Positions 1 through 64,000 of a DNA stretch of 64,000 nt are shown here, piece after piece. The DNA comes from Anagrus nilaparvatae (taxonomy: Eukaryota > Arthropoda > Insecta > Hymenoptera > Mymaridae): contig JAKSXM010000014.1 in assembly GCA_022575985.1 (NCBI GenBank), positions 18,538,001 through 18,602,000 on the forward strand, in the 5' to 3' direction. Below the pieces are notes generated by a model. That model searched no databases. It saw nothing but the letters and a program-made list of their open reading frames with translations, and was not told the DNA's origin. The position numbers and the translations under genes are program-made. Position 1 is the stretch's first letter; every line of letters starts with the position of its first letter.

Positions 1-360
1 ATTGGAAATTGTTATTGATTGGAAAATTTGTTTTTGAAAATCATTCTGGATTGGAAAAAAAATTGAAAAAAAAATTTTGGAACAAAAAATTGAGAAATGT
101 CCACCTTCACACAAAAATGACTGCCGAAAATCGAAAAATTTTTAATATAAAAGTTGTAAGGGGGCATTAGATTTGAGCTCTCACATGCCCTGCAGAACCC
201 AACTTAGAATTTTAAATAGAATGTATTCTTTTTAATTTCAAATTCAAATTTCGCAGCAAAATTTAGTTCCAGATATGATTTTAGCTAAAAAAAAGCAGAA
301 GGCCCATTTTCTAGGCCCAGAAAAGCTTTTATACGGCTTTAAATAAAGAAAACGGTTTTT
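1..360. other. AT-rich non-coding sequence, no gene seen
   Basis: Short direct repeats of ATTGGAAAA-like words occur in the first 90 bases. I see no credible reading frame or RNA gene. Confidence 0.5.
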
Positions 361-890
361 GGTAGGTACTACCATTGGAACATGTTTATAAGGATGGGGT
401 ACTTCAGAACTTGAAAATGTAGGGGGGAGGGCAATTTGTCCGGATTAAGGGGGGTGGTCAAATTTGTCCGGATTAAGGGGGGGGGGTCAAATTTGTCTGG
501 TTTAAGGGGAGGGGGTCGTATGAGACTTAGAATAATTTCAATTTAGGGACTTTGAAAAATCTGGGCTTAGGGGATTTAAAATGATACAGGCTTATTGACT
601 TAGAATAATTTTGATTAAGGATCTTGGGAAAATTCGGGTTAGGGATTTGGAATAATTCGGATTTAGTTTTTAATTTTGATTTAGGGACCTAGCAAAAATA
701 CGCGTTCAGGGAATCTGAATAATTTATGGGTTTAGAATCTTAACATCTAGTAAAGGTGATAATTTCAAATTATAAAAATAGCAAATTTTAATGTTGTATA
801 ACATTTATTCATTATACCTAGCCCTCTGCTAGAAGTAATCATGTTCCATGAATTTAGGTTGTGTTTACACAAAACGGTTATAAGTTTTTA
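361..890 (+). repeat. Dispersed 'GGAACATG...ACCGGTTATAAG' repeat with internal G-run arrays
   Basis: The copy starts near GGAACATGTTTATAAGGA and ends with TTAGGTTGTGTTTACACAAA then CGGTTATAAG. Inside are short-period repeats: GGGGGTCAAATTTGTCCG units (440-510), then about 30-bp units with a 'gggacttagaataatt' core (525-740). Related copies lie at 12640-12960, 17204-17650 (interrupted) and 54124-54440, and in reverse at 1140-1310, 9960-10160, 11583-11880, 36930-37155 and 56290-56515. Confidence 0.7.
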
Positions 891-1139
891 TTCTAATTTT
901 GTTTTTTTTTGGAAATTTTGTGATTATGTGAGATTTTAAGTTCTACATACTTTTTTTAAAAGCTCAAAATGAATAACAAAGATACACTTTCTATTTAAAA
1001 TTCTTAAGTTAGATCCTGTTGGGCCCTAACTCCTAAACCTAATGCCCGCTCCAAACCTAACAATTTTTATATGAAACTTTTTCGTTATTTTTATTTTTTT
1101 TTCGAGATATTTGAGGGTATATTAAAATGACTCACCCTG

Positions 1140-1310
1140 TATAACAGTTTTAACGTATACTTCAAAGAAGTCCATTGATTTTTAGTTCCTAAATAAAAAT
1201 TATTCGAACTTTATTTGACTTTTCCTACTAAACACTTCTATTTTTGACCACTCCCTAAAAATTAAACTTTTATTTTTAACCCCTCTGCCCCTCTTATTGA
1301 TCTCTCCATG
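1140..1310 (-). repeat. Reversed fragment of the G-run array repeat
   Basis: The order AACAGTTTTAACGTATACTT, then units on the theme 'taagtcc...' and a C-rich tail ending near ATGAACATTTCC, is the reverse complement of the family at 361-890. It is degraded and lacks clear ends. Confidence 0.5.
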
Positions 1311-1579
1311 AACATTTCCATTGATAAGAATTTTTCCCATTGAATTTTTGACCCTAACTTCTCTAAGTTAGGCAAGTTGAAAATAATTTTTATACATTCA
1401 TATCTTTGGGTTCTGAACACATCAATAGATCTACAAGGTTTAAAAAAATTGGCCGTTCTATGAACTTTCACTAAATACAAACAAAACTATTTGGACCATA
1501 TTATATTAGCCACCCTAAAATCATAAATAATAAGATCCAAATTATAAATTTAAGATTATTTTTCTTTTTATACAGCATT

Positions 1580-1830
1580 AGTGAAGCTCCCCATAGAGTT
1601 TTGGGGCAAAGTCCCCGAAATAAAAAATCGGATAATCCCACTTACACCTTAATATGCTACTCGCCCTATTTGTAAAGTAATATGGAAGGGGATCGAGGGG
1701 GTTCAGCTCTCTTTGAAGGTTTAAGGGCATAAAATCGGATACTCGGCACATACCCCAAGAGTAAGCTAGATTAAAGGGGGTCGAGAGGGTGCAGCTTGGG
1801 GACAAAAGCATCGCAATAAAAAAAATTGTC
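1580..1830. repeat. Short degenerate tandem duplication
   Basis: GGGGATCGAGGGGGTTCAGC (near 1689) recurs as GGGGGTCGAGAGGGTGCAGC (near 1776), and AAATCGGATA occurs twice nearby (near 1625 and 1732). Two units of roughly 90-100 bp are visible. An 84-codon minus-strand frame over it has no recognisable domain, and I do not call it a gene. Confidence 0.5.
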
Positions 1831-3090
1831 ACTCCATTTATCTCCTAATGGTGTATTTGCACCTAAAGCTAATTTTTTTCAGAAAAGAATTATCCTGGAT
1901 AAACAAAACATAATTATTTATTATTTAAAAAAAATTTCTTCTTATTAATTTTTTGCTTAGATTTTCAGTAAAGCATTTGTCCAGGGGGAAATTTTTCGGG
2001 GGAAGGGAGAACAGGGCCGCCATTCTTCGGAATGCAGGCAAATCATTTTAAAATAATCGTTTTCAATAAAAAAGTATGTTAATTCAAAAAAAATTTTTAT
2101 TCTTTTACTTTTTACTCAAACCTAAAGATGTATATCTTTGAGCAAGTCTCAATTTTAAATTTTATGCAGTTTTGAAATATAAACAAAATAAAATCCATTA
2201 GGGGGTTGGAAATTTTCCTAAAAAAATAAATAATTCTTTTTTCTACCTAAATTTCAATTAAAATTCTCTTTTTTACATAGATTTTAGAAATAAGCTATGA
2301 ATATTTTGTCATTGCTCGAGGAACCAAATATTGACAACAATTTGGCCGCAATCAATAAAGATTTTTAATGAACTCATAATTGTTTTTATAAACTTTGAAA
2401 TTTTTAGTTGAAAAATTTTTTACGAACAATAAATTTATTGATTATAAATTTATAAAATACCTATTTTCTAAAAGAGAACTTACTTTGATATTCTAGCTTC
2501 CAGAAATAAAATATTCAAACTTTTTTAGCTAAAGAGTGTTTTACAGTAGCTTGTTAAGCAGAAAGATGGATGAAATTATAATAATCTCGAAGAAAAAATT
2601 TGCTTTATTCTTAAAATAATACGGTTCAGGATTTAATTAGTAGAGTTGAAGTTAATTATCACGAACAATAAATTTGAATTTAGCCAGCAATTATAAGAAA
2701 AAAAGAAAAGATTTTTTTAGATTATATTTTCACAGTACATTTATTGCAAAATGACTTCATATCTTTCATTCAAACATCATCATCTAAAAAGTCTATTGTT
2801 CAATTTATGTTACACTCAAATTACAAAATTGCAAAATAAAACTAAAAATAAAAAAATCCCCATAACGGACATAATAATAATAAAATATAAAAAACCAGGT
2901 GGCACATATTTAGCAGTTGTTGAAAGGCGTTCTTTGAGCTATACTATTTTCGCGACGTGATGTCTCAATGAAATCTCGTAACGAAAGTAAAGAGCAATGT
3001 ATACAATACAAAAAGGTGTATTTAGACGAGAGGAAAAAAATCATCGCCGGTCTAAATTACTAAGTATAGTTAAGTTCGCGAAAGATTTGG
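1831..3090. other. AT-rich intergenic sequence
   Basis: I find no gene. A 69-codon plus-strand frame at 2751-2960 is lysine- and isoleucine-rich, as expected from chance in AT-rich DNA. Confidence 0.5.
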
Positions 3091-3094
3091 TACA

Positions 3095-3310
3095 GAGAGT
3101 ATATTATATGGTCACGTCGACTTTTTGCCTCCCAGGGCGATATGGTATTCATTTACCCTGGAACCCCCGCGGAAGTCGCGACAATGAAAATGAGTGTAAG
3201 AGAACCTGGGGGGTAGCCACGAGGTCGAGGGGGGTCTAGTCAACGTTGATGTTGCTTACCACCGTCGCCGAAAAGCCGCCATCGCGAATATTGTTTGTAA
3301 GATTTTACAA
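3095..3310. other. GC-rich island with splice-like signals on both strands (possible first exon)
   Basis: This 200-bp patch is much richer in G+C and CpG than its surroundings. On the plus strand ATGAAAATGAGT is followed directly by GTAAGA. On the minus strand ATGGCGGCTTTTCGGCGACG (from 3282) is followed by TG and then GTAAGC. Either could be a 5' exon of a gene whose other exons lie outside or far away. No domain can be read from so few codons. It may instead be an unmethylated promoter patch or a repeat remnant. Confidence 0.3.
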
Positions 3311-5597
3311 GTTTGCTACTGCAAATACATGTTTTTTTTTTTTGTATTATATGAAATTCAAGCGAAAAATCACGTCGAATCAAGTACATAAGTGTGCCTT
3401 TGATGAGAGTGACACATAAAAGCGTGGTAGGTAACATTTTTTTAATAATTTATTTCTTTTTGAGTAAATTATTGCAAAAGAGCTTACAACGCGTGTGGTT
3501 CGCGATTTCTATTATTATTAAAAAAAGTTTGCAAGATTAATCGACTGCGAACTGTTCTTTTTATTTTTTAAAAATTATTGAATACAGCTGGAAAATGTGT
3601 ACTCAGTGGTGTTCTATCATGAGCAATTAGTGTTAAAAATTAGAGTACTCTTGAAAAAGTGATTCTTCAGTAAACGAACGTTAAAATAGAATAATTCGTT
3701 ATAAATAATTTTTTGTAAAAATCAAAACGAACAATTTCAGCAGTATATCTTCAACAATTTGAATACTCACTGACGAATGCATAAAAAATATTTAAAAAAA
3801 GATTCACCTGTAAACATAATAGTAATACATAATATTTTTTAAAACGAAAAAGCAATATCATGTTTTACGTATTGTAAAAGTTGATGATTATTATTCTTCT
3901 TTTTTCCAATCATTTATTTATTTATATGAATAAAAACCCGGCAATGTATGATCAAAGTATACCGATGCATTATATTATTATCAGACCATTAGTATTAAAT
4001 TTTTCTCTTTATTTTGACTTTTGCAATCAAGTTACTTCTTTAGAATGCATCTTTTATACAAAGATAGAGTATGTTATTATTGTTATTATTGTGTTTACTA
4101 ATACTTTCAGCTTATTAATTGGCTATTTATTTTTTAAAGTTTTATTGTCTTGATTGTAATTAAAATTTTGTTCAAATAAAATTCTTACCCTTTTAATTTA
4201 CGATGTTATTATTGTAAATCCTTAATAATCTATGGTAAAAAAAAATTGCAATATTTTTTTATGATTTTTAGGCAAAAATAGTTAGGCTACAAATAGGATT
4301 CTATTGCTGAAATCACACAGCTACAAGATTAAATGATCTAAATAATTTTATTATCATTTCACTTAAAATTTGATTATAATTTTGAGATAAAATAATAAAA
4401 TAATTAGAATTTTTATTCATACTGCAGATTATTGGCTTCCTCAATCACAATACTTGAGAACCAAAGTCAATCTAGAATTTTATAAATCTTATCAGAATGA
4501 AAATTACAATATAGGTAAACATTAAGGCTAAAATATGTACAAACAAAAGCACGCGACCCATAAAATACTTATAAGGCCCATAAAATCTAAATCTTTTATT
4601 GAAAAACACGCGTCAAAAAAAGGAGCATTATATGCTAAAAAATCACGTATATATTTTTTTCAAACATCAGAAATAACATCTGGCAATACTTAAAATTTTC
4701 AAGTACTTATCAAGTATCAACTAGTGGATTTTATACATATAAAATATAGTTAAAGTATGTACTAATCCAAAAAATTATTCAACAGAGTGCGAAAAAAGAT
4801 GAGGTACTTTTATAAAAAAAATTTTTCGCATACTTGAATCCTCAGCGTGTGCCACTGCCGTCGGTCTTATAATTTTTATTAAACGATATAACACACGCGC
4901 TATTTGGTCTTCTTTTTTTTATTTTATCATCGTCATCATCATTTCCACATCAATTGACCGATTTAATGACAATAATAAATTTTATATTATAAATGGAATA
5001 AAGTTATAATTTTTTTTTTCAATGCCTACAAAAAGTTTTTTTGCTGTTTTTATGTATTGTTAACTCTTTAGTCAAGTACTTTTTTTATATTGTATGAACT
5101 ACTTACCTTATTTTTACAAAAGGGCCTTTTAAGCTTTTAGTTTATGGCATTTAAAAAGGGAAATAAAAATTAGTATATTAAATTCAAAATATGGTTAAAA
5201 ATATTATATTGTAATAGTAATAAATATTGATATACAATGTTATTAAATACACGATAAGAATTAATTATCTTAGATTTGGTTACTTTTTCGAAATATTAAA
5301 GAAATTTATTATTTAAAGTAAAAGCACGAACTTAAAGATCAAATATTTTTTTTTTTTAATTTCTAAAAGATTAGATGATAAGTTATTTTGAAAATTACCA
5401 AAAACCCTATTTAATAAGACTGAAATTTATGTATCTTGGCACAGAAGGCCTATTGGCATAAACGGAGGGTGGGCACGTTTTTTCGATATAATAAATTGAC
5501 CCATAACCATTTGGTGTAGTCCATATGTATTAAACTCTTCTCTTGCGCGTATTAATATTATAATGTCTGATGAGGTGAGTGGAATATGAACGAAACG
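3311..5597. other. AT-rich intergenic sequence with one repeat fragment
   Basis: I see no gene. At 5430-5560 there is a fragment (GGCCTATTGGCATAAACGGA, then ACCATTTGGTGTAG) of the family that forms the middle palindrome at 23950-26255. Confidence 0.5.
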
Positions 5598-6856
5598 TTA
5601 ACTCATTAACGCCGGGGCGGAGAGTTTTGGGAATGAGCAAAAATAAGTATATTCCCTTATAGATAAATGGCTAAAAAGCTCATCATACCTAAAATACCCT
5701 AAAAACGGGGGTGAAAGGGGTAGGTCATAAGGAAATGTTTGGAAAAATCAATGAAAAAGTGTCTAATTTTATTGAAAAATGTTTGAAAATAATATTTTTT
5801 ATGTAAAAGTAAACATCGTCTACATTGAGGTCTCATACATTTTGGCTCTATTTACAACCCTTAAAAGGTGGATAGGGGTGGTACTCCAGTCAAAATACGG
5901 GTTTGGTTGTATTATCACTGACGAACACGAGATTTGTTCTAATATAGGTTTTTTGGCTGGTGGATCACGAAAATCGGAGTCATTTGGCAAAGAAATTGGG
6001 GTTTTACCCTTAAATTTGCAAAAACTACCCCCAAAAAGGGGTTTTTTTGACATATTCGCACTTTGAGCACTCAGTTTTGCACCATACGGGTTTTTTGGGT
6101 CACTGATCAATAATTTCGACTTCTTTTTCATAAATATTTAATATTTCACCCTTAAAATAGCTAGAAATACCCCTAAAAGGGGTGTTTTTGCTATTTTTGC
6201 ACTTTTAGCGTCCAAAGTACATTTTTATACTTTTTTTGGGCCGCTAATAAAGAATTTCGACTTCATTTTCATAAAAATTCAATATTTCACCCTTAAAGCA
6301 GCTAAAACAACCCCTAAATGGTGTGTTTTTGTTATTTTCGCACTTTGAGCGTCCAGGATACACCCATATTAGGGGTATTTTTAGCTATTTTGGGGTAGTT
6401 TTTGCAAATTTAAGGGTGAAGCCCCAATTTCTCTGCCAAATGACTCCGATTTTCGTGATCCGCGAGCCAAAAAACCTATAGTAGAACAAATCTGGTGTTC
6501 GTCAGTGATAATACAACCAAACCCGAATTTTGACTGGATTACCACCCCTATCCACCTTTTAAGGGTTGTAAATAGGGCCAAAATGTATGAGACATCAATG
6601 TATACGAAGTTTACTTAAATTTACATAAAAAATATTATTTTCAATCATTTTTCAATAAAATTCGATACTTTTTTCATTGAATTTTCCAAATATTTCCTAA
6701 TAATGCCTGACCTACCCCTTTCATCCCCGTTGTGAGGGTGTTTTTAAGGGTTGTAGGTGAAAACTAATGTCAGATTCTTTGAGCCACTTATCTATAAGGG
6801 AATATACTTATATTTGCTCATTTCCAAAACTCTCCGCCCCGGCGTTAATGAGTTAA
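5598..6856. mobile_element. TTAA-flanked palindromic element (piggyBac-like target site)
   Basis: TTAA at 5598-5601 and 6853-6856 flanks perfect inverted ends CTCATTAACGCCGGGGCGG. The arms continue inward as near-palindromes of several hundred bases: GTATATTCCCTTATAGATAA occurs on both sides, and the inner part carries CTCCAGTCAAAATACGGG-type sequence at about 5885 with an inverted copy near 6530. TTAA duplication is the hallmark of piggyBac transposons, but no transposase is present and the termini are not the usual CCC type, so the superfamily is tentative. The 103- and 95-codon frames here are by-products of the palindrome. Confidence 0.8.
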
Positions 6857-7256
6857 GCTAAAATAAAAGGCATAAAATATCTTCAATTTTATTTTATTCC
6901 AAATGCTTAAATGGTAATAATTCTAAAGCGATCACAAAGAAAACTAATTGCATTTTTTATCAGGGAAAATCCATATAGTTTTATCTTTTTTGATGAGCTA
7001 ATATCTAAAATGCTAAATTCTTTTGCGTTTTTTTTTTCATTTTTTCATTGCCTAAATTTTTTGGTCTAAAATTTTATGGACGTATAATGTTATAATGAGT
7101 TTTGAAAATTTTTTTTATTAGTATCAAACATATCATACGAGACTTATGCTAAGGTTGATTACAAGAGCTAGCAAGAAAAAGGACATTTATTGTGTATTAT
7201 TTGAAAGTTCATATGTTTAGCCCTAATTATGTTTACTAAAAATTCAATATATTTAT
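6857..7256. other. AT-rich spacer between two mobile elements
   Basis: I see no gene, RNA or repeat that I can support. Confidence 0.5.
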
Positions 7257-7967
7257 CAGGGTGTTTCTTATTTCCCAAACTGCCCGTATAGAAAAATACT
7301 GGCCCAAATATAATACTTCAGGTCGTAAAACTATTATTTAAAAAAAAATTTTTTATAAGCAACTTGATTTAGTGTGCCGATTTGCAAATGAAAATCTGGA
7401 AAAAGGTTTTAAAAACGTTTTAGAAAGCTTTTAGAAACCTTCCCAAAAACTTTTCACTACTAAAATGTTCTAAAAGCTTATTAGCAACAAAATATCTAGA
7501 AAAAACTGTAAATTGTAACATAAGAGGTTATTTTTATGTATTTTGTCCATTTACAGAAGCCTTGTTTCATTGTCTCGTCACTAAAAGAAGAAATATGTAA
7601 CTTTGCAAAAAATCAATGAATAAAACAGTCAAATTGCAATTGGCGTGGATATTTGCTTTTTAAACGACCATAAATTTTAAATTAGGTTCAGATATAATAA
7701 AATATGTAATAATTTACGGTTTTTTAAAGATATTTTCTCATTAACACGCTTTTAAAACGTTTTAGTGGTAAAAAGTTTTTGAGAAGGTTTCTAAAAGCTT
7801 TCTAAAACGTTTTTAAAACCTTTTTCCTGATTTTCATTTGCAAATCGGCACACTACATCAAGTTGTTTATAAAAAATTTTTTTTAGATAATAGTTTTATG
7901 ACCTGAAGTATCATATTCGAGCCAGTATTTTTCTCTACGGGCAGTTTGGGGAATAAGAAACACCCTT
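7257..7967. mobile_element. hAT-like MITE with 8-9 bp target-site duplication
   Basis: The left end is CAGGGTGTTTCTTATTTCCC and the right end is its inverse (GAATAAGAAACACCCT). Arms of about 235 bp pair across a roughly 240-bp centre. TATATTTAT flanks both sides (7248-7256 and 7967-7975), giving an 8-9 bp target duplication. A CAGGG start with an 8-bp duplication is typical of hAT transposons. No transposase frame remains. Confidence 0.85.
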
Positions 7968-8409
7968 ATATTTATATTTATGGAGCATAATAAATATACA
8001 CCTTTTACGTGACATTTTGCCCCCATATTTTCTAGCACAGGAATCATCTTTAAGCTTATTTTAAAAACTTATAACGGAAGTCTAAACATAATCTTTAAGA
8101 TTCTTGTTTATTCTAAGGCCTTATCTACAGAGACGTCTACAGAGACGTGTCGTCTTGGGACGCAAGTTTGAACGACACCTAGATATACGAGAATTTTCTC
8201 TTCCGTTTCACAGACTGGCACTCTAATGTAGTCTTTTAAGAGAAAGTTTATCATATTCGAGAAGTTCGAGAGATTCGATTCGATCAGCGGCGGTACTTTT
8301 AAAAAAATTGTATATAAATTTAAGGTGCTGCCTAGGAGAAGTATAAAACGAATAGAGAGATAATAATAATAATAACAATTAATAGTAGAAAGGGATAGAA
8401 AAAACTGAT

Positions 8410-9012
8410 CTTACAACAACAAAAACATTTACATGTAAAAATGACGCAAGTTTGCTATACGTGCTTGTATTTTGGCCTTTGTTTTTAGGTGTAAAAATTT
8501 TTCACTGCTAAAGTTTTAAGATCTGAAAAACTTTACGCAAGTTTTAAATATTTAAAAAATATATTTTATTTAAATTTGCTGTATTGAAAATTACCAATTA
8601 TTATCTGAAGCGAATTGACCCTTAATTAATTCATCTTACAATTATCAATAATTATTTAAAAAAACTTGTCAGGCCGTTAATTAATTATGAAAAATGCTTT
8701 ATTTTGCAAATTAATTTTCAAATTTTCAACTTTTTTTTACTTGGCGGCCTGGCAAGTTTTTACAAATAATTTTTTTATAATTGTAAGTTGGATTAATTAA
8801 GGGTCAATTCGCTTCAAATAATAACTGGTAATTTTCAATACAGCAAATTTAAATAAAATATATTTTTTAAATATTTAAAACTTGCGTAAAGTTTTTCAGA
8901 TCTTAAAACTTTAGCAGTGAAAAATTTTTACACCTAAAAACAAAGGCCAAAATACAAGCACGTATAGCAAACTTGCGTCATTTTTACATGTAAATGTTTT
9001 TGTTGTTGTAAG
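8410..9012. mobile_element. 603-bp fold-back element
   Basis: The left arm starts CTTACAACAACAAAAACATT and the right arm ends with the exact inverse (TTTTTGTTGTTGTAAG). Arms of about 260 bp are nearly perfect, including GCAAGTTTGCTATACGTGCT near 8446-8466 inverted near 8960. AT occurs on both sides of the insertion, too short to fix a superfamily. The high arm identity suggests a recent insertion. Confidence 0.85.
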
Positions 9013-11580
9013 ATACGTATTTACTGCTGTATAATATCAGCTAATAGTATATATATTTTATATTTAAAAAAAATTTTACAAATTTTTAATATCATTTTCT
9101 GCAAGTATTAAAACAACAATTAATTTCAACAAAAAAAAAAGGACAATAATAATAAATGAATATTATTTTCAGTATAATAGCAAATAAAACATACAACAAC
9201 AAAAAAGTATGTAGCTGTCAGAATATTTAAAATATATGAGTTTTTTTTTCTCAATAATTTAATTAAAATTTCTTTCAATAACTCTACATACGCTGTAAAT
9301 AAAAAAGAAATTATTTTTTTTTAGACAGTATAAATTAATCTTGTATGACAACAATCAATTTATCAAATATTGGACAATAATTTTTTATAAATATAAATTT
9401 CCGCATTTTTCTTTCTTATGGTCAAGTATATATGATATTTGATTGATTTAAAGACGTAATATAATTAACTTGTTTTGCTTAAAAAAAACATATTGTGAGG
9501 TCTATTTATATTTTTTTTTCTTCGTTTTATTAAAAAAATAATTACAAGTAAATATAAGATCTTGTAATATAAATTATTTCATTTATATAAATTTGATAAA
9601 AAATTTATAATATTAATTTAAAATATTTATTTTTCTAACTATTAATCATTATTAAAATTTAAAAAAAATGAGAAATTATAATTTTTAATTTTATTCTGTA
9701 AATTACTATCATATATTTAAAAACTTTTACATTATCAATAAATTATCTAATATTTAAATTCATGTGTAAACATGTCGTTAATATTTGATTTTATTTTTTT
9801 AACTTTAATAAAATATGTAAATTTATGTACTTTGTAATTAAATTTAACTTGTTTAAAAAACACATGGACGCTTTATATGATCGTTAAATTGGATAGCTTA
9901 TTTAAGTTTTCAAGAAGTCTCTGGCCATCGGGATTTTCAAAAATTAATCCAGAGAAATGGAAAGTAACGTGTCATATTCTAATTTATTCGAAGTCATAAC
10001 TCGAGTCATAAGTCCCCAAACCCGAATTATTCTAAGTCCTTAAATCAAAATTATTTTATCTCAGTCCATTTGATCTCACCCCCTAAAACTTCAACTTTTG
10101 ACCTCCCAACCCTCTATAAATGTCCATTTTTCATTGCCCCTCTATTTTTGGGATCTTTACCATGTAAGCATTGTTTAGCATTGTAAAGGACCATCCGCTA
10201 AATATGTACAAAATAAAAAAATTAACCTTTCCTTACAGAAAAGAAACATTAATGTGACGAACTATTTTAAGCATTAAATATAAAATTCGTTAAATTTTCG
10301 CATTAGATTTTTTGCATTTTGATAAATACATGTAAAAAGTTATGATATGAAAGGTGGCGAGTCACACCTCCCGTGGTTTAAATGCACATAACGTTCATAC
10401 ATCAAAAATAGTGAAAGCGTATATATTACAATATTTATGCTAAAATTTTATTAAATAAAAAAAAAGATAATTGTTGCTTTTCTATCTAATTATAATTGCT
10501 ATTTTTTTAAAATAATATATTATAATTGTGTTTGAGCACAATATGTCTATATACTTTTAATGGACTGATTCATTTAAATATCTTACAAAGCATTTTAAGC
10601 ATGCCGAAAAGGATACATACTATGGTTTCGAATGACTAATTGATGCTCGATTTTGACATACACGCGTACATACACACATTCAGCAAGCTTTATTATTATT
10701 TTTCATTTCATTTTTTTTTTCTTTTTGTAAACATTCGTATTGATCTGTATCGTATTAATCGAGTGTTTCATATATTTGGCATGTTATATTGTGATGTAGA
10801 AATGAATCTTTATTATTATTATTTTTTTTTTCATGTAGAATAATAAATAATGGTCATTGTGGTAAGTAAATTAACTAAGCTATTGTATTTTTGATAAATG
10901 TTTTATATTCAAAAGGATTGATAATTTTAATTAACAATTGTAAAGTCTGTTATGTAAGATTATTTTATTGTAAAATGTCGATTTTCTATAAATGTTAATA
11001 TTAATATTGGACTTATCATTAATTTTTCTTAAATAATTAAAATAATTATTTCTAGCCATTTATGAATTGCTTTAATGAAAAGATAATGAAAATGAAAAAC
11101 GTATGAATTTTAAAAAGTGAAATATTTTGTAATACTAGATACCGTCAAAGACGGGTAGAGCGAAGCTGATCATGTTAGAAAAAAGCAAGAAAAGAGTTTC
11201 AGTAATTTTTTAATTTAGGGATTTTAAAAGCTTTGATTAGATTGAGTTCAATAATAATGTTTAAATAAGACGTAAAAAAATGTTAAGCATAGTTAAAATT
11301 TTTAAGTGTTGGCCAAAAAGTACACGAAAAATCCGCCCCTTATTTTGAAACCTTATTATTTGTTTGCTGAAAAGATTTCAACCAAACTTTTGTTGGCGGA
11401 ACTTTGTTATTACGTCCTTTTTCTATAATTCACCAACAACAAAAAAGTTACTCTGAACTCTAATACCCCTCAATTAACATAATTACCAAAATAATATTAT
11501 ACACAACTTTTATTCAATTTACTGACTCCTATACGGGGGCAAAAATGGATAAAACTACCCCTGAATTTAACAAAAAATGA
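9013..11580. other. AT-rich intergenic sequence
   Basis: I see no gene. It includes a reversed fragment of the 30-bp array repeat at 9960-10160 (CCGAATTATTCTAAGTCC-type units followed by C-runs). The 67-codon frame at 10640-10843 is low-complexity and unsupported. Confidence 0.5.
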
Positions 11581-11582
11581 AA

Positions 11583-12960
11583 AAAACTTATAACTGGTTT
11601 GTGTTTTCACACAACCAACGATCATGAATCATGTTCACTTATAACGTTTTAACGTATATTCCCTAATTATTATAAGTCCTAAGATCGAAATTACAATAAA
11701 TCCCAAAATATAAATTATCCCAAGTCCATAAACCTAAAGTATTCTAAGTTCTTGTGCTTACTCTCACTTTAAATTATTCTAAGTCCCTTAATCGGAAGTA
11801 TTCTAAGTCCATTTCATACCCCTCTCCCCTAAAAACGTCGTTAATATTTCAACCCCTACCCCCCTAAAACCTCAATACACGGTGATCCCGGGTGGGACGT
11901 GAATTTTATTTTATTAGGTGCATCGCTAGTTGTTGATGCTTGTAATCTTAGCTGCGATTGGTTAACTAATAAACAAACAATGCATCCGCTCTGGATCGCC
12001 CTGTATTTACCCCCCCCCCCTAAAACATCACTTCCCTTATGCAAAAAGTTAACAAAGATGCAATAAGAGGGCAGATTTTTCTGAGTCTTTACTTTGCTTT
12101 AGCTAACAAGAGACCGCTAACTTTAGGAAACCAAATTACAAATTACTTTCATTAATAATTGAAAAAAACTCCGATAACCTCCGTTTATTCCAACGGGCCT
12201 TCTAGGCACAAGAATACTGTGCACAAGGCTTTTAAATGTAGTTTTTTGGTAATATTGCTTTTTAGTTAGTTAGTTAACAAAAACACTTCTTGTTGGTCAC
12301 AATTTTTCGGTATTAAAGTCATTTTTCAAGCCTTGGATACCGCAATTTTTCTCAATGTTATAGCAATTTAACCAAATGGTCATTTTTGTCCCGAAATGAT
12401 TAATTTTTAAATTATCTCAAAAATTGCAATTTTAGACAAAAATGGGTTTTATAGGTCTCAACAATTTTCTAAAAGCTTTTTTCTAAAAATTCTTTATTTG
12501 TCCTTTAGAATTATTTGTTTGCAAAACATTATTACCTTTCTAATTTTTTATATTAAATTCTCTTCTTTATAGTCAGTAAATTGAATGCCCATTTTTGTCC
12601 CAAAATGATCAATTTTTCAATTTGCTGCAAAAATCGTAGTTTTAACATCGAACATGTTTCTAAGGAGAGGTAACCTGTGAATCTGAAAATCAAGTGGGGT
12701 CAAATGTCAAAAATCGTGTGGGGTTAGGAACTTAAAATATTTTATATTTAGGGACTTTGAATAATTTACTTTGAGAGGCTTAGAAAAATTCAAGTTTAGG
12801 GACTTAAAATATTCCGGGTTTAGAGACTTCTAATAATTTGAGTTGAGGGACTTAGAATATTTTCAATTTAAGGACTTAAAATGATACAGGTTTACAGAAT
12901 CTAAATAATTTGGGTTTAGAATCTTAACATCTAGTAAAGGTGATAATTACAAATTATAAG
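11583..12960 (-). repeat. Reversed G-run array repeat plus an inserted GTGTCAC-family fragment
   Basis: The left end reads AACTTATAACTGGTTTGTGT, then C-rich and 'ctaagtcc' units to about 12010, the reverse of the family at 361-890. At 12180-12620 are fragments shared with the palindrome at 23950-26255 (CCGTTTATTCCAACGGGCCT, and AACCAAATGGTCATTTTTGT). From 12640 another array runs in the plus orientation to about 12960. The whole block appears to be a nest of degraded insertions. The poly-C near 12010 is one of several homopolymer runs tied to this family. Confidence 0.6.
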
Positions 12961-13219
12961 AATAGCGATTTTATTGTAATGTTGTTTATCATTTATGTAT
13001 TATAACTAGTCCTTTTTAGAGGTTTAGTTTTCACGTCCTATAATTAGTCTTATAGCCCAATTAGAGCTTGTAATTATTGAATCCCAATATTTTCTTACCC
13101 TTTCTTCAAAAAAGGCAGTTAATTAGATAATTTTAGCTCTGCTTTCAAAATATTGCAAAAAAACTAAAATGGGGTAGTTTTTGCTGATTTCATGTCCTCT
13201 ACTTCTCAGCCACTTGTAC

Positions 13220-13720
13220 CCCAGATTGCGTATTTCAGAATCAAAGCATACCTACTTTTGTATTCTAATTTTTTTGGTCGCGTGTTCTAGAAAAAGTTAA
13301 CCAATTCTTGGAAAAAAAACTGAAATTATGACACCCCGGATTAGACTAGATTTTTATATTAGGCCAAAACATACTGAATTTATATTTTAAATTTTTTGGT
13401 ATTTTGGCTCTGGAAGGGCATGTCGGGCTATTGAAGACCCGCCGTTTATTCACGCTCTTAGTTTATAGTTTACATGATTTTGAGCTCGGATAAAGGTCTT
13501 CAATGGCCGACATGTCTCTCCAGAATTAATATACCGAAAAATGTCAAATATAAACTTATTATGTTTTGGTCTTAGTTAAAAACCTAGCCTATTCCGGGGT
13601 TTCATACTTACTTTTAGTTTTTTTTTTTAAATTGGCCATTTTTGTGTACTCATAACTTTTTCCAAAACACGTGGCCGAAAAAATTAGAATACGAAAGTGT
13701 ATGTATTTAGGTCTTGAATA
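13220..13720. mobile_element. Palindromic repeat with 'GGCCAAAACATACT' arms
   Basis: The left arm (TTAGGCCAAAACATACTGAA near 13358, CATGTCGGGCTATTGAAGAC near 13420) is inverted at 13490-13690. Other copies are at 31220-32010 and 53310-54010. No reading frame is conserved among copies. Confidence 0.7.
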
Positions 13721-14776
13721 TCTCTGTGCCAAAATTTAGCTGTGTAATACTTACACGCACTTATTACCATACCATTATTATTACCAGGTTCCTAATCTCT
13801 TTTTTATTTAATAAAATTACGCTATTTAAAAAAATCAGTTTTTAAACAACCGGTTTTATTTCAATGAAGTAACCTTCAGAAGAATTAAAAACTTATTAGT
13901 TATTAGTTTCAAATCAATTTTTCAAACTGATCAATGTAAAAAAATTCAATGATAATGGAATTATACATAGAATGCATACGGATGGAGTTGCATATTATTT
14001 GAACTAGGTTTAGTCCAAAAATATATATCTAATATTAATATTTGAAATTTTACGTTTAGATTTCTTTTTGAATACTAAATTAATTTTAAAACCAATATTT
14101 ATGTAAAATTCCAAAAAATATTCCTAAAAACAAATAATCTAATGCAACTTGTTTTTCGTAATTTTTTCTAATTCTCCATCCACCATTTTCAAATTAAGAA
14201 AAATCATGCAAAAAAAATGTGTCCTAAAACATACAAAAAATGAAAATTTTATTATTCTTCATTAAATATACCTTTTTTTGATGCTATTTACAATACTGAT
14301 AAGCAGCGTGTCGATTTTTTTTAGTATCCAACTTTTACCCTAAATAATGAGTTTCCGGTTAATTTTATAGAAAGTTTGAAATCAAATTCTGAGAATAGAG
14401 ACTTTTTAACATATGGATACATTTTTAGAAAAATAGATTTTGGTTTTAAAATTAATTTAGAACTCGTAGATAGGCTCTTGGGCGTTAAATGTTTAATTCA
14501 ATAAAATTTGGATTAATTAATAAACAATAAAAATCGTAAAGAATTATAAAAAAGCTAAGGCTTTTTTATTTCAGGCACGATCACATATTCATTGAGTATT
14601 TTCTCTTTAATAACGTTGATGGGATCCACGCCCTCATAAATTGAAAACTATTATTTATTATTATACACCAAGGCAATAAAAGCATGTAGAGGCATCGGAA
14701 TGACCTTGGGACCAAATTCCTCCATAAATTGAAGAATTTGAAGACTTTTTCGTTTTTTAACCTGATGAACTTTTAA

Positions 14777-14820
14777 GGCACGATTTCATCTATGTATTGC
14801 ATACACAGGGTAATCGTGCC
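14777..14820. other. Conserved 44-nt stem-loop, copy 1
   Basis: GGCACGAT pairs with ATCGTGCC, and inside it CTATGTA/TACAcAG flanks a short TTGCA loop. It is followed by an A-rich stretch. Its twin is 461 bases downstream. The role is unknown: it could be an element terminus, an RNA processing signal or a small-RNA precursor. Confidence 0.6.
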
Positions 14821-15237
14821 TAAAAAATAAATTTTAATTAATTTAGTTATTTTCTGGTTATTTTAGATCATTAACCACATTTTGGATGTATTAAATTCAA
14901 AACCAATTCATTTTTTACCATTTTTATTATTTTTTAATAATTTTTTTTGATATCTGGAATCAGTTTTTAGGACATTTCTCTGCAAGTACTTGATGAAATT
15001 ACTTGAAATTGAAAACCCTACAACTAGATCTATTTCAAAAAATTTGGTTTAAGGGATTTTTGATTCATCGAGTAGGTTCTGTGATCTTGAGGATACACTT
15101 TCTCGAACATACATCCCTACACACAACAAGGCAATAATATAAGCATTTAGAGGCATCGGAATGACCTGGGGACCAAATTTCTCCACGAATTGGACAATTT
15201 AGAAATTTTTCCGTTTTTTGACCTGACAAACTTATAA

Positions 15238-15281
15238 GGCACGATTTCATCTATGTATTGCATACATAGGGTGATCGTGCC
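15238..15281. other. Conserved 44-nt stem-loop, copy 2
   Basis: The fold is the same as in copy 1, with a better inner stem here (CTATGTATTGCATACATAG). Differences from copy 1 include one that restores pairing, which hints that structure rather than sequence is kept, though two copies are too few to prove it. Confidence 0.6.
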
Positions 15282-15299
15282 TAAAAATATAAGAATCTT

Positions 15300-16070
15300 G
15301 TGTTATTTTGCATTTTTATGATATTTCACTGATGCAAAGTTTATGCAAAAGCTATGAAATTTATCGCGCGGATAACATTTAGAAGGTTTTTCACCTGTAT
15401 GAAGCAAAAGTACAAGAATAAACATGCCTTTAGAAATACCAGATTGGGCCTAAAAACAATAGGTGTCATTAACTCGATAAAATAAACCCAGTTTTAAAAA
15501 ATGAAAGCATTCCGTTTGATCGTTTTGGCTATATCGTGTCCGAAAGGTGTCGATTTTTGCATCCATTAAGGTAGAGCTTCGCTCTATAAAAATTACAGGC
15601 ACTGAATTTAAATTTTCTTTGAACCCCAATGCTTCTATAGTCGTTTATCCGTGCTTTTAATTCGGTTCAGTCATCAAAAAGTGTGGATAAATGGAAACAG
15701 GAACTTTGGCCACTTAGGACAGCCTGAAAAGCCTTTCTTCATCCTTCTTTTTATTTAGGGTAACAATTTCTCCAAAAATGTAAATGTGGCATATGGCGAT
15801 AAAAACTGAATTTTGAGGATGAAGTTGTACTTTTAGTAAAAAACTAATTAAAGGGGAAAGATAGATATTCACGTATTAGGCGAAATCGTACCTCTTGATA
15901 AATATAAATTTTCAAGAATCTTTTCTTGAATTAGAAATTTAATTTAACCTTTCATAATTAACTTTTATCATAAAATACTATAGTTTTGCTGAAGAGGGAA
16001 ATTTTCGTCCCAAAATAAAGTATTTACTCGAGAATTCAATAATATTATTATCATCTCAAGAATCCATGAA
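15300..16070. other. Non-coding sequence
   Basis: I find no gene. Scattered words suggest old repeat remnants, but no boundaries can be drawn. Confidence 0.45.
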
Positions 16071-17650
16071 ATACTCCAGTCAAATCGAGGTTTAGGGTAT
16101 TTAGTTACTGGCCGTCATGAGATTTGGTCTACTATAGGTTTTATGGGTCGCCGATCACAAAAATCAGGGTCTTTTTCGGGAGATATTTGCGGAACATCCT
16201 TAAAGGGATGGGTGAATGTTCGGCGAAATCTGCTCTGGAAAGGATTGAATTCAGATTCTCAGGAAGTGGTGCTTTTTTGGTAACAAAAAACCTCCCGAAG
16301 TCAGTTTTTAATTTTTAATATCGGTTTTGATAATATTCGCCAAAATGTGACCCATTTAAATAACTTTGGAAAAGTTTTTTTTTTTAAAATAGCGCGAAAA
16401 AATGGAGGGGGGGGGTTACCTTTTTCTAACCTATACTAATCGACTCAAATATCTATCAACTTCACTCTCCATATGATAAATTGAGAGGCAATTTGTGTGC
16501 TCATACTTTTTAAAGCTGTTTACTGAGCGGAATTTTTCGTTTTTAATTTTTAAAAATTCACGACGCCAAATAGAAAAAACCGATTTGGACGTGCAAGGTC
16601 TCAAAAATTTTGTCAAAGGATCTAATTTTTTGTGGTTTTTTTTAATTTTTAAGTTACCTTTGCATAAAATAACCTAAAATTGCAAAAAACGGTAAAAAAC
16701 CTTAAAAAATGGCAGTTTTACCGTTAAAATTTTTTTTAAGAACAGTATATAATTTTTTGAAAAAACAGGAAAAAACTACATGCAAAATTACAATTTTTTA
16801 GAAAAAGGTTTTCTGTTTTTTTTGCTAAAAATTACTGCTTTATCGACAGCGCAAAGTAAAAAGTCTTCCTTTTTCTAACTTTGGGCTAACGCAGCTAAGA
16901 ATTTTTAAATGCGACCCCCCTATTTTTTTTTTCTAAAAGTTACACATTTTCCATGTACTCTCGCGTGAAAATTTTTTTTTTTTATTTGGACATCCTAACC
17001 TCTAAAAATTTAATTTTCGTTAAAAATAAATGTTTTTTTTCGAGTTTTACTCTAGTCAAAATACGGGTTTGGTTGTATTTTCACTGGCAAACACGAAATT
17101 TGCTCTATTATAGGTTACACGAAAATCGGGGTCATTTCGTAAAGAAATGGGGGCTTCATCCTTAAATTTGCAAAAACTACCATTAAAAAGGTTTTTTTAA
17201 CATGGAACATGTTTATAGGGAGGGGGTACTTCAGAACTTGAAAATTAAGGGGTGGTCAAATTTGTCTTTTTTAAGGGGGGGGGGGCAAATTTGTCCTATT
17301 TAAGGGGGGGGGGTCAAATTTTTCCTATTTAAGGGGGGGGGGGGTCAAATAAGACTTAGAATAATTAGAGAAGTATATATAAATAAATAAAATACTTTTA
17401 AAAGACTTTGAAAAATCTGCGCTTAAGGACTTAGGATAATACAGGTTTATGGACTTAGAATAATATCGATTTAGGGACTTGGAATAATGCAGGTTCAGGG
17501 ACTTATAATAATTCAGGTTTAGGGAATCAAAATAGTTTGGGTTTAGAATCTTAACAACTAGTAAGGTGATAATTACAAATTACAACAATAGAAAATTGTA
17601 TTGTAATGTTGAGTAACATTTGTATTATATCTAGTCCTCATTTGGAAGTA

Positions 17651-20600
17651 CACTGAAAAAAAAAAAACAGACAAAACGTGTATGACCTTAGTGCAACCGT
17701 TTTGTATTGGCGCTGATCTATCCAAAAAGACTAAAAAAAAATAGACTAAATGTCTGTTAATAGCCGCCTAGTCATAATGTTCATCTTTTTGCGGACAGAG
17801 CGTCAATAAATAAGAGACATTACGTCTCCTCTAAGCCGCCTAGAGAGTTCGTGTCTAATGTATGGACGTTTTGTCTGTAACGCCGAGCCGCCTACAATAA
17901 ATCTGATTTCCTCCCCTCTTTTTACTTATGATTTTTATAGTATCCTATGAGTTTAATATATACTATGGTGATGGATTTAATTTTCTCATTTTAGCCCGAA
18001 AAGAAAAAATTAATTAAAAAAAAAATTACAGAAGAAAGTTTTCGCCTTTATTAAAATAATGAAAATATAAAAAATTGTGGTTTTTTTTCATTTTTGGAAT
18101 TTTATGAGTTCATCAGGCTGAGATAAGGAAATTAAACCCAAGACCGAATGGAACTATCGGAAAGACATGTTATATCTACTTGTTCAATAAGGGAAAAAAA
18201 GTAGGATTTGGCTTTCAATGCAGTTGTATGCACGAGTGAGCGTAGCGAACGAGTTCAGACAGCATTAAAAGTAAAATTTCCTACATTTTTTGCCGCGTTC
18301 AACACATAGTTTTTCATTAAAAGCGAAAAAAAGATCGCCCGAAAGTAAGAAAGTAGATCTTTTTTGCAGCGTATAATGAAAATCTTTTTTTGTAAGCTTC
18401 GAAACATTTTAATTATATTACGCAACATCAAAAAATTGTGCACAAATTGTACTCAATCGAAAATTTTTAACAATTTGTGCACACCTAGGTGCAATCTTTG
18501 GGGGTGGTTATCACCCCTCGGAACCTATTTTTTACCAAAGCATTGAAGGCACGGGCTAGTGGAACAAAATTAAAGCAACTGTCCAAATTTGAAGTGGTTA
18601 GAATTTTTTTATTCACCTAGGTGATATTTTTGGGGGTAATTTTGACCCTTATAACTAGACACGGAACCATTTCCCAAAGGTATGGATTAGCACAAATGCT
18701 ACATTTCGCATGTATATTCATTAGCCAAAGTCCTTTACTGTTACAATTTTTTCACCTTGTAGTCAGGGGTATAGTGTGAAAAAAAGTTCAAATCTCAAAC
18801 TGCATATGAAAGAACATGAATCGAGTTGAAACTTTTTGCATTCGCTTTAGAAAAAAAATGCCTACATAGCGTTCAATCGGAAAATTGTAGCGGATGTCAA
18901 GGGGTGATTTTCCCACCCATTTTTCACCCCCCCCCCCCCAATATACAAATGTAATAAAAAAATGTTTTTATACACTTTTTAATCATGCTATGTGGTTATA
19001 TTATGTCAGAAATTATGTCATTCGACAGGTTCTAAAGGGTGAAATTGGCCATTTTCACTCCAAATACCCCTAAAATTTACATAAATCTTTAATATTCTTT
19101 TTTTTAAATTAAATGAACTAATTAGGTTTTTTAGGTCGCTAATCTAGAAAATGATGTCAGAAATTACATTCAACAGGTTCTGAAGGGCGAATTTGGCCAT
19201 TCATCACCCCAAATACCCCTAAAATTTACATAAACCTTCAAGATAATTTATTTTTAAATTAAATTAACTAATTTAGCTGTTTTAACATAAAGGTTTTGAA
19301 AACATGAAAAGATATATCCTTATGTAAAATTTCCCGCGGAATCCAAATTTTTGTTCAGATTTTTTATTGGTCACGTGACTTGGCTGGAAATTTTAAATTT
19401 GTAAAAAATGATCTTTTGAAAGCTGCTATTTTTTTTATCTAGAGCTCCGAAAAAGCAGTGTCCCATTGAAATTTTTTTTTGCCAAAATATAAGGTTTAAG
19501 GAAAACTTTTAGCCTGGTTAGAAGATTTTTTACTAATAGGCATTAGAGAAATCAACTTTTGAAAAAAAAACAGCTTATCTTAGCGATTCCTCGCACATGC
19601 GCTTCGAGATTTTGCTCTGGGAGGCTAAAAATTGGGCTGGTGACTTATTTTTGGTAGTACTTTCAGAAATAAACACTTTGGGGCAGTTTTGAAGACCCGA
19701 CCATACAAACCGCCCACGCTTCATTTAAAACTATCCATATAATACCTCATTTATTTCCATGAAAGTACTTATTAGTAGAAGAACCTAGTACATAAAATTT
19801 TAAAAGTGTGAATTTTCCACGCAATCAATGAATCGGCCTGATTTTTTTTGCAATCGCTTCCAAATTGTATCCAGAAAAATGGAACCCGAGTGAAAATTAG
19901 TGCACGAACCCCCAAGTGGGTCAGAAACCGCCCCTTACTACCCCCAAATGAACATTTTTCAAAAATAAAAAATTAAAGCAACAAACAGTTAGAAAACCGA
20001 TATTATGCAATTAAATATTGAAAAATATAAAAAAAATAAACAATTAACCCCTTTTCACCCCCTGAAACCCTCTAATTACCCTAAAATACAAATTTTAGCT
20101 GGAGACAGAAGTATCCATTAAAATGGTTCAAAAAGGGGATCCAGGGGGTTTTTGAGGTCGCTAAATACGAATTTCATAATAAAATTGGAAAATTCTTTCT
20201 AGAAAATTCAAAATGGCGGATTTTCGACAATAAAAAACAAAAAATTAGCATTTGAAAGATTTGACACTTGGGGGTTCGTGCACTAATTTTCACTCGGGTT
20301 CCATTTTTCTGGATACAATTCGGAAGCGATTGCAAAAAAAATCAGGCCGATTCATTGATTGCGTGGAGAAGTCACACTTTTAAAATTTTATGTACTAGGT
20401 TCTTCTACTATATATTTGAAAGTACTCGTTTGATTTTCATCCTAAAATATATAATCGTTGGTATACGTAAAATTCGACAAAAACATGAATTCCGTAGCTT
20501 ACAGTTTTCGTGATTTCGAAAAGTGATCACCAATTTTGTATAATTTTTAATTGCTGTATCCGAATTTTTAATTTGCAATGTCGTAGAATTAATTGTTTAA

Positions 20601-21720
20601 ACAATATTAAGTTTTTTATAATATTATGGCTTAATAAAAGTTAAATTTTGTATAAAATACGTAAGAAAAAGCACAAAAAATTCCGAAAATTACACCAAAT
20701 ACGGCAAAAATTAAAAAAATTTAAAAATTAATAGGGTATTTTTCATTCTTGCTCCTAAAATGGGCATTTTAATTGAGCTAACGAACACTTACGCGTACTG
20801 AGGTTAAAGTACATACAAAAAGGCAACTTTAAAAAAAAAAAAATTACCCTTGCATGTTTTTGCATAAAATGGCGCTAATTTCAAAATTGCTCAATTTTTG
20901 CGAAAAAATTTGATTTTTGGTAAAAAAAAAAATATTTTTTCACAAAAATTTAAACTCATGGTCCCGTCATTAAAATACATATTTCCTGAGATTTTCATAA
21001 AAATCTGATTGTTTTTGCCCAAGTTATTAAAAAAAATTAAAAAATTGGACAAAATTGGAATTTTAGAGGTTAGGATGTATTTTAATTGTAACCCCACCCA
21101 ATGAGTTCCATTCTCTGTCTAATTACGAAAATTTTCCATTTTTTTTTTATGACCATTTAACCAGAGATATGACATAATCCGATAGCAAACTTCTTAAAAT
21201 TTAGCAAAAAAGTAGTTTTTGCCATATATCTAGCCAAGCGTTCATCCGGGACACAAAAAAAATCAGATTCCTTCTTACACATGTATATTAAACACAAAAA
21301 AATTGCATTTCCTTTTTACATCACTATTCAATGCTAATTTGCTTCCACTATAAGTAGTTTGGTCCATTTGCAATTATTTTTGGTTAGTTAAAAAATCACC
21401 CTACAACTTATGGGCTCCGCTACTATTATACATATAGTAATAGTAATAGTATAGCATATAGTATAAATATAATAATATTATTATATATTGTAATTACATT
21501 GAATAGGAAGCGTGGGCGTGGTTAAGAGGACCGCGGCTCGACAGTATGGACAAAACGTCCGTACAAAAGTAGCCGAACACGCTAGGTGGCCTAGTCGAGA
21601 CGCTTTGTCTATTACACGCATAGAAAATGTCTTTATTTATTACGGACGACCCTCCGCAACTCTGATACAGACAAAACGTCTAGCGATTCAGCACATTTTG
21701 TGAATTTTTTTTTTTCAGCG
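17651..21720. mobile_element. CACTG-ended element with GACGTTTTGTC subterminal motifs
   Basis: CACTGAAAAAAAAAAAACAG at the left is answered by TTTTTTTTTTCAGCG at the right. TA precedes the left end and follows the right end, giving a 2-bp target duplication. About 250 bp at each side carry repeated, roughly palindromic words (ACAAAACGT, GACGTTTTGTCTGT, GACATTACGTCTC) and CCGCCTA/GCCGC blocks. The interior has no transposase frame; it holds another palindrome (19741-20411) and unassigned sequence. Confidence 0.7.
19741..20411. repeat. Inner palindrome that shares its left edge with the 38-39 kb satellite monomer
   Basis: ACCTAGTACATAAAATTTTA, CGCAATCAATGAATCGGCCT and CCCGAGTGAAAATTAGTGCA (19783-19915) are inverted at 20264-20411. 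The first 30 bases, TACCTCATTTATTTCCATGA then AAGTACTT, are the reverse complement of the conserved core of the satellite at 38045-39310. Confidence 0.75.
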
Positions 21721-22407
21721 TAAACATGTTCCATGCATTTAGGTTGTGTTTACACAAACCGGTTATAAGTTTTTTTAACATATTCGCATTTTGTGCGCTC
21801 AGATTTGCACCTTAAGGATTTTATGGGTCGTTAATCAAGAATTTCGATGTCTTTTTCATAAATAATCAATATTTCACCGTTAAAACTACCCCTAAAAGGA
21901 GTGTTTTTGCTATTTTCGTACTTTTAGCATCCAGCATATGCCCATATAGGTTTTTGGGTCGCTAATCTAGAATTTGGACTTCTTTTTCATAAATTATCAA
22001 TATTTCACCACAAAAAAGAAGTCAAAATTCTTGTTTAGCGACCCAAAAAACCTATATGGGCATATCCTGGACCCTCAAAGAACGGAAACAGCAAAAACAC
22101 CCCCTTTTCGGGGGTAGTTTTAGAAAATTTAGGGTTATAATTTTAATTATTTATGAAAAAGAAGTCGAAATTCTTTATCAGCGACCCAAAAAACCCATAT
22201 GGGCAAAATCCATATACTCAAAATGCGAATACATAAAAAATACCCCTTTTTGGGCATTGCTTCTGCAAACTTAAGGGTGTTCCGCAAATATTTCTCGGAA
22301 AAAAGATTTTCGTGATCAGCGATCCAAAAAACCTGTAGTAGACCGAATCTCATGATGGCCAATAACTAAACACCCCCCCCCCCCCCTCTGCTATTTGACT
22401 GGAATAA

Positions 22408-23210
22408 ATGCTCACCATCAGGAATTAATTTAATTGGCTATATGCTTAAATAAAACTAAATTAACCCTATCTGCCCTCAAACAGGTCAGTTTTTATCTGC
22501 AATTATCTGTATGCCATACTACTTGCGAAAAATTATTATATACTATTGCAAAAAACTTATTAAAAAAATCATCTAAATAAACATTCCTTTTTTCGTATAC
22601 TCTTTTTAATATTTACATTTACATGTAAAAAAAATTTTTTTATTGGTAATTTATGTTTTTAGACTAAAAATAGATAAGATATTTGAGTTCAGTGAACTAA
22701 AAATTGTATGATGCTGATTAAAAATTTTATTGAGTTATTATCGAAAAGTTTCCACGGAAAAGGAATTCATTGATGACGATTAATTTTAATTTTATTTAAT
22801 CGCAAACAATAATTAAAATTAAGGGCTTTTAAAAATCTTAAAAATTGTTTATATGCCGTTTAAATGACAAATAATAGTTTTCAATTAATTGTGTTTTATC
22901 CATGTAATATATTTAATCAACTCTGATATTATATATAAAAAATATTAATAAATACATAAAATATTTACTCGGCAGCGGGATTTGTTAAAAACTTTCTTTT
23001 TTATTTTGTTTGACCATTCGAAGCCCCGCCTATGCGAAGTTCAAACCAATCATAAAGTCAGCAATCCAGATGCATTTTATAGTTACGACGCGTATTTTTT
23101 CTTTTTTATCTTTTTATTGCAGTCGCCAAAGAGCCCTCGTTAAAAATATCTTTTAAATCGATTTTTTTATCTCAACGCCATCTTAGATAAGATGGAAACA
23201 GAAAATGTAA
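22408..23210. other. AT-rich non-coding sequence with a small less AT-rich patch
   Basis: At 23000-23140 there is a less AT-rich patch (CGAAGCCCCGCCTATGCGAA) followed by TCTTTTTATTGCAG at about 23109-23122, which resembles a 3' splice site. The sequence after it is not convincingly open, so I do not call an exon. Confidence 0.4.
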
Positions 23211-23229
23211 TATACACTGTTAAAAATAC

Positions 23230-23465
23230 CCGATGGTAAATTTACGAAATAATCGTAAAATTACGATTTTGTCGTTAATTTACTAAAAAAATGGTAAATT
23301 TACCATTTAAATCGTAATTTTACGATCGATCGTAAATATACGATTTTTTTGTAATTTTACGATTTTGACATCGTAAATTTACGACAAATTCGTAATATTA
23401 CCACCAAATTGTAAATTTACGATTTTTATGGTAAATTTACGATTTTGCATTTGTAAATTTACGAC
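23230..23465. repeat. Left array of CGTAAATTTACG-type words
   Basis: More than a dozen units of GTAAATTTACGA, CGTAAAATTACG or GGTAAATTTACC lie at irregular 11-20 base steps. Each unit is itself near-palindromic. The mirror array is at 27419-27655. Such arrays could be multiple binding sites for a dimeric DNA-binding protein or transposase. Confidence 0.8.
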
Positions 23466-23949
23466 TGCTAGATTTGAGTATTTATAAGCCTAAAAACAAC
23501 ATTTCCGAAACTAAGGGGTAAGTACAAGTTTACCTTATTTTTTCGATCCTAAACTCATATACGAGTAAAAACTAATTTTGGCATAAAATTTTTGTATTAA
23601 CACTAAAATATCTAAATGGCATTAGAGAAGGTATTCTCATCTCAAAAGTTATTTTAAAGCCGTAAAAACTTTGTTTAGGAATTTCAAATTTTGTATACAA
23701 GCCACAATTGAAATGAACTAAAAAAAAATTTTAATATTAAATAAATTTTTTAATATCTAACATTTTTTACGTACATAAATATTAACAATTGTTTAACAAA
23801 AAAATTAGAAATCTTTTTTTTGATTTCTAAGTTAAAAAATCTAAGGCAAAAGAGGAAAAAGTTAATTAAATTCAAATAAAAATTTTCGGAGCTTAAAAAA
23901 GGAGAGAAAATAAAAATCACTAAAAATATGCTTTATTTTTGTAAAAGAT

Positions 23950-26255
23950 TTTACAAGGGGAGTTCAATACATTCGGAAAACCAAATTACACCAAATGTTT
24001 ATGGATAAGTTTATTATGTTGAAAAAACATGCTGACTACCCTCCGTTCATTCCAATGGGCCTTCTGGGCCTAGAAACGCAGGGCTCAATGTTATAAAATA
24101 GGGTTTTTTTTTGGGAATTTTCAACAAAACGCCAAAATCTCACAAGTTAACCAAATTAATATCATTAATTCTTTCATCACTATAGCCAATTAACCAAACG
24201 GTCATTTTTGGCTAAAAATGACCAATTTTAAATTGCTGCCAAATTTGTAATTTTTGACAAAAATGGGTTTTTTAGGTCCCAAAAAATTTGTACAAGCTTC
24301 AAATTTCCAAAACTTCTTTATTTTACCCTTTTCAATTATTTGTTAACTAGATATGATAATTTGAAGTCACAGTCCCAATTTTACGATTTCTTAAAAAAGC
24401 TCATTTTTAATTAATATAGGCCTGGAGCATGGTTTTATATGCGATTTTTTTTAAAAGTATGTCCATGTAATTTTTTGACGGTATATATAGTTTGTGGGGT
24501 CGCTGATTCCAAATCCAAAGTCCGTTTTGACCTAACCTGGTCCAATTTTGCGTAATTGCCAATGTTAGGTCATTTTTAACGTTTTTTTGCCATTTTTTGT
24601 TATAATTTTTAATATATTACCATTTTTCTCACACTACACTAATGTTTTTTGGATTTCTATACCTAATTATCATATAATATAGTATATCTACTTATACAAA
24701 AAAAAATGGTAGCCCATAATAGGGATTCTTAGGCTATTTTTCACGCTTTTTGGGCTAATTTTAGCTATTTTTATGAAATAATACCAATTTTTATCTACAG
24801 CTTCTGTTTTTTGAGTATTTTAAGGTAGTTAAATACAAATATTATTTTTAATTTATCTAAAAACGCCGCAGTAGCCCATAAATAGGCACTTATAGGCTGT
24901 TTTTAACGTTTTTGGGGTAATTTAAGCTATTTTTATGAAATAATACTAATATTTTTCTATTATTTTTCTACAGCTTGTGGCTTTCGGGTCGCTAAACGCA
25001 AATAACACATTTTTTTTAAACAAATAATGTCCAGTGGCTCATAATAGGCGATTCACGGGTATTCTCATCCTTTTAATGGTATTTTATAATACGTTACTTT
25101 TTTTAAACGAGTAGTGTTATAAATTTATAATTTTATAATTACAAAAAACGGACTACTAGCCCACAATAGGCAGTTTTGGATTAATTTTTCAGAATTTAAA
25201 AAAAAATAGTTTTAATACTTGCAAATGTTTTGTCCGTTTTTGTAATTATAAAATTATAATGATAAAATTATAAATTCATAAACAGCCTATAAGTGCCTAT
25301 TATGGGCTACTGCGGCGTTTTTAGATAAATTAAAAATAATATTTGTATTTAGCTACCTTAAAATACTCAAAAAACAGAAGCTGTAGATAAAAATTGGTAT
25401 TATTTCATAAAAATAGCTAAAATTAGCCCAAAAAGCGTGAAAAATAGCCTAAGAATCCCTATTATGGGCTACCATTTTTTTTTGTATTAGTAGATATACT
25501 ATATTATATGATAATTAGGTATAGAAACCCAAAAAACATTAGTGTAGTGTGAGAAAAATGGTAATATATTAAAAATTTTAACAAAAAATGGCAAAAAAAC
25601 ATTAAAAATGACCTAAAATGGGTAATTACGCGAAATTGGACCAGGTTAGGTCAAAACGGACTTCGGATTTGGAATCAGCGACCCCAAAAACTAAAATTAC
25701 CGTCGAAAAATTCCATGGACATGCTTTCAAAAAAATCGCAAATAAAACCATGCTCCAGGCCTATACTAAATGTTAACTTTGAAGAGCCATTTCTCAAAAA
25801 CGAATCAAGGAAATGAGACGAATAAAAAATTTTTGGAAACTTGAAGCTTGTACAAATTTTTTTAGAACTATAAAACCCATTAACGTCAGAAATTACAAAT
25901 TTGGCAGCATTTTAAAAATTAGTTGTTTTTAGCAAAAAATGACTATTTGGTTAATTGGCTATAGTGATGAAAGAATTAGTGATAAAAAATTTTGGTTTAT
26001 GGTGTATGAAAGGTGACACTTATACCAAAAGAATAAAACCAACCAAAAATGTTTTGGTTAACATGGGAAGTTGTAGCGTTATATTGAAAATAACCAAAAA
26101 ACCCTATTTTATAACATTGAACCCTGCGTTTCTAGGCCTAGAACGCCCATTGGAATTAACCGAGGGTAGTCGGCATGTTTTTTCAACATAATAAACTCGT
26201 TCATAACCATTTGGTGTAATTTAGTGTTCCAAATGTATTGAATTCCCCTTGTTAA
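23950..26255. mobile_element. Middle palindrome of the concentric nest
   Basis: Left-arm words AATGGGCCTTCTGGGCCTAG and AACGCAGGGCTCAATGTTAT (24053-24094) are inverted at 26107-26160; the arms run inward to about 24416 and 25768. The same arm appears as fragments at 5430-5560, 12180-12240 and 53680-53800. A TTAATCGATTACCGCCGGCG edge at 26253-26275 resembles the ends of the TTAA element at 5598. Confidence 0.75.
24416..25768. mobile_element. Inner palindrome with TATAGGCCTGGAGCATGG ends
   Basis: The left end TATAGGCCTGGAGCATGG is inverted exactly at the right. The arms include GTCGCTGATTCCAAATC, CCATTTTTCTCACACTAC, and GGTAGCCCATAATAGGGATT with its partner. Sister copies are 55575-56275 (right part lost) and 60433-61786. 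All copies lack coding sequence. A TA target duplication is compatible with all three copies. Confidence 0.8.
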
Positions 26256-26339
26256 TCGATTACCGCCGGCGCGGCCAAAACGTACCACTTTATTATAATT
26301 CTGAAACTTCTTTATATTATTAGCTCTAAATTTATATCT

Positions 26340-26600
26340 AGGGGTTTTTGAGATTGCTGATTTCAAATATGAACTCAAAAAAATCATAAAATTTCATCTA
26401 GGGGTGAAAAATTAGGGTAAAAAGGGGTGAAAAATCAATTTTTATAAAAGGTTTTATTTTTACTTAAAAAAATGTATCCTGGGCTTCTGACGTTGCTTAT
26501 TTCAAATATGACCATAAAAAAAATCATTAAACTTCATCAAGGGGTGGAAATTATAGTAAAAAACAATTTCTCATAAAAGTTAGATATTAATTTTAAAATT
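26340..26600 (+). repeat. Two-unit degenerate tandem repeat
   Basis: GATTTCAAATATGA, then AAATCATAAAATTTCATCTA and GGGGTGAAAAATTAGGGTAA at 26355-26420, are echoed at 26500-26560 (TATTTCAAATATGACCAT, AAATCATTAAACTTCATCAA, GGGGTGGAAATTATAGTAAA). The period is about 145 bp. Confidence 0.6.
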
Positions 26601-27667
26601 TAAGAAAAGTTCTTTTTCAAATATGATTTTTCATATTATTTTTATTCTCACATATGAGTGTATTCTCATTTTTTATTGTAGGTACCCTTTACGTTATTGG
26701 GATTCCGTTACTATTATTCTTTGTAATTACATAATCTTTATATTTGAAATAAACATTTCAGGCAAACCTACATATTTAATTCAAAACTTTATATCAACGC
26801 TTTTGAAAAAATTTTGATTTTTCTACCCAAAGGTTAATTTTTTTGTTTTTTTCATGTATAATCTGGATCTTGTGCAAAATTTAATCATTAAGACTATTTA
26901 ATTTATAAGTATATTTGTCTCAGATTAAAATTTTCAAAATTTAAGGTAAAAGAGAGCCAAGTGATTTTTATTTTCCCTTCTTTTTTAAGCTCCAAAAATT
27001 TTTATTTGAATTTAATTAACTTTTTCCTCTTTTGCCTTAGATTTTTTTAACTTAGAAATCAAAAAAAAGATTTCTAATTTTTTTGTTAAACAATTGTTAA
27101 TATTTATGTACGTAAAAAATGTTAGATATTAAAAAATTTATTTAATATTAAAATTTTTTTTTAGTTCATTTCAATTGTGGCTTGTATACAAAATTTGAAA
27201 TTCCTAAACAAAGTTTTTACGGCTTTAAAATGACTTTTGAGATGAGAATACCTTCTCTAATGCCATTTAGATATTTTAGTGTTAATACAAAAATTTTATG
27301 CCAAAATTAGTTTTTACTCGTATATGAGTTTAGGAACGAAAAAATAAGGTAAACTTGTACTTACCCCTTAGTTTCGGAAATGTTGTTTTTAGGCTTATAA
27401 ATACTCAAATCTAGCAGTCGTAAATTTACAAATGCAAAATCGTAAATTTACCATAAAAATCGTAAATTTACGATTTGGTGGTAATATTACGATTTTGTCG
27501 TAAATTTACGATTTCAAAATCGTAAAATTACAAAAAAATCGTAAATTTACGATCGATCGTAAAATTACGATTTAAATGGTAAATTTACGATTTTTTTAGT
27601 AAATTTACGACAAAATCGTAATTTTACGATTATTTCGTAAATTTACCATCGGGTATTTTTAACAGTG

Positions 27668-30600
27668 TATAATTGAAATACATAATTCTTTGCGAAAATA
27701 ATTTATGCTTGTTTTATAAATAAAATTTTATAAATCATTAAACTATAAAATATCAATGAAGAAATTAAAAGATTAAAATATTACTGCGAATTTAAGTAGT
27801 ATATGAAAAATATTACTAATTTTTTCAAAAAGCTCAAAAAGCTGAAAAAATTCAACATTGAAATTTTTTTGAAGTATTTAACAATCATGCGGTTTTTAAA
27901 TATTTTTGAAATGCTGAGATATTCTCAGATTCTAGGATAACAGTATTTTATTGTAACCTCGATTGTAACTAATAATTTTCATTCTAAGAAAAAATTAGGC
28001 TTTTTCAAGGGTTTTATAAATTTTTGATTCTTTTTGAACTCGGGCAACCCTTATAATATTCAAAAATTGAACTTAGAAGGCCATGGAGCATCCCAAATTT
28101 ACAAGAAAAAGATCTATAATTTTAGTTTTTATTGTCCTTCATTTATTTTTTTAACTTGGCTGCCCATGAAAACCACTCAAAGGTGACGAGCAAAAATAAA
28201 AAAATTTATCCTTGTAGTTATTGGTAATTGAAACTTTTAATTGCCTTTTAAGTACCATACATTTTTTATTAGTGTAACAGTTGGCCAAGATCAAAAAATT
28301 TACCCATACGTATTAGTATACTCATATATGAGTGAAATATACAAATTAGGTAAATTAGGCTTGAATGTGTCAATTGGGCCTTAATCGCTTAAGGTAAAAA
28401 ATGTTGCTATGATCATTTTTCATTTTAGAGGAAGCCATGGTCCCCTTGCCTCCCCCTCCTCTGAATAGTGCCTACACAAACATAACTACTATAATTAGTT
28501 AGCACAATTAGAAATAATTTAGCTTAAGAATCAATCCTTACATTCATCAAAGTAAAAAATAAAAACAGGTAATGAACAGAATTTTTTATTAAAACCTACC
28601 CAGAAATTTTAACGCAAATTTGCCAAGGAATTCTGGCACAAAGCTACCTAGTTCTTAATTTTTTTGCTTTTATGTTACTAATTTTCATTAACCAGAGCAT
28701 GTTTTAAGATATTATATTTCAAGTATTAAATCGAGCTAGGAACTTTAAACTTGTACAGTAAAAAAAAACAACAAAACAATTGCCATAATATCGTATTAAA
28801 TAATGAGCTTTATTCAGATATTTTAGACTGGAATAGCAAAACGTAATAAAGTTATTTCTTGAAAAAATATTAAAAATAAAGTAAATTAAAAAAAATTTTT
28901 TGAATACTGTTTAAGATGTATTAATTAAAATAAATAACTTGAATGAATTTATACAAAAAATTATGTATGATTTTTATTTGCATATGAGCAACCAATAACC
29001 TGTTAAAATAAATAACAATAAATTAGTCTGGTTATAAAAAAATTTTATTCCTGCATAAATATCTATATTCATTAATAAACTTGCACTTGAGTACCTTCAT
29101 ACAAAATAAAAGTTTTTAAATAAAAATTTTTTTTTAATATCTGCTTGGCCTATGAGAATTTAAGCAATTAAGTAAAAAAAAAAAAGTATTTCGTTATTTT
29201 TTCTTCAAACGTTAAAAATTAATAATATGAATTCGTTGATAATAATGCAATAGACAAACACAAAATCGAATTTGATTACTATTTTTTTTGTGTCCTTTGA
29301 TGCGATAAGGTTAAAAAAAAATGAAATAATTTCTTTACAGGTTCATGAATTATATATTATTAAAAGTTAATCGTGAGAAACTAACGTATATATAAAAAAA
29401 AAAAAATTGATTCTTTCGTTTTTTTTTTCTTTTTGTGTGTTACATAAAAATATTACGTCTCATATAATTTGCACTTCCGTTCTCACATAAACGTAAAGAA
29501 AGAATTAAAATTTTCGTTATACAAATTTTTTTATATGACTTTTAACTTTACCATTTAAATCTTAAATATAATGAAAGTAAAAGACTATATTATGTTTATA
29601 AAAATTCTTTAGGTTTCAAGGGGGACCCCCAACAAATTTGTACTAAAAAAGAAACTAAAGGCCAGTCTGTAAGTATATGAAATTTCATCATTCGAGTGTA
29701 ACCTGATGCCTTCATTTGTCGCAGGTGTATACGCCTATTAAACTTGGCTTCCCTATAGTTTTTTTGCACCCTTAAAATTACATAATAACCGTTACGATAT
29801 TGCACATAAGTATATTTATACTTATGTTCTATTTTAAACGATTGGATCTTTTATTATTATTTTTTTTTATTCAAAGGTAAAAGTCAACGCAAAAGTAGCT
29901 TTTTGATGAACTTTTAAGTACAATGTTTTTACTCTTAAAGACCGTATAAATTTTTTAAATCACGTGCACTTGCAATTTATATAACGCCCTTTTCCGGTTG
30001 CGTCCTATGTAACTTATTTGCTGATCTGAAAAAAATAAGAGAAAAGAAAAGAAAGCCGTTAAAAAATCTTTAGTTTTGTGTACATTAAAAAAAGATTTGA
30101 GAGTTTTTTTATAATAAATGAATAGATTGATGAATAATGAGTGTATAAAATTCGTTTTAGGGGTGCTTGAGACTGAAATAAGAGATGATGTTGATTAGAG
30201 GGTAAGAACTTATTATTTAATAAATATTTTCACTATAAATGATAAAGTGCATTTCAATAACACTTGATTTTTTTTTTCGTTTCAAGTCCGTAAGATCTTA
30301 TCAGAGACACTTTTTTTTACATAAAAGTACGTTATATTAACAAACTGACTTGGCTATTATGTTTATTTATTCTTTTTATTTTTACTTTTATTTCTTCTAT
30401 GTAAAAAAACAAATAATTAACAAAAATATGCAACGTTTTACTACTCAGGAGGAGAAGGTTGACCATTATCTTTACCACCCCTTCTGGATCCGCTCTTGTT
30501 TTGCGGACATTTTTTAGAATTTGATGAAATTTAAATGAAATTTTGAAATTCTGGATTTTATTCGCACGACCCTCTCCCACTAAATAACTTATGGCTTTAC

Positions 30601-31215
30601 TGGAAATGGCCAAAAATTACATAAAAAATAAGTTAGCTACAAATTTTGGTTGGGTAAAAGGCACTTCAGGACAAGTCCTGATGTCACAAGCCTTTGAACA
30701 AATCTGAATATTTTAACAATTTAAGATTTTTTTCTATTACATATTTTGTTATTAAATTTTCCACAATCCCAAGTATAGTCTTATATTGCTTTATTTTTTG
30801 AGAGGGCTTCGCCTTCGTTCCCAGACCCCCACGGGGGGAAGTGCCTCCTTGAACTTCAGAAGCTAGTTTATTTTAGGGGTAGGCGCGAGTACAATATTTG
30901 GGGGTAGGTTATAGTTATTTTTTCCTTTTATGGAGGCTTTATCTCCGGACCCCCATAAATTAACTTACTAAATTAACTTATTTAAAAAAAATCATTTTAC
31001 TAGGGAGGGGAAAGCAAATTAGGTCAGAAATTTTACATATCTAGGGGCAAAAAAGTCTATTTTCTACCCTTAGAAGGCGGCTTTTTTACCCATTATATCT
31101 AAAACTATATGTTTTAAATCACGGGAAAAAATACGGGGTTCCACCGGGTTTGACTTTTTCATGCTGTCTATGCACTCGTTCGCTAATAGTTAGGGAGATG
31201 GCTATGGTAAACATC
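27668..31215. other. AT-rich intergenic sequence
   Basis: I find no gene I can support. A less AT-rich minus-strand frame at 29596-29805 (69 codons, including GYTRMMKFHILTDWP) has a less random look but no recognised family. A 93-codon minus-strand frame at 30332-30613 overlaps what looks like repeat sequence (GCGGATCCAGAAGGGG). Around 30795-30960 there are G/C-rich patches (CCCAGACCCCCACGGGGGGA) of an unknown repeat. Confidence 0.45.
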
Positions 31216-31219
31216 GCGT

Positions 31220-32010
31220 GTGAGTATGACAGCTGAATTTCTTTTCAGAGATAGCCAAGACCAAAACATACTCACTTTCTGTGGAAAATTTTTTTGGCCA
31301 AGGGTTCTGGAAAAAGTTACAGGTCCACAAAGTTGGCCAATTTTTCGGAAAAAAAAAGTGAAAGTGTGACAGCCCGGAATAGCCTAGATTTTTAGATTAA
31401 GCCAAAACATACTCACTTTAATTATGAGATTTTTCGGTATCTGGGTTCTGGACGAGTATGTCGGGCCATCAAAGTTCCGCCGTTTACCCGCGCTTTTTTT
31501 AAATTAGTTTGAAATAAAAAAATTTACAAAGTATAAATAAGAAAGCCCGAAATAGCCTAGATTTTCAGATTAGGCCAAAATATACTCAGTTTATTTAAGA
31601 GATTTTTCGATATCTGGGTTCTGGACGAGTATGTCGGGCCATCTAAGTTCCGCCGTTTACCCGCGCTTTTTTAATTAGTTTGAAATAAAAAAATTTACAA
31701 GGGATCAATTTTACAGTCAGAATCTTATGGTAGCGAGAAATATATATTTTTCCTCCGTAATATTAACGCTAAAATTAAGAGATTCTGACTATAAAATTGA
31801 TCCCTTGTAAATTTTTTTATTTAAAACTAATTTAAAAATAAAAGCGGGTAAACGGCGGAACTTTGATGGCCCGACATACTCGTCCAGAACCCAGATACCG
31901 AAAAATCTCATAATTAAAGTGAGTATGTTTTGGCTTTATTTAAAAATCTAGGCTATTCCGGGCTGTCATACTTTCACTTTTTTTTTCCAAAAAATTGGCC
32001 AATGGACTTT
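31220..32010. mobile_element. Palindromic repeat with an internal arm duplication
   Basis: The arm with CCAAAACATACTCACTTTAA and CTGGACGAGTATGTCGGGCC occurs forward at 31380-31500, again forward at 31540-31690, and inverted at 31800-31990. The centre near 31735 has a small hairpin around TTACAGTCAGAATCT. The family is shared with 13220-13720 and 53310-54010. Confidence 0.8.
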
Positions 32011-32700
32011 GGGTAAATTACCAGAAGCAAAAGGTCAATAGAGGGGCTGGCCACATTAAGGCAAAATATTAAATATTAATATTATAAAAAATATAAACTT
32101 TTTTTTGCCTGAAAATGCTTACATCATCAAATTTAAAATACTTAGTGAATAAATTTATTTTTAAAAGCTACTTTTTCTCGCATTTATATTCTAAAATTTG
32201 GGTTAAAAAGTCAAAATTAAAAAAAAAAACCGCAAATAAGTCTAAAAACTATAAAATTTACACAATTTTTTGGTAAAATACATATCAATATGTCATAAAA
32301 CTATTTGTAGGTCGTATTTTTTATTGAAACCCTGCACTAACTTAACATTTGAAAATTTGCAAGCTCTATAATAAGCTAGAAGCTAAACATAAAACTGTAT
32401 CAAAAACTTTTAAATCTGAATATTTATAAATATAATTAGCCTATACCAAAGATAGGATTCTCATTTCTTGTTAAATAAAGATTCACTGTGCAGTTTATGT
32501 AAAAAATTATCTTTAATAATAATAATATTATCAAACAATCACGAGCCATAAATCAGCTGTAAGATTTTTAATTGATTGAAATGTCAAAAAATTCTAATTA
32601 GTATAAATTTTTGAACTGAATATATATAGGAATGCAAAAAAAAAGTAAACGTACGTAATAATCAGTTATTATTTGCGCCGTTGAACTGGTAATACATTGA
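32011..32700. other. AT-rich non-coding sequence
   Basis: No gene, RNA or clear repeat is seen. Confidence 0.5.
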
Positions 32701-32717
32701 ATTTTTTGTTGTTTTGC

Positions 32718-32870
32718 AGTCTATAAATGTACATACAAAGTGTACACCGATAAAGTACAAAAACGATGTCCCACAGCGACCTACCAGAACTTTTACCACG
32801 CCTTATATGACAAGTATATCATGGAATTTAATACGACACATATTATTCACATTTTCCTTACTTCTTCCGT
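32718..32870 (+). other. Candidate coding exon of unknown family
   Basis: A T-rich tract ending TTTTTTGTTGTTTTGCAG lies just before 32720 and resembles a 3' splice site. The following less AT-rich block is open in two plus frames; one reads KRCPTATYQNFYHALYDKY. A GTATAT donor-like word occurs near 32812. Codon choice (CGA TGT CCC ACA GCG ACC TAC CAG) is richer in G+C than chance in this window, which suggests selection. I do not recognise the protein, and no partner exon is evident. Confidence 0.35.
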
Positions 32871-33627
32871 TATTATATTATAAAATACACGTATGTTTAG
32901 TACTGTAATTTATTTATATTATGTTCAAAAAAATGACAAAAGATACCATTATGTAGAAATTTTAATACGATATAATGCATCAAAAAGTTAAAGAACTCCA
33001 ACAGCGTTATATCGTCTTATTACGCGAAATAATGTACGCCAAAACATGTATTACGTAATAAACGTGTATGTTATTTTTTGGAATTTTCGTGCATATTGAG
33101 GGGTGTAGAAATCTAAAAAAAAACAAAATTTTTATTATGTAACTGAAATTTTATTGTTCTGTTTCAAAAATTATTTCAAAAAATTTATTACAATGAAACA
33201 TATGTAAAATTACCTTAATTTTCATGGGACTAAAAAATATTTTAAATAATTTTTTCCAAATATGCACTGCACATGTTTATCGTTTTTCAAGCTTTGATGC
33301 TCAACACATGAAATTCAAATGTAAATTACAGAAAAATGAATTTATATTTTGATTTAAAATTCATTTTTTAATAACAATAAGGAAAAAAAAAAATTTATTA
33401 GTCTACGAAAATTTATTATTATTAAATACACGTGCGTTTAAAGAAACACATTTCTACCATATTAAATAATAACTTAATTTTTAAAAAAAATTTCTTTTTA
33501 TAATATTTTTAAGAATGCATTCGAAAAATATGATAGAGTAATTGAAATTTCACGCATGCATATCCACCCTCAATTTAAATAATATAAGTTTTATAGTATA
33601 GAGCTAAAAGTCAAATCACTTATAAAT

Positions 33628-33700
33628 ATGAGCAACAAGTGTAACGCAGCGCGCGTTGTATTTGCCACCTGCCGTGGGCCATTTCGCATTCACGGTATTT
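33628..33700. other. Short GC-rich island, possible exon
   Basis: ATGAGCAACAAGTGTAACGC begins a GC-rich patch that reads MSNKCNAARVVFATCRGPF and then meets a GTATTT donor-like word (CACG/GTATTT) near 33693. After that the frame becomes low-complexity. On the opposite strand a GCAG/GTGGCA word is also donor-like. The strand is undecided. Confidence 0.25.
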
Positions 33701-34099
33701 TATACATATATTTATTCTTTTCTTACTCTCTCTTTCTCTCTCTCTCCAAGATGATTTATGAAATCTGCATGTTTTCTATATGTCCTTTTGATATACTGTT
33801 GTATTATAATTTAAGTTTTTGTTTAAAAAAAAAAAAAATTTACTTTTTGACTAATTTTTATTTTCAAATGTTCTATATTAATATCATTTTTTATATTAAT
33901 GATAGTTATTGCTTATTCGATTTCTTTTTAATGGCAAATGTAAATAATAATTTTTTTGTGTCATAATTCATGTCTAAATATGGTCATTAATATAACTTAT
34001 TTAATTAATTTATTCAGATTCTATTCATATTTTTTTGGTTGTTTTTAATTGTTATTATCTCTTTCAAGTTTGTTGAATTTTGACTAAATTTATAAAGTA

Positions 34100-34370
34100 G
34101 AGAGGAGAAGGGGGTATAGAACCGGATTGGGAAAATTTTCTATTTTTTCATATTTTTGGGGTAGTTTTCCCCAATTGCTACCCAATCATAGGCTTATCAA
34201 CTTTAATTCCGTAATATTGTATAAAAACTAAAACAGGGTAGTTGTTGATTTAAGGGTGTTTCCCCATTTTCCAGTCACTTTGGACCACTGATTTTGATTC
34301 AGTAACCTAAAAAACCTATACATATAATATAGCTGACCTTTGCTCAATCCAGATGTCTATTTCATACCGC
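34100..34370. repeat. Fragment of the CTCCAGT palindrome family
   Basis: The phrases GGGTAGTTGTTGATTTAAGG and AACCTAAAAAACCTATACAT match the inner and outer arm wording of the family at 16072 and 49213. No complete end is visible. Confidence 0.5.
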
Positions 34371-35163
34371 ATTATAAGTGGAGTATTCAACAGACTAGTT
34401 TTATTGATCTGCTGCTTCTGTATTTTTAGGAAATTCAAAAAATATTCATTTTTTACACTAAAATCAATTGAAAAGTAAAGATCATCAAAAAATGTCGTCC
34501 CTTTTCTAATTATTTTTTTTATGTCAATAATAAGTGGTAAGGAAAATTAAAAAACCAAAAATTATATTATATTATGATAATATGAAATGTTATTCAAAAT
34601 TTTGGAATTTTTGAACTTTTGATTTTTTGAATACTCCAATAAAATAAAATTTTTTTTTTAAATTCCTATTGTAAAACTTCAACTGGACTGCATGCAGTAA
34701 ATTTTCATTAGAATGCTCGACAAAAAAAAAATAAAATTATTTATTAATTTTTTTTATATTTCTTTTCTTTTTCTTAAATGCGAACATTTAATATTTATTA
34801 AAAAATATCAGGGCTGTAAAGCATCCCATAAAATAAGTTTATCTTCTCTCTATATTATACCTTTTAAAACCCAAAAATATTTGCAATTTAAATTTTGAAT
34901 AGGGACAATAATTAATCAAAAGTTAGATACGAATCTTTATAATCACGCGTGCCAATCGTTTTTATTTTTTTTTTTTCAAGTCAGATAAAGATTTAAAGAT
35001 GAATTTGCAAAAGATATAAATTAACTAATACAATTTTTAATAAAATATTATTACATTAATTATGTAATTTAAAAAAACAATTCGATAATGCAAAATAAAA
35101 TTTTTAAATATTTATAAAAACAAAAAAATATTTAAAAAATTTTTTATATTATGTGCAAATTAA

Positions 35164-35325
35164 AAAAAAGACACTGTTGAACCTTTAGGGGTCAATGGAT
35201 GTCCGGGTCTTGGATATAAAGTGATGAACCGGGCCAAAAATGCCAGACATACCAGTAGGCGCGCGCCCAGACGCCGCCTCGAGAAAAATACTGCATGTTA
35301 TGTGCTAATGTAAAATGGTTTTTGG
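35164..35325. other. GC-rich island, candidate exon of unknown family
   Basis: On the plus strand the frame is open from 35164 to a TAA near 35321 and includes GVNGCPGLGYKVMNRAKNAR and APRRRLEKNTACYVLM. On the minus strand an ATGCAG acceptor-like and a CTG/GTATGT donor-like word bracket a 39-base GC-rich block (about 35258-35296). Only one of these can be right. Composition argues for function or an old insertion, but no family is recognised. Confidence 0.3.
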
Positions 35326-35381
35326 GTGCGAGCACAAACAAAATAATAGAACTAAATTCCTTTTGGTCCATGCATTTATAT

Positions 35382-35385
<4 letters not shown>

Positions 35386-35411
<26 letters not shown>
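35386..35411. repeat. (TA)n microsatellite
   Basis: About 13 perfect TA units, seen directly. Confidence 0.95.
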
Positions 35412-35413
<2 letters not shown>

Positions 35414-36410
35414 TTGCCGTCACGCTTCAGAGATTGCAAGCTCTTGCTTGCTATATATATAGTGAAACGAAGATGAGATGATCTTTATTATCCTGTACAC
35501 TTTTTTTTTATCCATTTTATATCGTATTCTTTTTTATTTATTATTTATATTATATGAGATACACCATACCTTTATTTTGGATTGAAGTTTTGATTACAAA
35601 TATTTGTTGTAAGAATGCATTTTTTTATGTAGGGGTAAAAAGAAGAGACAAAATAGAAGAAATATGTATGGCTAATAAAATAATAAAAAAATGTGCGAAA
35701 TTTTTTTCTTATCATTTTTTATTATCTAATGATTTTTTATTCAAGTATTTATTGACATTATTTTACTCTGTATATTTTATTTATATTTTAAGAAAATCAG
35801 AATCAGTTTTATGAGCAAAGAACTCTGTTGGATTACCATGAAAATTCGATTTTCGGTACGAAAATGAGGCAAAAATCACCTTAGATTAGGTTTTTGTAAC
35901 AATCGATTAATAAAATACTAGTGACACCAAAACAAAGCATATGTCTAAACTAATCTGCATGGTAACAAAATTAGCACAGTAAAATATTTTTGGGGGTGGG
36001 TTTTCATCCCTTCAAATATTTTTTTGGTCAGAAGCTAAAAAGGTCATATTTTCCAGCCTCTGCACATCCAGCAAAAATATATGTTTTCTTGCCTTTGACG
36101 CAGAAAAATCATATATGACCCAGGGCTATAAAAAAGAATGCAAAAATCGGATATTTACGTATTTGAGCTATTCTTTATTTTTTTTGACCATGGGTCGTAA
36201 TATACTATTCTAAGATTCTAATAATGACATTTTTTTTTGTTATTGACTAACACTAAAATAAAATACTTAAAATTGATTCAAACCCTGACTTTTGAGATCA
36301 TCACGGGGATTCAAATCACCTTTCTATCAGGTTTTTTAACAAAGCGTTGAAAATACAAGTAAATGATATCAAAAAAAGTATATATTTAAAGCTCATCTTG
36401 TAACAAAAAA
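35412..36410. other. AT-rich intergenic sequence
   Basis: No supported gene. The 86-codon frame at 35554-35814 is low-complexity and hydrophobic, as expected by chance here. Confidence 0.45.
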
Positions 36411-36414
36411 ACTT

Positions 36415-37155
36415 TTTTTTACAAACAACCAATGATTATGGAACATGTTCACTTAGAACGCACTGCAAAAAGTAACTTCCTTATATTAACAAAAAAATTA
36501 GAAAATTTTCGAAAAAATTTATAAATATTCGAAAAAAATCGTATATTTACTAAATTTAATATATTAACAAAAAATTCGAGTATTCTCGATTTTTTTTTGT
36601 GAATTTGCAAGAAAAATTGATAATTTACAATTTTTTTTCGAAAATTTTCAAAAAATAGTTGTGAATTTACATTTTTTTTTCGAAAATTTACAAAAAATAT
36701 TTCTAAATTTACGAAAAATATTTATGAATTTACGACTTTTATCGTAAATTTACAAAAAAAATCGAGAATTCTCGAATTCGTCGATAATATACTAAATTTA
36801 GTAAATTTACGATTTTTATCTAATATTTACAAATTTTTTTGAAAATTTACTAATTTTTCGAAAATGTTCTAATTTTTTTGTTAATCTAGGGAAGTTACTT
36901 TTTACAGTGCAGTTTTAACGTATACTCCCTAATTTTCATAGTTCTAGAATCGAAATTATAATAAGTCCATAAACCTAAAGGATTCTAGGCTCTTGTTCAC
37001 ATCAGGGCCTAAACAGGCCCTGACTCCCATCAAATTATTCAAAGTCCTTAAATTGAAAATATTCCATTTCACTCCACCCCCCTAAAAACGTCAATTTTTC
37101 ACCCCACCTGCCGTGCCGGACTTTTTAAACTACCCATCCAATCAACATGTTCCAT
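36415..37155 (-). repeat. Copy of the G-run array repeat interrupted by a CACTG element
   Basis: The left part ends GAACATGTTCACTTAGAACG at 36460. After the insertion the text resumes at about 36911 as AGTTTTAACGTATACTCCCT, then 'taagtcc' units and a C-run block, ending near AACATGTTCCATG (about 37150). An uninterrupted copy at 11635 (GTTCACTTATAACGTTTTAA) shows where the insertion fell. Confidence 0.7.
36461..36909. mobile_element. 449-bp CACTG MITE with arrays of palindromic words
   Basis: CACTGCAAAAAGTAACTTCC is inverted at the right end (GGAAGTTACTTTTTACAGTG). The interior is an array of words such as CGAAAATTTTC, TTCGAGTATTCTCG and CGTAAATTTAC in mirrored order. It has the architecture of the much larger 23215-27667 element but a shifted motif. 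The target duplication is not clear here. Confidence 0.85.
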
Positions 37156-38040
37156 GTTAATATTAACCTAGATTAAAAAATCTTTGAGGTCGGATGTCTT
37201 TCTTACCAAAGTATTAAAAATACATACTCTAGTTGAACTAAAATAAAACAGTTGTCTAAAAAAGAATTTAAAAAAAAGTGTAATTTTTGCGATTATGAAC
37301 TACATAAATACCCTGCCAACTAGCTGGCACTGAGGTTCCTCAAACAATGGGCTGTAATCTTAATTTACAACATGGATTGGTCGCGCCGGCGTTAATGGAT
37401 TTTAAATCATTTTTGCATAATTAAAAAGAGACAAATATAAAAAAAGCTAATTTTATTTTTTTTTATAAAATTTTATTTTATTAGAATATATAATTATCCC
37501 TTAATAATTAAAATATTGGGTAACATGATTTTTTTTGTTTTGTCAAAGAAATGGTTGGTAACGATACGAAAATTACAAATATTCGCTCAATTATTATAAA
37601 AAGATAGGAGCTTTTACCAGAATTTATAATAATTTCTTATAATTTATTTTCTCAGTGTACTTCTTGCATTTGACCAATCTTCCGCAACAATGATAATAAT
37701 AATAATAATAATATTTTGTAATAAAAAAAATAACCACATTAATTGCTTCAAGATTTTAACATTATTTATATTATTTCTATTAATCACAAAATAATAAATT
37801 ATTTAATTCAATAAATTGTTTGATTCTTTAAAAAATGCCAATATAACTTTTAAATCTTAATTTTAAAATGCAAACATAACCATTTAATATTTTTAGGCTG
37901 TTTATTATTATTTATAATTTCATTAAGCTGCATGCATAAATAAACATAGCAACGAGCAAAATACTCCAAGGAAGTCAAAAAGAGGCAAGATTTCCATCAC
38001 TCTTTCTTGTGTGTTATAATTTATATCAAAATAAAAAAAA
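37156..38040. other. AT-rich intergenic sequence
   Basis: No gene. GGTCGCGCCGGCGTTAATGG at 37380-37399 resembles the inverted end of the TTAA element at 5598-6856 and may be a solo remnant. An (AAT)n run lies at 37693-37712. Confidence 0.5.
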
Positions 38041-38044
38041 AATT

Positions 38045-39310
38045 GTGATCGGATACAAAAAATTACTATAAACTAAATTTCTAAAACTTGTACTCTCATT
38101 AAAATAAATTAGATATGTCCAAAACGAAAAATAAATTTGGTGTTTTATGTATTTTTTTGTGAAAAAAATTTTAGGAAAAAAATTTTCAAAAAATTAAGTA
38201 TCAGATTGGAGATATCAAGTAAAAACCATACTTTCAAGTATAAGTACTTTCATAGAAATGAATGAGGTATTACATCCAAATTAAAAAAAAAAAGTATTTT
38301 GAGATTTTTTTAATAAACAAATGTTTGGAAAAAAAATTAGGTCTTAATTCGATAATGGTTTTGAAATATCACTAGTTACAATATTTTCAGATATTAGTAC
38401 TTTCATGGAATTAAATGAGGTATTACACCAAAAAAAAAAAAAAATATTGCAGTTTTTTTTATTTTTCTTTTTTTTTAATTTTGACAAAAAAGTTTTTAAA
38501 AAATTAAGTACCAGATCCAAAAAATAACAATAAACAAAGTTCTTAAAACTAGTACTTCCATGGAAATAAATTAGGTACTACGTCCAAAAAGAAAAAAAAA
38601 ATTTGTATTTTTTGTATTTTTTTGTGAAAAAAATTTTAGAAAAAAAATTTTCAGAAAAATAAGTATCCGATTCGAGATATCATTTGAAAACTATACTTTC
38701 AAATATAAGTACTTTCATGGAAATAAATGAGGTATTACATCCAAATTAAAAAAAAAAGGGGGGGTTTGAGATTGTTTGATAAAAAAATGTTTGAAAAAAA
38801 AATTAGGTCTTAATTCGATAATGGTTTTGAAATATCACTAGTTACAATATTTTCAGATATTAGTACTTTCATAGAATTAAATGAGGTATTACACCCAAAA
38901 AAAAAAATATTGCATTTTTTTTTATTTTTCTATTTTTTTAATTTTGACAAAAAAAATTTTGAAAAAATTAAGTACCAGATCCAAAAAATAACAATAAACA
39001 AAGTTCTTAAAACTAGTACTTCCATGGAAATAAATTAGGTACTACGTCCAAAAAGAAAAAAAAAATTTGTATTTTTTGTATTTTTTTGTGAAAAAAATTT
39101 TACAAAAAAAATTTTCAGAAAATTAAGTATCCGATTCGAGATATCATGTAAAAACCATACTTTCAAATATAAGTACTTTCATGGAAATAAATGAGGTATT
39201 ACATCCAAATCAAAAAAAAAAAAAAGTACCTCGAGCTTTTTTGGTGAAAAAATTTTTGAAAAAAAAATTAGGTCTTAATTCCATAATGTTTGTGAAATAT
39301 CACCGATTAC
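38045..39310 (+). repeat. Satellite array with a three-monomer higher-order unit
   Basis: The core AGTACTTTCATGGAAATAAA, followed by TGAGGTATTACATCC, recurs near 38087, 38245, 38396, 38552, 38708, 38866, 39016 and 39172, so the monomer is about 155 bp. Monomers fall into three types (A, B, C) repeated in order as a unit of about 463 bp: AAAACTAGTACTTCCATGGA at about 38545 recurs 464 bp later. The pattern is A-B-C, A-B-C, A-B. Poly-A and poly-T runs separate the cores. It ends in a CA microsatellite. Confidence 0.9.
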
Positions 39311-39317
39311 ATACATA

Positions 39318-39320
<3 letters not shown>

Positions 39321-39353
<33 letters not shown>
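39321..39353. repeat. (AC)n microsatellite
   Basis: About 16 perfect AC units at the end of the satellite array. Confidence 0.95.
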
Positions 39354-39357
<4 letters not shown>

Positions 39358-39480
39358 GACTTTTTTTAAAAACCGGTTTTTTAGCTTCCTGGGGTCCCAA
39401 AACGTGCTTATATGCCAAAAAATAGAAAATTAAATTTTGACCTAACACAATGGTTCCTCTTTGAGGAACCAAAAAGAGCT

Positions 39481-40025
39481 GGAAATGTCCATATATATGA
39501 TAAATCTTATTTAAATAAAAATATTTGAATTTTCCTTAATAATAAACATTTATATTTAATAGACTTATAATAATAACAATAATAATAATAACATTTATTC
39601 TTAATATTTTGATACTCAAAATAAAACTGTTTGAATGTTTACATTATTAAAAGATTATATTAAACCTCTGTTATTTGGTTATAAATTTAAAAATTTTGTC
39701 AGTTTCATTCTGCTCAGCATTAGGCAATGTTCAATATAACCTTAAAATTAAAAGAAAAAATATTTAATCCTGTTAAATTCGGTAAAATTTTAATCAAAAA
39801 GTGATATTAAAAAAAAAACTGTTTTTATGAATGTTTAGAATAAAATTGTTATTAAAATATTGTTTTACTTGAATAAAAAGTGTGTGTATATTTTATTTAT
39901 TATAACAAAATTATCTATTGTAGTGAAATCCAAGTGAATTAAATTAAGTTATTTTTTTCGTTCATTTAAAAATAATTTGTCGTCTTAAAAAAAAGTGTTA
40001 TGTTATATAAATTGAGTTTGTTAAA
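39481..40025 (+). promoter_or_regulatory. Presumed promoter and 5' UTR region of the BRCT-RBR gene
   Basis: This AT-rich stretch lies between the microsatellite and the start codon. It holds no RING, ankyrin or other coding block in frame with exon 1, and a TAA at 40008-40010 closes the frame. Many TATA-like words occur, so no single core promoter can be chosen. An upstream non-coding exon cannot be excluded. Confidence 0.3.
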
Positions 40026-43000
40026 ATGGCTGAAAGACCAATAAAAATAATTTATGGAGGCCAGCATACCGTTGTTATAGAAGAAATATTAAACGAATTC
40101 ATACAAACTTTTAATATACAATTAGAAAAGCAATTTGATAACACGATAACCCATGTAATTTTACCATCAGGTTATAAAAATTATGATTTTTGTATGAGTG
40201 TTGATTATCCAAAATACGTTAATGGTATTATTCATAAAAAATATGTTATATCATTTGATTGGGTTAAAGATTCTATAAAATATAAAATTTTGTTAAATGA
40301 AGAGCCATATGAATGTATAGACAATTGTTTTAATGAATATATCAGTAAAAAATCTAGATTGTCCAATGATTTATTTAAAAATTTTTCATTTACTTTTAAC
40401 GATAATAATATTCTAATTTATGAAGAAAATATTAATAATTCAAGTTTATTTAAATTTTTACAACAAGATTTAACGGTAATTTATTTTGGCTTTACTGAAA
40501 TTTGACTTTAGATTTTACAATATTAATAATCGTTATTTATTATTTCAGAATTTAATAACCAGTAACGGCGGAATTGTAACAAATGATGCTTATGCGTTTG
40601 GTGATAATAAAATTCATATCAATCTATTCGCAAAAGAAAATGGTATTACGGAGAACAAAGGTAATTTATGTCATATTTTTTATAAGGAATATTATTTTTA
40701 ATTTATTTTGTTTTGTTTTGTCAGACTTTTGGGCTTGAATTTGATTTTTAAAAAAATTTTTAAACATAAGTTTAGTTGTTTTTAACAGATTTAAATTAAA
40801 TGTAATTTTTTTGGCAGAACTAAAAATTAATTTAGAGTATTATCAAAAGAAAAGAATTTAAGATAAGAGTTTTAATTATCTTTTCCATAATTTAATAGCA
40901 AAAATAAAAATTTTATTTTACTCATAATTGACAATTTTGTTTTAATAACTAAGGAAAAAATTTAAAAAAATTTTTTAAACTAAAAGGGTCGGCAAAAAAG
41001 GTTTAAAATATTTTGTTGTTAAAAAAATAACTAAAAATAGACATTTTAGTTTTTTTGTTCAATTTTTAAAACATTTTTTATTTTTATTATAAATCCAGTA
41101 AAAAATGTTTTTCAAGAAATTATAGAAATATATCGTAAAATTCGATTCCGAGCTCAGAAAATCAATTTGAACTGAGCCTGAACGAGAAAATCCACAATTA
41201 TTTTATTTCCTTTAAGCATCAATGAAGAGCCTTATGAGTGTTTTATCTTAAAACAGACAAATGAATCATCAAAATTGTTTAAAAATTCACTTTTAGCCAA
41301 AAAATAAAATCCTTAAGATCCTTTCTGAAAGCATTGCATCAAAAAATTACGATTTAAAAAAAAACCATTTTAAAAATTTTTTAATTTTCCGCCAAGTCCC
41401 GTGAAAAAATTAAAGTTTTACTTCCAAGTTTAATAATCCGAAATTTTACATCGGCGTGGAAATGTTGTCTTTTGAATAGTTTTTAGGAATGGCGAGTCGT
41501 TAAGTCTTAATTGGTCCTTATTTAAAATTTTTTAAAATAAAATTGTCAATTGTGAAGATTTACAGCTTTTTAGAAAATAAGAACTTTTTTTAAAAATTGG
41601 TCCATAAAAATAGGTTAGCAAAAATCAAGAATTTAATCTTGGGAGCTAAAAATTTCGCGAAAAAATTTGAGGAGAGACATATTTTAGTTAATTAAAATAA
41701 AAACTGAAACTAATTTTTTTTTACCAATTTGTGCGACCTTTTAGTTCAGCCTTGCTTCAGTTGAAATGAATTCTAACATGTATAACATATTAGACTGACA
41801 AAAAAAAAACGACTTTTCGATTTTTTAAGGTACTCAAGCGTTTTTGGGTACCACTTTATGAAAAAAAAAGCCCTAGGTAAACCGCATCTAAAAATATTTA
41901 GTCGTTGGACTCGCCAAAGCGTTTTCGATTTTTCAAAATTGATTCAGGAGCGTCGGGGGAGATTACAGCTACTAAATTTAAGAGGCAACAAAAAAATAAA
42001 ACTTCGGGGGGTATTTCATAGTTTTTTTGGTTACTAAAAACGATGGAATCATTTATTTTAAATTATTTCTTTAAGGCAAAAAGTTATGAGCTAATTTCGG
42101 TCTTAAAAATATCAAAAATTGGACAGTTTTTGGCGTCAAAAACATGCTGCGGACTAAAAAATGTTAGAAATTATTTTAAAGGGGCATTTCGAATGATCAT
42201 TGGGTCACTAAAAACGATGAAATTGGTTATTTTTATTTATTCTTTACGGATTCAGAGTTATGCGCCAAATATTGTAGCTTGATTTCCCAAATTTAGCTTT
42301 TTTTTGAGTTGAATGACTGTCAAGCGTACAGATAACTTTTTTGAGCCTCTAGAAAGGTAAGTTATCATAGTTTAGTGTTTTTTGAACACCGATGCATTGG
42401 TTGCTTAGATTTTTTAATGTATTTTTATTATTCTATTTTATTTTTTTATTTTTTTTTTTTTTGCCTGGATGGGGGGAGACAAGCTCCAGAGCACCCGACT
42501 TAATTTAAAAGCCCCTAGCGCTCCACCTGTTAAAGTCCCCGTTGGTCCATCCTGGTCCCTTTAAGTAAGAGCCCTGGATGTCCCGGTATTGTTTTGTGTT
42601 TGTTTCCCTTAGATGGTGCTCGCGGTTAGTGTCCCAAAAGTGACAACCTGCAGATATCTTGCCTCTATAGGGAAGTCCAGACCTGGTTCCGTGCGAGCAT
42701 GGTCCCAGAATCACCCTTCCTTTGAGGGTTCGAATAACTGCTTAATTGCTCCCTTGTGTGTTAGTGTCACAGAAGTGACAACCTGCAGAGATCTTGCCTC
42801 TGTTGGGAAGTCCAGACCTGGTTCCATGCATTAAAGCATGATCCCAGAGTCACCCTTCCTTCGAGGGTCCGAATAACTGCATGGTTGCTACCTTGTGTGT
42901 TAGTGTTCCGAAGATGAAAACCAGAGGTCAGAATAACCCCCTTCAGGTTCTTCCGGCAATGACCGAACTCCAGGTTCCCCAGTTAGGGGCATCGATCAGG

Positions 43001-46000
43001 GCGCGCACAGACCTTTAGGCATAGCCCATAGACATATGTTACCGAGATCTTACCACAGTTCGGGTATACCTGTTGCAGGTTCACCTTAGGCTTCCCCCTC
43101 AGGTGGTCTCCGCCCTCCTATGAAGTTCTCGAGGCCTAGTGACCTTATGAAGTTCACTAGGCTCTGAGGCTTCAATGGTCCAACATCTTCTGTGTTCGTT
43201 AGTGAAAATTCGAGGTACCGTCTACGACGTTCCTCTAGCGCTGGGCAAGCCCAGATCAGATGTTCGGTGGTTTCTGTCGATTCATCGCAGAATCTGCAGT
43301 TCCGAATATCGTTTATGTTCCCCCATCTGTGATGGTTCAATACGGAGTGTCCCGTTATCCAGCCCACCACAACACGATTATATATGCATTGTTTGCTTAG
43401 ATTTTTTAATGTATTTTTATTATTTTATTATTTTTATTATTTTTATTATTTTTATTTTTTTATGTATTTTTTTATTTATTTATTATTTTTTTATTACAAC
43501 CAATGCTACGGTGTTCAAAAAACACTAAACTATGATAACTTACCTTTCTAGGGGCTCAAAAAAGTTATCTGTACGCTTGACAGTCATTCAACTCAAAAAA
43601 GTGCTAAATTTGGCAAATCAAGCTACAATATTTGGCGCATAACTCTGAATCCGTAAAGAATAAATAAAAATAACCAATTTCATCGTTTTTAGTGACCCAA
43701 TGATCATTCGAAATGCCCCTTTAAAATAATTTCTAAACATTTTTTAGTCCGCAGCATGTTTTTGACGCCAAAAACTGTCCAATTTTTGATATTTTTAAGA
43801 CCGAAATCAGCTCATAACTTTTTGCCTTAAAGAAATAATTTAAAATAAATGATTCCATCGTTTTTAGTAACCAAAAAAACTATGAAATACCCCCCGAAGT
43901 TTTATTTTTTTGTTGTCTTTTAAATTTAGTAGCTGTAATCCCCCCCGACGCTCCTGAACCAATTTTCAAAAATCGAAAACGCTTTGGCGCTGTCCAACGA
44001 TTAAATATTTTTAGATGCGGTTTACCTAGGGCTTTTTTTTCATAAAGTGGTACCCAAAAACGCTTGAGCACCTTAAAAAAACGAAAAGTCGTTTTTTTTG
44101 TCAGTCTAATATGTTATACATGATAGAATTCATTTCAACTGAAGCAAGGCTGAACTAAAAGGTCGCAAAAATTGGTAAAAAAAAATTAGTTTCAGTTTTT
44201 ATTTTAATTAACTAAAATATGTCTCTCCTCAAATTTTTTCGCGAAATTTTTAGCTCCCAAAATAAAATTCTTGATTTTTGCTAATTTCAGTAAAACTTTT
44301 TAATTTAACTCTAAATTTTGTATAGGTGTCACCTGTCACACTGCAATTTTTAATCACTAATATTCTCTCATGGCTATAGCCAATTAATTAATTATCCATT
44401 TTTTGCCCAAAATGACCAAGTTTTAAATTGCTACCAAAATTATAATTTTTTACGGCTTTGAGTCCCAAAAATTTTCAACAAATTTTAAGTTTTCAAAAAT
44501 TATTTACCAGTTTTTTTTTTTCGTTTTAATTTAGAATATATTAAAAAAATTTTATTTTTATCAGTACTTTTAAAAAGCGATATTTTAGCAGCAATTTAAA
44601 AGTTGGTAATTTTGAACAAAAATAGCCAATTGTTAGCTATAGCAATGAGAAATTTATTGAGAAAAATTGCGCTATACGAGGCTTAAAGGGTGACACTTAC
44701 ACAAAGGTAGTTGTCTGCACTTGTTAGAATAATTTGAATTTAAGGACTTCAAGGACTTTTATAATAATCAGAGAATATACGTTAAAACTGCTACAAGTCA
44801 ACTGACATGACCCATGCTCGTTTATGGTGTTAACGCACAAACCAGTTGTTTTTTTTTTTTTTTTAATTAGTAATGCAAAACAAATATTTCCTAAAAAACA
44901 AAAAGTTGAACTATAACTACACTAAAAAATTTTTGCATTAAAAATTACGAACACTCGATGAAAAGAGTTTTTTTCAAAAAAGATTTTCAATAGCTATCTA
45001 GAAACTCTTCATACGTTCAAAGTAAGGGTGTTTGGACTGAAATGGACCATTTTTGAGTTTTTAAAGGGTTAGTAGGGGTAGTTTTTATGAAAATGTACGA
45101 TTTTTTTTTGAATGGAGTCCCTGTAGTCAAATTTGCTGCTGAACCGAAATCTAATTTTTATTTTGAGATGCAACACCTCTGAATGCTCAAAAATTGGCAT
45201 AAAAAAATTAAAGAAATCGCACTTGAAAAAGATAAAGAAAAACTTAGCGTTCTATCTATTGAAAATCTTAATGTTTTCATTGAGAATCTGTAAACTTCTG
45301 CTAAAGGATTAAAATTATTGTATACAATTTTAAATTTGATATCGATTAGTAAATTTACCAACATGCTACTATCATTAGTAATTTTTGTAATATTATTAAT
45401 ACCTATATTGTTTATTAAAAGTCATAATATTTTTTGTTTGCTTTTTAGAAAATCTACCTAATTGTAAAACATTAAACCTGCATTGGAAATGGATTCTGCA
45501 TAGTCTTAAAGAGTATAAATTGAGGCCAATGAATTTTTATTTAATTGGAAAAATAGAAAACGTTCCAGAAAATTTAAAATATTTAATCTCAGATAATATT
45601 AATGAATCTTTAACAGAATTAAAAAATTTTCTCCCGAACCTTGATGAAGATTTCATAACAAGATATTTTAGATGTAATTTACAAACAGTATTTTGTAATA
45701 ATTCATTAGCACATAAAAATACATGGTTAAACACTTTAACGAATTATTTAATTGAAAATGGAGGTAATCATTTAAAAAAAGTAGAAGAAAAAAAAGTTCA
45801 ACCTAATGCAAATGAAATACATGAAAATTACGAACATCTAATTGGAATTTTCCCAAACATTGATCCAACTTATTTGTTGAAACAAATTGAAAATAAAAAA
45901 CCGGAAGTTGAAATAAATGATTTAATAAACAATTTGTTAGAAACAGAATATCCAACAAGAGATGATTACTTAAAGAAAATGAACATCAATGAACAGCAGA

Positions 46001-48363
46001 AAAAATTTGGTGAAAATTTTAACATCGATGAATTTTTAAAAAGCATTCCTAATCCTATTGAATATTTTGAAGATCCAAATAGAAAAAATAAATGGGATTT
46101 ATTTGGATTTGACTTTTTAAAAGCTCATTTCAATAAGCATAAGGTAAATTATTATGTAAATTAAATTTTTTGATGAAATATTTATTTTCTATAACTTTTA
46201 TAGGTTTTAACTATAAAAAAAGTGTATAAAGATAATAATTTCAATTTGAGCTTGTCAGCAAATGCTTTACGCACTTTAGATACAGACATGAAGACAAAAA
46301 GATATGCATACCAATATCCATGTGATAATATTCCAATATTACAAGAGGTTGCTTATATAAAATATCAGGATGAAATAAAAAAAAAATTGGATGAAAAAAA
46401 AAATTTAGAAGATGAGTTATTTAAATTAATGGAGGTAGGTATTTAGGACACTATCTTTTACTTTGAGGACGCTGTTTCCAGCACTTACATTTTGAAATCA
46501 AGATTTTTTAACCATATTTATTTATTCATAATAATTTTTAAGGAAAGATACAATTCTTTTGAATATTTGATACAAGAATATAAAAAAATTCAAAATGTTT
46601 ATTTGTTTAAACAAATATGATTTCTTAAATTTTTGAAATTTGTGGCTCATAAAAGCTTGAGATTCCAGATTTGGGAACTTGGATCAAAATTCTGCTTTGC
46701 TCATATTGAAGATCATTTAATTCTAGGGGGAGGTATCATGGAAAAATTTGCGCTAAACCTTTCCAGTAATAAGTTATGGCTATTTGTTTATAAATTTTAG
46801 AGAATTTAAAAATTTTTTTTTTAAACAATTAGCTGTAACTCATTACTGGAAAGGTTTAGCGAAAAATTTTCCATGATACCTTCCCCTAGAATTAAATGAT
46901 CTTCAATATGAGCTAAGCAGAATTTTGATTCAAGTTGCCCAGATCTGAAATATCCGGCTTTTATGAGCCAAAAATTTCAAAAATTTAACATGTCGTATTT
47001 ATTTAAACAGGTAAACATTAAAATTTTTTTAAGTATTTTTGTACCGAATGCTGAAGACTTTTTCATTATTATAAATAAATATGTATGGTTAAAAAATCTT
47101 AATTATGAAATGTGCTGCGTGGAAACACCCAGTGGCAGAGAGAGCGACCTTAAGTTTCTTAAACAACTTATCTAAAATATATTTTTTTTAGGAACAAAAT
47201 CTCTTGGTTAATTGTGAATGCTGTTTCAATGAAAAATGCATGCCCGAAAAATGCATTGAATGTAATAAAGGACATAATTTTTGCCAAGACTGCCTAATAG
47301 CAGGAGTGGAAACTGCTTTAGCAGACGGAAAATATAGAATAAATTGTTTTTCACAATGTGAAAGTGAACTTCCATTAAGCACGTTACAAAAATTATTGCC
47401 TGCCGAAAAATTTAGTCAATTTTTAAAAAACAATCAATTACAAGAAATTGAAGCTGCGGGCATCACAGGATTGGAGACTTGTCCTTTCTGTTCAGAATTT
47501 GTAACGATTCCACCTGTCGAAGACAAAATTTTTAGATGTCTTAACTCCAACTGTATGAAAGAATCGTGCAGGTAAAACAATGAAATTTTAATTAATTTTA
47601 AAATAATATTAAAAACTTCCTTAAAAAGTAACAACCCATCTTGATCTATAAAAAAAATTCAAATACTAAAATCAGTAGAAACAGTATACAACTAGTCAGA
47701 CAAAAAATTGTTTAAATATATATTTTATCTTTCAGATCCTGCAAAAAAGCAAACCACATACCTTTTAAATGTAACGAAAAGGAAGTAAAAGAGGAAAATT
47801 TACGTAAGTTAATCGAAGAGAAGATGACGGAAGCTCTGATAAGAAATTGCGTTAAATGCAAAAAACCATTTGTGAAAGAAACAGGGTGTAATAAAATGAT
47901 ATGTCCAGCATGCGGTGCTAAAATGTGCTATATTTGCAACAAAGAAATAACAGGTTATGATCATTTTAATGCCCAAGGTGGTGCTCGTACAGATTTGTAA
48001 GTAAATATTATTAGAATTAATTATCGAAATAATATAAAATCTAAATTAATTTCAAATATATCAATAAGATGCCCTCTGTGGACTGATGACAAGTACTTGG
48101 AGGCTGAGGGAGTTCGGATGATTGGTGAAGACCTAAAAAATCTAGTACTTAAACAAAATCCAGAACTAAATGTTAATGTGGAAACATTATTACCCAACTT
48201 GCCAAGAAAAATTGGAGGTGCGCATACATACGTGCCTAATGCATACGAGCAACCTGTAAGTTAAATATTTTATCTTAATTAAGTTATATACTTAATTTTT
48301 ATTATTAAATTTTAGGCTCATATTAAAAAAATGATACAAGAAATTAATGAAAATAAGGAATAA
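40026..48363 (+). CDS. Tandem-BRCT / RBR E3 ubiquitin ligase fusion (BARD1-like BRCTs + RNF216-like RBR)
   Basis: Spliced model, seen directly: exons 40026-40475, 40549-40660, 45449-46143, 46204-46434, 47192-47571, 47736-47996, 48069-48255 and 48316-48363 (TAA stop). All junctions are GT/AG, the phases fit, and the total is 2364 nt, or 787 residues. Order: BRCT1 about 5-98; BRCT2 about 115-220; two CUE-like helical stretches (about 240-290 and 315-357, the second with FPNIDP); a charged linker to about 496; RING1 from Cys504; IBR about 573-635; RING2 from Cys661 with catalytic-type Cys674 in GCNKM, then GYDHF and CPLWTD. From family knowledge, RBR ligases pass ubiquitin through a RING2 cysteine thioester, and BARD1/BRCA1-type BRCT pairs read phosphopeptides or ubiquitinated nucleosomes. 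A nuclear, chromatin-directed ligase is my inference. The ATG is the first Met after an in-frame TAA at 40008-40010. No N-terminal RING or ankyrin repeats are seen upstream. Confidence 0.88.
42620..42935 (-). repeat. Tandem repeat of about 135-139 bp in the LINE 3' UTR
   Basis: The block with TGACAACCTGCAGA, TCTTGCCTCT and AAGTCCAGACCTGGTTCC occurs at 42641 and again at 42776. A third, partial unit begins near 42900 with TTAGTGTTCCGAAGATGA. Two units are near full length and the third is broken. Repeats in 3' UTRs occur in several LINE groups and may be read by the element's own reverse transcriptase; that role is not shown here. Confidence 0.85.
43086..43385 (-). pseudogene. C-terminal remnant of LINE reverse-transcriptase polyprotein
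   Basis: The open frame runs into the 5' truncation point, so only about 100 residues remain. It contains [11 protein letters not shown] followed by [18 protein letters not shown], a C-x2-C-x8-H-x4-C zinc motif typical of the extreme C-terminus of non-LTR polyproteins, then a stop at 43086-43088. No reverse-transcriptase or endonuclease domain is left, so it cannot mobilise itself. The frame has no internal stop, which suggests a fairly recent insertion. Confidence 0.85.
44326..44706. mobile_element. Small palindromic element with GTGTCAC ends in intron 2
   Basis: GGTGTCACCTGTCACACTGC at the left is answered by GGGTGACACTTACAC at the right. Both arms contain an inverted TATAGCCAATT word. The same arm sequence appears at about 24150-24260, 25880-26020 and 12300-12440, so this is a dispersed family. 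There is no coding capacity. Confidence 0.65.
46452..47155. mobile_element. Palindromic element filling intron 4
   Basis: Arms of about 340 bp are inverted around about 46805. Pairs include CATTACTGGAAAGGTTTAGC near 46850 with its complement near 46760, and TAACCATATTTATTTATTCA near 46510 with an inverted copy near 47070. Intron 4 (46435-47191) is almost entirely this element, lying between the linker exon and RING1. Splice signals on both sides remain intact. Confidence 0.8.
47192..48255 (+). other. Exons 5-7: RING1-IBR-RING2 catalytic module (RNF216/TRIAD3 type)
   Basis: RING1 ligands begin with a C-E-C-C cluster (Cys504, 506, 507), then Cys517, Cys520, His524, Cys527 and Cys530. IBR ligands include Cys593, 596, 612, 617, 622, 625 and 635. 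RING2 has Cys661, 664, 679, 682, 687 and 690 around Cys674 (codon 47887-47889), the position of the thioester-forming cysteine in RBR ligases. The CECC start of RING1, the IEEKMTEA helix before RING2 and the GYDHF tail are shared with RNF216 rather than with Parkin, HOIP or Ariadne ligases. No key cysteine appears to be missing, so the ligase should be catalytically competent. Confidence 0.9.
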
Positions 48364-49205
48364 TTTTAAAAATTGTTACAAAGAAATATTTTTTATAAAA
48401 TGAGTATTTGAATAGAAACTTCTAAAGAAGAAAATTATGTTTTTATAATTTTAGATATGAATATTTTGTTTTAGTGATTTACTTTTTATAAATGTTTGTT
48501 TGTATTTATTTTTTTACTATTTCGTAAGTTAAATACATTCTATTAATTAGTTAATTTTAAGTAAAGTTTTGTTTGTAATATTTTATTACTTTTTTTTTCT
48601 GTGTTAATTTTGTATGTTAAATTTTGTACATACCTTGTCATTTTTCAAGTTATTGTACAAATTAAATAATCAATTCAAAGTAAATTATTATATGCAACAC
48701 TAAATCTTTGTACAACACAAGAAATGCTTAAGAAATTAAAGGAAATGCAAGGTAACTCTTAATAAAAAAATTAGATTAAAAGAATTTTTTTTATCAAATA
48801 TGCTTTTGGCGTTTTTTTTCATTACATTTAATTGATATTTAAAAAAATATATATCCACAAATGATAGGTCTATAGACTCTGATATCAAAACTTTAATAAA
48901 TTGCCGTTTGAAATAAAGTATTTAGACCATATTGAATGTTACTTGCGGTCTGGAATATACTTTTTTATTTCCAAGGGTTCTTGTAGAGAATTTCAGGCAC
49001 CAGGGGTAGTTTTTTATTTTGAAAAACAACACTTTGGAACCAATGTGAAAACATATCTATTAGAATTGGTCATAATTGATTCAAAGTTTGCTCAAACAGC
49101 GTAATTTAAAAAACTTATTATCCGTAGAATATAAAATGTTTCTGCCTTCTCAAAGGAATTCTAATAAAATCAATTATAAATCAATTTATGAATTGCTCAA
49201 TTTAT
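48364..49205. other. 3' UTR and AT-rich intergenic sequence
   Basis: No second gene. The 67-codon frame at 48901-49104 has no domain I recognise. Confidence 0.5.
48761..48766 (+). other. Candidate polyadenylation signal AATAAA for the BRCT-RBR gene
   Basis: I found an exact AATAAA about 400 bp after the stop codon, preceded by AT-rich 3' UTR-like sequence. Such words are common by chance in DNA this AT-rich, so support is weak. Confidence 0.3.
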
Positions 49206-49212
49206 TTTACTA

Positions 49213-49994
49213 ATACTCTAGTCGAATCACGGTGGGGGGGGGGGGGGTGTATTTTCACTGGCCAACATGAGATTTGCTCTACTATATGTTTTTTGGGTCG
49301 CTGATCAAGAAAATCGAGGTCTTTTCTGGGAGATATTTTCGGAAAACCCTTAAATTTACAAAAACTACCCCCAACAAGGGTTTTTTTTTATATATTAGCA
49401 AACTGAGTTTCTAAATTTAGCCAAGAATTGGTCTAAGAGGGTTTTTTGGGTCGTTGATCAAGAATTTGAGGTAATTTTTTATGAATAATTAATATTTCGC
49501 CCTTTTAAGCGCAAAATATTATTTATTCATGAAAAATTCCTCCAAATTCTTATATTTCGCCCTTTTAAGGGCAAAATATTATTTATTCATGAAAAATTCC
49601 TCTAAATTCTTGATCAGCGACCCAAAAAATCCTGAAGGACCTAATTTTGTCGCTCTAAGTGCAAAAATTACAAATGTACACCTTTTAGGGGTTGTTTTTG
49701 CTGATGTAAGGGTGAAATATTAATTATTCATAAAAAATTACCTCAAATTCTTGATCACCGATCCAAAAATATCCTCTTGGACCAATTCTTGGCTAAATCT
49801 AGAAACTCAGTTTGCTAATATATAAAAAAAACCCTTTTTGGAGGTAGTTTTTGTAAATTTAAGGGTATTCCAAAAATATCTCCCGTGAAAGACCCCCATT
49901 TTCGTGATCAGCAATGCAAAAAACTTATAGTAGTATCTCATGTTGACCAGTGAAAATACACCTTCCCCCCGCAATTTAATTGGAGTATAATTGA
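49213..49994. mobile_element. Palindromic CTCCAGT-family element
   Basis: The left end TACTCTAGTCGAAT and right end ATTGGAGTATA are inverted. TTTTGGGTCGCTGATCAAGA and its partner, and CCAAGAATTGGTC with GACCAATTCTTGGCTAAATC, mark the arms. A 60-bp tandem duplication lies near the centre (AATATTATTTATTCATGAAA at about 49510 and 49570). A poly-G run of about 14 follows the left end. Confidence 0.8.
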
Positions 49995-49999
49995 TGAAT

Positions 50000-52900
50000 T
50001 GGTCAAGCCCCAATTTCACGAATAGATCAAAAAGCTGACAACTTTGTGTATTGTTTCATTATGCGTTAAGGGTGTAACACATATAGGACACTTCTAGAGA
50101 TAAAACAGAGCCATTTCTGTCTGTTAAAAAAATTACTTTTTTTATATATAAAGTTAAATTCAGTAACCAGACTTTAAGTAAGTATACCGTATTTAAAATT
50201 ACATGTTGAAAAATTGCAGGTCAAAACAGCATTAAAAAATATCTAATTTAAATCAGAAGTATATATATTTTGCAGAATATTTTATAAATGCAGTGATTAT
50301 AATTATTGTAATAAAGCATATAAATTAAAAAAAAGTTGCAGATAGATTTGTATTATAGTGCAATGTAACTGGTACAACCGCATAAATTTTTGTATATTTG
50401 GCATGTTATTGCGTGGTATCCTGATGGTTTTTCTAACTAACTATATATAAGTTTCTGATATAATTAAAACAATAAATAAGATGGCATCCAACAGAGAACT
50501 CTGGGGGTCGAACTCATCTTTCTTTCTCTGTCTTATAAATTTTTCTCTTATATTTTACCCTTCTTTATAACAACCACCTTCATCTTTGTAATATATATTT
50601 ATTCTTTATAAAGTATTATAAGCAATGTTTTAACTACCGAAATACTCTGCTGGAAAAAATGAATTAAAGCTTTTCTCTGTAATATATATATATTTAAGAG
50701 GCATGCGTTATACTTGTTATTGTTTATATATGTTGGTTAAAAAATATTTACAAATATAATACGCTAGATCATTTATACGAACATTTATCATCTAAAGATA
50801 AAAATATAATTCATTGTTTTTAGTTATACTTGAAATTTAATATTTATATATATTATTATATGATTTATAGCAATTTATAGTTTGTTATATTAAGTTTTTT
50901 ATGTTTATAAATAAATAAAATACATTATTTATACATTATTTTTAAAAGCTTGTAAAGATTTTTATTTTTTTCTCCTAAAAGCTTTTTCTCGCTTACCATT
51001 TCAAATCTGTAATAATGCTAACTCGAATGCTAGTTAATGGATTAAATAGGGAATGATTTTTATTTTAGTTGAATAATAACTTGAATCTATAAAAGTAGTA
51101 AAAACAAATGTTTTTCATAATTCTTAGCATTCAACTTAGATCAGGCACGTAGCCAGGATTTTTGTTCGAGGTGGGCTTCAAGGGGGAGGGGGGGCTTTAA
51201 TGTAAAATTTCCCTCTCCAAATTGCATTTTATTCCCACTTTTGATATAGTTATAGAGTAGTTCTACAATTAATTTAAGTTTATATTTTAAAAAATTAATT
51301 CATTAAAAAAATTGAAATATTTTACTTACTTTATATTTGGAATTACTTTAGGGATAAATGTTATGAGACAAAATTTGACCCCTCCCCCACCCCCTGAACC
51401 TTACAGAAACTCTTCTAAATTTGGTCAAAAAAGGATAATTTTTTCATTTAGTAAAGGATAAAGTTTTCAATAGTCCCTAATGTGGATGGTACGAAAAAAA
51501 ATTAACAAAAGTAATAAGGCCTGCAAAGGTGGTTAGCAGAAAATTAGCTCTTTGAAGGGTGTTACAAAAATAGTACCAAAAGGATCTGGAACAAAAATGT
51601 CTACCAAAGAGAGAAGAAAATCATAAAAGAATAGCAGCAAAAAGAAATATCATAAAAATGTCCAAAATTTTGTATGCAAATATTCAAAAGTACGCTATAT
51701 TAAATACCAGCATACAAGGATTAGTAGTAAAAAATAAGTACTAGTACAAAAATTACTTTTAAATAAATTCTATAAGAATGGTTTTATTCTTTTTTAGCAA
51801 GTGTCATCTTGCATGCCTCATACTGCAATCTTTTTTTACTAATTCTTTTGCCAAATAGTCATTTTTTGTTATAAGTCATGATTAGGCTCAAGATTCAAGT
51901 TCTTAGCAATTTACCTAATACCACCTAATAACACCTTGTATTCCGAGGTTTCTTAGAACCAATCACGCAAAAGAATTTCTATGATTCCCTATATTCAACA
52001 CGTGACCCCTGGGTCCGTCTCTCCTTAATATAACCTAGTTTTACGATTCGCTTTTTTAATTCTTGGAGGCTAAAGGGATCATATTATTGAATCTTCAAAG
52101 GGGATTTTAAGTATTATCAATCATTTCAGAGCAATTTCGAGCTATAAAATATTAAAAAAAAAGGTCATTTTTCGGCACAAATTGGGCGTCCATTGACTTT
52201 GAGTAAGGTGCCATTAAAATAAGTTTAACTTTATTATCTACTTGAGAATAATTAATTTTTTAAGTTTCTTAAAAAAGCAAAAATTCAAATAGACATGATT
52301 ATCCTTAAAAATAAGATATTATTCGAAACAAGATTTTTTTTCAGTACATTACACCTTATCCTTTCTGTATATCTTTCTATTGAGAATCAAAAAAATAAAC
52401 AACTGCATTTACGTATAAAAAAAAAATAATTTTTTAAAAAAATAAAAGGAGAAAAAAGTATATCAAGCGTGACTAGAGAGGCGGAGTCGAACCCTTAATA
52501 TAATTAGTTTTTTATTTTCTTTAAAAAAAAAAAAATAAAAAATTTATAATAATATCCGCCCTAATTGAAATATAATAATAATAATATAAGCTTTTTAGAT
52601 ACACCTCATGGGTTATTATTATCTTTATATATACCTTTTCCTCTTTTAACATATTAAAACCATCAAATTGAAACGAAACAATCAAATTATAATAATAGGT
52701 TTAATATATTTTAGGTATACATTGAAGCGTATAGATAAGACTAGCAGCTTAAAAAAATAAAAAAAAATACACTTTTGAAAGAAAGCTACTGGTTTAAATA
52801 AATTATACATTTGTTTTAAAGGTTCTTCCCACCTTTTTACTAATTTGCAGTTTCTGTCTGATTTATAGTTATACGGACTTCTTTCTTAAATGCTATTATT

Positions 52901-53300
52901 ATCTTTTATGGGTTTTTACTTTTTATTCTTGAAATACTTAAAGTAAATATTTTTTTAGCTTCTTTTTTTTGTATTAGGTTTTATCAATAATCTAGACTCT
53001 AGTGATATGCCATGAAAAACTCACTCATTTATTATTATTTAATTATTGATTGATATTAGGTATAGTAATTTCGGGAAAACTATATAGTTCAGATAACGGG
53101 GAATTTGATGAACTACAAATTATGTTTACAATCTCTAAAAAAACAAGAAATAAAAACTTACCTTTTTTGTTTTCAAATATTTAACTTAAAAGATAAAAAA
53201 ACTTATGTTATCAGATCAGTTTGACCCCTAGAATCCATTCCTCAGGGCATAGATTCCATTTACAACAAAAGATAACATTTTTAAGTCATAAATTGTGTTA
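50000..53300. other. AT-rich intergenic sequence
   Basis: No gene seen. At 51143-51200 the words GGCACGTAGCCAGGATTTTT and GGGGGAGGGGGGGCTT look like a dispersed insect-type repeat end, family unknown. At 51790-51870 there is a fragment of the GTGTCAC family. An (ATT)-rich stretch lies near 52565-52585. Confidence 0.45.
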
Positions 53301-53309
53301 GCTTTGGAA

Positions 53310-54010
53310 AAAGCTGTATGGAAAAAAATGCATTTGAGGATGGCAGCTAAAATTTTGTGCAGAGGTAGCTGAGACCAAAACATACTCATCTTCGTACTCT
53401 TGTTTTATTTTCTAGCAAGGGTTTTAAAAAAACTGAATGGTCCAAAAAGTTGGCTAATTAGATTAAGCCAAAATATTCTTGGTAAACATTTTATATTTTT
53501 CGATTTCTGAAAGACTCACGGCCGTTTACCTACGTCTTTATTTTAAATTAATTTTCAGATGGCATAGGATACGATTTTAGGCGCGGTTAAGCAGGGAAAT
53601 TTCAATTGCCCAGCATACCCCTCCAAAATCCAGATACCGAAATTTTTCTAATACGAACTTACAACGGGAGATCAAAACATTTGGGTCGTAACATTGAGCC
53701 CTGCGTTTCTAGGCTCAGAAAGCACATTGGAATAAACACAGGTTTTTATTGGGTGTTTTTTCAATATTTTAAAGTCATCCATAACTGTAGATTTTAATTT
53801 GGCGACCAAAATGTTCCGGTCTTCCTTTGTTAGTATGTTTTAGCCTAATATGAAATTCTAGGGTGTTCCAGGGTGTCATGCTTTTTGTTTTTTTTTCCAA
53901 AAATTTGCTAACTTTTTGGACCTATAACTTTTTCTAGAACCTGACGTAAAAAAATTAGTTATTATTTGGGCTGGGCTATCTCTGGGCTAAAATTCAGCTA
54001 CCATGCTCAA
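53310..54010. mobile_element. Third copy of the 'CCAAAACATACT' palindrome, interrupted
   Basis: GACCAAAACATACTCATCTT (53373) has its partner in CTATCTCTGGGCTAAAATTC near 53978, and the inner arm CCAGATACCGAAATTTTTCT lies at 53629. From about 53685 to 53800 the right arm is interrupted by a fragment (GAGCCCTGCGTTTCTAGGCT) of the family found at 23950-26255. Confidence 0.7.
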
Positions 54011-54123
54011 ACGCGTTTTTTAACATACCGCACTAATACAGCGATTCCCAAAACTAATTTAAAAATAATTTTTTCTCACATACATGCATCTCTTGTTTTT
54101 TGTTTGTGTATTTTTACATTTTA

Positions 54124-54440
54124 TTATGGAACATGTTTTTAGGGAGGGTGTACCCTGAAAATCTGAAAATCAAGGGGGAGGGGGTCAAATATGTCCGATT
54201 TAAGGGGGTTCAAAATGAGACTTAGAATAATTTTGATTTAGGGACTTAAAGTAATACGGGTTTATTTAGGGAATCAGAGTAATTTGAGTTTAGAATCTTA
54301 AAATCTAAAAAACCTGATTATTACAAAATATATTAGCAAATGGTATCATAACATTTATGCATAATACCTATACTCCTCAGCTTTAAGTTAACATGTTCCA
54401 TACATTTTGGTTTTGTTTACACAAACCGGTTGTAAAATTT
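54124..54440 (+). repeat. Short, complete-looking copy of the G-run array repeat
   Basis: It runs from GGAACATGTTTTTAGGGAGG to ACACAAACCGGTTGTAA. Only a few G-run and 30-bp units are present, which makes this the shortest copy and useful for defining the family's ends. Confidence 0.7.
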
Positions 54441-55574
54441 ATTTTGATGATTTATAAATAAATATTTCATAAATATTTTTATACTACTTGTGATTTAAAA
54501 GTGCTAATAAATTATTTTTCTTGTTACATAATAAAAAAAAATATAGCAAATAATGAATAATTCATAATAAATTAAAGTAAAAAGAATTATTGTGTTATGA
54601 AAACATGATAGCCTGAGGCTATTAAAAATGCGGGTATTTTATTATATTATATAATAATAAATTTTACTACCCTTTTTTTATATTATTTTCTATGGATATA
54701 AAAATAAAAAATAAAAATTTGTGTGTTTTGAAAAAATATATAAAAAAAAAAGAAAGCGAATAAATTACCAGGATGATGACAAGTAAAATGGTTTAAGCAA
54801 TTGAATAGTAATCGAGTATCCTTCATTTCTTTCCCTTTTCTTTCCTCTTTCATTAAAAAAAGTATATTCGTACTATATGAGATGATTATAAATAACTAGC
54901 TTTTCTTCCTAGCGGAAATTAACTCTATTGTATACATACGTCCTCTCTCTAGGGCTATTAAGGTTAAAATAATTAAGTTGTACGAATGCTTGTACAAGTC
55001 AATGATATGCTTCTAATTTTTATTTTATTGATTTTCTTTCTCTTTTATATATTTATTTAAGGCACTTAATTATAATTTTATTAAATGAAATTCAATTGAA
55101 AACAAATTTTTTTATCATGCTGTGAATATAATGTGGGCTTCTGAAATTTTATTAAAAGCAAATAAATTAAAAATTATATTTAATTATTTAATTGGGTAAA
55201 TTACTGATTAGAAATCTAATTATTTTAATAAGTTTTAATTAAGTAGTATTATATATTTATATTATGCAAGTTCTCAAAATTTTTAGGTTCAATCTCATTC
55301 TAATTGGACTTCTTGTTTTATAAATTTATTTTTGCCCCCAAAAAATTCGTGGGATACATTAATCTAAAAGCTCCAAATCAAAAAATGATTTTTCTTAAAT
55401 TACTCTAAGCTTTTGTATCCTCTGCCAAGTCATATAAACAATTGGATATCTTGGATATCTGACCAAAAATTTGGATCCCTAGGAAAATTTTACATAGACT
55501 TACTACTTTTTATGAATTTAGTGAACACTATGTTAAAATAGCAATATTTTAAACTGATAGATTAAAATATTAGT
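54441..55574. other. AT-rich intergenic sequence
   Basis: No gene, RNA or repeat that I can support. Confidence 0.5.
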
Positions 55575-56275
55575 ATAGGCCTGGAGCATGGTTTTATTTG
55601 CGATTTTTTTTGAAAGCATGTCCATGGAATTATTCGACGGTAATTTTAGTTTTTGGGGTCGCTGATTCCAAATCCGAAGTCCGTTTTGACCTAACGTAGT
55701 CCAATTTTGCGTAATTGCCCATTTTAGGTCACTTTTAACGTTTTTTTGCCATTTTTTGTTAAAATTTTTAATATATTACCATTTTTCTCACACTACACTA
55801 ATGTTTTTTGGGTCTCTATACCTAATTATCATATCTACACATACAAAAAAAATGGTAGTCTATAATAGCCATAATAGCCCTTCTTAGGCAATTTTTCACG
55901 CTTTTTAAAACGTTAAAAACCGCTTATAATTGCCTATTATGGGCTACTTCACCGTTTTTAGATAAATTAAATATAATATTCGTATTTAACTACCTTAAAA
56001 TACTGAAAAACCAGAAGCTGTAGATAAAAATTGGTATTACATATTTCATAAAAATAGCTAAAATTAACCCAAAAAGCGTGAAAAATAGCCTAAGAATCCC
56101 TATTATGGGCTACCATTTTTTTGTATGAGTAGATATGATAATTAGGTATAAAGATCCAAAAAACATTAGTGAAGTGTGAGAAAAATGGTAATATATTAAA
56201 AATTTTAGCAAAAAAAACGTTAAAAATGACCTAAAATGGGCAATACGCAAAATTGGACCACGTTAGATCAAAAAT
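55575..56275. mobile_element. TATAGGCCTGG-family palindrome, rearranged
   Basis: The left end TATAGGCCTGGAGCATGG is intact. The interior is shortened compared with 60433-61786, and the right arm stops near GACCACGTTAGATCAAAAAT, before the terminal inverted end. A deletion or an adjacent insertion removed it. Confidence 0.75.
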
Positions 56276-56289
56276 AAAGAAAAAGTGTC

Positions 56290-56515
56290 GTTTTTTTGGG
56301 TGGTGCCTCAAATGGATTTTAAACATTTTCGTTTAGGAATTTAGACAAATTTTGATTTAGGGACTTATAATACTTTAGGTTTATGCACTTTGAACAATTT
56401 CAATTTAGGAACTTTTTATAATTTTGGTTCTAGGACCTAATAAATAGGGAACATATGTTAATTATAAGTGAACATGTTCTAAGCTCGTTGGTTGTGTGAA
56501 AACACAAACCAGTTA
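56290..56515 (+). repeat. Fragment of the 30-bp array repeat
   Basis: Units such as TTTAGGGACTTATAATACTT lead to GAACATGTTCTAAGCTCGTT and a CACAAACCAGTTAT end. G-run units are absent here. Confidence 0.6.
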
Positions 56516-58890
56516 TATATACATTTTTTTATTGTTTACTTATGTTTTCTGAATCTCTGAACATGAATATATCATCCATTTTTTTCTACAATAGAAAATG
56601 TCTTAGAATCAGCAGAAAATACCTAATTTATTTATTGTAGGCAACTGGGTTATTTCAGGTAAAAATGGATTTTATATTCCGATCTATCGTACAGAAGTGA
56701 CCCATATAAATCTTTAAAAATCCTAAACACATAACTTAAAACTTCCTATTGTGGGCAACATTTTTAGTACAAATGGATTTCATTTTCGAATTTAAAGATC
56801 CAATCAACCAAATATTAAGTTGATAATTCTGTAGATCTATAAAGGGTTTTAAACAAGGGTGTCAAAGGTTAAAAGTACTATATAAGAAAAGTTTTCGTAG
56901 TCACAGAGTCAGGCAGTTTGCTCTATTATCCTAAATTCCTGAATTTTTAAGCAATTTAAAAAAATCCAATATAAGCAATTTGAACGAACAAATATATAAA
57001 ATATGTTAATTAAAAAAATTAATGCAAAAATTTTGAATTCGAAATTACTGAATTCTTAAATAATCATTAATTAGGGCTTACCAAAAAACTCCATTTGACT
57101 TCAATCTAGCCCAATCCATTGAGAACTCCAATCTCTTCTAATAGAAAAAATTAAATAAAAATTTCAAAATTTTAAGTTTCTAAAAAACAAAAATTTATCC
57201 TCTATAATTCACAATACGGTGAGTATTTGAAGAAAAAATAGTAATTAAAATTTAACAATAAAATTTAATTACAAAACTTTTTTCATAATACAAAGTTACA
57301 AAGAAAAATAAATAATATTTATTTTTTGTTAATTATAAAAAATTTTGTTCGCATAAAGTATAAATTAAAAAAATTAATCGTTGGATATACTTATTAAATT
57401 AAAAATTAATTAGACTTTGCAAAAGTTTTTTTTAATCTTTCTTTCAAAATACCAAAAGTAATAAATCAATAAAAAAAAGAGTTTTTTTTTTCACTAATTA
57501 GAAAAAAAAATGTAAACTTTTTTTTAACACATTTAATAATAATTAAGGGAAGAAACTCTTTTCGTTAATTTTAGAACTTTTCCATTTTTACATAATATAT
57601 AAAATACTAAAGCTTCCCTATCTGCATGCAAGGTACATAGAAAAATATCGATCATGTTTATAAATTTCTAAAATGAAACTTATAAACGTGTTTGTTTTAA
57701 TTAGAACCACAGCATGTATTCTCAACTCATTAAGTCTTTGCCATAATTTAACTTCTCTCTTTTTTTTTTTTTAATTCATTTATTTATTTATATACTTTGG
57801 AATAATTTTAAAATTAACAAACTCATGTCATTTAATTACTCATAAATTTTAAAATAATTAAATATATTTATTGGAAATTCATTTCCCATGTTAATTTAAT
57901 ATATTCTTAATCGAAAGACTTGATTTTAAATAAAATATGTACTTTAATGAAAAAATGAGATAATATATTAAAGTAATATAGCAGTACAGTTTTTTTTACA
58001 AGAGATTTTTTATTTTTTGTTACTGGTTGACATTTTAAAAGCGGATAAATTCTCAGAGAATTTTATTAAAAAGTATAACTCTTTAAAAAAAGAAAAGATT
58101 TTACGCAGATAAATTTCAAATCAGTATAAATCCAATCACACATGCTCTGTTTAATTTGATAAAAAAAAAATATCGTCCCTAAAAAAAGTCTCCCTAATTC
58201 TTTAAAGTAAAATCTTTTATGCAAAAAGAATTAAAAAATCTAACCCTAAAGAAATTGCTTGTTTAATGTCATTTTAAATATAATGTAAAATACTGTAAAA
58301 TTACTAGGATTATAAAACAACACCCAGTACCTAATTTTTTCTTTTATTATATTTTGGGATTGCATTACATATTATTTATCATGAATAATTATATACACAT
58401 TATTAAATTTTTAATCTGTTTTTAATATTTTATGTATCATTTTTTTTAACTATTAATGGCTTCTTGTTAACGAAGGGTAAAATGTAGGCCTTGCATGCTA
58501 TCGATTAAAAAAGACGTGGACTTCTAGAATTTTCGAAATATTTTTCAGAAAAATAGTCTTAGAATGATAACTAGGCGAAGAAGGGCAGCAACAAATACAT
58601 AAAAAAGTAAGAAAAAAAAGTTTTTAGCTGGTTAATTTAAGCATAAAAAAATACTTTAATTTATCCAAATTTTAACTGCAGATTCTTAAAGACTTTAATT
58701 TATGGAAACGTTGGATTTTTCAAAAAATATTAAAGAACAATCGTTTATAAAAATTTTTGCTAACATCACTTTTGATTAATTTAAAATTTTATTAATGCCC
58801 AGTTTGATAATTTAATAGTATTCAAAAAATGAGGAAACTTTGATGAAAAAATGGTAATAAATGAATCCCATTGTTTTTATAATTTTAAAA
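56516..58890. other. AT-rich intergenic sequence
   Basis: No gene or clear repeat that I can support. Confidence 0.5.
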
Positions 58891-58896
58891 AAGACT

Positions 58897-59737
58897 AATT
58901 TGCGGAACACGTATAAATTTGCAAAAACTACCCCTAAAAAAGGGTATTTTTTATGTATTCGAACCTTAAGGGGGGAAGGCTATGAAATTCTATGTTTTTT
59001 CAAATAGGATTTTTATTATGAAGGAGTTGAAATAAATGAATAAAATTATAGGAGAATATTGTTTATATATTAAAATTTAAAATTGTAAATTTTCGAATCA
59101 AAATTTTCCAAAATGGCGGAGTTACAGCTGCTGAAAGTCGGCGTACCATCTGGAGCATTCAATATAAGTCTAAAAAAAAAAAAAAAAAATGCAAGTAAAA
59201 CACGTGTATTTTCTATAAAAATCTAAAAAAAAAAAAAAAAAATTTTGCAAAAATGGGAACGTTTTTTAAAAAATTGACCATTTTTTCGGACTTTAAAATA
59301 GGCCAAAAGGTGCCTTAAACTTAAAATATTTTAAAACACGTAGGTTCATAAAGAAGGTAATAGGTATATAATGTTGTAAAAAAAATTTCATGCAGATCGG
59401 ATTAGCCGTTTTTGAGTTAGGTTGTACGCCAGTTCAAAAAAAGTAGTTTCGAGAAAAACGAGTTTAAAGTTTTGAAGAGTGTATAGTCGAACCGCGACTA
59501 CTCTCGGTGAAGTAGCTATAACACCAAAAGTATTTAAGATAAATGTCTAAAAATTTTTTTACATACTTTTCAGATGTTCTACTAACTTTCTAGAAAAAAA
59601 AAATTTTTTTGATTCTGGACTTAATTTTCATAGCCTTCCCCCCTTAAATCTCCAGATTTGATCAATATGCTTATTTTGGTTCACTGATCACAAATTTTAG
59701 GGTCCTATCTATTAAAAATTGTCAATTCAAAATTAAG

Positions 59738-59771
<34 letters not shown>

Positions 59772-60070
59772 CAGTTTTCAAAAACTTAAAATACATCAAA
59801 ACTACCTCTTTTAGGGATAGTTTTTGCTGATTTAAGGGTGAAGCGTCAAATTTTTAATAAACAGGACCTTTAAATGCGTGATCAGCGATTCAATAATTCC
59901 TTATGGACCTAATCTGGGCACTTAAAGTTTGAATACATCAGAAATGACCCTCTTTAGGGGTAGTTTTTGCAAATTTAAGGGTTTTTCGCACATTTCTTAC
60001 AGAAAAGATCTCGAAATTCAGCGATCCAAAAAACCTATACATAGTAAAACAAAACAGGTAGTGGTCGGAA
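58897..60070. mobile_element. CTCCAGT-family copy carrying an inserted TTAA MITE
   Basis: Inner-arm wording (GCAAAAACTACCCCTAAAAA at 58921, GATCAGCGATTCAATAATTC near 59880, and TTTTTGCAAATTTAAGGG near 59965) matches the family. The outer ends are degraded. A long poly-T (about 59740-59765) and two poly-A runs of about 16 bases (59174 and 59228) are included. Confidence 0.6.
58966..59647. mobile_element. TTAA-flanked MITE with GGGGGGAAGGCTATGAAA ends
   Basis: TTAA at 58966-58969 and 59644-59647 brackets exact 18-base inverted ends. The interior is unique in this window and non-coding; it includes ACAGCTGCTGAAAGTCGGCG. The TTAA duplication suggests mobilisation by a piggyBac-type transposase encoded elsewhere. 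Confidence 0.85.
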
Positions 60071-60432
60071 ACTTGACACCCTAAATCTATAAACGGCGGT
60101 AACAGATTAGGACAATTGGAACTGCAAAATGATGAATATTGATAAAAATTAGTTTAACAACTATGTCTTTACACTTTTGACACAATAATAAACAGTTGAA
60201 CATAGAAATTTTATGGCAGTTTTAAAGACGCAGGTAAACGCGCAGCAACAATATTATGATAGCTTAAAATAAATAATTTGATAATCAATAATTAAGAAAT
60301 TTATTAATTTTCCGTCTACATTATATTAAACTAACAATTTGAGATAAATTTGTTTATGTTTATATTTTTGTTAACACAGTGTGTAAATTATAGTGAGAAC
60401 CAATCAGAATGACTCTTTAGCTATAATTATAG

Positions 60433-61786
60433 TATAGGCCTGGAGCATGGTTTTGTATGCGATTTTTTTTGAAAGCATATCCATGGAATTTTTCTACGGT
60501 AATTTAAGTTTTTGGGATCGCTGATTCCAAATGCGAAGTCCTTTTTGACTTAACGTGGTCCAATTTTGCTTAATTGCCCATTTTAGGTCATTTTTAACGT
60601 TTTTTTGCCATTTTTTGTTAAAATTTTTAATATATTACCATTTTTCTCACACTACACTAATGTTTTTTGGGACTCTATATCTAATTGTCATATCTACATA
60701 CAAAAAAAATGGTAGCCCACAATAGAGATTCTTAGGCTATTTTTCACGCTCTTTGGGTTAATTTTAGCTATTTTTATGAAATATGTAATACCAATTTTTA
60801 TCTACAGCTTCTGGTTTTTCAGTATTTTAGGGTAGTTAAATACGAATATTATATTTAATTTATCTAAAAACGGTGTAGTAGCCCATAACAGGCAATTATA
60901 GACTTTTTTCAACATTTTTGGGGTAATTTAAGCTATTTTAATACCAATTTTTTTCTACAGCTTGTAGTTTTCGGGTCATTAAACGTAAATAACACATCTT
61001 TTTTTAACCAATAATGTCCTGTGCTATAGTAGTCCGTTTTTTGTAATTAAAAATAAGTTTAAATTTATCAAACCCAAATTAATAACGATACTCGTTTAAA
61101 AAAAAAGTAACGTGTTGTAAAATACCATTAAAAGGATGAGAATACCTGTGAATCGCCTATAATGGGACACTGGACATTATTTGTTAAAAAAAGATCTGTT
61201 ATTTGCATTTAGTGACCCGAAAACCACAAGCTGTAGAAAAAAATTGGTCTAAGTTCATAAAAATAGCTTAAATTACCCCAAAAACGTTAAAAACAGCCTA
61301 TAAGTGCCTATTATGGGCTACTATATCGTTTTTAGATAAATTAAAAATAATATTCGTATTTAACTACCTTAAAATACTCAAAAACCAGAAGCTGCAGATA
61401 AAAATTGGTATTATTTCATTAAAATAGGTAAAATTAGCCTAAAAAGCGTGAAAAATAGCCTAAGAATACCTATTATGGGATACTATTTTTTTTTTATATG
61501 AGTAGATATGATAATTAGGTATAGAGACCCAAAAAACATTAGTGTAGTGTGAGAAAAATGGTAATATTTTAAAAATGTTAACAAAAAATGGCAAAAAAAC
61601 GTTAAAAATAACCCAAAATGGGCAATTACACAAAATTGGACCACGTTAGGTCAAAACGGACTTCGGATTTGGAATCTACGACCCAAAAAACTAAAATTAC
61701 CGTAAATTACCTAAAATTACCGTCGAAAAATTCCATGGACATGCTTTCAAAAAAAATCGCATACAAAACCATGCTGCAGGTCTATA
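60433..61786. mobile_element. TATAGGCCTGG-family palindrome, full length
   Basis: The left end TATAGGCCTGGAGCATGG pairs with CCATGCTGCAGGTCTATA at the right. Arms of about 600 bp are near-identical inverses. The length (about 1354 bp) equals that of the copy at 24416-25768, which confirms the family size. The 85-codon frame at 61618-61875 runs through the right arm and is not a gene. Confidence 0.85.
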
Positions 61787-62365
61787 CTAATAACAATGTA
61801 CATAGTTACTGTTGCGATGAGCATGTAATTTTTAGAAAAAGGATTAAACCTTATAGTATCTTATTTTTTCACTAATTAACAACCTAAACTATTTATAATA
61901 AATAAATAGTATAAACCACCATCAAGGAATGCTCCTATAGGTTTTTACCTACGTCAACTTTTGTTAAAGTAACTACATTTTATAAAATTAAATTATAATT
62001 TATTAACATTTTAAAATATTTACTTTTTCATTATAGTATATTTGCTTCAAAATATTTAAAAAAATCGATATTGTTTGAATTTAACATACGTTTCTAATGT
62101 TTGAATAATTTATAGTTTTGAAATGAAAATACATATTTAAAATTTTAAAGGTAAAATAAAATTCTACTCTGCCAGCATAATATTACATTTCGTAGTCTGA
62201 TAAAGTAAAATATCTGTATACGCTAGTGATCTTCAAATGGTAAACGCTTAAATCTAGTAAGGTTCCTACCATATCAACTGATTATAGGTACACGGAAATT
62301 ACATAGGTGTTATTTTTTCTTCTGTTCTTTTAGTTAAGGATCCTGTTACTTAACCCATATAATTA
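61787..62365. other. AT-rich intergenic sequence
   Basis: No gene or repeat seen. Confidence 0.5.
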
Positions 62366-62369
62366 TCTT

Positions 62370-62760
62370 CCCAAGTGGACTTTAGCCCTCAGGGCAAAAA
62401 TTTCCCTTATAATTGCAAATCTGCCCGATCTTTAAAAAAATCATTTTTGAGGCTTTTGCTGGATTTTGTTTATGATAATGGGTTAATGGGGGCAAACGGC
62501 AACTCCGTGGGAGAGAATTGGCCCTTAGGGTTAAAATTGCCTCTACATGGTAAAATCTGTCTGTTCTTTAAAAAAATGATTTCTGAGACTTAAGCTGAAT
62601 TTTGTATATAATAGGTTCGAAAACTCAATGGGCGAAAATCCGCCCCCTGGGAAAAAATGGCCCCATAAAGGTAAATCTGACAGGAATTTAAAATTTTATT
62701 TTTAAGGCTTGTGTTGGATTTTTATATTATTAAGAGTTCAGGGGGCCAACAGCATCATCA
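62370..62760 (+). repeat. Three-copy tandem repeat, period about 126-136 bp
   Basis: The block CTTTAAAAAAATCATTTTTG then AGGCTTTTGCTGGATTTTGT begins at 62430, recurs at 62566 (with ATGATTTCTGAGACTTAAGC), and recurs again near 62692 (TTTTTAAGGCTTGTGTTGGA). Between the blocks are related GGGCAAAAAT / GGGGGCAAACG / GGGCGAAAAT segments with GGCCC words. Copies are clearly diverged, so the array is old. Confidence 0.75.
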
Positions 62761-62849
62761 CGGATAAGTGTAAAACCTAAGGATAGGAATTTTACTCTAA
62801 AGAGCAAAACAGGATAAACTAAAAAATTTTTCATAATGCTCTTATTTTA

Positions 62850-62886
62850 AAGGCAACTCTATATAGGGATGATATAGAGTTGCCTT
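62850..62886. other. Perfect 15-bp hairpin with 7-base loop
   Basis: AAGGCAACTCTATAT at 62850-62864 is the exact inverse of ATATAGAGTTGCCTT at 62872-62886. Pairing beyond the stem is weak. It could be a regulatory or small-RNA hairpin or the remnant of a MITE. There is no T-run typical of a Pol III terminator directly after it. Confidence 0.6.
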
Positions 62887-62889
62887 ATA

Positions 62890-63420
62890 TGAAAACTGCC
62901 TAAAAGTTTACAAATAGTATATTTACGGCATCTGTCCAAAAAGGTAAAGAATGGCCCCAATCGCACGTAAATTACCTTACAAGGCGAAACCGAGGATGGT
63001 AAACTGCGATTTAGGGCATTCTTATTTTTTTTTTTAATTTTTTTTTTATTAATAAGATTATTGTACAAGTTTGTATAAAATTATAGAATTACATTTGAAT
63101 ATTTAATAAGTTGCTTACGCATCTTTAAAATTTATAATAAGTAACAATTGCAAAATTTTGTAGTTAATAACAATTATTTACAGATTAAGGGATGAATTTT
63201 AAATTGTGAGTAGAAAGTTAGGAGTTTGTGATAAAGGAACAAAGTTTATGAGGGGAGGCGCTTTAGAGAATGAGTTTAAGTGACAAGAAGATAGTAAGTT
63301 TAGTTCATTAGATTTTTAATTTGATTTAAATTTCGACGATTGGATGAGTTTAGGGCTAAAGTTTATAGGACCTTTGAATCGCGTTTGTCCAGCTCAAGGA
63401 GATGTTGATATAGGCTACTT
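62890..63420. other. AT-rich intergenic sequence
   Basis: No gene that I can support. Confidence 0.45.
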
Positions 63421-63423
63421 TTA

Positions 63424-64000
63424 ATACTCCAGTCAAAATACGGGTTTGGTTGTATAGTTACTGGCTACCACCAGATTTGGTCTAATATAGGTTTTTGGGG
63501 CAAAAAGATCAGGAACTTTTCTAGGAGAAATTGGAACTAGGAGAATTATTGATGTATATTTAATAAAAAATTAGACTTTCACTCTTAAGTTAGCCAAAAC
63601 TACCCCAAAAAGACGCATTTTCGCTGTATTCACTCTAAGTCTTCGAAATTTGCCCATACAGAATTTCTGAATATGGCGCTGCACAGTGATCTAGGAAAAA
63701 AAATCTGAAAAAAATAAAAGAAAAAAATTCGATTTGATCGATGTTACGTGCTATTTTGACGCGGCTTACGGCATTTTAAAGCTAAACTCCTGTATTTTAC
63801 GAAAAGTACGAAGAGAAAGTTTTTGATATACATTTTTCACCCCTAAATTGCAAAAAACTATCCCTAACGTATGAAATTTAATATAAAATAATATTTTTGC
63901 ACAATTCTAAGTGGATTTATTATGTTAAAAAACGAAAATTTTGCAAACAAATAACGTATTTATTAAAAAAAAAAAAAACGACCCTTAAAAACCCCCCAAC
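63424..64000. mobile_element. Left part of a CTCCAGT-family element, cut by the window end
   Basis: It starts TACTCCAGTCAAAATACGGG and continues with the family's TTTGGTTGTAT and GATTTGGTCTAATATAGGTT words. The second half presumably lies beyond 64000. Confidence 0.65.

Follow-up and report, generated by a model that had tools for sequence, protein, structure and literature searches.

Within the 64,000-nucleotide window (the whole stretch of DNA analysed), positions 40026 to 48363 of the forward strand contain a gene predicted to encode a protein of 787 amino acids. When the gene was rebuilt from the sequence, eight exons with compatible phases gave 2364 nt including the stop codon, and all seven introns were GT-AG. 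This reproduced exactly the gene model in the first-pass annotation, which had described an eight-exon, phase-compatible frame of 787 residues running from a BRCT pair to an RBR (RING1-IBR-RING2) module. The features of the gene are as follows:

40026..40475, + strand: exon 1, residues 1-150, with the start codon, BRCT1 (alignment from residue 2; Pfam match at 20-84) and the first part of BRCT2
40549..40660, + strand: exon 2, residues 151-188 (codon 188 is split), the middle of BRCT2
40661..45448, + strand: intron 2, 4788 nt, GT-AG, containing a long-inverted-repeat element
45449..46143, + strand: exon 3, the fusion exon, residues 188-419, with the end of BRCT2 (~residue 222, base 45552) and the RNF216 half from residue 243 (base 45613)
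46204..46434, + strand: exon 4, residues 420-496, the RNF216 region preceding RING1
47192..47571, + strand: exon 5, RING1, whose cysteines start at C504, and the greater part of the IBR
47736..47996, + strand: exon 6, the end of the IBR and RING2
47887..47889, + strand: codon of C674, which aligns with C688, the active-site cysteine of RNF216 (replaced by Ala in the 8eb0 chain)
48069..48255, + strand: exon 7, a CPLW motif and the C-terminal RNF216 extension
48316..48363, + strand: exon 8, the final 15 codons and the stop codon TAA

The softest splice of this gene model is that of intron 2, which is supported by the continuity of BRCT2 across the intron. The longest stop-to-stop frame in the window is that of exon 3 (254 codons), and the second longest is that of exon 1 (164 codons). 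The in-frame codon score of exon 1 (0.089 per codon) exceeded all 2208 values obtained beyond the gene from stretches of 450 nt, which reached 0.027 at most, and exon 2 scored positively in its own frame only; because these scores were trained on the gene's own RNF216 part, they show that the two halves are alike and are not an independent standard. Eight other long frames of the window were scanned and gave no host-gene match, and the window has no match in Rfam or in a tRNA scan.

The BRCT pair and the RBR module

Pfam identified BRCT1 (PF00533) at residues 20-84 with an E value of 4.2e-4; its score was 20.9 bits in the whole protein (cut-off, 21.3) and 21.9 bits, just over that cut-off, on exon 1 alone. 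BRCT2 (PF16589, BRCT_2) was identified at residues 147-218 with an E value of 3.4e-5 and 24.5 bits, below the cut-off of 27.3. Alignment of residues 1-222 against the 177635 distinct sequences of the PDB gave 25 matches at E ≤8.4e-4, every one of them BRCA1 or BARD1; the only other entries up to E 10 were two of microcephalin (E 1.2 and 1.4). The top match, BRCA1 1l0b (E 3.3e-6), aligned with residues 2-220 and was the one match to cover both repeats, with the Trp helix that closes BRCT2 included. BARD1 rows and the remaining BRCA1 rows aligned on BRCT1 only. The Pfam and PDB matches agree with the tandem BRCT claimed in the first-pass annotation. Its term “BARD1-type” is better widened to BRCA1/BARD1-type, with either parent possible; an assignment to BARD1 itself does not follow, given that the top match is BRCA1 and that BARD1 aligned on BRCT1 only. 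NCBIfam returned nothing on residues 1-222, and the AlphaFold model of exon 1, computed without an alignment, had a pLDDT of 37.8, which leaves the BRCT fold unconfirmed by structure.

No RING was found ahead of the BRCT domains: the BRCA1 BRCT alignment begins at residue 2, and the start codon at 40026 is preceded by an in-frame TAA 15 nt upstream, at 40008-40010. Scanning the open frames in the window for a C3HC4 pattern also found none, a weak result in that the pattern misses the RBR's own RING1 and intron-split RINGs as well.

The phosphate anchors of the BRCA1 BRCT domains are given as S1655, G1656 and K1702 (PMC4728184). Based on a single phmmer alignment to BRCA1, of moderate accuracy (0.74), the counterparts of these residues are G11 (anchor lost), G12 and K63 (both kept). 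In the same alignment, R1699 corresponds to D60, and L1701, F1704, N1774, M1775 and L1839 of the second pocket correspond to P62, V65, N135, I136 and L204. Because two of the three phosphate anchors remain, a changed or weakened phosphopeptide preference appears as likely as a kept one.

Residues 501-721 matched the RNF216 structure 7m4m with an E value of 9e-35, and parkin (0.0043) and ARIH2 (0.012) followed far behind. RING1, IBR and RING2 occur in order, and in the 7m4m alignment the human RNF216 cysteines of all three domains face cysteines, with the exception of one late RING1 cysteine and the RING2 cysteine after HF. C674, in RING2, aligned with C688 of RNF216. The 8eb0 chain has Ala at this position, and C688A is described as an active-site mutant of RNF216 (PMC9834252). 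The complete RING1-IBR-RING2 of RNF216 type reported in the first-pass annotation is thus present, and its putative zinc-ligand and catalytic cysteines place the protein in the RBR E3 ligase family, RNF216 subfamily. Because the RBR has an active-site cysteine, the thioester chemistry that the same annotation proposed is the expected mechanism, as predicted from sequence. At C679 and C682 (47902-47913), RING2 has a C-x-x-C where human RNF216 and the insect relatives with displayed letters have C-x-C. Among the relatives, one (P0012) has Trp in place of the first cysteine of this C-x-C, and a fungal protein (P0013) also has C-x-x-C.

The similarity to RNF216 extends beyond the catalytic module. 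Using BLAST, we identified homology to 31 insect or insect-like relatives that starts at residues 243-331, before the RBR, and runs to the C-terminus, with 46% identity to a Copidosoma protein over residues 243-778; for the fungal, nemertean and other remaining relatives, homology starts at residues 463-607. The protein is closer to RNF216 than to other RBRs. A UBA-like helical domain is hinted at between the BRCT and RBR halves.

Joining of the two halves and distribution among relatives

The end of BRCT2 (~residue 222) and the start of RNF216 homology (residue 243) both lie within exon 3, in a frame that is open from 45400 to 46161. The acceptor of exon 3 is pyrimidine-rich (15 of 19 positions) and its phase fits the end of exon 2; a frame that continued past exon 2 into the intron would meet a stop after 13 codons. 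Intron 2 splits BRCT2, and the score of this domain can therefore be used to check the join between exons 2 and 3. The real exon 3 tail gave BRCT_2 scores of 22.8 bits on residues 101-222, 23.9 bits without residue 188 and with one more residue at the end, and 24.5 bits in the whole protein; 12 shuffled tails gave 12.6-13.8 bits in five cases and no listed match in the other seven. No BRCT_2 match was listed for residues 101-187 alone or with one wrong-frame tail, and exon 3 alone gave no BRCT match, as expected of a 35-residue end piece. Based on the shuffle and frame tests, exon 3 thus gives an in-phase end of BRCT2 that continues unbroken into RNF216.

We fetched 38 related proteins and scanned 19 of them (17 from named insects) with Pfam at E up to 1; a BRCT domain was absent in all 19. 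The first-pass annotation had stated that RNF216 is not known to carry BRCT domains in animals. The protein search suggested there did recover RNF216-type relatives; the architecture of the fusion, however, appeared in none of the 19 scanned. Precomputed Pfam listings of the 38 relatives contain neither PF00533 nor PF16589; these listings include accessions that could not be matched to a name, such as PF28408, and the BRCT2 of the window protein itself would also miss their cut-off. Residues 1-232 aligned to none of the 38 relatives with phmmer, and the best BLAST E value was 0.52. A protein search with the N-terminal region, covering 2144 candidates, gave no match. Overall, the protein searches gave 14, 0 and 31 matches, drawn from candidates of ~433-1377 aa that share 5-residue words (in the search with 14 matches, the 7995 candidates sharing most words were scored), and longer, unannotated or divergent relatives could escape them. 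Some relatives are N-terminally short: the Eretmocerus protein has 442 aa, and the Ignelater protein is marked partial. Searches for related loci in viral contigs and genome contigs confirmed none. Because none of the 19 scanned relatives has a BRCT domain, the fusion is likely confined to one lineage, with room for unseen carriers.

TBLASTN alignment of the 38 relatives identified no N-terminal RNF216 exons within intron 2 or in other parts of the window (none outside 45.4-48.4 kb at E <0.38), and a scan of the window for three motifs from the N-termini of relatives was negative. In a 28-row tree, the proteins closest by path length were those of Eretmocerus and Copidosoma, both Chalcidoidea, in a grouping that is not well supported. 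The end branch of the fusion protein is 1.01 changes per column, versus a median of 0.28; a branch of this length would suit either a copy that evolves fast or a lineage that is distant.

Taken together, the domain matches and the continuity of exon 3 make it probable that this is a lineage-specific insect fusion gene, most likely hymenopteran, in which an RNF216-type RBR ligase, or a duplicate copy of one, carries an N-terminal BRCA1/BARD1-type tandem BRCT pair. The first-pass annotation had proposed that the lineage swapped the BRCA1/BARD1 RING for an RBR module, which would be one conceivable origin. Because the catalytic part is homologous to insect RNF216, a description no less apt is that of an RNF216, or a duplicate of it, that gained BRCT domains and is without the long N-terminus of many relatives; an RNF216 that gained a BRCT reader is the most likely origin.

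Possible function and alternative readings

Compared with RNF216/TRIAD3, the protein has the same domain order and catalytic cysteine and the similarity given above to the Copidosoma protein and to 7m4m, whereas the N-terminal BRCT pair, the C-x-x-C of RING2 and the absence from the window of the three N-terminal motifs set it apart. BRCA1 and BARD1 pair BRCT readers with a RING. The protein shares their tandem BRCT pair (25 of 25 PDB matches at E <0.001 are BRCA1 or BARD1); however, its BRCT domains are N-terminal, no RING precedes them, and the catalytic module is an RBR. With no RING ahead of the BRCT domains, its sequence places it as an RBR/RNF216 family member with a new domain partner and not as a member of the BRCA1/BARD1 family, and it may work like a one-chain BRCA1-BARD1. 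A working analogy is offered by RNF8 and CHFR, FHA-RING ligases in which a single chain both reads phosphopeptides and acts as a ubiquitin ligase, although their reader is FHA and not BRCT, and their ligase is a RING and not an RBR.

In the mechanism that we propose, the BRCT pair would dock on a partner, either a phosphoprotein or a chromatin factor, and would thereby supply targeting. In RBR ligases, ubiquitin moves from the E2 to a cysteine of RING2 and from there to the target. Here E2~ubiquitin would bind RING1, and C674 would take over the ubiquitin in a thioester before handing it to the docked target. RNF216 is reported to be specific for K63 linkages (PMC6411869, PMC9834252), and the chains would most likely be K63, as in RNF216. 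Because K63 di-ubiquitin is reported to activate RNF216 allosterically (PMC9834252), a BRCT-recruited enzyme of this type would be best switched on where K63 chains are already present, such as at DNA breaks, and we infer that ubiquitin chains might be laid on chromatin there. The full version of this proposal is tentative and on balance doubtful: a one-chain reader-writer whose BRCT pair takes an RBR specific for K63 to chromatin that is phosphorylated or ubiquitylated. K63 chains already present there would switch the RBR on and so give a feed-forward ubiquitin signal at breaks, and in this insect lineage that signal would take the place of the BRCA1-BARD1 RING heterodimer or circumvent it. 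The chromatin- or phosphoprotein-directed ligase of the first-pass annotation is no more than plausible, with G12 and K63 retained and the counterparts of S1655 and R1699 replaced by G11 and D60.

The same residues bear on a reading in which the fusion is real, the BRCT pair is a dimerisation or scaffold part and not a phospho or chromatin reader, and the enzyme acts in the usual pathways of RNF216. The changes at S1655, R1699, L1701 and F1704 (to G11, D60, P62 and V65) and the scores of both Pfam BRCT matches, at or under their cut-offs, are consistent with this reading; however, the counterparts of G1656, K1702, N1774 and L1839 are kept (G12, K63, N135 and L204) and M1775 is replaced by Ile, and we regard it as rather unlikely. 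It is quite possible, if short of probable, that the fusion is a fast-evolving, neofunctionalised second copy, with an ordinary RNF216 and/or BRCA1/BARD1 elsewhere in the genome. The end branch of 1.01 versus 0.28 changes per column points in that direction, although a lineage that is distant or a genome rich in AT may instead account for it; as regards this protein, the duplicate-copy reading is compatible with a BRCT-RNF216 fusion.

Two neighbouring genes or an assembly join would be a more basic objection, with a small BRCT gene made of exons 1 and 2 and an RNF216 gene starting near exon 3, for example at M215. A 4.8-kb intron 2 that contains a mobile element and the lack of BRCT domains in the 19 scanned relatives would suit this arrangement. 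Against it, exon 3 carries the last part of BRCT2 and the start of RNF216 in one frame, behind a pyrimidine-rich acceptor (15 of 19) in the phase of exon 2, residues 101-187 alone give no BRCT_2 match, and exon 2 read-through soon stops; we consider separate genes very unlikely.

The architecture is surprising and its sequence support is solid. A natural BRCT-RBR chimera would test whether reader-ligase pairing, as opposed to a particular RING chemistry, is what repair requires; it could also bring an enzyme of RNF216 type to chromatin in one lineage or more. Among the matches listed (20 of 92 and 8 of 53), the open-access literature contained no BRCT and RBR in one protein, and the five papers with both RNF216 and BRCT and the two with both TRIAD3 and BRCT appear to be ubiquitin or DNA-damage work on other subjects. 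Insects vary in their retention of the BRCA1 complex: members have reportedly been lost from Drosophila while other species of such lineages have them, and in Aedes BRCA1 and its partners were reportedly not found (PMC3969565, PMC6849265).

Repeats and mobile elements in and near the gene

Intron 2 contains a long inverted-repeat element at 41615-44284, with arms of 193, 273 and 248 nt that are 95-98% complementary; the arms flank part of a non-LTR retrotransposon, recognised by a zf-RVT match at 43089-43424 on the minus strand (E 0.0013). Intron 4 is mostly a palindromic element (46473-47127) with arms of 122, 93 and 63 nt that are 79-91% complementary, and a short open frame that lies in and next to its left arm has the look of an additional exon. 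As an optional exon of this gene, this 54-nt in-phase segment (46543-46596) is disfavoured: by eye it has only weak donors (GTTTAT), its frame enters the palindromic element (arm 46583-46675), and it would add 18 residues before RING1 that are absent from the relatives whose sequences were displayed.

Just upstream of the gene, a tandem array at 38052-39303 has 2.7 copies of a 464-bp unit and is followed by an AC dinucleotide run at 39321-39357. The GC content of the window is ~28%; at 31371-31700, within a locally GC-richer stretch, there are 1.9 copies of a 173-bp unit with 93% matches.
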